Source of the DNA: Acidobacteria bacterium 13_1_20CM_2_55_15
GTDB taxonomy: Bacteria; Acidobacteriota; Terriglobia; 20CM-2-55-15
Direction of reading: 5' to 3'
NCBI GenBank assembly: GCA_001920875.1
Contig: MNKP01000054.1
Span: forward strand, 1-52,193
DNA: 52,193 bases
Under the pieces are notes generated by a model. It worked only from the letters and a program-made list of their open reading frames with translations, ran no database searches and had not been told where the DNA came from. Shown here piece by piece: positions 1-52,193 of this stretch. Made by a program: the position numbers and the translations under genes. Each line of letters begins with the position of its first letter. The stretch's first letter is position 1.

Positions 1-216
1 AGGCGTGATCACAATCGGGAGTCTCGCATGAACATTAAACCGGCAGAAGACGTAGCTGGGAAACAGCGGAAGCGACAACGATTTTACGCGGTCCGACCAC
101 TTCCGCTTGGAAATATAGGTTGGGAGAAACGTTTCATATCCCTTAGATTCTAGTTGCGTGGTTACATATTTCTCAAACCGGGGCTTCACCTGCAACGCAT
201 ACCAGTGGTTATTCAT
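1..216 (-). CDS. NusG/RfaH-like transcription (anti)termination factor, N-terminal part, truncated by window edge
   Basis: Manual minus-strand translation from ATG at 216: MNNHWYALQVKPRFEKYVTTQLESKGYETFLPTYISKRKWSDRVKSLSLPLFPSYVFCRFNVHARLPIVITP...; matches the NGN-domain pattern (WYAL...P..E..V...L...G...FLP......W.DR......PLFP.YVF.RF). No stop inside window, so not in ORF track. Confidence 0.85.
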   Translation of the reverse strand, partial: MNNHWYALQVKPRFEKYVTTQLESKGYETFLPTYISKRKWSDRVKSLSLPLFPSYVFCRFNVHARLPIVITP

Positions 217-354
217 CCTGATCTCCAGCCTGCCTATGATAAGTCTTTCCCAACAGCCAAATCCGTTCGGGAATTTTTGGGGGACTTTTCTATTCTCGCG
301 TCTGATACGCTTCTGTCAAGTTATTTTACGGATTGTCACCGAATCAGGGGCCTT

Positions 355-621
355 TTAGCTGGTGGCTGCCTGTGCGGCCACCGGAGGAGCAGGGCTGATG
401 TCTTCCTCGCGCCCGAATACGGGCTGACGATTCAGATTCCACTGGCTTCGGCGTCCTCCGTACAATCGAATCTGAAATTTGCGGTTTATTGCCGCTACGG
501 CGCTGCGGCTGCAATTCATCCGATCCGCAATTTCCGGAAGGCTCATTTCGCTTTCGCGTAGCAGCATTATAATGCGCTTGAGCTCATCATCGGAAAAATA
601 CCTACCCTGCGACCTGACCAT
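355..621 (-). CDS. Small helix-turn-helix protein (paralog of 2497..2727)
   Basis: 88 aa; HTH-like 'LPEIADRMNCSRSAVAAINRKFQIRLYGGRRSQW'; AGGAGG Shine-Dalgarno upstream of ATG. Confidence 0.7.
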   Translation of the reverse strand: MVRSQGRYFSDDELKRIIMLLRESEMSLPEIADRMNCSRSAVAAINRKFQIRLYGGRRSQWNLNRQPVFGREEDISPAPPVAAQAATS

Positions 622-1046
622 TAAGGACCTCCTGTGGCGCTTGAACGCACCTATTGACGGGCTTTAATCGAAAATATTTTTGGCGGAGAAAAAGATTAGA
701 AACCGGAGAAGGCTACCGCACCGACAGTCCCTACAAGAACGGCCTCGTCGGAATTTTGGAACACCCATCTTTGATTATCATCGCGATGGTCCCTTGTCAA
801 CACATAATTTTGCAAAACAGATTTGGACTCGGCACGGATATGCGACCCGAAAAGCCGGCACGCTTCGCACTAAGAGATTTTCTCTCAAAATTCATGCAGC
901 TTGCGGTTGACATGGCGACATCCGCGTGAATGATATCTTGAGGAATAGAATCCGGCAAATTGGCGAGTACGTTCACAGATCGGCTTGGCCAGCTGCGACT
1001 TCAACTTTCATTCCGCTGAAGGATCGGCTAAGTAACAAAGGGCACC

Positions 1047-1670
1047 ATGTCACGAACACACATCGTGTCGCCCACAGAACTACGACTTCGGCAGTTTCTG
1101 AAGACTAAGCCGCGCGTTGCACCCCCAGTGATTGCAACTCTGCTCAGGCTGGATGAGTGGACCAGATCCATACATGCCGGGGAAGCTGAGAGTCCGTTAC
1201 GACGTAAGCTGATCGCACGTGCAAGTGCTCCCGATCCGATTCGACAAATCGCAGAAAATCTAATCGAACACGCGAGCGGAATTGAGCGCGATTTATTGTT
1301 GAAATCGGTGCAAGAAGTTCTCTTCTACTCTGTTAATTTTGAAACCGACCTCAACGTGGCGCAAACCAAAACGCGATTAAAGCAATTCTTGGATCACGAA
1401 AAGATATCGACTTTTATCCGGCAGTTTTTGTCTTTCTACTTCTTCAACTATGTCTGGTACCACACCGGTGAGTCCTTTCGAGCCTGGGCTCTGACGTCTC
1501 AGGTCTTCGAAAAGGAAATGGAAAACGTCGAAAAGATCTGCGAGAAAATCGTCGCATCAGCTTTCAAGTCACACGAACGAGAGGAACCTGTTCTGGATCG
1601 AAACGCGGCGAAGGAATTGATTCACAATGTCGAACAACGGCTCCGGGGCCTTGACGCTCGCGAAGGATGA
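1047..1670 (+). CDS. Hypothetical protein, 207 aa
   Basis: Long ORF with ATG start; coding-like composition; no family recognised. Confidence 0.6.
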   Translation: MSRTHIVSPTELRLRQFLKTKPRVAPPVIATLLRLDEWTRSIHAGEAESPLRRKLIARASAPDPIRQIAENLIEHASGIERDLLLKSVQEVLFYSVNFETDLNVAQTKTRLKQFLDHEKISTFIRQFLSFYFFNYVWYHTGESFRAWALTSQVFEKEMENVEKICEKIVASAFKSHEREEPVLDRNAAKELIHNVEQRLRGLDAREG

Positions 1671-1750
1671 CCCATTTGGGATCCGACTCGAGCTCGGCCG
1701 AACGGAGTCATTTCTCGCAAGTGCCAGAGTTCCGTCGAGGATAAGTTGGA

Positions 1751-1972
1751 TTACGAGGGATCATCATCCTTATCCGCGTCCCTCTTCATCTCGAATTCTC
1801 GGCACAATCCGAAGCGAAACGTTTCTGAACGGCAGTTAATGAACTCAACGACGTACTCCTGAAAATCCTGCACAGACATCGTACGCGGCAATACCCGTTG
1901 AACGCGCGCTGTTCCCGAGCGAAGTGCATTATTGTTTTTGATACGGACAACGTCTCCGACGTTGAATGGCAT
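1751..1972 (-). CDS. Small hypothetical protein, possible KOW/SH3-like fold
   Basis: 73 aa; 'FNVGDVVRIKNNNALRSGTARVQRVLP...YVVEF' resembles small beta-barrel KOW/SH3-like proteins. Confidence 0.5.
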   Translation of the reverse strand: MPFNVGDVVRIKNNNALRSGTARVQRVLPRTMSVQDFQEYVVEFINCRSETFRFGLCREFEMKRDADKDDDPS

Positions 1973-2040
1973 TGAATCTCGTCCTCCTTAGTCGTCATTA
2001 CAGGATTCGCATGTTTTTTTGTAAATCGTTTTTTCGTCCT

Positions 2041-2076
2041 AACGGGCTAGTTTTTACCCCAAAAACGGAACCCGTT
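2041..2076. promoter_or_regulatory. Nested inverted repeat / hairpin between divergent genes
   Basis: AACGGG-cta-GTTTTT-acccc-AAAAAC-ggaa-CCCGTT: two consecutive 6-bp stems around a 5-nt loop. Confidence 0.5.
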
Positions 2077-2210
2077 TACACGGTGGCGAACAGTAGGGTT
2101 CTGGGCCGCAACGCCTGTAACCTCCAGATAAAGAATGATGTTAGCCACGTAAGCTCAACGGCGTACCGGCTTGGAGCGGGAATTGCAGTAAGAGGAACCG
2201 AGGGACTCAT

Positions 2211-2510
2211 ATGAACCAGAACTTCCCGTTCGACAGCCCGGCAAAACCCGAGGCCGCAATGAAGTTGTTCACTGTTCCCCTACAAGAGACGAACGTTGTG
2301 CTTGTCGATGGCCGAACGCTCATTGAAGCGGAGTCTTTGATTTCAGGTTGCGAGCACTGCAATAGAGACGCCGAGATTTCTTTTGATTACGTTTTGGATG
2401 AGCTGACGGGTTGCGATCCCACTCGAACCGAGTACCTGATGTATCGGGCGGGCCGGTGCCCGAACTGCCGTTCCGAGGTCACCGAGAAGACATTAATCAC
2501 TCCCGAGTAG
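2211..2510 (+). CDS. Small zinc-ribbon-like hypothetical protein
   Basis: 99 aa with paired cysteines 'CEHCNRDAE...CPNCRSEV'; ATG start. Confidence 0.6.
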   Translation: MNQNFPFDSPAKPEAAMKLFTVPLQETNVVLVDGRTLIEAESLISGCEHCNRDAEISFDYVLDELTGCDPTRTEYLMYRAGRCPNCRSEVTEKTLITPE

Positions 2511-2727
2511 TCATTCTTCGATCAGTCCCTTCGGTTCCACTCGTGTACCACGTGCTGCGGCGACCGCGATAATCGCGAACCTGGTATTTGCGATTGATCG
2601 TGACAACGACGCTCCGGCTACACCCCATGCGTTCCGCGATTGCAGCGATCGCTAAATCTGTCGAGCGGAGCAAATCGACTATCGACTCGATCTCACTCTT
2701 ATCGAGACTACGCCCTTGTCGGGCCAC
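2497..2727 (-). CDS. Small helix-turn-helix protein (paralog of 355..621)
   Basis: 76 aa from GTG; 'IAAIAERMGCSRSVVVTINRKYQVRDYRGRRSTW'; AGGAGG upstream. Confidence 0.65.
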   Translation of the reverse strand: MARQGRSLDKSEIESIVDLLRSTDLAIAAIAERMGCSRSVVVTINRKYQVRDYRGRRSTWYTSGTEGTDRRMTTRE

Positions 2728-2833
2728 AACGGCCTCCTGTTGAATACTTCCGACTTATCGGAACAATCGGCCTGCGGCTTTAATAAGAAATGTGGAGTAC
2801 CGATGAATTCCCGATGGGGTGAAGGCTCAAAAA

Positions 2834-2913
2834 GGTGAGGGTATCAGGATGGGAGAAGACCTGTGGCCCTCACCCGGGGCTTCGCGCCGTCCTCTCCCAG
2901 AGCCAGAGGGTCA
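2834..2913. repeat. CCCTCTCC-family palindromic element, overlapping the mqnE 3' end
   Basis: Minus-strand 'ccctctggctctgggagaggacggcgcgaagccccgggtgaggg' closely matches 43728.. 'ccctctccctctgggagaggagcgcggcgaagccgcgggtgaggg'. Confidence 0.7.
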
Positions 2914-3962
2914 TAAAGCGTGTCGCGCTCAACGGGTATGCGGCCGGCATCTCGAATGAGTTTTTCTATTTGCGCTCGAGTTAACCCAGGAGTTGTCGGC
3001 GTTCCGGCGCCGTGAATGATTCTTTCTTCAATAATCGTGCCATCGAGATCGTCTGCGCCAAAACGCAAAGCAATTTGCGCCAGCGCAGGCGTCAGCGTCA
3101 CCCAATAGGCCTTGATATGCGGAAAGTTATCGAGCATGAGGCGGGAGACCGCAATCGTTTTCAGATCGTCCATGCCGGTTGTCGTGGGTAAGTGAGCATA
3201 GACTGTATGTTCCGGGTGAAAGGCGAGCGGGATAAAACAGTTGAAACCACCAGTCTCGTCCTGCAATTCCCGCAACCGGATCATATGATCGACACGTTCC
3301 TCCAGCGTCTCGATGTGGCCGTACAACATCGTCGCGTTCGAGCGAATACCCATTCGATGCACCGTCCGCGCGACCTCGAGCCATCGCGCGCCCGAAATTT
3401 TGTGCCCGGCAATCAATGGACGCGCTCGTTCGGCAAAGATTTCGGCTCCGCCGCCGGGACAGCTTCCCAGACCCGCCTCGCGTAGTTGATTGATGACCCA
3501 TTCGAGCGGCTTGCGTGTGATCTTGGTGAAGAAATCGATCTCGACCATCGTGAAGGCTTTGAGGTGGACAGACGGAAATCGGCTCTTGAGGCCGCGAAGC
3601 AAGTCCAGATAGTAGCCAAATGGCAGATGAGGATTTAATCCACCTACGATATGAAACTCGGTCAATGCATCCGAGTGTTCCTTCTCGGCAAGCCGAAACA
3701 CTTGCTCGAGCAGCATCGTATAGCCGCCGTCCTCTCCAGGCCTGCGAGCATAAGCACCCTGGCAAAGTTGGCAGTCGATGACACAAACGTTCGTGTAATT
3801 GATATGCCGGTTGACGTTGTAGTAAGTGAAATTCTCGTTCAGCCTCTCGCGGACGTGATTCGCTAGACGGCCCACGGCTACAATATCGTTCATGCGATAC
3901 ACTTCGACGCCGTCATCAAATGACAGACGCTCACCACGATAGACTTTCTCTGCAATCGACAT
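2844..3962 (-). CDS. mqnE: Aminofutalosine synthase (radical SAM, futalosine menaquinone pathway)
   Basis: 372 aa; 'INYTNVCVIDCQLCQ' CX3CX2C radical-SAM motif and 'FHIVGGLNPHLPF..Y..LLR' typical of MqnE/MqnC. Confidence 0.88.
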   Translation of the reverse strand: MSIAEKVYRGERLSFDDGVEVYRMNDIVAVGRLANHVRERLNENFTYYNVNRHINYTNVCVIDCQLCQGAYARRPGEDGGYTMLLEQVFRLAEKEHSDALTEFHIVGGLNPHLPFGYYLDLLRGLKSRFPSVHLKAFTMVEIDFFTKITRKPLEWVINQLREAGLGSCPGGGAEIFAERARPLIAGHKISGARWLEVARTVHRMGIRSNATMLYGHIETLEERVDHMIRLRELQDETGGFNCFIPLAFHPEHTVYAHLPTTTGMDDLKTIAVSRLMLDNFPHIKAYWVTLTPALAQIALRFGADDLDGTIIEERIIHGAGTPTTPGLTRAQIEKLIRDAGRIPVERDTLYDPLALGEDGAKPRVRATGLLPS

Positions 3963-4054
3963 TGGCCGAATTATACATTCAGAACGAACTGCGACGCGGC
4001 AGAAGAAAATAGCCCCGAAGCCTTGGCTATTTTCTCACGCCACTTTGCGGCTCA

Positions 4055-5140
4055 TTAGTTGCTCTCGAATCGTGAAGGGGAGTAAGGCTCGAGATCGACG
4101 CGAGGTTTATGGCCTTCGATCAGATCCGCAACAATTGTCGCAGTAATCGGGGCAAGCAGTACTCCGTTGCGATAATGTCCCGTGGCGTAATACACGCCGT
4201 GGACCGCGGTCGAACCTAAGATCGGAAACTCATCCGGCGTGGCGGGACGTAAACCGGTCCACGTTTCCACAATCGGATATGAACCCAGATAAGAAGAGAT
4301 CGCCTGGGCGTCCATCAACAATCGGCCCAGCCCTGCTGGCGTTACAGACGAATCGAATCCCGCATCCTCGTTGGTAGCGCCAACGATAAGTTCACCGGTC
4401 GGCCGCGGAACCAAATAGGAATGGCCCCATCGAATCATGCGGCGGAATGCGCCCGGCGCCATGGCGAGCGAGAGAATCTGTCCTTTCCGCGGGGAGAGCG
4501 GAATACGTGGGTTGAGCCCGTTGAGCTCGGCGCTCCAGACGCCGGAAGCGATGACGATTGACGCCGCCTGCATCGTCATGTGTCCGAAATGGACCGTATT
4601 GGGGGAAACTGCATCGACATGTACTCCGGTGCGGATTTCTACACCACGCACGAAACATGATTCCCGAATCGCATTCAACAACCGGCGCGGTGCGACCGAT
4701 CGCTCGCCCGGCATAAAAAGCGCGTGAATTACCGGCACGGTAACGAGCGGTTCCATTTTCCTCACTTCGCCCGGCGGCAGCAGTTCAACTTCGAAGCCTG
4801 CCTGGTGCTGCCACTCATACCGCCGAAGGAGGGTTGCAGCCGATTCTTCCGAGGAAGCGAGCGACAGCAAACCTTCTTTCGAATAGGCCACATCCAAACT
4901 CGATTCTTGTTGAAGTTCCTCCACGAACCGGTCATACATCGCGAGGCTGGTCCGGCAAAGTTGGAAAAATGGTCCTTGATCGTCCGCCTCGCTGAGCGGT
5001 GTCAACATACCAGCAGCCGCGTGGGATGTTCCCTGCCCTGTGGGGCCACGATCCAAAAGCAGCACGGATTTGCTGCTGGCGAGCTCGCGTGCGATAGAAA
5101 GCCCGATGACACCGCCGCCAATCACGATCACGTCATGCAT
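4055..5140 (-). CDS. thiO: Glycine oxidase ThiO-type FAD-dependent oxidoreductase
   Basis: 'MHDVIVIGGGVIGLSIARELA' dinucleotide-binding fold, 'GLRPATPDEFPILG', C-terminal 'YYATGHYRNGVLLAPITA'; start adjusted to internal ATG at 5140. Confidence 0.85.
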   Translation of the reverse strand: MHDVIVIGGGVIGLSIARELASSKSVLLLDRGPTGQGTSHAAAGMLTPLSEADDQGPFFQLCRTSLAMYDRFVEELQQESSLDVAYSKEGLLSLASSEESAATLLRRYEWQHQAGFEVELLPPGEVRKMEPLVTVPVIHALFMPGERSVAPRRLLNAIRESCFVRGVEIRTGVHVDAVSPNTVHFGHMTMQAASIVIASGVWSAELNGLNPRIPLSPRKGQILSLAMAPGAFRRMIRWGHSYLVPRPTGELIVGATNEDAGFDSSVTPAGLGRLLMDAQAISSYLGSYPIVETWTGLRPATPDEFPILGSTAVHGVYYATGHYRNGVLLAPITATIVADLIEGHKPRVDLEPYSPSRFESN

Positions 5141-5162
5141 AATTCGGAGTCGGACGGGGGTA

Positions 5163-5216
5163 AATTCGGGGACGCACCCCCAATTCAGCGGCAAATTCGG
5201 GGTGCGTCCCCGAATT
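5163..5216. repeat. Pair of inverted REP-like palindromes
   Basis: AATTCGGGGACGCACCCC (5163-5180) is the exact reverse complement of GGGGTGCGTCCCCGAATT (5199-5216); 5194-5216 is itself AATTCGGGG-TGCGT-CCCCGAATT. Confidence 0.85.
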
Positions 5217-5266
5217 CCCCCACCCGTCTGAGCCCGAATTTTACCTGTGTTAGTCTAGAGCTTTGC

Positions 5267-5947
5267 ATGATTCGCGCGCTGATCTTCGATTTCAACGGAG
5301 TCCTCGCTAATGACGATCCGATTCACATGGAAGCCTTCAGAGAGGTGGCAAAACTGGAAGGATTGTCGTTCACGGACGAGGAGTATCTCGACACGTATCT
5401 GCCTCTGAACGATCGGGATTGTTTCAAAACTCTGTTCGCAACACACGCGCGGCCTTTGACCGACAGCAAGCTCGATGATCTAATCCGGCGTAAAAGCCTT
5501 TACTATTTCCAAGCGATCGCCGATAAAACCGTATTGTTCTCTGAAGCGGCAGCGGCGGTAAAGGCCGCAGCCCTGCGGTGTCCGCTGGCAATCGCGTCCG
5601 GTGCGCGCGCTGAAGAAATCCGGCATATTTTGATGCACGGCGGGCTTCAAGGCTGCTTCAGCGCGATTATCGCAGCCGAAGATGTCCAGTTTGGAAAGCC
5701 TCATCCCGAGCCATTTCTGCGCGCCCATGAGAGACTAAGCGAAAGAGATCACTCATTGGGACTCTCGGATTGCGTGGCCGTTGAAGATTCTGTGGGCGGA
5801 ATCCAATCCGCGCACCGGGCAGGCATGCGATGTCTTGCGATTGCGCACTCATACGGTCCTGAGCGGCTTCGAAGCGCGGGTCCGGAATGGGTGATTGATT
5901 CCATTGCCGATTTTGTATCCTGGCTGGAGAAGGAAGTTTCGAAGTGA
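5267..5947 (+). CDS. HAD-superfamily hydrolase (beta-phosphoglucomutase-like)
   Basis: 'MIRALIFDFNGVLANDD', 'LAIASGA', 'KPHPEPFL', 'VAVEDSVGGIQSAHRAGMRCLAI'; start at ATG 5267 rather than 4724. Confidence 0.85.
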   Translation: MIRALIFDFNGVLANDDPIHMEAFREVAKLEGLSFTDEEYLDTYLPLNDRDCFKTLFATHARPLTDSKLDDLIRRKSLYYFQAIADKTVLFSEAAAAVKAAALRCPLAIASGARAEEIRHILMHGGLQGCFSAIIAAEDVQFGKPHPEPFLRAHERLSERDHSLGLSDCVAVEDSVGGIQSAHRAGMRCLAIAHSYGPERLRSAGPEWVIDSIADFVSWLEKEVSK

Positions 5948-6777
5948 GCACGCGGTCGCGACAGACGTTCCAACAACTCGTGACTCTGCCCGACAGCGCC
6001 ATCCCCTTGGCTGAAGCGGCGCTGATTTTGGCTTGTGAGGAATATCCGCAAATCGAGATCAGTCCCTATCTGGACATGCTAGACAATATAGCCGGTATCG
6101 CGCAGCAAAGGTTCGATCCGGCCGATTCGCCGGTTGAGCGGGTAGGAAAAATCAACACTGTATTGTTTGAAACTTTCGGGTTTCGCGGAGCAACCGAGGA
6201 CTATTACGATCCGCGAAACAGCTTCTTCAACGACGTGCTGGATCGCCGCGTCGGTATTCCTATCACCCTGTCCGCGGTTTATATGGAGGTTTCGCGACGC
6301 CTCAATTTTCCTATCGTCGGCGTGGGAATGCCCGGCCACTTCATTGTGAAATACTCGGACCGGCAGGAAGAATTTTTTCTCGATCCGTTCAACCGGGGCG
6401 AGATCTTGACGCGTGACGACTGCCGCAATCGACTCTTTGAGCGATACGGCAACTCCATTGAGTTCAACGAACGTCTTCTCTCGCGCGTGACCAACCGGCA
6501 AATTCTCTGGCGTATGCTCAACAACCTGAAAGAGATTTATTTGAAAGCCTATGCGTTCGACAAAGGGCTCGCAATTGTAGACATGATGCTGATGGTGGAC
6601 CCAGAAGAAATCCCTCAATTTCGCGACCGCGGCCTGCTTCGTCTTCAGCTTCGGCAATTTGCCGGAGCCGTTCGCGATCTCGAACATTACCTGCGTCATT
6701 CGGCTGGAGCGAACGACCGCGAAGAAATCGAAAATCATCTCAAAGACCTCCGGCGCATTCGCGCAATGATGAACTGA
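5944..6777 (+). CDS. SirB1 family protein (transglutaminase-like core with TPR)
   Basis: 'DPRNSFFNDVLDRRVGIPITLSAVYMEVSRRLNFPIVGVGMPGHFIVKY'; GTG start overlapping previous stop. Confidence 0.85.
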   Translation: MSTRSRQTFQQLVTLPDSAIPLAEAALILACEEYPQIEISPYLDMLDNIAGIAQQRFDPADSPVERVGKINTVLFETFGFRGATEDYYDPRNSFFNDVLDRRVGIPITLSAVYMEVSRRLNFPIVGVGMPGHFIVKYSDRQEEFFLDPFNRGEILTRDDCRNRLFERYGNSIEFNERLLSRVTNRQILWRMLNNLKEIYLKAYAFDKGLAIVDMMLMVDPEEIPQFRDRGLLRLQLRQFAGAVRDLEHYLRHSAGANDREEIENHLKDLRRIRAMMN

Positions 6778-6793
6778 GGTATTCTGTTCGCTT

Positions 6794-7942
6794 ATGCGTG
6801 AGCGGATTGGCGACGCCAGGCGCGTTGTCGTTAAGCTTGGCTCGAACTTGTTTTTCAACGAAGCGGGTGTGATCGCCCTTGGCCGTATTTTTTTGTTTAT
6901 TGAAGAAATTGGGGCCGCCAGGTTGGCTGGACGGCAGATGATTGTTGTCTCTTCTGGGGCGGTCGCGCTCGGCGCCGACGCTTTGAAGATGAAATCATCG
7001 ACAGCGTCGCTCCGACAAAAACAAGCGTTTGCTGCCGTCGGTCAAAGCCGCCTGATGAATTTGTACGAGCAGGGGTTTGCGAAGTACGGGCTAACCCCCG
7101 CTCAAGTTCTTCTCACCGAGGACGATTTTGCAAGCCGTAAGCGCTATCTGAATCTACGGCACACGTTGATGACACTGCTGGAGATGGGCGTGATTCCCGT
7201 CATCAACGAAAACGATACGGTCTCGACGAGCGAGCTGGAAATCACGGATCGCAGCCGCAGTTTCGGTGACAACGACAAGCTCAGCGCCTTAGTGATGAGC
7301 AAACTCGAAGCCACGCTGTTGGTCTTGCTCTCTGATGTGGACGGCCTTTTCACGGAGGATCCTCGCGAGAATCCGGATGCTCAATTCATCCGCGAAGTCC
7401 GAGCAATCACCGCCGATATTGAAGCACTCGCCGGCCGCAAATCGGGCCGGGGACGCGGAGGCATGGAAACCAAACTTCAAGCGGCGCGTATCGCGATCAA
7501 TTCGGGCGGAATGGCCATTATCGCCAACGGTTTGAAACCTCACATTCTCACCCGGGTTCTAGCAGGTGAAGAAGAAGGCACGTTGTTTGTCGGAAAGGCA
7601 GGATCACTCGGGGAGAAGCGCCGGTGGATTGCGTTTGCTTCGTCCGTCTCCGGACGGATCCACATTAACGAGGGTGCGCTGGATGCGATCACAAAGAAGA
7701 ATGCAAGCCTCCTCTATGCAGGCATCACCCGTATAGAAAATCAATTCGCAAACGGCGACGTCGTGGCCATCATCGGTCCGAATGGCGAAGAGGTCGCCCG
7801 CGGCATCGTAAATTATTCGAGCGACGACGCATCCAAACTGATCGGTAAACATTCCGATGATATCGCACGGCTCGCGACGTCGAAAAACTACGATGCTTTC
7901 ATTACACGGAACAACCTCGCATTTCTGACGGAATACCGATGA
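6794..7942 (+). CDS. proB: Glutamate 5-kinase
   Basis: Amino-acid kinase 'VVKLGSNLFF', 'IPVINENDTVSTSEL...FGDNDKLSALV', C-terminal PUA domain. Confidence 0.95.
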   Translation: MRERIGDARRVVVKLGSNLFFNEAGVIALGRIFLFIEEIGAARLAGRQMIVVSSGAVALGADALKMKSSTASLRQKQAFAAVGQSRLMNLYEQGFAKYGLTPAQVLLTEDDFASRKRYLNLRHTLMTLLEMGVIPVINENDTVSTSELEITDRSRSFGDNDKLSALVMSKLEATLLVLLSDVDGLFTEDPRENPDAQFIREVRAITADIEALAGRKSGRGRGGMETKLQAARIAINSGGMAIIANGLKPHILTRVLAGEEEGTLFVGKAGSLGEKRRWIAFASSVSGRIHINEGALDAITKKNASLLYAGITRIENQFANGDVVAIIGPNGEEVARGIVNYSSDDASKLIGKHSDDIARLATSKNYDAFITRNNLAFLTEYR

Positions 7943-9162
7943 CCGAAACACGACAGCAAGCGGAACGCGCGCGAAAGGCGTTTTTGAAATTATCGGCTGT
8001 CGCGGACCGCACGGCCATCTTGAAGGAAGTATCCATGGCGCTCAAGCAGAATGCCACTTATATTTTCGATGCAAACGCTAAGGATCTCGCTGAAGCAAGA
8101 GGTAAGATTGCGGAACCCCTCTACAAGCGGCTTGTCCTGAACGAGTCAAAACTGCGCGACGCTATTGCCGGAATCGAGCAGATCTCGGAAATGGAAGATC
8201 CGGTTGGACGGGTACTTGAAGAAAGACAGTTGGACGAAGGCCTGATCCTTCGAAAAGTTCAAACCCCTATCGGCGTCTTGGCAGTCATTTACGAATCGCG
8301 TCCCGATGCAGGCCCGCAGATTGCCGCGCTTGCCATCCGTTCTGGAAATGCCGTTCTTTTGAAGGGCGGCCGCGAAGCAATCCAGACAAACGCAGCTATT
8401 GGTACCGTATTTCAACAGGTCCTCCAACGGCATGGTCTTGAAGACGCCGTTCAGTTGGTTTCAACACGCGAAGAGATCGCAGACCTGCTCAAAATGGATG
8501 ATTTGATCGATCTCGTGATTCCCCGCGGGTCCAATGAAATGGTGCGAATGATCCAGCAAAGCACGAAGATTCCAGTGCTGGGACATGCCGACGGCATCTG
8601 CCACGTTTACATCGATGAATTCGCGGACGTCGATAAGGCCACGCGAATCGCTGTGGACGCCAAAGCGCAGTATCCGGGCGTCTGCAACGCCGCAGAAACT
8701 TTGCTTTTGCACTCGAAATTTGGGGGCCGCGAGAAGGTGCTAGCCGCATTAAAAAGTGCAGGCGTGGAACTGCGCGATTCCGGTTTTGGATCCGAATATC
8801 TAGACCTGATCATGAATGTGAAGACCGTTAACAGTCTCGAAGATGCGATCGATCATATTCATAAGTACGGATCCGCACACACGGACTGCATCGTGACGGA
8901 AAACGAATCTAATGCGCGGCGATTTTTGAACGAAGTGGATTCTGCCGGAGTCTTCTGGAACGCTTCCACTCGTTTTGCGGACGGTTTTCGATACGGCTTC
9001 GGCGCCGAAGTCGGCATCAGCACCAACAAGACGCACGCACGCGGCCCTGTAGGCGTGGAAGGTCTGCTGATTTATAAATACCAACTCACCGGTAACGGGC
9101 ACATTGTCGCGACGTATACTGGCGAGGACGCGAGGCCCTTTCTTCACCGGAAATTGCGGTAG
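7939..9162 (+). CDS. proA: Gamma-glutamyl phosphate reductase
   Basis: 'PIGVLAVIYESRPDAGPQIAALAIRSGNAVLLKGG', 'VIPRGSNEMVR', 'NASTRFADGFRYGFGAEVGISTNKTHARGPVG'; ATGA overlap with proB. Confidence 0.96.
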   Translation: MTETRQQAERARKAFLKLSAVADRTAILKEVSMALKQNATYIFDANAKDLAEARGKIAEPLYKRLVLNESKLRDAIAGIEQISEMEDPVGRVLEERQLDEGLILRKVQTPIGVLAVIYESRPDAGPQIAALAIRSGNAVLLKGGREAIQTNAAIGTVFQQVLQRHGLEDAVQLVSTREEIADLLKMDDLIDLVIPRGSNEMVRMIQQSTKIPVLGHADGICHVYIDEFADVDKATRIAVDAKAQYPGVCNAAETLLLHSKFGGREKVLAALKSAGVELRDSGFGSEYLDLIMNVKTVNSLEDAIDHIHKYGSAHTDCIVTENESNARRFLNEVDSAGVFWNASTRFADGFRYGFGAEVGISTNKTHARGPVGVEGLLIYKYQLTGNGHIVATYTGEDARPFLHRKLR

Positions 9163-9183
9163 AACTCCAAAAAGCGGATTGGC

Positions 9184-9266
9184 AGAAAGAGGCACAAAAA
9201 TCACAAGAATATTTTCCATTACATTTCGTTTTTGTGGTTTTTGTGCCTTTTTGTGGCCATTTTTTC
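9184..9266. repeat. Imperfect inverted repeat (ccacaaag-aggcacaaaaa family)
   Basis: AGGCACAAAAA (9190-9200) / TTTTTGTGCCT (9238-9248); same family as 19561-19625. Confidence 0.75.
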
Positions 9267-9280
9267 ATAATTAATAGTGA

Positions 9281-11416
9281 ATGGTTAGGAATGTTGCAGT
9301 CCTTGGCGCGGGCACGATGGGAGCACAGATCGCCGCGCACGCTGCGAATGCCGGCTTATTGGTCCTATTGCTCGATGTAACGCTGGAACAGGCCAGAGCG
9401 GGACTAAAAGGTCTCGAGAAAAGCTCGCCTGCCGCTCTCTTTGTGCCCGAAAAGATTCGTCAAATCGATATCGGAACCATCGATAAGGATCTCGGGCGTC
9501 TTCGGCAAGCCGACTGGACAATTGAAGCAATCGTCGAGAATCTTGATATCAAGAAGCAACTTCTCGAGAAAGTCGACAAGGCGCGACGGCCAGGATCGCT
9601 CATCACGACGAATACGTCGGGTCTTTCAATTACTGCACTGGCGGCGGGTCGAACCGAGGATTTCCGCCGCCACTGGTTTGGAACACACTTCTTCAATCCA
9701 CCTCGCTACATGAAGCTGCTGGAGGTCATTCCGACAGCCGATACCGATCCAGCGGTCCTCGCCGCCTTTGAAAAATTTGCGGAGATCGTTCTAGGTAAGG
9801 GTGTCGTCCTGGCAAAAGACACACCGAATTTCATCGCAAATCGCATCGGGTTATTCGCCGCTCTCAAGACAATTCAATTAATGCAGCGGTACGGATTCAT
9901 GATCGAAGAAATAGATCGCCTGACGGGTTCGCTCATTGGGCGAGCGAACACGGCGACGTTCCGCACGATCGATATTGTCGGGCTGGACGTCTTTTTCCAC
10001 GTCGCCGATAACATCTACCAAAATGCAAAGCACGACCCGCAGCGCGAAATATTCCGGGTGCCTCAATTCATGCGCTTCATGGCCGAACGGAATATGCTTG
10101 GCGCCAAAACAGGACTTGGTTTCTATAAAAAAGAAGGCGACGATATTCTCGCGCTCGATATCGATTTGCTCCAATATCGTCCGCGACGCAATCCCAGTTT
10201 TCCTTTCCTTGAGATGGCTGCGGGCATTGAGAGTCTTCCCGCCCGGTTGCAGGCTTTGTTTAAAACCGGAGGGCGGGAGGCGGCCTTTTTGTCCGAACTG
10301 ATAGCCTCGATCTCGGATTACGCCGCTTTGTGCTTTTCAGAAATTGCTGACGATCCCGACGCAGTGGATCGAGCAATGCGCTGGGGCTTCGGATGGGAGA
10401 TGGGCCCATTCGAATTGGCTCGCGCGCTTAAAGGCGAGGCACTCCAACCCGCATCGTTCCTGAAGCGACAACGCGTGATCCGCCAGAATGCGGGCGCTTC
10501 TCTCCTGGATATCGGCGACGGCGTTGCGTGTCTCGAATTTCATTCGAAGATGAATACCATCGGCGGCGACATCATCTCCGCGTTATTTGAATCGCTCGAA
10601 GAGGTGAACGCTCATTTCGCGGGTCTTGTCATCGCCAACGAAGGCCGCAATTTCTCGGCCGGAGCAAACCTGATGCTGCTGCTGATGGAAGCCGTCGAGG
10701 GCAATTGGGACGAAATCGACTACATGGTGCGCACGTTCCAACGAGCGACCCAAGCGATTCGGTACAATCCAAAGCCTATTGTGACGGCTCCTTTCGCCCT
10801 CACCCTTGGTGGCGGCTGTGAGATCGCGATGGCCGCTGCGCGCGCGCAAGCCGCGGCCGAGACCTATATGGGGTTAGTCGAAACGGGAGCAGGTCTCATT
10901 CCCGCGGGCGGAGGCACTACGGAAATGCTCAGGCGCGCTGCCGGACGGGGGACTCAACGAATTCGCGAAGTCTTCGAAAACATCGGGCTTGCAAAGGTTT
11001 CAACGAGCGCAGAAGACGCCCGGCGGTTTTCCTATTTACGTTCTGAGGATGGAATCACGATGAATTCCGATCGCTTGATTCACGATGCGAAGGCGGTCGT
11101 GTTGGAGCTTGCCGCGACCGGGTATCGTCCGCCCGTTCCAACTGAAATTCCAGTCTTCGGCGAATCGCTTGGCGCCGAACTGAAGCTCGGCATTTATCTC
11201 ATGCAAAGGGCAGGACACATCACCGAACACGAAGCCAACATTGCGCGCAGACTGGCATACGTGATGTGCGGAGGGAGTGTCACGCGGCCATCGACTGCGC
11301 CTGAACAGTACTTTCTGGATCTGGAGCGGGAGGCATTCAAATCCCTTTGCGGAGAGCGAAAGACGCTCGCGCGGATGGAGCATCTGTTGAAGAAGGGGAA
11401 AGTGTTGCGAAACTAA
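9281..11416 (+). CDS. fadN: 3-hydroxyacyl-CoA dehydrogenase / enoyl-CoA hydratase (FadN-type)
   Basis: N-term 'VAVLGAGTMGAQIAAHAANAG' and 'GTHFFNPPRYMKLLEVIP'; C-term crotonase 'NFSAGANL...LTLGGGCEIAMAAARAQAAAETYMGLVETGAGLIPAGGGT'. Confidence 0.92.
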   Translation: MVRNVAVLGAGTMGAQIAAHAANAGLLVLLLDVTLEQARAGLKGLEKSSPAALFVPEKIRQIDIGTIDKDLGRLRQADWTIEAIVENLDIKKQLLEKVDKARRPGSLITTNTSGLSITALAAGRTEDFRRHWFGTHFFNPPRYMKLLEVIPTADTDPAVLAAFEKFAEIVLGKGVVLAKDTPNFIANRIGLFAALKTIQLMQRYGFMIEEIDRLTGSLIGRANTATFRTIDIVGLDVFFHVADNIYQNAKHDPQREIFRVPQFMRFMAERNMLGAKTGLGFYKKEGDDILALDIDLLQYRPRRNPSFPFLEMAAGIESLPARLQALFKTGGREAAFLSELIASISDYAALCFSEIADDPDAVDRAMRWGFGWEMGPFELARALKGEALQPASFLKRQRVIRQNAGASLLDIGDGVACLEFHSKMNTIGGDIISALFESLEEVNAHFAGLVIANEGRNFSAGANLMLLLMEAVEGNWDEIDYMVRTFQRATQAIRYNPKPIVTAPFALTLGGGCEIAMAAARAQAAAETYMGLVETGAGLIPAGGGTTEMLRRAAGRGTQRIREVFENIGLAKVSTSAEDARRFSYLRSEDGITMNSDRLIHDAKAVVLELAATGYRPPVPTEIPVFGESLGAELKLGIYLMQRAGHITEHEANIARRLAYVMCGGSVTRPSTAPEQYFLDLEREAFKSLCGERKTLARMEHLLKKGKVLRN

Positions 11417-11418
11417 AC

Positions 11419-11484
11419 TGGAGCGGCGGTCCGCGAAGCGCAAGCGCGATAGCGCGCTGCCTCAATAGATAGACCGCCGCTACA
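11419..11484. repeat. Intergenic inverted repeat
   Basis: AGCGGCGGTC (11422-11431) / GACCGCCGCT (11472-11481). Confidence 0.7.
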
Positions 11485-11498
11485 GTCAAGGACCAAAC

Positions 11499-12674
11499 AT
11501 GAGTTTGCCGGTAATCGTCTCAGCAGTTCGAACCGCTGTCGGTAAGGCACCCAGAGGGAAGCTTTCAGCAACACGGCCGGATGACATGGCCGCGGCTGCG
11601 ATGCGCGCTGCCATCGAACGCACGCCGGGTCTCCGGGCAGAAGATATCGACGACATTTACATCGGCTGCGCGATGCCGGAAGCCGAGCAAGGCATGAATG
11701 TCGCCCGCGTCGCCGCGTTCCGCGCAGGAATACCTTATTCGGTACCCGCGATGACGTTGAATCGATTCTGTTCATCCGGATTGCAATCCATCGCTTTCGC
11801 CGCCGACCGGATCGCATCTGGGGCAGCCCACTGCATATTGGCGGGCGGTACCGAATCGATGAGCATGATTCCGATGGGCGGCCACAAGATATCTCCAAAC
11901 CCGGCTCTCATCGAAACGAACCCCGACACATATTTGAGTATGGGACTCACCGCGGAGAATATCGCATCCGAATTTCGGATCCACCGTGAAGACCAGGATG
12001 CCTTCGCCCTCGAAAGCCACCGCCGTGCGCTCGCCGCAATCGATGCCGGCAGATTCAAGGATGAAATCTCGCCATTGGCCTTACGTGAGGTGGCGATCGA
12101 AGGGGGACGGCAGGCCACTCACGAGTCTACTTTCGATCTGGATGAGGGGCCACGGCGCGATAGTTCGATGGAAGCTCTAGCCAAGCTGAAGCCTGCATTT
12201 AAAAGCGGCGGCACGGTCACGGCAGGCAATGCGTCTCAAATGAGCGATGGCGCTGCGGCGGTCATTGTTATGTCGAGCCAGAAAGCTCAATCGATGGGAC
12301 TCCGGCCCCTTGCACGATTTATCGGCTACGCCACGGCCGGCGTGCGACCCGAAGTGATGGGCATTGGTCCCATCGAAGCCATTCCGAAAGTGCTGAAACA
12401 GGCAGGTTTGAACCTGAAAGACATTGACTTGATCGAGCTCAATGAAGCTTTTGCTGTCCAATCAATTGCCGTCATTCGAGAATTGGGTCTCGACCCGTCA
12501 AAAGTAAACGTTAATGGTGGAGCCATTGCTTTAGGACATCCGCTGGGCTGCACTGGATCTAAATTAACTGCGACATTGCTGTACGAAATGCAGCGGCGCG
12601 CAGCACGATACGGTATGGTCACGATGTGCGTCGGTGGCGGCATGGGAGCCGCTGGAATTTTCGAAAGGATCTAG
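11499..12674 (+). CDS. fadA: Acetyl-CoA C-acyltransferase (thiolase)
   Basis: '[18 protein letters not shown]', '[20 protein letters not shown]', '[17 protein letters not shown]'. Confidence 0.95.
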
Positions 12675-12679
12675 GCGAA

Positions 12680-12706
12680 ATTCCCCTCCACTGCAACGAG
12701 GGGAAT
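12680..12706. repeat. Short palindrome of ATTCCCCTC family
   Basis: ATTCCCCTC-cactgcaac-GAGGGGAAT. Confidence 0.65.
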
Positions 12707-12725
12707 GCATTCGAGATAAAAACGT

Positions 12726-14483
12726 ATGACAAAAGAGTTAGCCACAGTAAAAAAAGGCGGCAGTTTTCTAATCGAGGAAACGGTTGCACCGGACATCTTT
12801 ACACCTGAAGATCTAACGGAAGAGCAAACGATGATCCGAGACATGACGGAGCAATTTGTCGAAGACGAGGTCCTGCCGCAGGTGGAAAAGATCGAACACC
12901 AACAGTGGGATGTTACGGTCGCATTGTTGCGCCGTTGCGGAGAACTAGGCTTGCTCGGTATCGAGGTTCCGGAGAAATACGGCGGGGAGAACCTTGATAA
13001 GGTCTCAGCAATGATCGTGGCGGAGAAACTTGCCCGCGTCGCTTCTTTTGCCGTCTCCTATGGCGGTCACAGCGGCATCGGTACTTTGCCGATTGTTTAT
13101 TTCGGCAAAGAAGAACACAAACGAAAGTATCTACCGTTGTTGTGTAAGGCTGAAAAGATTTCGGCGTATGCACTCTCGGAAGCCGGAAGCGGCTCCGACG
13201 CGCTGGCCGCGAAAGCGAATGCGGTTCGCAGCGCTGACGGATCGAATTGGGTCATCAACGGCGAAAAGATGTGGATAACGAATGCCGCGTTTGCCGACAT
13301 GTTCGTGACCTTCGCGCAGGTCGATACTAAGCAGTTCAGTTGCTTCATTATCGAAAAAGAGTATCCCGGAGTATCGACCGGCGCTGAAGAAAGAAAGATG
13401 GGACTGAAAGGCTCCTCGACACGCACACTCGTTCTCGAAAATGCAATGATCCCCATCGATAACGTCATTGGGGAAATCGGCAAGGGTCATCACGTTGCAT
13501 TCAATATTCTCAATATCGGTCGCGCCAAACTGGGTGCGGGCGCTGTGGGTGGAGCAAAGACCGCGCTGAACGATGCCATCCTGTATTCGAAGCAACGGAT
13601 CGCGTTCGGCAAACCGATCGCCAGTTTCGGAGCCATTAAGCAGAAGCTGGCGGAAATGGCGATACGAATTTGGGCCGCCGAAGGAATGGTTTATAGAACG
13701 GCCGGGCTTATGGATCAAAGCCTCGAAGCTGCCAATGTGGATAACGCCGCTCAAGTGTTGAAAGCGATCGAGGAATACGCCGTTGAATGTTCAATCCTGA
13801 AAGTCTTCTGCAGTGAGGTTCTCGACTTCGTTGTGGATGAGGCCGTGCAAGTTTACGGAGGCTATGGCTATAGCGCCGAGTATCCGGTCGAGCGTTACTA
13901 CCGGGATTCCCGTGTGAACCGGATCTTCGAAGGTACAAACGAGATCAATCGCCTGCTCATTACCGGTATGCTTTTGAAACGGGCCGCCGCAGGCCACCTG
14001 CCCCTTTACGAATCGGCGCGGCGTGTTGTCGACGAGGTCATGTCGAGTTCACTTCCTGCCGAGCCTTCTGGGCCTTTCGGAGCTGAACTGGCTGCTATTG
14101 CCCAGGCGAAAAAAGCATTGCTGTTCACAGCTGGAGCGGCGGTCCAGAAGTTCGCCGATGCGATTCGGAACGAGCAGGAAGTGCTGATGCATCTCAGCAA
14201 TATCGTGATGGAAATCTATGCGATGGACACGACGATCCACCGTCTCGTGAAAAATGACCTGGCGGACCCGCACGCGGATGTGGCCCGGACGTTTATCAAT
14301 GACGCGATGAGCCGGATCGACTATGCGGCGAGACAGGTACTGGCGGCCGTCGCGGAAGGCGACGCACTGCGCACCCAGCTCGCTGCACTTCGCAGGCTAT
14401 TGCGCTGGCTGCCGATCGATACGGTCCGGACGCGGCAGCGAATCGCCGAATTCCTGGTCGAGTCCAACCGATACGCGCTTTAA
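12726..14483 (+). CDS. fadE: Acyl-CoA dehydrogenase
   Basis: 'YALSEAGSGSDALAAKANA', 'VQVYGGYGYSAEYPVERYYRDSRVNRIFEGTNEINRLLI'; ~585 aa with C-terminal extension. Confidence 0.94.
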   Translation: MTKELATVKKGGSFLIEETVAPDIFTPEDLTEEQTMIRDMTEQFVEDEVLPQVEKIEHQQWDVTVALLRRCGELGLLGIEVPEKYGGENLDKVSAMIVAEKLARVASFAVSYGGHSGIGTLPIVYFGKEEHKRKYLPLLCKAEKISAYALSEAGSGSDALAAKANAVRSADGSNWVINGEKMWITNAAFADMFVTFAQVDTKQFSCFIIEKEYPGVSTGAEERKMGLKGSSTRTLVLENAMIPIDNVIGEIGKGHHVAFNILNIGRAKLGAGAVGGAKTALNDAILYSKQRIAFGKPIASFGAIKQKLAEMAIRIWAAEGMVYRTAGLMDQSLEAANVDNAAQVLKAIEEYAVECSILKVFCSEVLDFVVDEAVQVYGGYGYSAEYPVERYYRDSRVNRIFEGTNEINRLLITGMLLKRAAAGHLPLYESARRVVDEVMSSSLPAEPSGPFGAELAAIAQAKKALLFTAGAAVQKFADAIRNEQEVLMHLSNIVMEIYAMDTTIHRLVKNDLADPHADVARTFINDAMSRIDYAARQVLAAVAEGDALRTQLAALRRLLRWLPIDTVRTRQRIAEFLVESNRYAL

Positions 14484-14485
14484 TA

Positions 14486-14555
14486 AGTCCCGCTGAGGAC
14501 GATGTCGACTCCACGGGGCCGTGCCGTGGAGTCAACACCACTCTAGTGCGGGACT
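14486..14555. repeat. Nested inverted repeat downstream of fadE (AGTCCCGCT family)
   Basis: Outer AGTCCCGC (14486-14493)/GCGGGACT (14548-14555); inner GACTCCACGG (14507-14516)/CCGTGGAGTC (14524-14533). Confidence 0.75.
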
Positions 14556-14560
14556 GAGAC

Positions 14561-14872
14561 TTAAATCATGTTCAACCCTTCGGCAATCCAGAGACTGAAG
14601 ATTGCGAAGAGCAGAACGCCCCAAGCTACGGCAATTACTTTCAAGTAACGGCTCAGCGCACTAACTTTGTGGCGAATCGAGTCCTGTTCCCGTACAAGGT
14701 GTGCCTCTGCGGCGTCGAGGACGAGGTGATCCTCCTCTTTCATATCGAGCATTCCGCGATACAGAAACATCACCACTGCGAGGGCTGTCAATGCCGCTTC
14801 CAAAACAACCAAACTCATAAAGGTCCCACTCATGTGAACCTCCAAAAGATGGGATCTGGATTCTATTCCCAC
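14561..14872 (-). CDS. Small membrane protein, hypothetical (start may be internal ATG)
   Basis: Two hydrophobic segments 'FMSLVVLEAALTALAVVMFLY' and 'VIAVAWGVLLFAIFSLWIA'. Confidence 0.6.
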   Translation of the reverse strand: MGIESRSHLLEVHMSGTFMSLVVLEAALTALAVVMFLYRGMLDMKEEDHLVLDAAEAHLVREQDSIRHKVSALSRYLKVIAVAWGVLLFAIFSLWIAEGLNMI

Positions 14873-14964
14873 TAAAGATCAACGTGGACTCCACGGGCTT
14901 CCGCCGTGCGGTCAACGAGATCTAGAGCGGAAGTTATTGGACTGTGATTATTTTAGCTGTACAG

Positions 14965-17900
14965 CTATTGAACTGCTACCGTTAAACGATAGTCGCCGGA
15001 GTTGAATACGACATTACCGGTCTCGGCTTTGATATAGAAACCTCGAACTTCGACCACATATGTTCCGGCAGGAAGCCGAATCGAGATCAACTCGGATTGT
15101 CCATTCAATCCGCGGTCCGATCGGTCGAGCAAACGGCCATTCATGTCCATCAGGAAAATATCCAGGTCGTTTGCATTGGGATTGCCTGCCGGTCCGAGGC
15201 CGGTGATATCCATGCGGATCGACGCCGCACCTCCCGTCGTGGTGAAGGACCAGTAGTGTGACGACTGCATCAAGTTTGTTCGGTGCGGCGTGACCGAGTC
15301 CACGTAGCCGGTGACTGTATTTCCGGCCATGGGGCGAGGAAAGGGCATTGTGACGCTTGGTCTCACATTCGCCCGGAAATCAATCGAGCGCAATTGCGCC
15401 ACTGGCTGGAGCGCATCGATTGCGGCGGGATAACGAGCTGCGAAATGTTCCAGGAAATAAGGCAGGTAAACGAATCGGTCGTTTCGTAGATCCGAGAATG
15501 CCGTCCAAATCTCAGAAAAAGGATATCGAACGTTCCCGGTCGAGTCGCTTCCTTCGTAGAGCTCCCACAACAGGGTTCCGACTGAGGTTTCGCTCCAATA
15601 ACCTGGTCTGTCTCCCGCCGGAATTCTATCTCGGAGATCGAAGCGATAAACATTAACGCCACTTGGACCGCTGTCGTCACGCCAAATCGAGTCATTCCGG
15701 ACAACGGCCGAGAAGAAGTTGGCCCAGCCTTCGGACCATGCAACGCGCGGATCGAGAACATCGCCGAGATGCGTCTCACCGCCGGGGGAGTCATCGCGCG
15801 AGAACCTTGCGGCAATCATGTGTCCATACTCGTGAGCTATGACTGAATCATCGAACTCATCGGAGTCGTCATTACGATCGCCCAAAATATAAGCCGTATT
15901 GTTGGCGACATTGAAGAATGACGTGCCGACAAAGCCTTGTGCAATGTTACCGGTCCGCCTGGTATTCTTTGTGCTCCAAAAGATCGCCAGCGGCGGAGGG
16001 TCGATGGAAGGATCCGCCCCCCGGATTGTTTCATTAGCGCGCTGGACAATTTCGAGAATATTGAACGCCCCCGACACTCGCGAAGTATCAGCGAGCACCA
16101 CACCAAGATTAGGTTGGCGCCCATCAATGTCGATCGAAATCGGATAAATCGCATTGAGATTCGTGTTATCGGCGACGCGCAGGCCGGCAGTCCGCAACCG
16201 GCTTACAACACGCACGGTTAGATTCGCATCAAAGGACACTGGCACTTCGAAATGACCGGCTTGATCGGTTTGGGAGACGCTGACGATCGACTGCGACGAA
16301 CGGCTTAACACTTCGATGCGCGCATTGCGAATTGGGACCATCACCGGATGGTTAAGATCCAATCCCGCATCAGTGACGTCGATTTTCTGGTAGAAAGCTT
16401 GCCCTGAGATGTTCTGGACGAACAGATTATCCGAGGGCGCTACGCGTAACGTCACCGGATCCGATTCCATTCCGCCGCCTCGAACCCGTAAATTCACCAA
16501 GCCAGGCTCAATTGCCGGAATGTCGATCAGAAATATTCCGAACGGCGACTGACGCGAGGGCAAAACCTGATCACCAAGAAGGAATGTCCCATCTCCTGCT
16601 AGATTCTCAATCAAAAGGCGAAGTGTCGTGCCCGTCTGAACATATGCGGGTGGGTCGATAATTGTAATTTTCGGTGGCGCAACAGTCGGGTTAGGCGCAA
16701 AGGTGTCGGGCGGGCGGCTTGGCGCGATGCTTGAAGCAAAAGCGCCGCTGTTGGCCGCCAATATTCCCACCGAGTAAACGGGAAGCGACGACCGGATAAC
16801 AACGTAGCCGCTGGTCTGATCCGCGGCGTTCGGAAAGACATCCCGCATTACTGTTGACATTTTTGAATTCGAAGGCAGGTCGATCGATTTTTGCGCGGAT
16901 GTCGTGCCATCACCACGAACCAAAGAAATATCGAGGGTTGCCGCGATCGCCCAGGTGTTCACGACAAACAGACCTGTAGCTATATCGGATGTCTGGAAAA
17001 TTTGGGAGTAGAGCATCCGATCCACTGCCGTAGCCTGGAGTGGGATGGAAGTTAGAGCTCGATTGCCGTCAAGGATGAGAACGCCATTCAGTGGAACGTT
17101 CTGCGATTCGATCCGCAACCAACCATTCACGGTCGGCACAAAAGGCTGCCGAGTAATCGTCGATGTGTCTGCTGAAATCGAGCCGTTTCCCGGAACCGTA
17201 AAACTTCGGCCGGCGCTGACTGCCGCTCCTGTTTCCCCGAAGGCAGTAACGGTGACCGTTGTTGGAGATGCGGTCGGATTCGTGAGAACCAAGACAGGAT
17301 CAAAACCATTCCCCGATGTGAAGTGAGCCGCAATCCGCATTGATGCCGATTGATCCACCCGCTGTCCTGGAACGAACATCAGTGAACCTGAACGATTGAG
17401 AATTGCAGTTGCGGCAACGGGCACATTTGCAGAAATCCTCGCCGACAGAGTTTCGCTTGTTGGACTCGCCGTGAAAGCAGATGTCGAAAGCCTCAGAGCA
17501 GCATGCCCGGAGATTGTTTGTGAAAGCGTCGTGCCCGATTGTTCGCCGCCGGAGTTGAATAAGCTGAGTGTAACAGTACCATTGGTCGCAGCGGGATTCA
17601 CAATGGCGATCTCTGTTTTTGTGGTTTGATCATCGCGAATGACCGGAATGACCTGTGTCACCAGTGGCGGTGATGATTCCGCTACTCCTAGCATCGTCGC
17701 GAAATCACCCGAAAAGTAGGATCCGGATAGATTGGAGGTTGGACTCGTTACTTGAACCCACCCGTCGATTTTCGACGATGCGAAGAGATCGCTGGCCAGC
17801 ATCGAAATCTGGCCTTTTGGTGCCACACGGTAGCGGACCGGGTTCACCAAACCCGACGAGACCGGATTTCCATCCAATCCGAATACGGTAAATTGAACAT

Positions 17901-18072
17901 CCGCGTAATTAGATGTCGGATTGGTGACAGCGAATCCGCCGTTCAGCCGATCATTGACAGTCGCCCTCGCGAAGTTCAACACGCTCTGCGCGGACGTCGC
18001 CTGGGCCAATATAAGGGGGAGTCCCAGTGTGTAAACCGCGCGTAATAGTGTGTCGAGTTTAATCACACGCAT
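14965..18072 (-). CDS. Large secreted multidomain zinc metalloprotease
   Basis: 1035 aa; signal-like N-terminus; HEXXH 'DSVIAHEYGHMIAARF' with downstream 'WSEGWANFFSA'; N-terminal ~100-aa repeats; C-terminal pre-peptidase-like beta domain 'DLDIFLMDMNGRLLDRSDRG...ISIRLPAGTYVVEVRGF'. Confidence 0.8.
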   Translation of the reverse strand: MRVIKLDTLLRAVYTLGLPLILAQATSAQSVLNFARATVNDRLNGGFAVTNPTSNYADVQFTVFGLDGNPVSSGLVNPVRYRVAPKGQISMLASDLFASSKIDGWVQVTSPTSNLSGSYFSGDFATMLGVAESSPPLVTQVIPVIRDDQTTKTEIAIVNPAATNGTVTLSLFNSGGEQSGTTLSQTISGHAALRLSTSAFTASPTSETLSARISANVPVAATAILNRSGSLMFVPGQRVDQSASMRIAAHFTSGNGFDPVLVLTNPTASPTTVTVTAFGETGAAVSAGRSFTVPGNGSISADTSTITRQPFVPTVNGWLRIESQNVPLNGVLILDGNRALTSIPLQATAVDRMLYSQIFQTSDIATGLFVVNTWAIAATLDISLVRGDGTTSAQKSIDLPSNSKMSTVMRDVFPNAADQTSGYVVIRSSLPVYSVGILAANSGAFASSIAPSRPPDTFAPNPTVAPPKITIIDPPAYVQTGTTLRLLIENLAGDGTFLLGDQVLPSRQSPFGIFLIDIPAIEPGLVNLRVRGGGMESDPVTLRVAPSDNLFVQNISGQAFYQKIDVTDAGLDLNHPVMVPIRNARIEVLSRSSQSIVSVSQTDQAGHFEVPVSFDANLTVRVVSRLRTAGLRVADNTNLNAIYPISIDIDGRQPNLGVVLADTSRVSGAFNILEIVQRANETIRGADPSIDPPPLAIFWSTKNTRRTGNIAQGFVGTSFFNVANNTAYILGDRNDDSDEFDDSVIAHEYGHMIAARFSRDDSPGGETHLGDVLDPRVAWSEGWANFFSAVVRNDSIWRDDSGPSGVNVYRFDLRDRIPAGDRPGYWSETSVGTLLWELYEGSDSTGNVRYPFSEIWTAFSDLRNDRFVYLPYFLEHFAARYPAAIDALQPVAQLRSIDFRANVRPSVTMPFPRPMAGNTVTGYVDSVTPHRTNLMQSSHYWSFTTTGGAASIRMDITGLGPAGNPNANDLDIFLMDMNGRLLDRSDRGLNGQSELISIRLPAGTYVVEVRGFYIKAETGNVVFNSGDYRLTVAVQ

Positions 18073-18129
18073 GTGTCGCGCCGCCGCAAGCGGCTGATTT
18101 TGCAGCCGCTCCTTCTAACAGGCCTCCGA

Positions 18130-19434
18130 TCATGCAGGTATCCTGCCATTAATGGCAGCGCGAACGGCGGCGACGTCGGGAGGAACCTGGATGAGATTGT
18201 TCTGAAGCGTGGGATCGGCCTCCGGAAGCTGTCCCTGATGCAATTTCGTCTTGAATTCCGCGAATTTCAGACCATGAGCCGTGCTGATCACGATGACACG
18301 AGATGAGGGAGAAATCACGTTGGCTTTTACGAGCTTTATCGTCGCGGCCAGCGCTACCCCCGTTTGAGGATCGGTAAAGAATCCGAACCGGTCGACCTCG
18401 GCACAGGCAGCAACCAACTCGGCTTCGGTGGCTTGCTCGACAATGCCGTTAGTTGCGCGAAGCGCCTTTACTGCTTTTCCAAAACTGACGGGATTTCCAA
18501 TGCGGATAGCCGTCGCGTACGTGTTGGCGGCGGTGACCGGTTCGAACGTAACGAAATCCTCCCGAAACGATCGATAGAATGGATTCGCCCGGTCGGTTTG
18601 TGCACAGACAATGCGCGGGAGGCGATCGATGATGCCCATCTCGCGCATCAGTAGAAATCCGTTTCCGATGGCCGACACGTTGCCGAGATTTCCGCCGGGA
18701 ACAATCACAAAATCCGGTACTTGCCAGTCCAGTTGTTGAACGATCTCGAAGCTGATTGTCTTCTGGCCTTCCACGCGAAGCGAATTCATGGAATTCGCCA
18801 GATAGATCGAGCTGTCCTTAGTGATTTCCTGGACGATCCTCATGCATCCGTCGAAGTCGGTATCGATGGAGATCGTGATGGCGTTATTCGCCACAGGCTG
18901 AATAAGCTGTGCAATAGAAACCTTATCCTTCGGCAGGAAAACAATGGCTGGAATCCCCGCGGCAGCACAATAGGCCGAAAGGGCCGCAGAAGTATCTCCA
19001 GTCGATGCGCAAGCGACTGCGCGAATGCGCGATCGTATTTGATTCACTGAAGAAACCAGAACGGTCATCCCCAGATCTTTGAATGAACCCGTATGAGAAG
19101 TGCCGCACTGTTTGATGTGGATTTGATCGATCCCAAGATGTTTTGCCAATCGCTCTGATTTGATCAATGGCGAATTCCCCTCGCCAAGGGAGACGATGTT
19201 TTTTTCCTCAACCTCGGGAAGAACCACCTCTTTCTTGGACCAAACGCCACTGGCGCGCCCAAGGCGCGAATCGAACAGCCGTTTCCATTCGGCCGGGGGA
19301 ATTTGTCTCAGCGCTTTGACGTCATGACGAACTTCGAGAAGACCACCGCACAACTCACATCGATAAACAATCTGGTCAAGCCGGTGGCGGACATTACATC
19401 CTCGAAAACATTCGAACCACGCATGAAACGTCAT
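18130..19434 (-). CDS. thrC: Threonine synthase
   Basis: PLP fold-type II: 'CGTSHTGSFKDLGMTVLVS', 'ACASTGDTSAALSAYCAAAGI', 'VPGGNLGNVSAIGNGF'; N-terminal Zn-ribbon-like Cys. Confidence 0.92.
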   Translation of the reverse strand: MTFHAWFECFRGCNVRHRLDQIVYRCELCGGLLEVRHDVKALRQIPPAEWKRLFDSRLGRASGVWSKKEVVLPEVEEKNIVSLGEGNSPLIKSERLAKHLGIDQIHIKQCGTSHTGSFKDLGMTVLVSSVNQIRSRIRAVACASTGDTSAALSAYCAAAGIPAIVFLPKDKVSIAQLIQPVANNAITISIDTDFDGCMRIVQEITKDSSIYLANSMNSLRVEGQKTISFEIVQQLDWQVPDFVIVPGGNLGNVSAIGNGFLLMREMGIIDRLPRIVCAQTDRANPFYRSFREDFVTFEPVTAANTYATAIRIGNPVSFGKAVKALRATNGIVEQATEAELVAACAEVDRFGFFTDPQTGVALAATIKLVKANVISPSSRVIVISTAHGLKFAEFKTKLHQGQLPEADPTLQNNLIQVPPDVAAVRAAINGRIPA

Positions 19435-19560
19435 GTTTGAAAGCTGATCAAAGGGCAGGTACTCTCGCAGCGAATTCCAATGAGTCGTTTATGATATCGG
19501 CAGCCTGGCTATAGGTCAATGGCACTGAAGAGAGAGGTGCAATATAAGAGAGAGTATTTG

Positions 19561-19625
19561 CCACAAAGAGGCACAAAAAAACCAAGAATCCAAAGAAGTT
19601 CTGTGATTCCTGTGCCTCTTTGTGG
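19561..19625. repeat. Inverted repeat, ccacaaagaggcaca family
   Basis: CCACAAAGAGGCACA (19561-19575) / TGTGCCTCTTTGTGG (19611-19625), perfect 15-bp arms. Confidence 0.85.
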
Positions 19626-19630
19626 TTATT

Positions 19631-22048
19631 TTATATCGCCTGCTGAACGGGCTCCGTAGGTACTACCCGCAAAACCGGCTTCTCAAAAGCCAGATTTAAT
19701 ACTTCTTCAATCGTCTTGACGTAATGGATTTTGATTTCCCGTAGCAGTTCCGGCTGGATGTCCTCCTTCACATTCTTTTCGTTATGAGCTGGAAGAATTA
19801 GTTCTTCGATTTTCGCGCGCCGGGCGGCCAGAACCTTTTCCTTAATGCCACCAACGGGAAGCACATGCCCGCTCAACGTGATTTCTCCGGTCATTGCTAG
19901 CTTTGGCCGGATTGGTGTACCCGTGAGCGCCGAGACCAGCGCTGTGACCATGGTGACTCCCGCTGAAGGGCCGTCCTTTGGAATGGAGCCGGCAGGCACG
20001 TGGACGTGAACGTCTTTTTCCTTATAGAAGTCTGCTTCCAAGCCGAGCTCGCTAGCGTAAGACCGCACCCAGGTCAGAGCGGCCTTCGTTGACTCTTGCA
20101 TGACGTCGCCAACCTGGCCCGTAACCGTCAGATGCCGCGCTCCCTTGGAAATATTCGCTTCGACAAAGAGAATGTCTCCGCCGACAGGTGTCCATGCCAG
20201 GCCGATGACCACGCCGGGGCGTTTCACCCGCTCTTCGACTTCTTCCTCGAGCTGATATTTCGGAGCCCCGAGCAGCTCCATAACAACTTGAGGTGTAACG
20301 AGGAGTTTCGGCTCCTTCCCTTCCAAAAGACGGCGGGCGTGTTTGCGGCAGATACTGGTTATCTGGCGTTCGAGATTTCGGACGCCAGTTTCGCGCGTGT
20401 AATGTCTGACGATGAAGTGAATCGTCTCATCTTGAAACTCAATTTGATCCGGCTGCAATCCGCTGTTTTCGCGACTACGGGGCACCAGGTAATTTCGCGC
20501 GATCTGAACCTTCTCTTCCTCGGTGTATCCCGGCAGTTCGATCACTTCCATGCGGTCACGTAGCGCGCTTGGAACCGTATCGAGCACATTGGCTGTTGTA
20601 ATGAAGAAGACGCGAGACAAATCGAAGGCCACGTCCAGGTAGTGGTCACGGAAGGCGACGTTTTGTTCGGGATCGAGAACTTCAAGAAGTGCCGATGCCG
20701 GATCACCGCGGAAATCCGCGCCAAGCTTGTCGATCTCGTCAAGCATGAAGACGGGATCGCGCGAGCCCGCTCGGCGAATGTTTTGAATGATCTGTCCCGG
20801 CAGAGCCCCGATATAGGTCCGCCGGTGGCCACGGATCTCGGCTTCATCACGCATGCCGCCGAGCGAGATACGGACGAATTTGCGGCCCATGGCTCCAGCG
20901 ATCGACCGGCCGAGCGAAGTTTTCCCTACACCCGGCGGTCCCACGAAGCACAGGATAGGCGCTTTACCTTGCGGCCGCAGCTCGAGAACGGCCAGGTATT
21001 CGAGGATCCGCTCTTTAATTTTTTCCAGATCATAGTGATCGCGATCGAGGACTTCCCGGGCTTTGATAATATCGATTTTCTCCGTTGTCAGAACACTCCA
21101 AGGCAGCGTGACCAGCCAGTCCAGATACGTTCGTGTGACTGTGTACTCGGCGGCCGCCGGCGACATCCGGCCTAAACGCCCCAATTCCCGCTCGGCTTCT
21201 TTTTTGGCCTCCTCCGTCATTCCAGCTGCTTCGATTTTTTGCCGCAACTCTTCGATTTCACGCTGTGTGTCGTCGGCTTCGCCAAGCTCGCGCTGAATGG
21301 CACGGAGCTGCTCGCGCAGGAAATACTCGCGCTGGCTCTTCCCGACCTCTTCCTGTACCTGGTTCTGGATTTTGCTGCGCAGTTCGAGCACCTCGAGTTC
21401 TTTTGCCAGCTCGGTATTGAGAAATTCCAGACGTTTTCTTACTTGTATCTGTTCGAGCACGAATTGCTTCGACACAATCGAGAGGTTCGGCAGATTCGTC
21501 GCAATGTAATCGGCAAGCCGGCCGGCGTCTTCGATATTGATCACGATAGTTTGCAAATCGTCCGGTAGTTGTGGTGACAGTTTGATGATGCGCTCGAATT
21601 GACTCACGACCGTTCGACGTAGCGCCTGGAAATCGACGCCTGATTCATCTTCTTTTTCATCGCCAAGTACGGAGATGTTTGCGCGCAGGTACGGCTCGAA
21701 TTGGACGAATTCATCGATGTGGGTCCGTGAAACACCCATGATAATGACGAACAGATTCCCTTCGGGCGTTTTCATTACGCGATGCACCATGCTCACGGTT
21801 CCGATGTCGTAGAGGTCGCCTGGTCCAGGCGCATCGACGCGTTTGTCCCGCTGAGTCAGTACGACGAGCATACCGTCGCCTTGCTGAACGTCATTAATGA
21901 GCCGAACCGAGCTTTCACGTCCAACCGTCAGCGGGATCACCGCATTAGGAAAAATCACCGCATCGCGGACAGGCAGAATTGGCAGTTGTGCGGGAATGGT
22001 TTGGATCTTTTGCTGGATGTCATCAAGCTGTTCCAAGTCGCGTTTCAT
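19631..22048 (-). CDS. lon: ATP-dependent Lon protease
   Basis: '[20 protein letters not shown]', '[10 protein letters not shown]', catalytic '[15 protein letters not shown]'. Confidence 0.97.
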
Positions 22049-23249
22049 GGCTCAATCCGAAATTTGTTATGATCCGCGCGTGTCCGGCGAAAGACGTTTT
22101 CAGTGGAACGTTGCGCTCATTCTCTTTGGCGTACTCTTTCTGGGAGTTTCGGATACGCAATTGGTGGCTCCGCTTTTGCCACTGATCGCGTCGGACCTTG
22201 GCATCACACCCGGGCACGCCGGAATCATCGTTACGACCTACTCGCTCGCCGCCGCAGCCTTCGCGTTGTTTGTTGGACCCGTTTCCGATCGTGTTGGCCG
22301 GAAGAAAGTCTTGGTCTCCGGCCTTGCTGTTTTCAGCCTTGCTTCCTTCTTTACATATCACGTTTCGACGTTTGGCGCCTTAGTGATTCTACGCGCGCTG
22401 ACGGGATTGGCTGCAGGCACTTTGTCCACGTCTGCCTTGTCCTTTGCGGGCGATTACTATCCGTACGAAGAACGTGGCCGAGCTATGGGTATTTTATCGA
22501 TGGGGTATTTCGTGGCTTTCGTCGCTGGTGTACCTGCAGGGGCTCTGGCTGCATCCCGCCTGGGATGGCATTGGGTATTCGCTTGCCTATCAGCCGGAGC
22601 AGGTGCAATGTTTGCCATTGCGGTCATCCAGCTTCCTTCGCGGCCGATCTCGGCCCCATCGGAATGGCGACCGGCCGGATTACTCGATCATTTTAGAAAG
22701 CCCGACAGATTTGCGGGGATGATCGCGGCCTTACTCACCTCAGGTGGTATCGTTGGGTTTTTGACATACACCGGCGCGTGGTTAAAAACCACCTATGACA
22801 TCGGCGTCGACCGAATCGGACTGTTATTCATGGTTTCAGGCGCCGCTGCCATTGCCGCCTCTCCGGTATCGGGCTGGCTTTCCGATCACGCCGGTAAACG
22901 AAATGTCATTGTGTGGTCGAATATCGTACTCGCGCTGCTCTTCGTAATTGTCGCGAGAACGGAGTCAGGCGTGTGGCTTGTGATGGGAATCGCGACCCTC
23001 AGCATTGCGGCGTCAGCCCGGCAAGCGCCGCTGCACGCGCTGACGACCGAAATCGTTGTCCCCGAGATTCGTGGCGAATACATTGCCCTCCGCAATGCAT
23101 TTTCGCAGCTCGGGATTGCGGCGATCGCCGCCGTCGCTGCTCCTGCATTTGACCGACGAGGCTTCTCCGCAGTTGCTGCAATTGCTGCCTTCGCGACATT
23201 GCTGATTCCAATCTGCTGTATCTGGCTGAAGGAACCTGATAGAGCTTGA
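22047..23249 (+). CDS. MFS transporter
   Basis: 'GPVSDRVGRKKVLVSG' MFS motif and multiple TM segments; start ATG 22047 or GTG 22080. Confidence 0.85.
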   Translation: MAQSEICYDPRVSGERRFQWNVALILFGVLFLGVSDTQLVAPLLPLIASDLGITPGHAGIIVTTYSLAAAAFALFVGPVSDRVGRKKVLVSGLAVFSLASFFTYHVSTFGALVILRALTGLAAGTLSTSALSFAGDYYPYEERGRAMGILSMGYFVAFVAGVPAGALAASRLGWHWVFACLSAGAGAMFAIAVIQLPSRPISAPSEWRPAGLLDHFRKPDRFAGMIAALLTSGGIVGFLTYTGAWLKTTYDIGVDRIGLLFMVSGAAAIAASPVSGWLSDHAGKRNVIVWSNIVLALLFVIVARTESGVWLVMGIATLSIAASARQAPLHALTTEIVVPEIRGEYIALRNAFSQLGIAAIAAVAAPAFDRRGFSAVAAIAAFATLLIPICCIWLKEPDRA

Positions 23250-23250
23250 G

Positions 23251-23270
23251 ACCCTCTCCCAGGAGAGGGT
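23251..23270. repeat. Short CCCTCTCC-family palindrome after MFS stop
   Basis: ACCCTCTCC-ca-GGAGAGGGT. Confidence 0.6.
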
Positions 23271-23284
23271 GTTATCCTAGGCCT

Positions 23285-24238
23285 ATGCCGGCCAACCTTA
23301 CGCCTCAATATATCGAGGCCGAAAAGCGATTCAAGCACGCCGGATCCGTCGAGGAGAAGATCGCCGCCCTGGAAGAGATGATGGCGACCATCCCCAAGCA
23401 CAAGGGAACCGAAAAGCTGCAAGCCGATCTGAAAAAGAAGATGTCGGCCTTAAGAAAGGAAACCGAGCATCAGAAGAAATCCGGGCGGAGAGACTCCTTT
23501 CTGGTCGAGCGTGAAGGGGCGCGACAGCTTGCGATGGTCGGAGCCCCGAATTCCGGGAAATCGTGTCTGCTAAGAGCGCTCACCAACGCCTGTCCCGAAG
23601 TGGCCGAATATCCCTACACCACACGGATTCCAATCCCGGGCATGCTGGTCTACGAAAACGTTCGACTGCAGTTGGTCGATCTACCACCAATCTCGCGGGA
23701 ATATACCGAGCCGTGGGTTCCACAGATTATCCGGAACGCCGATGCTGTACTGTGGATTGTCGACTTGTCCGATGACGACGTACTTGAAAGACTCGAGGAA
23801 ACGAGTGCGGTTTTGACGGCGACGCATGTGGATATTCAAACGATGAAAGTGCTCGTGGCGGCTAACAAAAAGGATTCGCGCGGAGCTGACGACCGGCTTG
23901 CCGTTGTGAAGGAAACGCGTTACGGCCGGTTTCCATTGATAACCATTTCAGCGGCTGCGGCGTCCGCTGAGGAGATAGCAGAGTTCAAGAGAGTTGTGTA
24001 CGATTTCCTGAATGTCGTCCGAGTGTATACGAAAGCGCCAGGGAAAAAGCCGGATTTCACGGATCCCTACGTCGTTGCCAGAGGAAGTACAGTCTTGGAT
24101 GTTGCCGAAAAGGTCCATCGTGACTTCGTTGCGAATCTGAAATACGCCCGAATTTGGGGCGAAGGGAAAACAGACGGAATTATGGTGCCGCGCGATTTCG
24201 TGATCGACGATGGCGACGTCCTGGAGTTGCATGTATGA
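23285..24238 (+). CDS. DRG/Obg-like GTPase with C-terminal TGS domain
   Basis: 'MVGAPNSGKSCLLRALTNA', 'LVDLPP', 'VAANKKD', C-term 'PYVVARGSTVLDVAEKVHRDFVANLKYARIWG...GDVLELHV'. Confidence 0.88.
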   Translation: MPANLTPQYIEAEKRFKHAGSVEEKIAALEEMMATIPKHKGTEKLQADLKKKMSALRKETEHQKKSGRRDSFLVEREGARQLAMVGAPNSGKSCLLRALTNACPEVAEYPYTTRIPIPGMLVYENVRLQLVDLPPISREYTEPWVPQIIRNADAVLWIVDLSDDDVLERLEETSAVLTATHVDIQTMKVLVAANKKDSRGADDRLAVVKETRYGRFPLITISAAAASAEEIAEFKRVVYDFLNVVRVYTKAPGKKPDFTDPYVVARGSTVLDVAEKVHRDFVANLKYARIWGEGKTDGIMVPRDFVIDDGDVLELHV

Positions 24239-25333
24239 AGAACTTCAGACTTCTCGCAGCCCCCGGAAGTCAGCTGGGCTTCAACGTCTGCAGGGATATC
24301 GACGGCTGTTCCTCCCCCGGGGTTGAGTGAAGAAGAACGAAATAATATTGAAATCTACCAGCGTTACAGCCCGGGTGTTGTAAACATCACAACCACTACG
24401 ATCGGCTATGACTTCTTTCTGCGCCCGGTTCCGATGGAATCCGGCACAGGATCCGGTGCAGTTATCGATGATCAAGGTCACATTGTGACGAATTTCCACG
24501 TCGTCCGCGGGGCCGAGACGCTGGAAGTGACGCTGCCGGATAAGAGCAAACACGAAGCTCGCGTCGTAGGCGCCGATCCCAACAACGATATTGCCGTCAT
24601 TCAAATCAACGTGCCGCGTGGACGCCTCACGTCGGTGCCACTGGGAACATCAAAGGGCCTCCAGGTCGGACAAAAAGTTTTGGCGATTGGTAATCCTTAT
24701 GGTCTGGAACGGACACTGACCACGGGAGTAATCAGTTCTCTCGGGCGGTCCATTCAGGCAGAGAACGGCAGAATTATTGAAGACATCATTCAGACCGATG
24801 CTGCCATCAATCCCGGTAATTCAGGCGGACCGCTATTAAACAGCCAGGGGCAGATGATTGGGATCAATACAGCCATCTACTCGCCGTCCAACTCCGGAAG
24901 TGTCGGCATCGGATTCGCGATCCCGGCGGACACTGTACGGCGGATCACGGGAGACCTGCTGACGACCGGATACGTGCGCCACGCGTGGCTCGGGATTGGA
25001 AGTACGGTAAACCTCGCCGACTTTCCGGGCCTCGCCAATGCCCTCCGGCTAAACACGGAACGGGGTCTCATGATCGTCGACACCTACCAGAACAGTCCTG
25101 CATCGCGAGCGGGCCTTCGTGGCGCTACCGACGAAGTCCGGATCGGCCGGAGACGGTGGCCCGTGGGCGGAGATGTCCTTCTGGAATTTCAGGGCAAGGC
25201 GATCAACTCGCTTCAAGAACTGGCGAGCGAGGTCGACCGCTATAAAGCCGGTGACAGGGTGACCGTTACTGTTCTCCGCGGCAACCGGAAGATCGATGTT
25301 CCGGTAACTCTGGAAGAAGCTCCCAGACAATAA
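24235..25333 (+). CDS. HtrA/DegP-like serine protease with PDZ domain; N-terminus apparently frameshifted
   Basis: H 'HIVTNFHVV', D 'NNDIAVIQ', S 'AINPGNSGGPLL'; ORF track starts at TTG 24323, likely genuine ATG at 24235 is in another frame. Confidence 0.85.
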
Positions 25334-25761
25334 TGGCCTCCACGTTCGAGTTCCTGCGGTCGCGTGAATGGATCATTACGCGGCGTGTGATGCTTATCGG
25401 CATTATCGTCGTTCTCGGAATTCGACAGTACGGCGGCCAATTTGCCGCGCTGCTGAAAAGACCTAATCCTCTCCGCGATATTGTCATCACTCGGGCGGAG
25501 TTTCGGCCGGAACTACCCGGAGCAAGACCCGCCTGGATCATAGGATTGCGCAACAACAGCGATAAGTTCACCTACGATCAAATCCAGGTAGAAGCCGCCT
25601 ACCTTGACGAAGAGGGAACCGCTCTCGAGATGGACAAGCTGACGATCCGGCAGAAGCTCCCACCCGGCGATGAAAAACTTATTGGAAGCGTCGATTTTAA
25701 GACCCGCGGAGCCGCCAAACGTGGCAAGCTGAAAATCGTGGGAGCGACAACGGTCGAGTAA
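25333..25761 (+). CDS. Membrane-anchored hypothetical protein
   Basis: One N-terminal TM then beta-rich 'WIIGLRNNSDKFTYDQIQVEAAYLDEEG'; start overlaps htrA stop (taATG). Confidence 0.65.
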   Translation: MASTFEFLRSREWIITRRVMLIGIIVVLGIRQYGGQFAALLKRPNPLRDIVITRAEFRPELPGARPAWIIGLRNNSDKFTYDQIQVEAAYLDEEGTALEMDKLTIRQKLPPGDEKLIGSVDFKTRGAAKRGKLKIVGATTVE

Positions 25762-25762
25762 C

Positions 25763-26392
25763 ATGATCATCGAAACATTCCCGGTCGGACTTCTTCAGTG
25801 CAACTGCACGATCCTGGGCGACGAACAGACGCGAGAGGCGATTGTCATCGATCCGGGCGATGATCCGCAGGAAATTCTCACCCGGCTCGCTAAATATGGT
25901 TTGAGTGCCAAGCAGCTCGTGTGCACACATACTCATATTGACCACGTGGGCGCGATTGCGGATTTGCAACAGCGATTGAGTGTGCCTGCTGCGATTCATA
26001 AAGCCGACCTGTTTCTGTTTGAAAAGCTCGATGTGCAGGCGCAATGGACAGGAATTCCCGTCCCCAAGCCCGGCGCTATCGATCAATTTGTGCAAGATGG
26101 TGACGCTGTTGCCTGCCATGGCGTTGAAATGGGCGTCATTCACACGCCCGGTCATACCCCGGGAAGCAGCACATTCCACCTCGCGAGTGACCGTAATATT
26201 TTATTTACGGGTGACACCCTGTTTATGCAAAGCATCGGCCGGACCGACCTCTGGGGTGGTTCGCACCAGGACATCATCCGATCTATCGAAAGAAAGCTCA
26301 TGACGTTCGATGACGATACACTCGTCATCGCCGGCCACGGCCAATCCACAACCATCGGTCACGAAAGAAGGTACAATCCATTCTTGAAATGA
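25763..26392 (+). CDS. MBL-fold metallo-hydrolase (glyoxalase II-like)
   Basis: 'CTHTHIDHVGAI', 'HTPGHTPGSSTFH', 'FTGDTLF', 'VIAGHG'. Confidence 0.9.
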   Translation: MIIETFPVGLLQCNCTILGDEQTREAIVIDPGDDPQEILTRLAKYGLSAKQLVCTHTHIDHVGAIADLQQRLSVPAAIHKADLFLFEKLDVQAQWTGIPVPKPGAIDQFVQDGDAVACHGVEMGVIHTPGHTPGSSTFHLASDRNILFTGDTLFMQSIGRTDLWGGSHQDIIRSIERKLMTFDDDTLVIAGHGQSTTIGHERRYNPFLK

Positions 26393-26411
26393 GGGCGTTG
26401 GCTGGTGATGC

Positions 26412-26617
26412 ATTCCCCTCCTCGCAGAGGAGGGCGCGAAGCGCGAGCCCGATAGGGCGAAGCCTCAAGAGTGGATGCGCCGAGCTAAGCGAGGCGCAGA
26501 CGGGGTGGCGCGAAGCGCGAGCCCGTCAGGGCGAAGCCTCGATTGAAGACCGGCGAAACCTTTCGGCCGGGACCACCCCGGCGCTACGCGCCACCCCTGC
26601 TCTGCGAGGAGGGGAAT
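26412..26617. repeat. Long palindromic element, ATTCCCCTCCTCGCAGAG family (copy A)
   Basis: 18-bp perfect terminal inverted repeats (26412-26429 / 26600-26617); internal 33-bp near-identical direct repeat 26434-26466 and 26508-26540. Confidence 0.85.
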
Positions 26618-26996
26618 GATGACAGAACGATTTCCGGCGATCCGCGTGACCATGCTGCCGCGGGACACAAACGCGCACGGCACCATATTCGGAGGCGTGA
26701 TCCTCAGTTACATCGATCTGGCCGGCGGCATCGAATGCCGCCGCCGATCACCGAAAAAATTCGTAACGAAGGCAATGCACGAAGTCGTTTTTGTCGCCCC
26801 GGTCCATCTTGGAGATCTCGTTACCTTCTACACTCGAACGATTCGTATCGGCCACACATCCATCACAGTTGGCGTTGAAGTTGAGGTGGAACGTCTCGGC
26901 CTGGGAGGCACGAAGGAAATCGTCCGGGTCACGGAAGCCGAAGTCATTTATGTCGCGGTCGGAGACGACGGAAAACCAATTCCTGTCCAATCATGA
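26616..26996 (+). CDS. Acyl-CoA thioesterase (hotdog fold, YciA-like)
   Basis: '[31 protein letters not shown]', '[19 protein letters not shown]'. Confidence 0.9.
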
Positions 26997-27877
26997 AAAA
27001 GCCTGTTTACATCATTGACTCGCTGAATTACATCTTCCGGGCTTATCACGCGCTCCCGGACAATATTGTCTCGCCCTCCGGTATGCTCGCGAATGCCGTA
27101 CTGGGATATTTGCGGACATTGCTTCGCATTATCAAAGAACGTAAACCGGAATATATGGCTGCTGTCTTCGAAAAAGATACTTCCTTCCGGAATGGTATCT
27201 TTGAGGGTTATAAAGCGAACCGGAAACAACCTCCCGCCGACCTCGAAGCACAATTTGAATACTGTCGAAAGATCACTGACGCTATCGGCGTTGCCTGCTT
27301 TGAGGTTGATGACTACGAAGCAGACGATGTCATTGGGACTATTGCGGCGCGCATGTCGGGCTTGGGCCATCCCGTCGTCGTAGTCACGGGCGACAAGGAC
27401 ATGACGCAGCTCGTCTGCGATAGCGTGCGCATTTACGACATTGCAAAGGAACAGTGGCTGGATGAGGGCGGCGTTCGAGAGAAATTCGGTGTTGCGCCTT
27501 CCCAAATTCCCGATTTGCTCGCCCTGCACGGCGATCACATCGATAATATCCCCGGAGTCGCAGGTGTGGGGGAAAAGACGGCGCGACAAATCCTGGCGGT
27601 CTGCCGGAGCATCGAAGAACTCGGGAGTACCGAATTGACAGCGGAGTTGAAGTTTCGTGGGCGCGACGAAATACTAAAGCGCATTCGGGAAAATATGGAA
27701 AACGTGAGGATCAGCCGGAGACTCGCCACTATCTGCTGCGAAGTACCAATTGAAGTCTCGTCAGAAGCATTGCGCTACCGGCGCGGCGATACGCGCCTGC
27801 TTAATCCACTCTGTCAAGAACTCGGTTTTATTCGCGTGCTGGACGATATCCCGCTGGCCCAGCCGCTGTTGTTTTAG
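26993..27877 (+). CDS. Stand-alone 5'-3' exonuclease (PolA N-terminal/FEN family)
   Basis: '[17 protein letters not shown]', '[24 protein letters not shown]', '[12 protein letters not shown]', '[12 protein letters not shown]', '[22 protein letters not shown]'; no polymerase domain follows. Confidence 0.92.
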
Positions 27878-28044
27878 CCACAAAAATGCCAACGCAATAT
27901 TCCCCTCCTCGCAGAGGAGGGATGGCGCGCAGCGCCGGGGTGGTCAGGTCGGCCAACAGTGTCGGTCTGACCACTCCGTCTGCGCCTTCGGCGCATCCAC
28001 CCCTCCTCTGCGAGGAGGGGAATGTGCTCAGCCTTTTTGTGGCT
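27876..28044. repeat. Nested element: outer AGCCACAAAAA/TTTTTGTGGCT enclosing ATTCCCCTC-family copy B (27899-28023)
   Basis: Outer 11-bp arms 27876-27886 / 28034-28044; inner 18-bp arms 27899-27916 / 28006-28023. Confidence 0.85.
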
Positions 28045-28783
28045 ACGGGTTCTTTATGGGGCTGAGCCTGGCCTTCCCAAGCTCACTGATCAGGCGTTGA
28101 TGCGCGCGATCGAGATAGCTGGCATCCTTGGATTCGAGAGTCAGTTTGATCGAATAGACCGGATTGTCAAAATATGGATAGGACCCCAGCATCAAATCCG
28201 GAAAATCCGCCAGAACGTGATGAAGGATAGCCGCGATCTGTCCCTCGTCGGCGCGCAGGTAAATTTCGCGAAGATGAAATGGAGCCTCTCGAAACATCTC
28301 CTTGATGCGTTCAAACTTGCGCCGCAAAATCTCGGGAACTCCCGGAAAGATATAAACATTCTCGACGGCAATAACGGGGAACCACATTCCTTTGCCACCG
28401 ACGAACCGGGCGCCGTCCGGCACATCGGCCATTCTCAAATTACCGTCGAGCAAATCCCGGGAGTAATACTGGCGGAGCGTCGACTCCAGCTCCGGGTGGC
28501 GTTGAGTACGGCGCCCGAAAGCCGCCGCAATCCCGTCCATGGTCAAATCGTCGTGGGTGGGGCCAACCCCACCTGTGGTAAAAACGTAATCATAGGAACT
28601 CGAGAACTGCTTGACCTCATCTGAGATGAGGTTCAGTTCATCGGGGATCACAGAAATCTTGCGGACATCGACTCCAAGATCCCGTAACTCGCGGGTGAGG
28701 TACGGCGAATTTTCATCCTTCGTTTTTCCCGAAAGGATTTCATTGCCGATAACGATAATCCCTGCGCTTTTGGACACGGCCAA
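28043..28783 (-). CDS. CinA N-terminal-domain / molybdopterin-binding protein
   Basis: 'AGIIVIGNEILSGKTKDENSPYLTRELRDLGVDVRKISVIPDE', 'YVFTTGGVGPTHDDLT'. Confidence 0.9.
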   Translation of the reverse strand: MAVSKSAGIIVIGNEILSGKTKDENSPYLTRELRDLGVDVRKISVIPDELNLISDEVKQFSSSYDYVFTTGGVGPTHDDLTMDGIAAAFGRRTQRHPELESTLRQYYSRDLLDGNLRMADVPDGARFVGGKGMWFPVIAVENVYIFPGVPEILRRKFERIKEMFREAPFHLREIYLRADEGQIAAILHHVLADFPDLMLGSYPYFDNPVYSIKLTLESKDASYLDRAHQRLISELGKARLSPIKNP

Positions 28784-28791
28784 ACTATAGC

Positions 28792-29934
28792 ATGCCTAAA
28801 CCGACACGAATTGACGCACAACTTATCTACAGCGCAAGTGAAACGGACGCCAATATGCTTTGGGCCACCCGCTTCTTTGCTCCTGATCCATTCATCTTCA
28901 TCAAGAAGGGCAGGAAGACGTATCTGGTCATGAATGACCTGGAAATCGATCGCGCCAAAAGCCAGGCAAGCGTAAACAACGTGCTGTCTTACTCCGAATA
29001 CGCCAGGCGATGGCAGCAACGCGGAATCCAGTTTCCGCCCGCAGCAGAAGTGCTGGTCGAGGTATTCAAGGATCTGCAGATCCAAACCGTGGAAGTTCCA
29101 TCAACTTTTCCGCTTGACCTCGCCGATGGGCTCCGGAATTTGGGCATCAAGGTCAATGCCAAGGCGGATCCATTCTGGCCGCAACGAGAGATTAAAACTG
29201 AACAAGAAGTCGGCTTTATCAGCGAATCGCTGAGAGCTGCGGAACGGGGCATGGAAGCAGGAATTGATGCGGTGCGGCGCAGCGAGATCCGAAAAAATGG
29301 GTACTTGTATCTTGATGGAACGCGTTTGACCTCGGAGATCCTCAAACGGATTATCAACACGACAATCATGGCCGAGGGATACGTGCCGAGTCACACCATA
29401 GTCTCTTCTGGCGATCAATGTGTGGACCCGCACAATCAAGGCACCGGACCCATTCGCGCAAACACTTCGATTATTATGGATATTTTTCCTCGCTCACAAA
29501 AGACGGGCTACTTCGGCGATATCACACGTACGGTCGTTCGCGGCCGGGCGTCTGACCGATTAAGACACGCCTACCACTGCGTCGAGAAAGGACAGCAGAT
29601 CGCATTCCGGCGCATCCGGCATGGCGCCAATGCCTACGATATTCATAACGAAATCCTGAATTACTTCAAAACCGAAGGCTTTGAAACAGGTGCGATGAAG
29701 GGACGAATGCAAGGCTTTTTCCACGGCACCGGCCACGGTCTTGGCCTGGACATTCACGAGGCGCCATCGTTTGGGTTGCGCAGCAAGAATGCTCTGCGCC
29801 GCGGAAACGTCGTCACCGTGGAGCCGGGACTGTATTATGAAGAAATGGGGGGCGTCCGGTTAGAAGACGTGGTCATTGTGACCAAGGCTGGATGCAAGAA
29901 CCTCGTCGGAATTCCCAAGGTTCTTGAAGTTTAG
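28792..29934 (+). CDS. M24-family aminopeptidase (Xaa-Pro peptidase-like)
   Basis: Metal ligands in 'IIMDIFPRSQKTGYFGDITRT', 'FHGTGHGLGLDIHE', 'TVEPGLYYEEMGGVRLED'. Confidence 0.9.
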   Translation: MPKPTRIDAQLIYSASETDANMLWATRFFAPDPFIFIKKGRKTYLVMNDLEIDRAKSQASVNNVLSYSEYARRWQQRGIQFPPAAEVLVEVFKDLQIQTVEVPSTFPLDLADGLRNLGIKVNAKADPFWPQREIKTEQEVGFISESLRAAERGMEAGIDAVRRSEIRKNGYLYLDGTRLTSEILKRIINTTIMAEGYVPSHTIVSSGDQCVDPHNQGTGPIRANTSIIMDIFPRSQKTGYFGDITRTVVRGRASDRLRHAYHCVEKGQQIAFRRIRHGANAYDIHNEILNYFKTEGFETGAMKGRMQGFFHGTGHGLGLDIHEAPSFGLRSKNALRRGNVVTVEPGLYYEEMGGVRLEDVVIVTKAGCKNLVGIPKVLEV

Positions 29935-29978
29935 CTGGGCACGTATTTATACTGCCGAGTTCTTGGGAGGAGCGCCTG

Positions 29979-30800
29979 ATGCGCGTGCGGTTTTGGGGAG
30001 TTCGCGGCTCCACTCCGACACCACAAAAAGAAAATATGGGGTATGGTGGAAATACCTCGTGCATTGAAATCCGAACCGACACAAATCAAATTTTGATTTT
30101 CGACGGCGGAACCGGCATCCGCAACCTGGGCAATGACCTTCAGCAAGAACACGGCGACAAGCCGATCAACGCACACATCTTCTTCAGCCATTTCCATCTC
30201 GACCACATTCAAGGAGTTCCATTTTTTCGCCCGCTCTACAATCCGCGAAACCATTTCACGTTTTATTTCGCGGGCCGCCGCGACGCGAACCTCGTGATGG
30301 ACGCCTTGGCGGGGATGATGGCAAATCCGTATTTCCCTGTCGACATGTCGAAGCTGCCGTGTTCTCGCGAATATGTCGATCTGGTGGAGGGAACATTTAC
30401 CGTCGCCGATACCAGGATTCTCGTCCTACCGTTAAATCATCCGCAGGGTTGTGTCGGCTACCGGATCATGCAGAACGGCAAGGTGATTTCATATTGTACT
30501 GACGTGGAGCACGGCGTTGGGTGGAGCGACCGGAATATCTTGATGCTGGCAAAAGATTCCGATTTCTTCATCGTCGATGCTCAGTACACGCCTGAAGAAT
30601 TGCCCGATCACATCGGGTGGGGCCACGGCAGTTGGCAACAGGCCATCGAGATCGGAATCGAAGCCAAAGTGAAGCGTATTGCTCTCTACCATCATGATCC
30701 ATACCACGAAGATTCCGATGTCGAAAAGATATTGGATGCCGCGAGCAAACTCTATCCGAACGTGATTGCTGCGCGCGAAGGTCTCGAGGTCAGTGTGTAG
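29979..30800 (+). CDS. MBL-fold metallo-hydrolase
   Basis: 'MRVRFWGVRGSTPTPQ...GGNTSCIEI', 'FFSHFHLDHIQGVPFF', 'VISYCTDVEH'. Confidence 0.9.
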   Translation: MRVRFWGVRGSTPTPQKENMGYGGNTSCIEIRTDTNQILIFDGGTGIRNLGNDLQQEHGDKPINAHIFFSHFHLDHIQGVPFFRPLYNPRNHFTFYFAGRRDANLVMDALAGMMANPYFPVDMSKLPCSREYVDLVEGTFTVADTRILVLPLNHPQGCVGYRIMQNGKVISYCTDVEHGVGWSDRNILMLAKDSDFFIVDAQYTPEELPDHIGWGHGSWQQAIEIGIEAKVKRIALYHHDPYHEDSDVEKILDAASKLYPNVIAAREGLEVSV

Positions 30801-30869
30801 TAAACTGGCGTGGGTGACCGGCCAGCAGGGCACAGCCATCAATAAGACGGTGGGTCTAACGCTAAAAAG

Positions 30870-31832
30870 ATGGCAGTAAAATTCCGCGATTATTACGAGA
30901 GCCTTGGCGTCCCGCGTTCCGCGAAGGAAGAAGAAATCAAAAAGGCATACCGGAAGCTCGCTCGCAAATACCACCCGGATTTGAACCCTCACAAAAAACA
31001 GGCCGAAGAAAAGTTCAAGGAGATTCAGGAGGCCTACGAAGTTCTAAGCGACGCCGATAAGCGCCGAAAATACGACCAACTCGGAGCGAATTGGAAAAAC
31101 GGCGCTGATTTCACGCCCCCCCAAAATTGGGGCGGATTTCAAGGCACCATCAACATGGATGATCTCTTCAGCCGTGCCGGACAACAACGCAGCAGCGCGT
31201 TCAGCGATTTCTTTGAAATGTTATTTGGCGGTATGGGAGGCATGGGCGGATTCGGTGGTACTAGCGGCGGGCCGGGCACGGGAACACGCTCACGTTGGGG
31301 CACACGCGTGCCGAAAGGTGAGGCTGAAACCGAACTCGTTCTTCCTCTAGAAGACATGCATCGCGGAAGCTTGCGCAAATTAACGGTTCGACTCGGAAAC
31401 GCCGAAAAGACAATCGATGTCCGCATCCCTCCCGGGGCACGCAACGACAGCAAGATTCGAATTCCAGGCGGCGGCCCAACCGGTGGCGATCTCTACGTAC
31501 GCTTGCGCCAGCAACCGCACTCGCAGTTCACGGTGAATGGCGATGACACAGAAGCTGAGATCGCGATAACACCTTGGGAAGCCGCTTTGGGGAGCACCAT
31601 TCAAGTTCCAACACTCGACGGAAAGGCCGATATTCGCGTTCCGCCCGGCGTGGCATCGGGCCAACGGCTACGGCTGAGGGGCCAAGGTTTAAATTTGCGC
31701 GGCGGCGGACGCGGCGATCACTACGTACGTTTGAAGATTGTGGTGCCAAAAGAACTCACGGATGCGGAGAAGAAATTGTTCCAGGAACTGTCGCGCGTGT
31801 CGGATTTCAAGCCCCGGAACGGTAACTTCTAA
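30870..31832 (+). CDS. J-domain co-chaperone (CbpA/DnaJ C-terminal type)
   Basis: J domain '[42 protein letters not shown]', G/F-rich linker, DnaJ C-terminal substrate-binding region; no zinc fingers. Confidence 0.92.
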
Positions 31833-32779
31833 AGTCTGAATGGCAAATCCACAATCACTGCCGGCAAGGCTTTCTCGTTGCTGACCACTTCTACCTCGCT
31901 GCCGGAACCATATGCCGTTCTGGTAACGAATCCGAGGGCGATCGGCTTGTTGAGTCCGGGCGAGAACAACGTGGTCGTTAAATAACCCACTTCGCGTCCT
32001 GCTTTGCGGATGGGACTCTTCAGCTTAGGCAACTCGCCTCCTGATAGTGTTAATCCGACGAACCGCCGGTTGACATGGCCGATGTATTTCACTTTAGCCA
32101 CAACTTCTTGACCAATGTAGCAGCCTTTTTCATAGCTGATTCCAGCTTCGCCGATTTCAGGCATCATTGTGGTCTCATCGATATCAACGCCATAAACAGG
32201 AATGCCCGCTTCGGTCCGCAACACGTCCCAGGTACCATGATCAATCGGGGTTGCGCCACTCTGGGCAAGAAATCGCAGGACTTTGTCCGCTCTCCCGCGA
32301 GGGACCCAAACGTCATATCCGAGATCGGACACTACAATCCGCGAGTCATCAATTTTCCGATGAGCGTATTTTCCGGCGATTGTCAGAGGTTCATCGATCC
32401 ATGATTCCAGCGCGGCGGCAGCCTTCGGCCCGATTATCGCAAGAATAGAATACTCCTCCGAGACGTCGAACATTTGCACATCTTCCATGATGAGCAGCTT
32501 GTCGAAAGCGGCAAGCAGCTTCGGAACCACTGCACCCTCCAGGCACAACCAAACCGCATCATCGTCCACGAGCACTTGCATGTGGGCCACAATCTTTCCT
32601 TGAGGCGTCAGATGCGCGGCATAGCAGCCGGACCCGGACGGAAGTTTTTCGACATCGTTGGTCAGCATCCCTTGCAGCCACGGCACACGCTCGGTACCCG
32701 TAAGCTTCACGATGCCGAACCAATCCTTATCAGCGAGGGCCGCCGCCCGTGTGGCGGCTTGATAATATTCGGATAGCAT
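31829..32779 (-). CDS. YgfZ/GcvT-domain folate-binding protein
   Basis: '[35 protein letters not shown]' and '[25 protein letters not shown]' (KGCYxGQE motif). Confidence 0.92.
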
Positions 32780-32882
32780 TATTCTCTATTATATAGGGAT
32801 GAAAATCGCAGCTCTTGTCGACGACTTGTTTTTTTCGTCCAAGATTTCCGCGTCAGCCAAACAGTTGGGTTCGCTCCCGGAG

Positions 32883-33572
32883 TTACTTTCCTGAGGTGGC
32901 CTGCGATACGGATTGCACGAACTTGCGGGCTGGCTCGGGAATCGGCAAATCGCCCTTTTCCACAAGTTCTCGAACGTCCACCTGCCGGCTGTAAAGGTTC
33001 TGATTCGCGTCCTTATCGGGGCGCAGGACCGCGCCCTGCAAAGAAATGCCGGCAAAGGCACCGCGGGCTCGCGAATAAACAAGAATCTCCGACCGCATGG
33101 TGGCAGTCGTATCGGCGGATGCATCCCTGCCTTTCGGCCCGGCAGCAGCGGAAGCGTCAACCCCTAGCGTGACCTTGTCTCGCAGAAGGTGCTTCAGACT
33201 ATCGGGTGTCATGAACAGCATCACGACATCGGTCTCTTGACCGCCGATCTGAAATCCGAAACTGCCGCCCGTTATGGAAATCATGGCCGGAGGTCCGAAT
33301 GGGCCGTTGCCCGCATTCTTCTTACACGAGACGGCTCCACGGCCAAGCTGCCCGCCGAAGCCTAGGGCCGCCTTCTTCAGACCCGGAATCACAGCCACGC
33401 ACTCGGCTCGTTTGAGAAGAGGTTTGGGAATCTCGGAATCGGGAGCCTGGATCAGCTCGTCGACGACTTTTGAAGATTCCCAAAGACGATCGGCAATTTT
33501 GTCCTCGATCGCCACCGCGGGAACAATAAAGATCACAATGAACACAACCGCTAGGAGAACGCACATGGACAC
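32883..33572 (-). CDS. SYLF-domain lipid-binding protein (paralog 1)
   Basis: 'IPKPLLKRAECVAVIPGLKKAALGFGGQLGRGAVSC', 'SRARGAFAGISLQGAVLRPD'. Confidence 0.9.
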   Translation of the reverse strand: MSMCVLLAVVFIVIFIVPAVAIEDKIADRLWESSKVVDELIQAPDSEIPKPLLKRAECVAVIPGLKKAALGFGGQLGRGAVSCKKNAGNGPFGPPAMISITGGSFGFQIGGQETDVVMLFMTPDSLKHLLRDKVTLGVDASAAAGPKGRDASADTTATMRSEILVYSRARGAFAGISLQGAVLRPDKDANQNLYSRQVDVRELVEKGDLPIPEPARKFVQSVSQATSGK

Positions 33573-33575
33573 CTC

Positions 33576-34769
33576 TTATTTCAGAATCGGGATCACCTCG
33601 GATTGTATCGGTTGACCCGTCACAATGGCTTCTTTGTCGGACAAGTACATATCCACCTCGCTGCGCACGCCAAAGGTCCCTTTCAAATACACACCTGGCT
33701 CGATGGAGAAGCAGGTTCGCGCCATTAAGCGCCGGTTGTCTTGAGTTTCGAGATTATCGATATTAGCTCCATTGCCATGGACCTCCTCGTGAATGGAATG
33801 GCCCGTGCGATGCAGAAAGTACTCACCATACCCTGCCTTCGTGATCGACCGTCGAGCTTCCTCGTCAATTTGCCACCCATAGAGAACCTCGCCCGACGAA
33901 TACCGGGACTGTACGGCCTTTATTGCTGCGTCGCGGCCATCACGGACGACATTGAATATCTTCTGATGTTCCGCAGGAATCGTCTCACCAATGAAGAACG
34001 TCCATGTGATGTCGTCATAGACGGCATGCGGTGTCCGCCGCTTTGACCACATGTCTACCAGCAAAAAATCGCCTTTTTTCATTGGAAGATTGTCACCAGC
34101 ATTCGGTGCGTAGTGCGGATCTGCGCTGTGGGCGTTAATCGCCACAATCGGAGGGTGTCCGGCGGTCAGGTCGCGGCGATCAAACTGCTTGAGTATGAAA
34201 TCCTGAATCTCGAGTTCATTGATGGGGGCGTTGTCCCGAACGCGTCGGCGCACCTCTTTCGTGATTTCGTCGACGATCTCGCGCATGTGTTTGGCGGCAT
34301 ACAGATGGCTTTCCAACTGCTCGTCGCTCCACACCGCTTCGAAGACCTGAACGAGATCCGCGGATGAAACGACCTCGATACCATAGCTCCGGACCAATTC
34401 GATGGTTCCAGCATCAACGCGCGAGATGTAAGGGATCGTGTTTAGCGGCGAATACTGCATCGCAATTTTTTTGGCGCTGCCAAGCGTCTCACGCAAATGT
34501 TGATGCAGTTGCTGCCAAGGCAGATAGACGCGTTTGTCGCCCGGCAAACTGTCGAGCGCACCGGTCTCTATGGCATGGACTATCTTCCCGGGTGTGCCCC
34601 TTGCTGGAACAAAGTAAAACCAGCGGCGCGTCGTGAACTTTGCATGATCCAATCGCAAGATGTTTTCTGCGATCGGATCGCTTCCCCTGAAGCTGTAGAA
34701 CAACCACCCGTCGAGTTTGTCCTGTTGCAGTGCCTCTTGTATTGACGCTATATGTCCTTCGTTTGCCAT
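33576..34769 (-). CDS. M24-family peptidase
   Basis: 'FLLVDMWSKRRTPHAVYDDITWT', 'HRTGHSIHEEVHGNGANID', 'CFSIEPGVYLKGTFGVRSEVD'; start adjusted to ATG at 34769. Confidence 0.88.
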   Translation of the reverse strand: MANEGHIASIQEALQQDKLDGWLFYSFRGSDPIAENILRLDHAKFTTRRWFYFVPARGTPGKIVHAIETGALDSLPGDKRVYLPWQQLHQHLRETLGSAKKIAMQYSPLNTIPYISRVDAGTIELVRSYGIEVVSSADLVQVFEAVWSDEQLESHLYAAKHMREIVDEITKEVRRRVRDNAPINELEIQDFILKQFDRRDLTAGHPPIVAINAHSADPHYAPNAGDNLPMKKGDFLLVDMWSKRRTPHAVYDDITWTFFIGETIPAEHQKIFNVVRDGRDAAIKAVQSRYSSGEVLYGWQIDEEARRSITKAGYGEYFLHRTGHSIHEEVHGNGANIDNLETQDNRRLMARTCFSIEPGVYLKGTFGVRSEVDMYLSDKEAIVTGQPIQSEVIPILK

Positions 34770-34802
34770 CGCCACATTATATGCAGGTAAAATGTAGTCG
34801 GG

Positions 34803-35900
34803 ATGAAGAATAAAAGCCGGTTCCTGCGTGGCCAGCCTATTGAACCGCCTGCCATCGACGCGAATATTTCGATAGTCGACTTGATCGACAAAACCTTCAA
34901 CGCGTATAACGCCGCGCGTTTTCGCGAAGCATGCCAGCTTTTCGTCGAACGGATGCTGGCCGACGATGTGACAGTCGGTATGAGTCTTTCGGGCGCAATG
35001 ACGCCGGCCGGAATCGGAATGGCAGCCATCATACCTCTCATGCGGGCGGGGTTTGTCGATTGGATCGTTTCCACTGGCGCCAATCTTTATCACGATACGC
35101 ATTTCGGGATAGGGCTTCAGATGCGGCGCGGGTTGCGCGATTTGGACGACCGCCTTTTACGTGAAGAAGGCGTCGTCCGGATTTGCGATATTTTCTTTCA
35201 ATATGACGTCCTTCTTAAAACCGACGAGTTCTTTCGCGAGATGGTCAGCGCTCCCGAATTTCAACGAACGATGAGCACCGCGGAGTTCCATTACCTGGCA
35301 GGCAAATACGTTCTGGAACGCAGCCGCCTGCTAGGTCTGAAGAACAAATCGCTCCTCGGAGCGGCGCATGAATTAGGCATCCCGATCTATACGTCTTCTC
35401 CCGGCGACAGTTCGATCGGAATGAATGTGGCGGCAAAAGCTCTCGATGGCAACAAACTTCAATTTGATGTGAATGCCGATGTGAATGAAACCGCCGCAAT
35501 CGTCTACGGCGCAAAGAAGAGCGGTCAAAAAAGCGCGATTCTCATCATCGGCGGCGGCTCACCGAAAAATTTCGTTCTTCAAACCGAACCGCAGATCCAG
35601 GAAGTGCTTGGGCTTGATGAGAAAGGTCATGATTACTATCTGCAGTTTACGGACGCGCGCGTGGACACGGGGGGACTCTCCGGAGCAACTCCCGCAGAGG
35701 CCGTCACATGGGGTAAAGTGGATCCTGAGCGGTTGCCCGACGCCGTCGTCTGTTACGTGGACTCGACGATCGGCTTGCCTCTACTGACGGCATACGCGAT
35801 TGCGAAACGAAAACCGAGACATGTAAAGGCACTTTATCATCGGCGAGGCGAGTTGCTCGGTTCGATGAAGAAAGCCGTTGCTGAAAAGTCCCGCACTTAA
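34803..35900 (+). CDS. Deoxyhypusine synthase-like protein
   Basis: '[43 protein letters not shown]', '[14 protein letters not shown]', '[17 protein letters not shown]' with conserved Lys. Confidence 0.9.
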
Positions 35901-35918
35901 AAATTGGAAAGCTGAAAA

Positions 35919-37946
35919 ATGTCTAACCAGATCATTCGAGCCGTTTGCCCTCACGATTGCCCCGATACGTGCGCCATGCTGGTGGAACTAGACGCCAGTG
36001 GACGCGCCGTTCGTGTCAAAGGAGATCCGGAAAATCCTTACACGCATGGCGGGTTATGCGTGAAGGTCGCCCACTACGAGAAGCGTACCTATCACAAAGA
36101 CCGTCTGCTTTATCCAATGAAACGCGCCGGCCGCAAAGGCGAAGGAAAATTCGAGCGCATCTCATGGGACGAAGCGCTCGAAACGATCACCGCCAGGCTG
36201 AAGGCGATTACGGAGCAAAATCCTCAGTCGATTCTTCCCTACAGCTACGCAGGCACCATGGGCCTCCTGCAGGGCGGAAGTATGGATCGGCGATTCTTTC
36301 ATCGGCTTGGAGCATCTTTGCTGGATCGAACGATCTGCTCGACAGCAGGCATGTTCGGCATGCGATACACCGTGGGCGCTTCGGTGGGGACCAACCCGGA
36401 AACCGTCGATCAGACGAAGTACATCTTGATCTGGGGATCGAACATCATCACTTCGAACATTCACTTGTGGCGTTACATGCTGAAAGCGCGCTCGCGCGGG
36501 GCGAAGATTGTCACGATTGATCCGCTGCGCACCAGAACGGGTGACCAGTCTGATGAACACATTCCGATCATGCCCGGTACTGATGGCGCCTTAGCGCTAG
36601 GGATGATGCACGTCATCATTCGCGACGGTCTTCAGGATCAGGATTACATCGACCGCTACACCATCGGCTTTGATGCTTTGAAACGCCGGGTCGAGGAATA
36701 TCCTCCTTCACGCGTCAGCGAGATCACCGGAGTTTCCGAAACCACCATCGAACGCTTCACACGCGAATATGCCACGCATTCGCCGGGGTTCATTCGTGTG
36801 AACTACGGCCTGCAACGGCATGCCGGCGGCGGTATGGCGGTTCGAAATATTTTCTGCTTACCGGCCTTGATCGGATCGTGGCGCTATCCGGGTGGCGGCG
36901 CAGTTTTGAGTACGAGCGGGTTTTTCAAATACAACTATGCGGCTCTCGAACGTCCGGATTTGATCCAGGGCCGTCCCAGAACAATCAACATGAGCCGATT
37001 GGGCGAGGCACTCACGAATGCAAATCCGCCGGTGCGGGCCATTGTTGTTTACAACACCAATCCGGGAGCCATAGCACCGAATCAGCAACGCGTACTCGAG
37101 GGCTTCAAACGCGACGACTTGTTCACAGTTGTTCTCGAGCATTTTCAGACGGACACCGCGGATTACGCAGACATTCTTTTGCCGGCGACGACACAACTCG
37201 AGCATCTCGACATTCACCGTGCCTATGGACACACGTACGCTATGCTGAACACCCCCGCCATCCGACCTCTTGGCGAAAGCAAGCCCAATACGGAGATTTT
37301 CCGTCTTCTCGCGAAACACATGGGCTTTGACGATCGATGTTTCCAGGATTCCGATGAAGATCTAGTGCGGCAGGCTTTGACCGGAGTGAGTGGGGTTACT
37401 CTTGATGAATTAAGACGGAAGGGTTGGGTCTCGCTTCGGATAGGCGATGCGCCCTTCGCCGAAGGCAACTTTCCAACACCATCAGGCAAGTGCGAATTCT
37501 ATTCCGAACGCCTCAAGGATCTTGATCCGCTGCCGACTTACATCCCTCCCCGTGAGGACCGGATCTCCAATCCCGCGCTCGCCCAGGAATTTCCCCTGGT
37601 ATTGATTTCGCCTCCCGCGCATCACTTCCTTAATTCGACGTTCGTGAATCTCTTTCAGGAAAAGGAATTGGGACCGACGCTCGAGATCAATGCGACGGAC
37701 GCTGCGGCCCGGCATATCGCCGATGGCTCTCCGGTACAAATCTTCAATAACCGCGGCAGTTTCCTCGCGCGAGCCGTCGTGACGGATCGCACAAGATCCG
37801 GCGTCGTTTGCGCACCATCCATCTGGTGGAACAAACTCGTCCCGGGCGGACGTAATGCCAACAGCACAACATCTGAAGAAGTCACCGACCTTGGCGGGGG
37901 AGCCACGTTCTACGACAACCTGGTGGACGTCCGTTCAGCGGACTGA
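35919..37946 (+). CDS. Molybdopterin-dependent oxidoreductase (4Fe-4S, DMSO-reductase superfamily)
   Basis: 'VCPHDCPDTCAM...GGLCVKV' cluster motif, 'ILIWGSNIITSNIHLWRYMLKARSRGAKIVTIDP', C-terminal molydop-binding region. Confidence 0.92.
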   Translation: MSNQIIRAVCPHDCPDTCAMLVELDASGRAVRVKGDPENPYTHGGLCVKVAHYEKRTYHKDRLLYPMKRAGRKGEGKFERISWDEALETITARLKAITEQNPQSILPYSYAGTMGLLQGGSMDRRFFHRLGASLLDRTICSTAGMFGMRYTVGASVGTNPETVDQTKYILIWGSNIITSNIHLWRYMLKARSRGAKIVTIDPLRTRTGDQSDEHIPIMPGTDGALALGMMHVIIRDGLQDQDYIDRYTIGFDALKRRVEEYPPSRVSEITGVSETTIERFTREYATHSPGFIRVNYGLQRHAGGGMAVRNIFCLPALIGSWRYPGGGAVLSTSGFFKYNYAALERPDLIQGRPRTINMSRLGEALTNANPPVRAIVVYNTNPGAIAPNQQRVLEGFKRDDLFTVVLEHFQTDTADYADILLPATTQLEHLDIHRAYGHTYAMLNTPAIRPLGESKPNTEIFRLLAKHMGFDDRCFQDSDEDLVRQALTGVSGVTLDELRRKGWVSLRIGDAPFAEGNFPTPSGKCEFYSERLKDLDPLPTYIPPREDRISNPALAQEFPLVLISPPAHHFLNSTFVNLFQEKELGPTLEINATDAAARHIADGSPVQIFNNRGSFLARAVVTDRTRSGVVCAPSIWWNKLVPGGRNANSTTSEEVTDLGGGATFYDNLVDVRSAD

Positions 37947-37970
37947 CCCTCTCCCTTTGGGAAAGGGTCA
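37944..37970. repeat. Palindrome containing both convergent stop codons
   Basis: TGACCCTCTCCC-ttt-GGGAAAGGGTCA (one mismatch). Confidence 0.8.
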
Positions 37971-39212
37971 ATCCAGAGCATACACTGTCAGACCGGACAG
38001 CAGCTTCGGGTAAAAGTCGGTTGATTTTTGCGGCATGACACTGCCTTCCAGTGCAATATCACGTAGCTGATCGAGACCGGTCGGATTGAGCAAAAAAGCG
38101 ACCTGAGCTCTTCGATCTCGCACTGCGCTGATGGCCTCCTGGCGCCCACGCACATACGTGATGTAGCTTTCCTGCTTCACGGCTTCTTCTCTAATCCCGA
38201 GGCATTTCTCCAAGAGCAAACGGTGCAAAATAAATACGTCGAGCGTGCGCTGTTTCTCCGATAGATCAGGCATCAATGAACGCAGATCCACGGGGGATCG
38301 AAGCTGCAGGTAGGACAGTCGATCATCTACGAAAACGCCGACGGTACCAGGTTCCGGTTTTGACGATTCGGCCCGGTAAAAAAATTCTTCTGCCCGGTTA
38401 AAGAAAACGGCGGGCTCGAATCCCGGTACGTTCGCAAGCACGCGATGGGTGGCCAAAATGGTCAATCCCGGACTACTCATATTGAAAAACGCCATAGGCA
38501 GCCGATCGCTTCCCTTTTCTCCGCGCATCTCGTCTCGATAAGCCAATGCCGTTTCATACCGATGATGCCCGTCGGCGATGATCAATTTCTTGTTCTCCAT
38601 CTGTCCCTGAATAAACCGGATCCTTTCGTGATCGGTGACTATCCAGATCGAGTGTTCCACACCGTACTCATCTTTCAAACGAATGTCTGGAGTTCGCCGG
38701 GCGACCTCTTCCAAGACGTGATCGATTCGCTGCTCCGGATCTTCGTAAAGCATGAAGATCTGTTCGAACTGAGTTCGTGTGTAGCGCAACAGCTCGAGGC
38801 GGTCTTTTTTGGGCCCCGTCAACGTCCGCTCATGGGGAAACACGACTTTATTCGCGTAATCCTCCAACTGGCCCAATCCGACAAACCCCTTTCGAACGCG
38901 AATTTCGTGTTGATCCGGGACCTGGAATCCTTGGAAGTAAACGAACAAGGCCGCCTCCGGAAGCTGCTGCAGAATTCCGCCGGACCGCCATTCTTTCAAG
39001 CAGGCTGCGGCGCGTGTGTAAACATTGTCCTCAGGTGAATCTGACGGATCTGTTTTGCCAAAGACAATGCGCACAATGTTGTTCGGATGCGCTGCATAAT
39101 AACGCGCCTGCATTTCCCCCGAGATCTTGTCGTATGGCTGCGTAACGACTTTTTCTATCGGAACCTTGTCCGGTGCATATCGCAGACTGCGAAATGGATA
39201 AATCTTTGCCAT
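37968..39212 (-). CDS. DUF1015 family protein
   Basis: 'IYPFRSLRYAPDKVPIEKVVTQPYDKISGEMQARYYAAHPNNIVRIVFGK', 'IADGHHRYETALAYRDE'; start adjusted to ATG 39212. Confidence 0.88.
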   Translation of the reverse strand: MAKIYPFRSLRYAPDKVPIEKVVTQPYDKISGEMQARYYAAHPNNIVRIVFGKTDPSDSPEDNVYTRAAACLKEWRSGGILQQLPEAALFVYFQGFQVPDQHEIRVRKGFVGLGQLEDYANKVVFPHERTLTGPKKDRLELLRYTRTQFEQIFMLYEDPEQRIDHVLEEVARRTPDIRLKDEYGVEHSIWIVTDHERIRFIQGQMENKKLIIADGHHRYETALAYRDEMRGEKGSDRLPMAFFNMSSPGLTILATHRVLANVPGFEPAVFFNRAEEFFYRAESSKPEPGTVGVFVDDRLSYLQLRSPVDLRSLMPDLSEKQRTLDVFILHRLLLEKCLGIREEAVKQESYITYVRGRQEAISAVRDRRAQVAFLLNPTGLDQLRDIALEGSVMPQKSTDFYPKLLSGLTVYALD

Positions 39213-39236
39213 ATTGCGATAGAATACTGCGCCTCT

Positions 39237-39533
39237 ATGAAATTGGAATGGATTTCTCGGTTGGAACAGTTCCTGGAACGTAATGATTTCGGCAAAAATT
39301 GGGACGGCGCTTACCAGGATGCTGTACCTACCCTCCGTCAGTTTTTTCATCGGGCAGGTTTCCGCACGCATATCACGAGCGAATGGGAATCGCCTTCCCG
39401 GCATTCGGAATTGGTCGCGACAAAGCAATTCCTGGTTGTCCGGATCCCCTGGGCTGAAGACTACAACGGCAAATCGTTGGTTGATCTCAACGCACTCGAA
39501 GTCCAATCACAACGCCATCACGCAGCCGAATGA
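39237..39533 (+). CDS. Small hypothetical protein
   Basis: 98 aa from ATG 39237 ('MKLEWISRLEQFLERNDFGKNWDGAYQ'); stop overlaps start of next HAD gene. Confidence 0.55.
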   Translation: MKLEWISRLEQFLERNDFGKNWDGAYQDAVPTLRQFFHRAGFRTHITSEWESPSRHSELVATKQFLVVRIPWAEDYNGKSLVDLNALEVQSQRHHAAE

Positions 39534-40213
39534 TCGGCCGGAAATTTCGCGCCGTGCTGTTCGATGCGGCCGAGACATTGTTTACGACACGCGGTACTGT
39601 TGGCCAAATCTATGGCAGCATCGCGCGCCGGTACGGGTCGACGGCTCCAGTTGAGGCGATCCAGGCGGCATTCGCGCGGCAATTTCGCGGTGCCGGTCCA
39701 CTGTCGATCGAAGATCAGAAAGGATGGTGGAAGGACGTCGTGCATCGCGTCTTCAGCGAGGTCGGCATGGTTGATAACTTCGACCAATTCTTCGATGAAG
39801 TGTACGAGCGGTTTCGGAGTTCCGAAGGTTGGGTCCTCTTCCCGGATACCATCGAAGCATTGACAGACCTGAAACGGTCCGGACTCAAGCTTGGTGTCAT
39901 TTCAAATTTTGACAACCGAATATATTCCGTGATGAAGAGCCTGAACATTCTGCACTTTTTCGACACTGTCACGCTCTCGAGCGAAACGGGTTACTGCAAG
40001 CCGGACCGCGAAATTTTCGACGCGGCCATCCAGGCACTCGGTGTGCCGGCATCCGAGGTCCTCTTGGTAGGTGACAGCCTTCGCGACGATGTCGAAGCGG
40101 GAATGAGAGCCGGTTTGCATGCTGCATTGCTTGATCGGGATAATCGACATCCCGGAGTTGAACATGTGCCGCGAATCTCTTCATTGACGGAGGCCCTTTC
40201 CTTAGTGAGCTGA
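39530..40213 (+). CDS. HAD-superfamily hydrolase, subfamily IA
   Basis: 'FRAVLFDAAETLF', 'LGVISNFDNR', 'CKPDREIFDAAIQ', 'LLVGDSLRDDVEAGMRAG'. Confidence 0.88.
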   Translation: MIGRKFRAVLFDAAETLFTTRGTVGQIYGSIARRYGSTAPVEAIQAAFARQFRGAGPLSIEDQKGWWKDVVHRVFSEVGMVDNFDQFFDEVYERFRSSEGWVLFPDTIEALTDLKRSGLKLGVISNFDNRIYSVMKSLNILHFFDTVTLSSETGYCKPDREIFDAAIQALGVPASEVLLVGDSLRDDVEAGMRAGLHAALLDRDNRHPGVEHVPRISSLTEALSLVS

Positions 40214-40387
40214 CGCAGCGGTTATCGAAGATGTGAATGAACTTCCCTCTCCCCTCTGGGAGAGGGCGGCGCGCCAGCTCGCGGGCTGGCACGCCCGGAG
40301 AGGGTGGATCTCACGCTTTGCGCAGAGCGCCGCTGCAGTTAAAATAAGATCACGCTTGATTTTTGCGCCGCGAGTCCTTACATTTAT

Positions 40388-40412
40388 AAGTCCGACTGAA
40401 ATGGTCGGACTT
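40388..40412. promoter_or_regulatory. Candidate Rrf2/IscR-type operator upstream of iscR
   Basis: Perfect inverted repeat AAGTCCGAC-tgaaatg-GTCGGACTT just upstream of iscR; GACT-N4-GGTC core resembles IscR type-1 sites. Confidence 0.75.
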
Positions 40413-40433
40413 AGTCAGAAAAGGCGGTGCTTG

Positions 40434-40832
40434 ATGTTTCGGCTATCGAAGAAGTCCGATTACGGCCTGATCGCTTTGAAACATTTAGCTCAACACAATG
40501 AAGAATCTATTAGTGCACGAGAGATAGCTGCTCGTTATCACATTCCCGCCGAGTTGCTGGCTAAGGTGTTGCAAAGATTAGTGCGAAAAGGATTGCTGGC
40601 ATCGCAACAAGGGATCAACGGAGGATACATATTGGCGAGGGATCCGGCGACGATCTCCATTGTGGATGTGGTCGAGGCCCTGGAGGGACCGATTTCCATT
40701 ACGCCCTGTGAGCGCGGTGATGATTGCCAGCAATTGCAGATGTGCTCGGTAAGAGATCCGTTGTTGAAAATCAAAGCAAAGGTCGTGAGGGTGTTGGGAG
40801 ACACTTCGATCTACGAACTTGCGACCAACTAG
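40434..40832 (+). CDS. iscR: Rrf2-family Fe-S regulator IscR
   Basis: 'MFRLSKKSDYGLIALKHLAQ', 'VLQRLVRKGLLASQQGINGGYILARDP', C-X5-C-X5-C 'CERGDDCQQLQMC'. Confidence 0.92.
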   Translation: MFRLSKKSDYGLIALKHLAQHNEESISAREIAARYHIPAELLAKVLQRLVRKGLLASQQGINGGYILARDPATISIVDVVEALEGPISITPCERGDDCQQLQMCSVRDPLLKIKAKVVRVLGDTSIYELATN

Positions 40833-40901
40833 AGGTAGCGCACAGCCTCAAGAATAGCGTGCCCGAAATAGAAGCCCACGACGCGAAAAGAGGAAACCAA
40901 A

Positions 40902-42122
40902 ATGGTTAAGTTGCCTATTTACATGGACAATCACGCGACAACGCCGCTCGATCCGCGGGTGCTCAAGGCGATGATGCCTTATCTGACGGACCAGTTTGGG
41001 AATGCCGCCAGCCGCAACCACAAATTCGGCTGGGAAGCCGAAGAAGCGGTCGAAGAGGCTCGGAGACAGATAGCGGCGTTGATTGGCGCTGATGCGCGCG
41101 AGATTGTCTTCACCAGTGGCGCCACTGAATCCGACAATTTGGCCGTCAAGGGCGTTGCGTGGATGTATCGCGAGAAGGGCGATCACATCATCACGGCGGT
41201 TACCGAGCACAAAGCGATCCTTGACACCTGCAAGCATCTGGAAAAGGAAGGATTCCGAGTCACATTTCTGCCGGTCGACAGTAAAGGACTCGTTGATCTG
41301 GATGATCTCCGTAAAGCTATTACGGACAAAACGATCCTCATCTCGATCATGACCGCCAACAATGAAGTCGGTGTCATTCAAGACATCAAAGCAATCGGCA
41401 AAATCGCGCGTGAGCGGGGCGTCCTGTTTCATACGGATGCGGTCCAGGCCGCCGGCAAGGTGCCGTTCAATGTGAACGAAATGAACGTCGACATCGCGTC
41501 GCTCTCCGCCCATAAGTTTTACGGGCCAAAAGGTGTTGGCGCTCTCTACGTGCGCCGCCGCAACCCGCGCGTGCTGCTGACGCCGATCATCGACGGTGGT
41601 GGCCATGAGCGGGGCATGCGGTCCGGCACTCTGAACGTTCCCGGAATTGCCGGCTTCGGAAAAGCTGCGCAGATTGCTCGGGAAGAAATGCCGAAGGAAT
41701 CGGCCGAAATGTTCAGGCTGCGCGAAAGATTGCGCACGACGCTGGAACGGGAACTGGACGAGATCTACATCAATGGGGACCTTCAAAGGCGGTTGCCGGG
41801 CAATCTGAACATGAGCTTCGCGTATGTTGAAGGCGAATCACTGTTGATGGGCATCAATGATGTCGCGGTGTCGTCCGGGTCCGCGTGTACCTCGGCGAGT
41901 CTCGAGCCGTCTTACGTTTTGAAAGCACTTGGCGTTGGCGAGGATCTGGCGCATACGTCGATCCGCTTTGGCATCGGCAGGTTCAACACCGAGGAAGAAG
42001 TGGATTATGTTGCCGGCCGCGTGACCGAGGTTGTTCGCCGGCTGCGTGAACTGTCGCCTTTATACGAAATGGCGAAAGAGGGTATCGATTTGAAGTCGGT
42101 TCATTGGGCGACTGAGGCATAA
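40902..42122 (+). CDS. iscS: Cysteine desulfurase IscS
   Basis: '[16 protein letters not shown]', '[10 protein letters not shown]', '[20 protein letters not shown]', '[21 protein letters not shown]'. Confidence 0.97.
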
Positions 42123-42133
42123 GCAGGTGCTAC

Positions 42134-42160
42134 ATTCCTTTCCTCGCAGAGGAGGGGAAT
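42134..42160. repeat. Short ATTCCCCTC-family palindrome (copy C)
   Basis: ATTCCTTTCCTC-gca-GAGGAGGGGAAT, two mismatches. Confidence 0.65.
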
Positions 42161-42176
42161 GCGAACAGGAGAAGAA

Positions 42177-42575
42177 ATGGCATATTCAGACAAAGTAATT
42201 GATCACTACAACAATCCACGCAACGTCGGTTCTCTTCCCAAAGAGGATCCCAATGTGGGCACCGGCCTTGTAGGAGCGCCGGAGTGCGGCGACGTAATGA
42301 AGCTTCAGATCAAAGTTAATGAAGAATCCGGAGTCATCGAGGACGCCAAATTTAAGACATTTGGCTGCGGCAGTGCGATTGCCAGCTCCAGCCTGGCGAC
42401 CGAATGGGTCAAGGGCAAGACTCTGGGTGAAGCCCTGGCGATCAAAAACACGGATATCGTCAAAGAACTTAGCCTTCCACCGGTGAAGATCCATTGCTCA
42501 GTTCTCGCCGAAGATGCGATCAAAGCTGCGGTCACGGATTGGAAGAAGAAGCACGGAGACGGTTTGACGTCCTGA
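42177..42575 (+). CDS. iscU: Fe-S scaffold IscU
   Basis: 'YSDKVIDHYNNPRNVG', 'APECGDVMKLQIKV', 'FGCGSAIASSS', HscA-recognition 'LPPVKIHCS'; ATG 42177 preceded by aggagaag. Confidence 0.97.
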   Translation: MAYSDKVIDHYNNPRNVGSLPKEDPNVGTGLVGAPECGDVMKLQIKVNEESGVIEDAKFKTFGCGSAIASSSLATEWVKGKTLGEALAIKNTDIVKELSLPPVKIHCSVLAEDAIKAAVTDWKKKHGDGLTS

Positions 42576-42586
42576 TCAGGGGTGCT

Positions 42587-42748
42587 ATTCCCCTCCACGC
42601 AGAGGAGGGGTGGATGCGCCGACAGCCGGCGGGCTGGCGGCGCAGACGGGGTGGTCAGACCGGAGCAACCTTTCGCTGAACTGACCACCTGGGCGCGCCG
42701 GCTTCTATTAAAGCTGTCGCGACACCCCTCCTCTGCGAAGAGGGGAAT
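42587..42748. repeat. Long palindromic element, ATTCCCCTC family (copy D) inside isc operon
   Basis: ATTCCCCTCCACGCAGAG ... CTCTGCGAAGAGGGGAAT terminal inverted repeats with small mismatches. Confidence 0.8.
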
Positions 42749-42778
42749 GCGCCATACTGATAGGACGACTAATAAGCA

Positions 42779-43105
42779 ATGGCAATTGAGATCACAGAGA
42801 AAGCCGTCGAAGAAGTTCGGCGGATGATGCAGAAGGAAGGCGTCCAGGCCGCCGGCCTGCGCGTCGGCGTGAAGGGCGGAGGATGCTCGGGTCTTTCCTA
42901 CAATCTCACGTTCGAAAGCCAATCACGTACCGGCGACAAAGTGTTCGAACGCGAGAACGTTAAACTGTTTTGCGATTTGAAGAGCTATATTTATTTGAAC
43001 GGAACGGTTCTGGATTACGACAGCGGGCTCATGGGCAAGGGATTCGTTTTCATGAATCCCAATGCTAAAAAGAGCTGTGGCTGCGGTAGCTCATTTTCGA
43101 CTTAA
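42779..43105 (+). CDS. iscA: Fe-S assembly protein IscA
   Basis: A-type carrier 'GLRVGVKGGGCSGLSYNLTFE' and C-terminal 'CGCGSSF'. Confidence 0.95.
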   Translation: MAIEITEKAVEEVRRMMQKEGVQAAGLRVGVKGGGCSGLSYNLTFESQSRTGDKVFERENVKLFCDLKSYIYLNGTVLDYDSGLMGKGFVFMNPNAKKSCGCGSSFST

Positions 43106-43108
43106 GGC

Positions 43109-43155
43109 GTCTCATTAAGTCCCGCTACGGATAAAGTCGAAGCCACGAGGCCGTC
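43109..43155. repeat. Second copy of the 14486 AGTCCCGCT-family element
   Basis: 'taagtcccgctacggataaagtcgaagccacgaggccgt' vs 14484.. 'taagtcccgctgaggacgatgtcgactccacggggccgt'. Confidence 0.65.
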
Positions 43156-43194
43156 CCCGCATAGCGCAAGCGCGGCGCGAAGCGCTCTTTCAAC

Positions 43195-43725
43195 ATGGAT
43201 TACTTCGAGGTGTTTGGTTTGCCCAGACAGTTGGGCATCGACACCTTAGCTCTCGAAAAAACGTTTCACGAACTGAGCCGTAAGTACCACCCGGACTACT
43301 TTACGACTGCATCTCCATCCGAAAAAACACAGGCCGTGCGGATGACCGCTCTGCTGAACGATGCCTATCGGACTTTGCGCCACCCTGTGCGTCGGGTCGA
43401 GTACCTCCTCAGCCTTTACGGTTTCAAACCCGACAGCAGCAAAGTACCGCAGGCGTTGTTGATGGAGGTTTTCGAGATCAATGAACGGCTTGAAGAAGTC
43501 AAGGGTGGAACAGCCTCCGTTGAAGAAGCCGATTCGCTGCGCGCCCTGATCAAAGAAAAACGGAAGCGCTTCGATGCCGAACTCCAACAGGCCTCGCTCG
43601 AATGGGATGAGCTGGTGAAAAGCGGTCAGCCCGAAGCGAAGCTCAACGAGCAATTGGCGAGACTGACCGAAATTTTGTCGGAGTCATCGTATATAAGGAA
43701 TCTGGAGAGAGACTTAGGGGGCTGA
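43195..43725 (+). CDS. hscB: Co-chaperone HscB
   Basis: J domain 'LSRKYHPDYF', 'LLNDAYRTLRHPVRRVEYLLSLYG', C-terminal HscB oligomerisation-like helices. Confidence 0.93.
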   Translation: MDYFEVFGLPRQLGIDTLALEKTFHELSRKYHPDYFTTASPSEKTQAVRMTALLNDAYRTLRHPVRRVEYLLSLYGFKPDSSKVPQALLMEVFEINERLEEVKGGTASVEEADSLRALIKEKRKRFDAELQQASLEWDELVKSGQPEAKLNEQLARLTEILSESSYIRNLERDLGG

Positions 43726-43832
43726 GTCCCTCTCCCTCTGGGAGAGGAGCGCGGCGAAGCCGCGGGTGAGGGTTTCAGGATTCGAATCGACCTGAACCCT
43801 CACCCTTACGTCCTCCCAGAGGGAGAGGGTCA
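43726..43832. repeat. CCCTCTCC-family palindromic element between hscB and hscA
   Basis: CCCTCTCCCTCTGGGAG (43728-43744) / CTCCCAGAGGGAGAGGG (43813-43829). Confidence 0.85.
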
Positions 43833-43845
43833 TTAAAGGAAACCA

Positions 43846-45648
43846 ATGCCGAAGATTGTAGGAATTGATTTAGGAACAACGAACAGCCTGGTCGCGATTG
43901 TGGAAGATGGCACACCGCGTGTGCTTCCAGGACGAGACGGCAGCATGCTCGTGCCGTCGGTGATTTATTTCGACGAAGGTGGAACCACATTTGTCGGAAA
44001 TCCTGCGAAGGAAAAGATGGTTGAAAGGCCCAGAAACACGGTCTTCTCGATCAAGAGATTCATGGGCAAAGGCACCGAAGATGTGCGTGAGGATTTGCCC
44101 TTGCTTCCTTTCGAGGTGGCACCCGAAAGCGAGCATATCATCCGCTTGAACATTTTCGGCCGTGACTACACGCCACCGGAGCTTTCCGCATTCATCCTTC
44201 GTGAACTGAAACGCAACGCCGAAACCGCCTTAGGCGAAGAGATCAAGAACGCAGTCATCACGGTTCCAGCGTACTTCAATGACGCGCAACGCCAGGCGAC
44301 TAAGGACGCCGGGCGTATCGCCGGCCTGGACGTTCTGCGCATCGTCAACGAGCCAACTGCAGCGTCACTCGCATACGGTCTGGATAAGCGGAAGCAAGGA
44401 ACCATTGCTGTCTATGATTTCGGCGGCGGGACGTTCGACATTTCCATCTTGAAGCTGAAGGACGGCATCTTCGAGGTGCTCTCAACGAGCGGGGATACGC
44501 ATCTTGGCGGTGACGATATCGACGAGATTCTCATGCGTCTTGTCTTGAACGACCTGAGCCAAAGACCGGATATTCACCAGCTCCAAGCAATTCGAAAGGC
44601 CGTTAATAAAGCGAAGGAAGAACTCTCAGCCGCCGATCGTGCAGATATTACAGTTCAGGAACTGCAGTATCGCCGTTCTCTCACGCGCGAAGAATTCAAC
44701 AAGCTCATTGATCCCATCATCGAACGCACACTGCGTCCCTGCCGCCAGGCTTTGCAGGACGCGGTTTTAAATCCTGCAAATATTGACGAAGTGGTGATGG
44801 TCGGCGGCTCCACTCGAATTCCTCTCGTTCGCCTGCGCGTGCAAGAACTGTTTGGCCGGGTTCCACACACCGAGTTGAATCCTGACGAAGTTGTCGCCCT
44901 CGGTGCGGCTGTCCAAGCCGATATTCTTGCTGGGAGCAGGCGCGACATGTTGCTGCTGGACGTGACGCCGTTGTCGCTTGGTATCGAGACAATGGGCGGG
45001 GTGATGTCGAAAATTATTCCTCGCAACTCGACCATTCCTGCGTCTGCTACTGAGATGTTCACAACGTTCATTGATGGCCAAACGAACGTCAAGATCCACG
45101 TCCTTCAGGGTGAACGCGAACTCGTCAAAGACTGCCGCAGTCTTGCGCAGTTCGACTTGAAGGACATTCCGCCAATGCCGGCAGGTCTGCCTAGGATTGA
45201 GGTGAAGTTTCTGATCGACGCCGACGGCATACTCAGCGTGTCTGCTCAGGAGCAACGGACGAATAAGCATCAATCGATCGAAGTGAAGCCGACGTACGGC
45301 CTGACTGATGAGCAAGTCGAACAGATGATCCTCGAGTCATTCGAGTATGCCGAGGCAGATATCTCGGCACGCCTCGTCATCGAGGCACGCAATGAGGCGG
45401 AGACAGTCCTGAACGCAACAGCCAAGGGAATTGCGGACGAACAATACGCGAACCTATCCGAAGAAGAAAAGGCGGAAATCGCCGCCGCAAGCGCCCGCCT
45501 GCGCGAAGTGATGCGGACGAACGACCATGAAGTTATTCGCCAATCCATTGAACGGCTGAGCAACGCCACGCTGCATCTGGCGGAACTGATTATGAATGCC
45601 GCGATTTCAAAAGCGCTCAAAGACAAACGGGTGAGAGAAATCCAATGA
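43846..45648 (+). CDS. hscA: Fe-S chaperone HscA (Hsp70 family)
   Basis: '[18 protein letters not shown]', '[42 protein letters not shown]', position after hscB in isc operon. Confidence 0.94.
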
Positions 45649-45863
45649 GCCAATCATTGACCTGGACGAACCCTGAGAACATTGCCATTGCCCTGGCCGA
45701 CAAGTTCCCGGATATCGACCCATTAACCGTTCGTTTCACCGACTTATATAAATGGGTCGTTAACCTGGAGGGATTCAAGGACGATCCCAAAAACTCCAAT
45801 GAAAAAAAGTTAGAGGCTATCCAGATGGCCTGGTACGAAGAATGGCAGGACCGGAAAGCGTAG
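45645..45863 (+). CDS. iscX: IscX (YfhJ) Fe-S assembly protein
   Basis: '[62 protein letters not shown]'. Confidence 0.94.
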
Positions 45864-46027
45864 CGTGCCGGTAGTCTCGTTTCGGTAGCCGCTGCTTGTC
45901 CGCTCTCCAGCGTAGCAGTGCGCCAGCACTTCCTCTGCGTACGCGCGAAGTGTTTCACTCTGTCGCCGAAGAAAATCCTCGATCCGTGATTTGTGGTGTA
46001 CCGGGTACGTTTAAGGTGTTCCGTTGC

Positions 46028-46723
46028 CTATTTCAACGAAACGGGGTCCGATTCATTCCGGGGAGATGCGTTCTGCAACACACTGACCAGACGCTGCCCC
46101 CCGCCTCCTTTGCCGTCCCTCACGATTTCTTGCGCAGTGATCTTGTTCCCATAAAGGGTTTCGTTGGATTTGCTGTCCTGACGCAGCGTGGAGCCTTCAA
46201 GCGATACACCGGCAAACAGACCGCGCGAACGGGAATATGTCAGGATTTCGGCGCGCATGTAAGCGTCGGTGGCAGCCATGGCCGCGCGTCCTTTCGGACC
46301 GGCTGCGACGACAGCGTCGGCGCCCAGCTTCACCTTGCTTCGCAGCAACGACTCTACGCCTCCGGGGTTCATCACAAGGAGCAGGAAATCGGTGGCATTA
46401 CCTCCCAGTTGTAGGCCGATGCTTCCGCCCTCCAGGCGATACATTGCCGGTGCGCCCCACGGACCGGTGAAGTTTTTCCCCGTCCGGCAGACCAGGGCTC
46501 CCCGTCCATAACTCCCGCCGAAGCCGAGAGCAAACTTCTTGACGGACGGCAGAACCACCACACATTCAGCCTTGTTGAGCAATTCCTTGGGCAGCGCGTC
46601 AGGAATATTCAAGATTTCTTCCAACACTTGAGCACTATCCGCGAGCCGCTCCTGCTCGGTTTCGGCGATCAGCACGACCGGCCAAACCATGATCAGAGTC
46701 AAAAATCCAGTAATCAGGCGCAT
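46028..46723 (-). CDS. SYLF-domain lipid-binding protein (paralog 2)
   Basis: 'LPKELLNKAECVVVLPSVKKFALGFGGSYGRGALVC', 'YSRSRGLFAGVSLEGSTLRQD'; hydrophobic N-terminus from internal Met. Confidence 0.9.
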   Translation of the reverse strand: MRLITGFLTLIMVWPVVLIAETEQERLADSAQVLEEILNIPDALPKELLNKAECVVVLPSVKKFALGFGGSYGRGALVCRTGKNFTGPWGAPAMYRLEGGSIGLQLGGNATDFLLLVMNPGGVESLLRSKVKLGADAVVAAGPKGRAAMAATDAYMRAEILTYSRSRGLFAGVSLEGSTLRQDSKSNETLYGNKITAQEIVRDGKGGGGQRLVSVLQNASPRNESDPVSLK

Positions 46724-47199
46724 CAGAGTCGTATCTCCTTCCGACGCCATTGTTCCTTTAGGTCATACCGTTTTCAACTTGAGAGAAAATATTCCACTCG
46801 CGACGAATTGCTAGCTGCTTTTCGTCGCAAAAATACGGCGTGCGGTATTGGGCGGCTTCGGAAGATGCTTGAGTAGCGAGCACTAAACTCGGCACGTACG
46901 AAATCATCCAGCCCATCGGTGCAGGTGTTTCGGGCAAGTCTAAGCGCAGAGCTGAAAACGCACTTTCCGTGGTACACTTCGGCGCGTTCAGACAATCTCA
47001 AGCAAGCCAGTAAACCTGCCGTTTCATCCGCTTGGTTTAGATCTTCTGAGCCGGCGGCTCATGGAGAGAAACAACGGCATGGGGCCGGCTATTGTCCGGC
47101 AGGCGACGTCGCCGGGATGGATGAAGTTGCACGTTTTCTCCACTGTGCTGCGCGCCCCCCGATAGAACAGAAAGGAACACCAAATGAATTGGCGTCAGT

Positions 47200-48368
47200 A
47201 TGGGACTGTGCGTATCCCGGGGAATGTTGATCATGCGCGAAGTGCTTACCGTGATCGGCCCGACGGCCGACCCGGAAAATCGCTCAGCCAGCCTCCCTTA
47301 CGCGGTCCGCGAATGGTGCATCAACACCGCGGCCGTCAATCCAGCCACCCATAGCGTTTTTGTGCCCAGCGAAGACGGGCACATCTATCGCTGGGATCTG
47401 GTGAGCAACTCCCTGACGCAGTTCCTGCAACTCAACCCCGGCATTGGCGAGCCTTACGTTCCCAGCATCGTTGGTCCGGATGGGACTGTGTTTACGCTCA
47501 ACGGCGGCGCCCTCTCGGCTATGGGCAACCTCAACGGCGTGGGCGTTGCGCTGACATCTTCCATACCGGATGTCCGGCGCGTGGTTACCGGGGACTCGCT
47601 CACTCTCACAGTGACAGTCACCGATACTGCGCCAACCGGTACGGTCACGCTTCAGGACACGGTGTATTCTGTGCCGAGTCCAGGAGTCCTGAACAGCAGA
47701 ACAACGACCCTTCTTTCGAACGCTACTCCGGATCTTAATGGCCAGGTAATTTTCTCGACTTCGCACTGGCCGCCGACAAGCATTTCATTACTGTGACGCG
47801 TTACCTCACGCCGGACAGCGACCTCGTGGCTCTCATGATCCTGGCGCATCAGACGCGTCTGCATAACCTGATCAGTCGCGTGAATTGGGAAACCCGGCTC
47901 GCGCTTGACCAGGAGGCATCCATGAGCGAGTCGCTCGGCGTGCAGGCGGCCACCTGGTCCGGCTCGACTCGCGATCGGATCTACAGCGCGGTGGAAAAAC
48001 TCCTGCGCTCCATGCTTTTTACCGATGAAATCCCGCGGGAGGCTCCGGTGCAAGGCACCTCTGCTTTCGCCATGGAACTTGCGGCCGCTGGCCCCAGAGA
48101 CAAGATCGGCCGGTCGCTGAGGGATCTGGATTTGAAGCGGAGGATGTTCCGGTATCCCTGCAGTTTCCTGATCTATTCCGAAGCCTTCGATGCCTTGCCC
48201 AAAGCGGCGCTGGACTACTTCTACCGCCGCCTGTGGGATGTCCTGAACGGAAAAGACAAAGATAATGCCTTCGCAACTCTCACCACTTCCGATCGGAAAG
48301 CGATTCTGGACATTTTGCGGGAGACAAAAGCGAATCTGCCCGGCTACTGGCGGGCTTCAGGGGAGTGA
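47200..48368 (+). pseudogene. Frameshifted remnant: beta-propeller/Ig-like fragment followed by conserved C-terminal module
   Basis: ORF 47200..47796 ('CINTAAVNPATHSVFVPSEDGHIYRWDL...LTLTVTVTDTAPTGTVTLQ') continues in another frame near 47766 ('ALAADKHFITVT') into 47793..48368 ('SLRDLDLKRRMFRYPCSFLIYSEAFDALP'). Confidence 0.6.
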
Positions 48369-48420
48369 AAACCGGCAACCGCTATCGCTCCGAGAGCAGC
48401 GAAATTCAGAACTCCTGATG

Positions 48421-48671
48421 TGTTTGAACGAGACGAAACACGTATTCTTCACCAGCAAGGGCGGAACGCACGTGCCGATGTTCATCGTGAACAAAAAAGG
48501 CATCAAGCTCGACGGCACGAAAACGATCAGTTGCAATTCGAGTGGGAGTATTCCGATCGTTCCCGTGTCGTCACGATCGGGTTCACAGGCAAAGTCGATC
48601 GTAACGGCATCTCTGGAATTGCGAAAATCGGCGACGTCGCCGAAGGCACCATGACCGCTCAACGCCGCTGA
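48421..48671 (+). pseudogene. Fused fragments: prolyl-oligopeptidase (S9A)-like piece plus lipocalin-like C-terminus
   Basis: 'KHVFFTSKGGTHVPMFIVNKKGIKLDGTK' in one frame, then 'QFEWEYSDRSRVVTIGFTGKVDRNGISGIAKIGDVAEGTMTAQRR' in another. Confidence 0.5.
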
Positions 48672-49441
48672 AACAATTCGACGGGGAGATTGCGGAGGGC
48701 CCAGTCGCGATAGGAACCGTCGTAGAGCTGGACGTTGTAGCCGAGTTGCTTCAATGCGAGATAACCGACGCAGGCACGGATGCCGCTCAGGCAGTATGAA
48801 ACCACCGTGTCGGATTTCGACAATCCTGCACGACTGAAGAGGTCCTGAAGCTTGTCGGACGGCGCCAGGAATCCTTCCTGCGTGACAAGATCGCGCCAGA
48901 AGATGTGCTTTGCTCCCGGAATGTGGCCGGGCTTATTGTCCATGCCGCGTTCGCCGGTGAATTCTTCAATGCTGCGAAAATCGACGAGCTTCGCCGAGGC
49001 GTTCGCGCGAATCGCGTCCGCATCGATGCGAATGGACGGATTCACGCGCGGCCCGAACGTGCGCGCGACGGCGTCTACAGGCTTGTAGAGCACTTCGCGC
49101 TTTTCCGCCAGCCACGTATCGTAAAAACGATCCATGATGTGCACGTCGTCGCGGCCGAGATACTCGAGAATCCATGCGATGACGCTCGCGTTCTGACCGT
49201 CGTAGGAATCGTAGAGAACCGGCGATCGATGATCATCCAATCCGGCCGTACCAATCTGTTGCGCCAACGTTTCCACGGGCCGCAGCGCCAGCGAGGCATC
49301 GAACGATTTGTACGCCGGGAGATTGACGGCGCTGCGGAGATGGCCGGACATATACTTCATCGGCCGGCGCGGATCGAGAATGATGAAGTTCGGATCGTCC
49401 AGCCGTTCCGCGACCCAAGCCGTAGTTACAAATTGCGCCAT
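48659..49441 (-). CDS. Sulfurtransferase (two-domain rhodanese / 3-mercaptopyruvate type)
   Basis: 'IILDPRRPMKYMSGHLRSAVNLPAY', 'GHIPGAKHIFWRDLV', catalytic loop 'VVSYCLSGIRACVGYLALKQLGY'; start adjusted to ATG 49441. Confidence 0.9.
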   Translation of the reverse strand: MAQFVTTAWVAERLDDPNFIILDPRRPMKYMSGHLRSAVNLPAYKSFDASLALRPVETLAQQIGTAGLDDHRSPVLYDSYDGQNASVIAWILEYLGRDDVHIMDRFYDTWLAEKREVLYKPVDAVARTFGPRVNPSIRIDADAIRANASAKLVDFRSIEEFTGERGMDNKPGHIPGAKHIFWRDLVTQEGFLAPSDKLQDLFSRAGLSKSDTVVSYCLSGIRACVGYLALKQLGYNVQLYDGSYRDWALRNLPVELFQRR

Positions 49442-49983
49442 TAAGCCCCTACTCGCTCGAATTCGGTAACGATGTTCGTCGGACGCGCGACCGTCTGCAC
49501 GACGGGCGACCCGTCGACCGCCGCCTTCCAGATTTCCTGGAGCGTTTTGTCGTCGGCGTCCGCGCGGACGTAGCACTTGGCCTTCACGGTCGGATATCCG
49601 GGATTGCCGTCCTTCGAATGTCCAGCCCACTTCAGGATGTTGTCGAAGTTGCCTTCGAGCGCGATCTCGAGATCATGGATCTGCACGCCGCGCATCGTGG
49701 CGTTCAACACGAAGCCAACGGTGAGGCACGATCCCATCGCCGACAGAAGCTGTTCGTGCGCGCTCGCAGCGGAATCCTGCGCATCGAGACCTTCCGGTTC
49801 GTCCATCTGAACGGCGTGTTGCCGCATATAGGCTTTCGCCTTGAATCCCTTTTGCCAGACAACACGCGATTTCCAGGGACCGGTGACGGCCTTCAAAACG
49901 TCCCGGTTGTCTCGCATGGAATCGAGGATCTCGCGAATCTTTGCCGGTCGTAAACCGTTCAATTCAACTTCTGCCTTTGCCAT
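49441..49983 (-). CDS. OsmC family protein
   Basis: 'HEQLLSAMGSCLTVGFVLNATMRGVQIHDLEIALEGNFD'; stop overlaps rhodanese start (TAATG). Confidence 0.88.
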   Translation of the reverse strand: MAKAEVELNGLRPAKIREILDSMRDNRDVLKAVTGPWKSRVVWQKGFKAKAYMRQHAVQMDEPEGLDAQDSAASAHEQLLSAMGSCLTVGFVLNATMRGVQIHDLEIALEGNFDNILKWAGHSKDGNPGYPTVKAKCYVRADADDKTLQEIWKAAVDGSPVVQTVARPTNIVTEFERVGA

Positions 49984-49994
49984 GTAACCTCCAG

Positions 49995-50037
49995 GCCGAC
50001 TTTGCCGGCCGCGCCGGCACAAAGCCGGCGCCTACAT
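49995..50037. repeat. GC-rich intergenic inverted repeat
   Basis: gccgactttgccggc / gccggcacaaagccggc overlapping palindromes. Confidence 0.6.
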
Positions 50038-51203
50038 TAGGATTCCTTCCGTAAGATTTCCGCGGCGCGCGAAATGCTCCAGAGCTTTTTGTACGCGATC
50101 TCCGGGGTATTCACGCAGCGCTCTGCAAATGTCCCGAATCCGCAGTCTGGATTAAGGAAGATCTTGTCGGCATCGTAGAACTCGAGCAGACGCCGGACGC
50201 GCTGCACGATCGCCTGCGGGTCTTCGATGTTATCCGTCCGTGGATTCGCGACACCGAGTCCAAGCTCCTTCTGGTTCTTGAATTCCTTGAACACTTCAAT
50301 TTCGCCCGCTCGTGGTGTGGCCATCTCAAGTACGAGCTGATGGATGTTCATGCGCATCAGCGAAGGAAGCAGCGGGCCATAGTTGCCTTTGAGCAAAACG
50401 TCCTCCTTGCGGCTCCAGTTGCCGCGGCAGATGTGCACGCCGAAGCGGACGCCGTCGATGCCAGCAACGGTTTCATTCATCAGGCGAACCGCGAAATCCA
50501 GTTCTTCACTCGGGTCGCGGCGAGTGCCGAGGGCGGCACACATGAACGTTTGTTCCGCTTCATCGCCGTAAACCACCTGCGTCAGCGACGGTTCGTCGAA
50601 TTGAATGAAATCGCATCCGCGTTTCTTCAGCGCGAGAACTTCCTTGCGCAGAATCTGAACCACGTCTTTCGCAAGATCTTCGCGCGTGGGATACGCCTTG
50701 TCGGAAAGACCTTCGAACCATGCCGATCGCGTCAACAAATAGGCACCCGGCAAAGGGATTTTTGTTTGACGCGTCGTATGGGATTTGAGGAAGTCGAACT
50801 CGTCGAGCGAAATGCCGGCGTCCCCGCGCTCTGTGACTTTGTCGATGGCGATCGGGCTTTTGATTGCGAATGACGGAACGTCGGAAGCGCGCAGGATCTC
50901 TTCAAACCCGGCGCGATCCTTGACGTAGTCCATGAGTTCGGAGAGCTTCATCAATTTGATGCCGGAAAGCTTCTCGGTGACGAAGGAATAGAAGTTGTCG
51001 CGGCGGACTTCGCCGTCCGTAACAATGTCGACTCCGGCGTCTTCCTGATACTTGATCGAGGCGAGCACAGCGTCATCGGCGATTTGGTTGAATTCGGCTT
51101 GAGTGATCTCACCGTTTTGACGCTTGCGCAGCGCTTGAACCAGCCATGCCGGCCGCGGCCAGGACCCAACGACAGTTACGGGGAAGAGTTTTGTTTTGCT
51201 CAT
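50037..51203 (-). CDS. Core (single-domain) MetE-like cobalamin-independent methionine synthase family protein
   Basis: 'VVGSWPRPAWL', 'DIVTDGEVRRDNFYSF', 'DFIQFDEPSL', zinc-ligand-like 'GVHICRGN' and 'LNPDCGFGTF'; lacks N-terminal MetE half. Confidence 0.88.
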   Translation of the reverse strand: MSKTKLFPVTVVGSWPRPAWLVQALRKRQNGEITQAEFNQIADDAVLASIKYQEDAGVDIVTDGEVRRDNFYSFVTEKLSGIKLMKLSELMDYVKDRAGFEEILRASDVPSFAIKSPIAIDKVTERGDAGISLDEFDFLKSHTTRQTKIPLPGAYLLTRSAWFEGLSDKAYPTREDLAKDVVQILRKEVLALKKRGCDFIQFDEPSLTQVVYGDEAEQTFMCAALGTRRDPSEELDFAVRLMNETVAGIDGVRFGVHICRGNWSRKEDVLLKGNYGPLLPSLMRMNIHQLVLEMATPRAGEIEVFKEFKNQKELGLGVANPRTDNIEDPQAIVQRVRRLLEFYDADKIFLNPDCGFGTFAERCVNTPEIAYKKLWSISRAAEILRKES

Positions 51204-51426
51204 CGGGGCTTGGAAGATACCACAGACAAGCTCCAATTTTCCCGCCGCCATTTGAACGATCTGTCTTCCGAAGAAGAGTGGACCGTTTCGGGGGTGTGGG
51301 TGGCGAATTCCAAATTTCGCCGGAATCCTCATTTTCATCTCTTGGTGCGATCCGGGCATGCGCGATCTCACAAAAAGAAGTCCTGTGATCACTTACACCG
51401 CTCCGCAATTTTTGTGGTGATCTGGT

Positions 51427-52005
51427 CTATAGGTTCGCGCCCAAGATCACAACGGCTTGTGTCATCGGCAGCAGCCCCGTGGCGTTCCAGAAATTGAACA
51501 TAAATAGCGTGATCAAATCTGCGTGCCGGGCGTTGTCCGGATCGTGTTGCGCGTAGCGTTTCTTAACGATCTCGTGGCACACCTTGAAGAGCGATTTCTG
51601 GAGTTTCGCGATGCTCTTGCCGGGCTTGATTTTGACGTCGACCGCGCGATTACAGAATTCGTTCCAGAAACCGGGATCCGTAATGAGCCGGCGCGGCTCT
51701 TTGTGCGCCAGTCCCGCCCGTTCGGCGACGCGGCAAAGCGTGTAGTACATGGTCCGGTTCAAGCCTACGAAGAACGGCACGATCTCCTGCCTGCGGGCCC
51801 CTTGGTCATTTCCCAGAGCGTTTTGGGCAGCGCGGACCGTAATGTCGACCAGAACATTGCCCTGGATCGGAGGCCTGCCCAGGTGGAGGTGCAGTTGGGC
51901 TTCAAGGGAGATCGCCTCGAGAAGCTGATCCGACAGAAGAACTTCCTCGCCACGCAATTGAAGCAGCCCGCGCGATAATCCGAATTGAACCCCCGATGGG
52001 TGCAT
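51427..52005 (-). CDS. Hypothetical protein, 192 aa
   Basis: ATG at 52005 preceded on minus strand by AGGAGG at ~8 nt spacing; no family recognised. Confidence 0.6.
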   Translation of the reverse strand: MHPSGVQFGLSRGLLQLRGEEVLLSDQLLEAISLEAQLHLHLGRPPIQGNVLVDITVRAAQNALGNDQGARRQEIVPFFVGLNRTMYYTLCRVAERAGLAHKEPRRLITDPGFWNEFCNRAVDVKIKPGKSIAKLQKSLFKVCHEIVKKRYAQHDPDNARHADLITLFMFNFWNATGLLPMTQAVVILGANL

Positions 52006-52038
52006 ATCCGCATCCTCCTATATTAAGGATCGCGATTG

Positions 52039-52193
52039 GGCGCATCTTCCTTCGAGAAATTCGCTTTTGCTCATAATTGAACGCGCCTTCCTTCGAAGTA
52101 GTCCCATTTGTTCGCAATTGAACGTGCCTTCCTTTGAGCATTTCTTTTTTGCTCGTGATTGGACGCGGCTTCTTGCCGGCATTTCCCATTTGC
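52039..52193. repeat. Degenerate 41-bp tandem repeat, at least 3.8 units, running off the window
   Basis: Units 52039-52079, 52080-52120, 52121-52161, 52162-52193(partial); each full unit ends ..(a/c)(a/g/t)(a/t)attg and starts (g/a)(g/a)cg..cttcctt. Confidence 0.75.

Follow-up and report, generated by a model that had tools for sequence, protein, structure and literature searches.

The 52,193-bp stretch of acidobacterial DNA analyzed here (the window) ends in a degenerate tandem repeat, raising the question of whether this sequence belongs to the gene beside it or represents a more widespread type of repetitive DNA. The array (52033..52193, not assigned to a strand) has a period of 41 bp and the consensus RACGCGCCTTCCTTCGAGMAATTCCCNTTTGCTCGTAATTG. 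It comprises three full units of exactly 41 bp on the plus strand, located at 52039..52079, 52080..52120 and 52121..52161, and a partial fourth unit of 32 bp (52162..52193, plus strand), as given in the original prediction. Its units are about 68% alike, with a self-identity of 0.675 at a shift of 41 bp and 0.671 at a shift of 82 bp, whereas dinucleotide-preserving shuffles (n = 2,000), each scored at its best shift between 10 and 79, averaged 0.38 and did not exceed 0.47. None of the 2,000 shuffles thus reached the value of the array, which dispels the initial concern that its alignment might be no better than that of shuffled sequence. The last 155 bp are the most periodic stretch of this length in the whole window; the region ranking second, at 26396-26580, consists partly of a 7-bp GCGCGAA repeat. 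Tandem Repeats Finder, run on the window, did not report the array because its units are too divergent.

The limits of the array are set by a gene on one side and by the assembly on the other. To the left of unit 1, the pattern extends over no more than about 6 bp (52033-52038, CGATTG). A search with R1, a sequence-only model described below, found no further unit there, and the decayed unit suggested to precede position 52039 is thus not supported. To the right, unit 4 is cut by the contig end, which lies exactly at 52193. The window represents the whole of contig C6, one of the 211 contigs that make up the incomplete 3.44-Mb genome G000, and the true length of the array is therefore invisible.

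The adjoining gene (51427..52005, minus strand) encodes a protein of 192 amino acids and has its start codon at 52003-52005 and a Shine-Dalgarno sequence (AGGAGG) at 52012-52017. The array begins about 28 bp 5' of the start codon and abuts the ribosome-binding site, with positions 52006-52032 forming the leader of the gene. Searches of Pfam, NCBIfam and PHROG returned no match for the gene product, and relatives were found only within the genus, in G004 at 72% identity, together with a 33% paralog, and as fragments in G002 and G003. A tie between the array and this orphan gene had been suggested at the outset. However, the array is absent upstream of the G004 ortholog, and other arrays of the same kind, described below, adjoin unrelated genes. 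The gene does not define the array; its 5' region may have been shaped by it incidentally. Where G000 carries the array, the region upstream of the G004 ortholog contains a single 36-bp palindrome, CACCCGGATGGAAATTTCGCGATTCCCATCCGGGCG (L025:3660-3740, contig C202), which is a possible candidate for the seed of an array. In addition, a family of FN3-like proteins of about 200-216 aa (L059:3632-4282, L137:5819-6463 and L025:3781-4368) is encoded near the arrays on contigs C91 and C258 and beside the G004 ortholog. Neither the orphan gene nor the FN3-like gene (near C91, C258 and C202) is generally associated with arrays, and both links were rejected.

Searches of other loci and genomes, as originally proposed, revealed a second array of the window type in G000 and related arrays across the genus. 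The former, found with a degenerate unit pattern, lies at C188:9110-9265 and contains four units on the opposite strand, whose consensus is 78% alike to that of the window units. The R1 model, built from the eight units of these two arrays, recovers both of them and matches four successive units in the window with E values of 4e-8 to 9e-4 (35.1, 34.9, 34.7 and 21.5 bits for units 1 to 4). It also points to two more distant arrays in G000, one with 10 units of 41 bp (C91) and one with about 6 units of 42 bp (C16). Searches with the C91 and C16 units uncovered arrays in G001, G002, G003 and G004, all of the same genus; in other genera, they yielded only short weak matches (best E ~0.002) and no repeated array. 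Of the six genus genomes, five (G000-G004) thus contain arrays, with about 20 in addition to the four just described. They range from 2 to about 14 units, as seen in one genome per species, with arrays often cut by contig ends (C6, C846, C673 and C382).

The unit length of these arrays is nearly constant. It falls between 40 and 42 bp in 24 of the 25 distinct arrays, with a best-fitting period of 41 bp in 10, 42 bp in 10 and 40 bp in 4 of them. The sole exception is a near-identical 46-bp tandem array in G002 (L088:1117-1403, contig C715), one of four arrays encountered inside loci fetched for other reasons; the remaining three have units of 40-41 bp. An autocorrelation survey, which excluded the window and covered all periods between 12 and 82 bp in 1.24 Mb of genus DNA selected without regard to repeats, gave the same picture. 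It identified eight further arrays lacking an obvious coding frame (G003: C23 twice, C34, C36 and C29; G001: C203; G004: C198 and C74), all with a period of 40-42 bp. Most of the other matches had periods divisible by 3, in keeping with coding repeats, and one was a 79-bp two-copy duplication.

Several lines of evidence bear on the taxonomic range of the arrays. A scan of 351 kb from two sister genera of the family revealed no array, compared with about 2.3 expected at the density observed in the genus, so that restriction to the genus is suggestive only. Among 84,980 GTDB genomes, the exact hairpin pattern had five isolated matches in unrelated phyla, about the number estimated for chance, and two subfamily patterns searched in 299 genomes of the class matched only genus genomes, which is weak evidence because the patterns are narrow and gave one match each. 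No homology was detected to phages, plasmids or viral contigs in the collections searched. A full-text literature search returned no description of such arrays, an absence that is not proof of novelty. The part of the Solibacter usitatus genome paper that was available reports many short repeats and does not describe this class.

All 21 mapped arrays are intergenic according to codon-based gene calls, and their neighbors vary, including genes for an SDR oxidoreductase, an amidase and a sugar epimerase. Among the 16 arrays for which both neighbors were called, nine lie between co-directional genes, six between divergent genes (C16 being uncertain) and one between convergent genes, such that 15 are located upstream of at least one gene. 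Arrays have, moreover, been gained or lost at orthologous loci. When orthologous intergenic DNA is aligned, G000 and G001 lack an array where G003 has one of its C23 arrays; the inserted segment spans about 400 bp and lies between the copies of an imperfect 18-bp direct repeat. Similarly, the array downstream of a conserved SDR gene in G000 (C188) has no counterpart in G001, G004 and G005, and G002 carries an array of unrelated 42-bp units about 430 bp further downstream. Finally, C91 and C258 contain related units near one conserved gene in two species, at different points.

Gain and loss at orthologous loci and non-coding head-to-tail units in the range of ~10-100 bp are both hallmarks of minisatellites. 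Of the options initially offered for the window array, this one is now the best supported. We therefore propose, at a probability of roughly 0.6, that the window shows the visible end of a truncated array belonging to a family of palindromic minisatellites, or bacterial satellite DNA, that is specific to the genus and whose members spread to new intergenic sites and expand locally, a reading that does not need a function for the neighboring gene. The genus arrays resemble bacterial intergenic minisatellites and VNTRs, such as the mycobacterial MIRU-VNTR loci, in their degenerate, non-coding tandem units of tens of base pairs and their dispersed intergenic positions. They differ, however, in that their units are palindromic and keep a near-constant length (40-42 bp at 24 of the 25 loci) despite differing sequences. 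Bacterial minisatellite loci are normally catalogued individually, with a unit length particular to each, and one MIRU family shares a sequence.

The palindromic character of the family is evident from a comparison of each array with its own reverse complement. In 18 of 21 cases, the array outscores at least 192 of 200 column-permuted copies in this comparison, so that dyads follow one another at intervals of about half a unit (20-21 bp). Most units hold one or two inverted repeats, as exemplified by unit 1 of C188, which forms the hairpin CGAGCAAA-TCCCG-TTTGCTCG. The exceptions are C34, marginally C203 of G001, and the window array itself, for which 90 of the 200 column-permuted copies scored as well. 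Its lack of significant self-complementarity is explained by the decay of its hairpins, although unit 3 has kept a GAGCA...TGCTC inverted repeat; judging from its relatives C188 and C91, the window array was probably palindromic as well.

Dyads at this spacing could represent sites for a dimeric DNA-binding protein, which units of about four helical turns would place on one face of the DNA, as in sopC, with possible roles in nucleoid organization or in the silencing or regulation of nearby genes. A repeat-coating protein of this kind is the main rival to the minisatellite reading, even if we regard protein-binding arrays as rather unlikely. It would account for the locking of the unit length near 42 bp, and the position of 15 of the 16 arrays upstream of genes is consistent with a regulatory role. 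The closest precedent is sopC (parS_F), the F-plasmid centromere, in which a 43-bp repeat occurs twelve times in tandem and every copy contains a 16-bp inverted repeat to which a ParB dimer binds (PMC9178275). The family as a whole shares this combination of tandem ~43-bp units and inverted repeats, which is not significant for the window array alone. However, sopC occurs at one locus per plasmid, has one conserved sequence and adjoins sopAB, whereas the genus arrays occupy many chromosomal loci and fall into several unrelated unit subfamilies. A strong variation of the unit sequence among arrays of one genome is not expected for the sites of one sequence-specific protein, and the presence of an array at a given locus is not conserved. 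Neither parA nor parB was found among the neighbors searched (genes for the protein without a match, the SDR oxidoreductase, the FN3-like protein, the amidase and the sugar epimerase). The phased binding array considered in the original prediction thus gains from the dyads recurring every 20-21 bp in the family but loses from the weak helical phasing of A/T, which at 10.3 bp reaches a z of only 1.6 for AA/TT and -0.1 for A+T. The sole strong A/T signal has a period of 6.9 bp and is confined to some arrays, chiefly those of the AAAAGCGATTTCC subfamily. It corresponds to an alternation of A/T content every 7 bp, the sixth harmonic of the unit (z ~11 over all arrays), seen in the 42-bp AAAAGCGATTTCC subfamily (L060, L061, L129, L130, L131, L132, L134 and L135) and also in L210 and L252.

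The hairpins could alternatively act at the RNA level, as small RNAs, RNA sponges or terminators composed of hairpin clusters, the last of which have been described (PMC8355165). Consistent with this idea, units such as unit 1 of C188 fold strongly (-10.4 kcal/mol, z -6.5). However, most of the window units show no stronger folding than shuffles, RNAalifold detected no structure in the eight window and C188 units, compensatory changes within arrays showed no excess over shuffles, and Rfam gave no match above the gathering score (best E 9.6). No promoter- or terminator-like site was found at the window array, which speaks against the small-RNA source proposed earlier, and a terminator role does not fit with only one of 16 arrays lying between convergent genes. 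We thus consider transcribed hairpin arrays improbable. A riboswitch was rejected because it fails at least one tested feature.

Palindromic, dispersed and intergenic repeats are also characteristic of REP/REPIN/BIME elements, which are GTAG- and CGTC-tagged palindromes (PMC3733652), and the arrays could thus be tandem REP- or MITE-type elements moved by a Y1 transposase. The ~400-bp insert at C23 with its flanking direct repeat would agree with such an origin. However, the REP family of a given genome is defined by a single conserved sequence, and the arrays have neither such a high-copy sequence nor conserved element ends; they are instead tandem, with a locked period. Of 20 arrays tested for flanking direct repeats, only C23 has a clear one, with a weaker one at C247. 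The Y1 transposase domain (PF01797) is present in G002-G005, but it was not found in the array-bearing genomes G000 and G001, which are incomplete (82% and 88%), and may therefore not be obligatory. These features make a transposon origin still less probable than a role in RNA.

Regular spacing and the ability of 42-bp arrays to remain open in frame, as reflected by a weak open frame in three of them, could suggest CRISPR, TIGR or other guide-RNA arrays or a protein-coding repeat. We consider this class of explanations very improbable for the family, and for the 41-bp arrays, CRISPR, TIGR and coding readings are ruled out by the sequence itself. Periods of 40 and 41 bp break any reading frame, and the whole unit drifts together rather than as an alternation of identical repeats and unique spacers, bearing out the earlier view of a non-coding, non-CRISPR array of constant unit length. 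No annotated system was found beside the arrays.

How, then, could minisatellites with one unit length and many sequences have arisen? We infer that a short palindromic seed would arrive at an intergenic site and expand in place through slipped-strand replication or unequal exchange, with hairpin formation favoring slippage. Neighboring units would then be homogenized while the inherited unit length stays, so that arrays would diverge from each other yet retain this length. The units fall into AAAAGCGATTTCC-type 42-mers, CTTCGAG-type 41-mers (including the window), CCATGCRGGTG-type 41-mers, 40-mers and singletons. Unit types are common to different loci, and many pairs of unit consensuses are significantly similar, linking several subfamilies above the level of shuffles; this similarity suggests common descent for some pairs only. 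Repeats of a higher order, with a length of 82-84 bp, occur within arrays, a feature typical of satellites. Like eukaryotic satellite DNA, the arrays keep their unit length while they diverge and homogenize, but they are small (2-14 units), intergenic and bacterial. The tandem repeats of archaeal Borgs, in the part of their description available (PMC9879509), are likewise rapidly evolving, abundant and specific to one lineage, whereas Borgs are extrachromosomal elements and the genus arrays are palindromic, fixed in unit length and located on chromosomal MAG contigs.

Slippage alone does not account for the maintenance of 40-42 bp across unrelated-looking units. The occurrence of one unit length, rather than one sequence, at many loci points to a constraint on length itself, imposed by DNA geometry, a binding protein or the expansion machinery, which is a testable idea. 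It is tempting to speculate that a dedicated mechanism of the genus, an enzyme or a coating protein, could build or maintain tandem palindromic arrays whose unit stays fixed at about four turns of the DNA, in a largely sequence-independent manner, as a bacterial analogue of satellite or centromeric chromatin, although we view this as unlikely. In practical terms, the arrays would serve as typing markers for this uncultured soil lineage, and they explain why the assembly breaks at some points, the end of the window probably being one of them.

Other repetitive elements were noted in the genus. G003 contains many copies (93-100% identical) of a quasi-palindromic, REPIN- or MITE-like element of ~108 bp (L129:6711-6819 on contig C14, with copies in L169, L171, L175 and L178). 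A dispersed palindrome, ~TGTAG(G)CG(C)GGTCTATGACCGCGC with the core GGTCTATGA, is found near several arrays of G002 and G003 (flanks of L268, L270, L131 and L134). Furthermore, a Solibacter-like acidobacterium is suggested by the 87 matches to TIGR03435 (Soli family) in G004, compared with 0-17 in its congeners.
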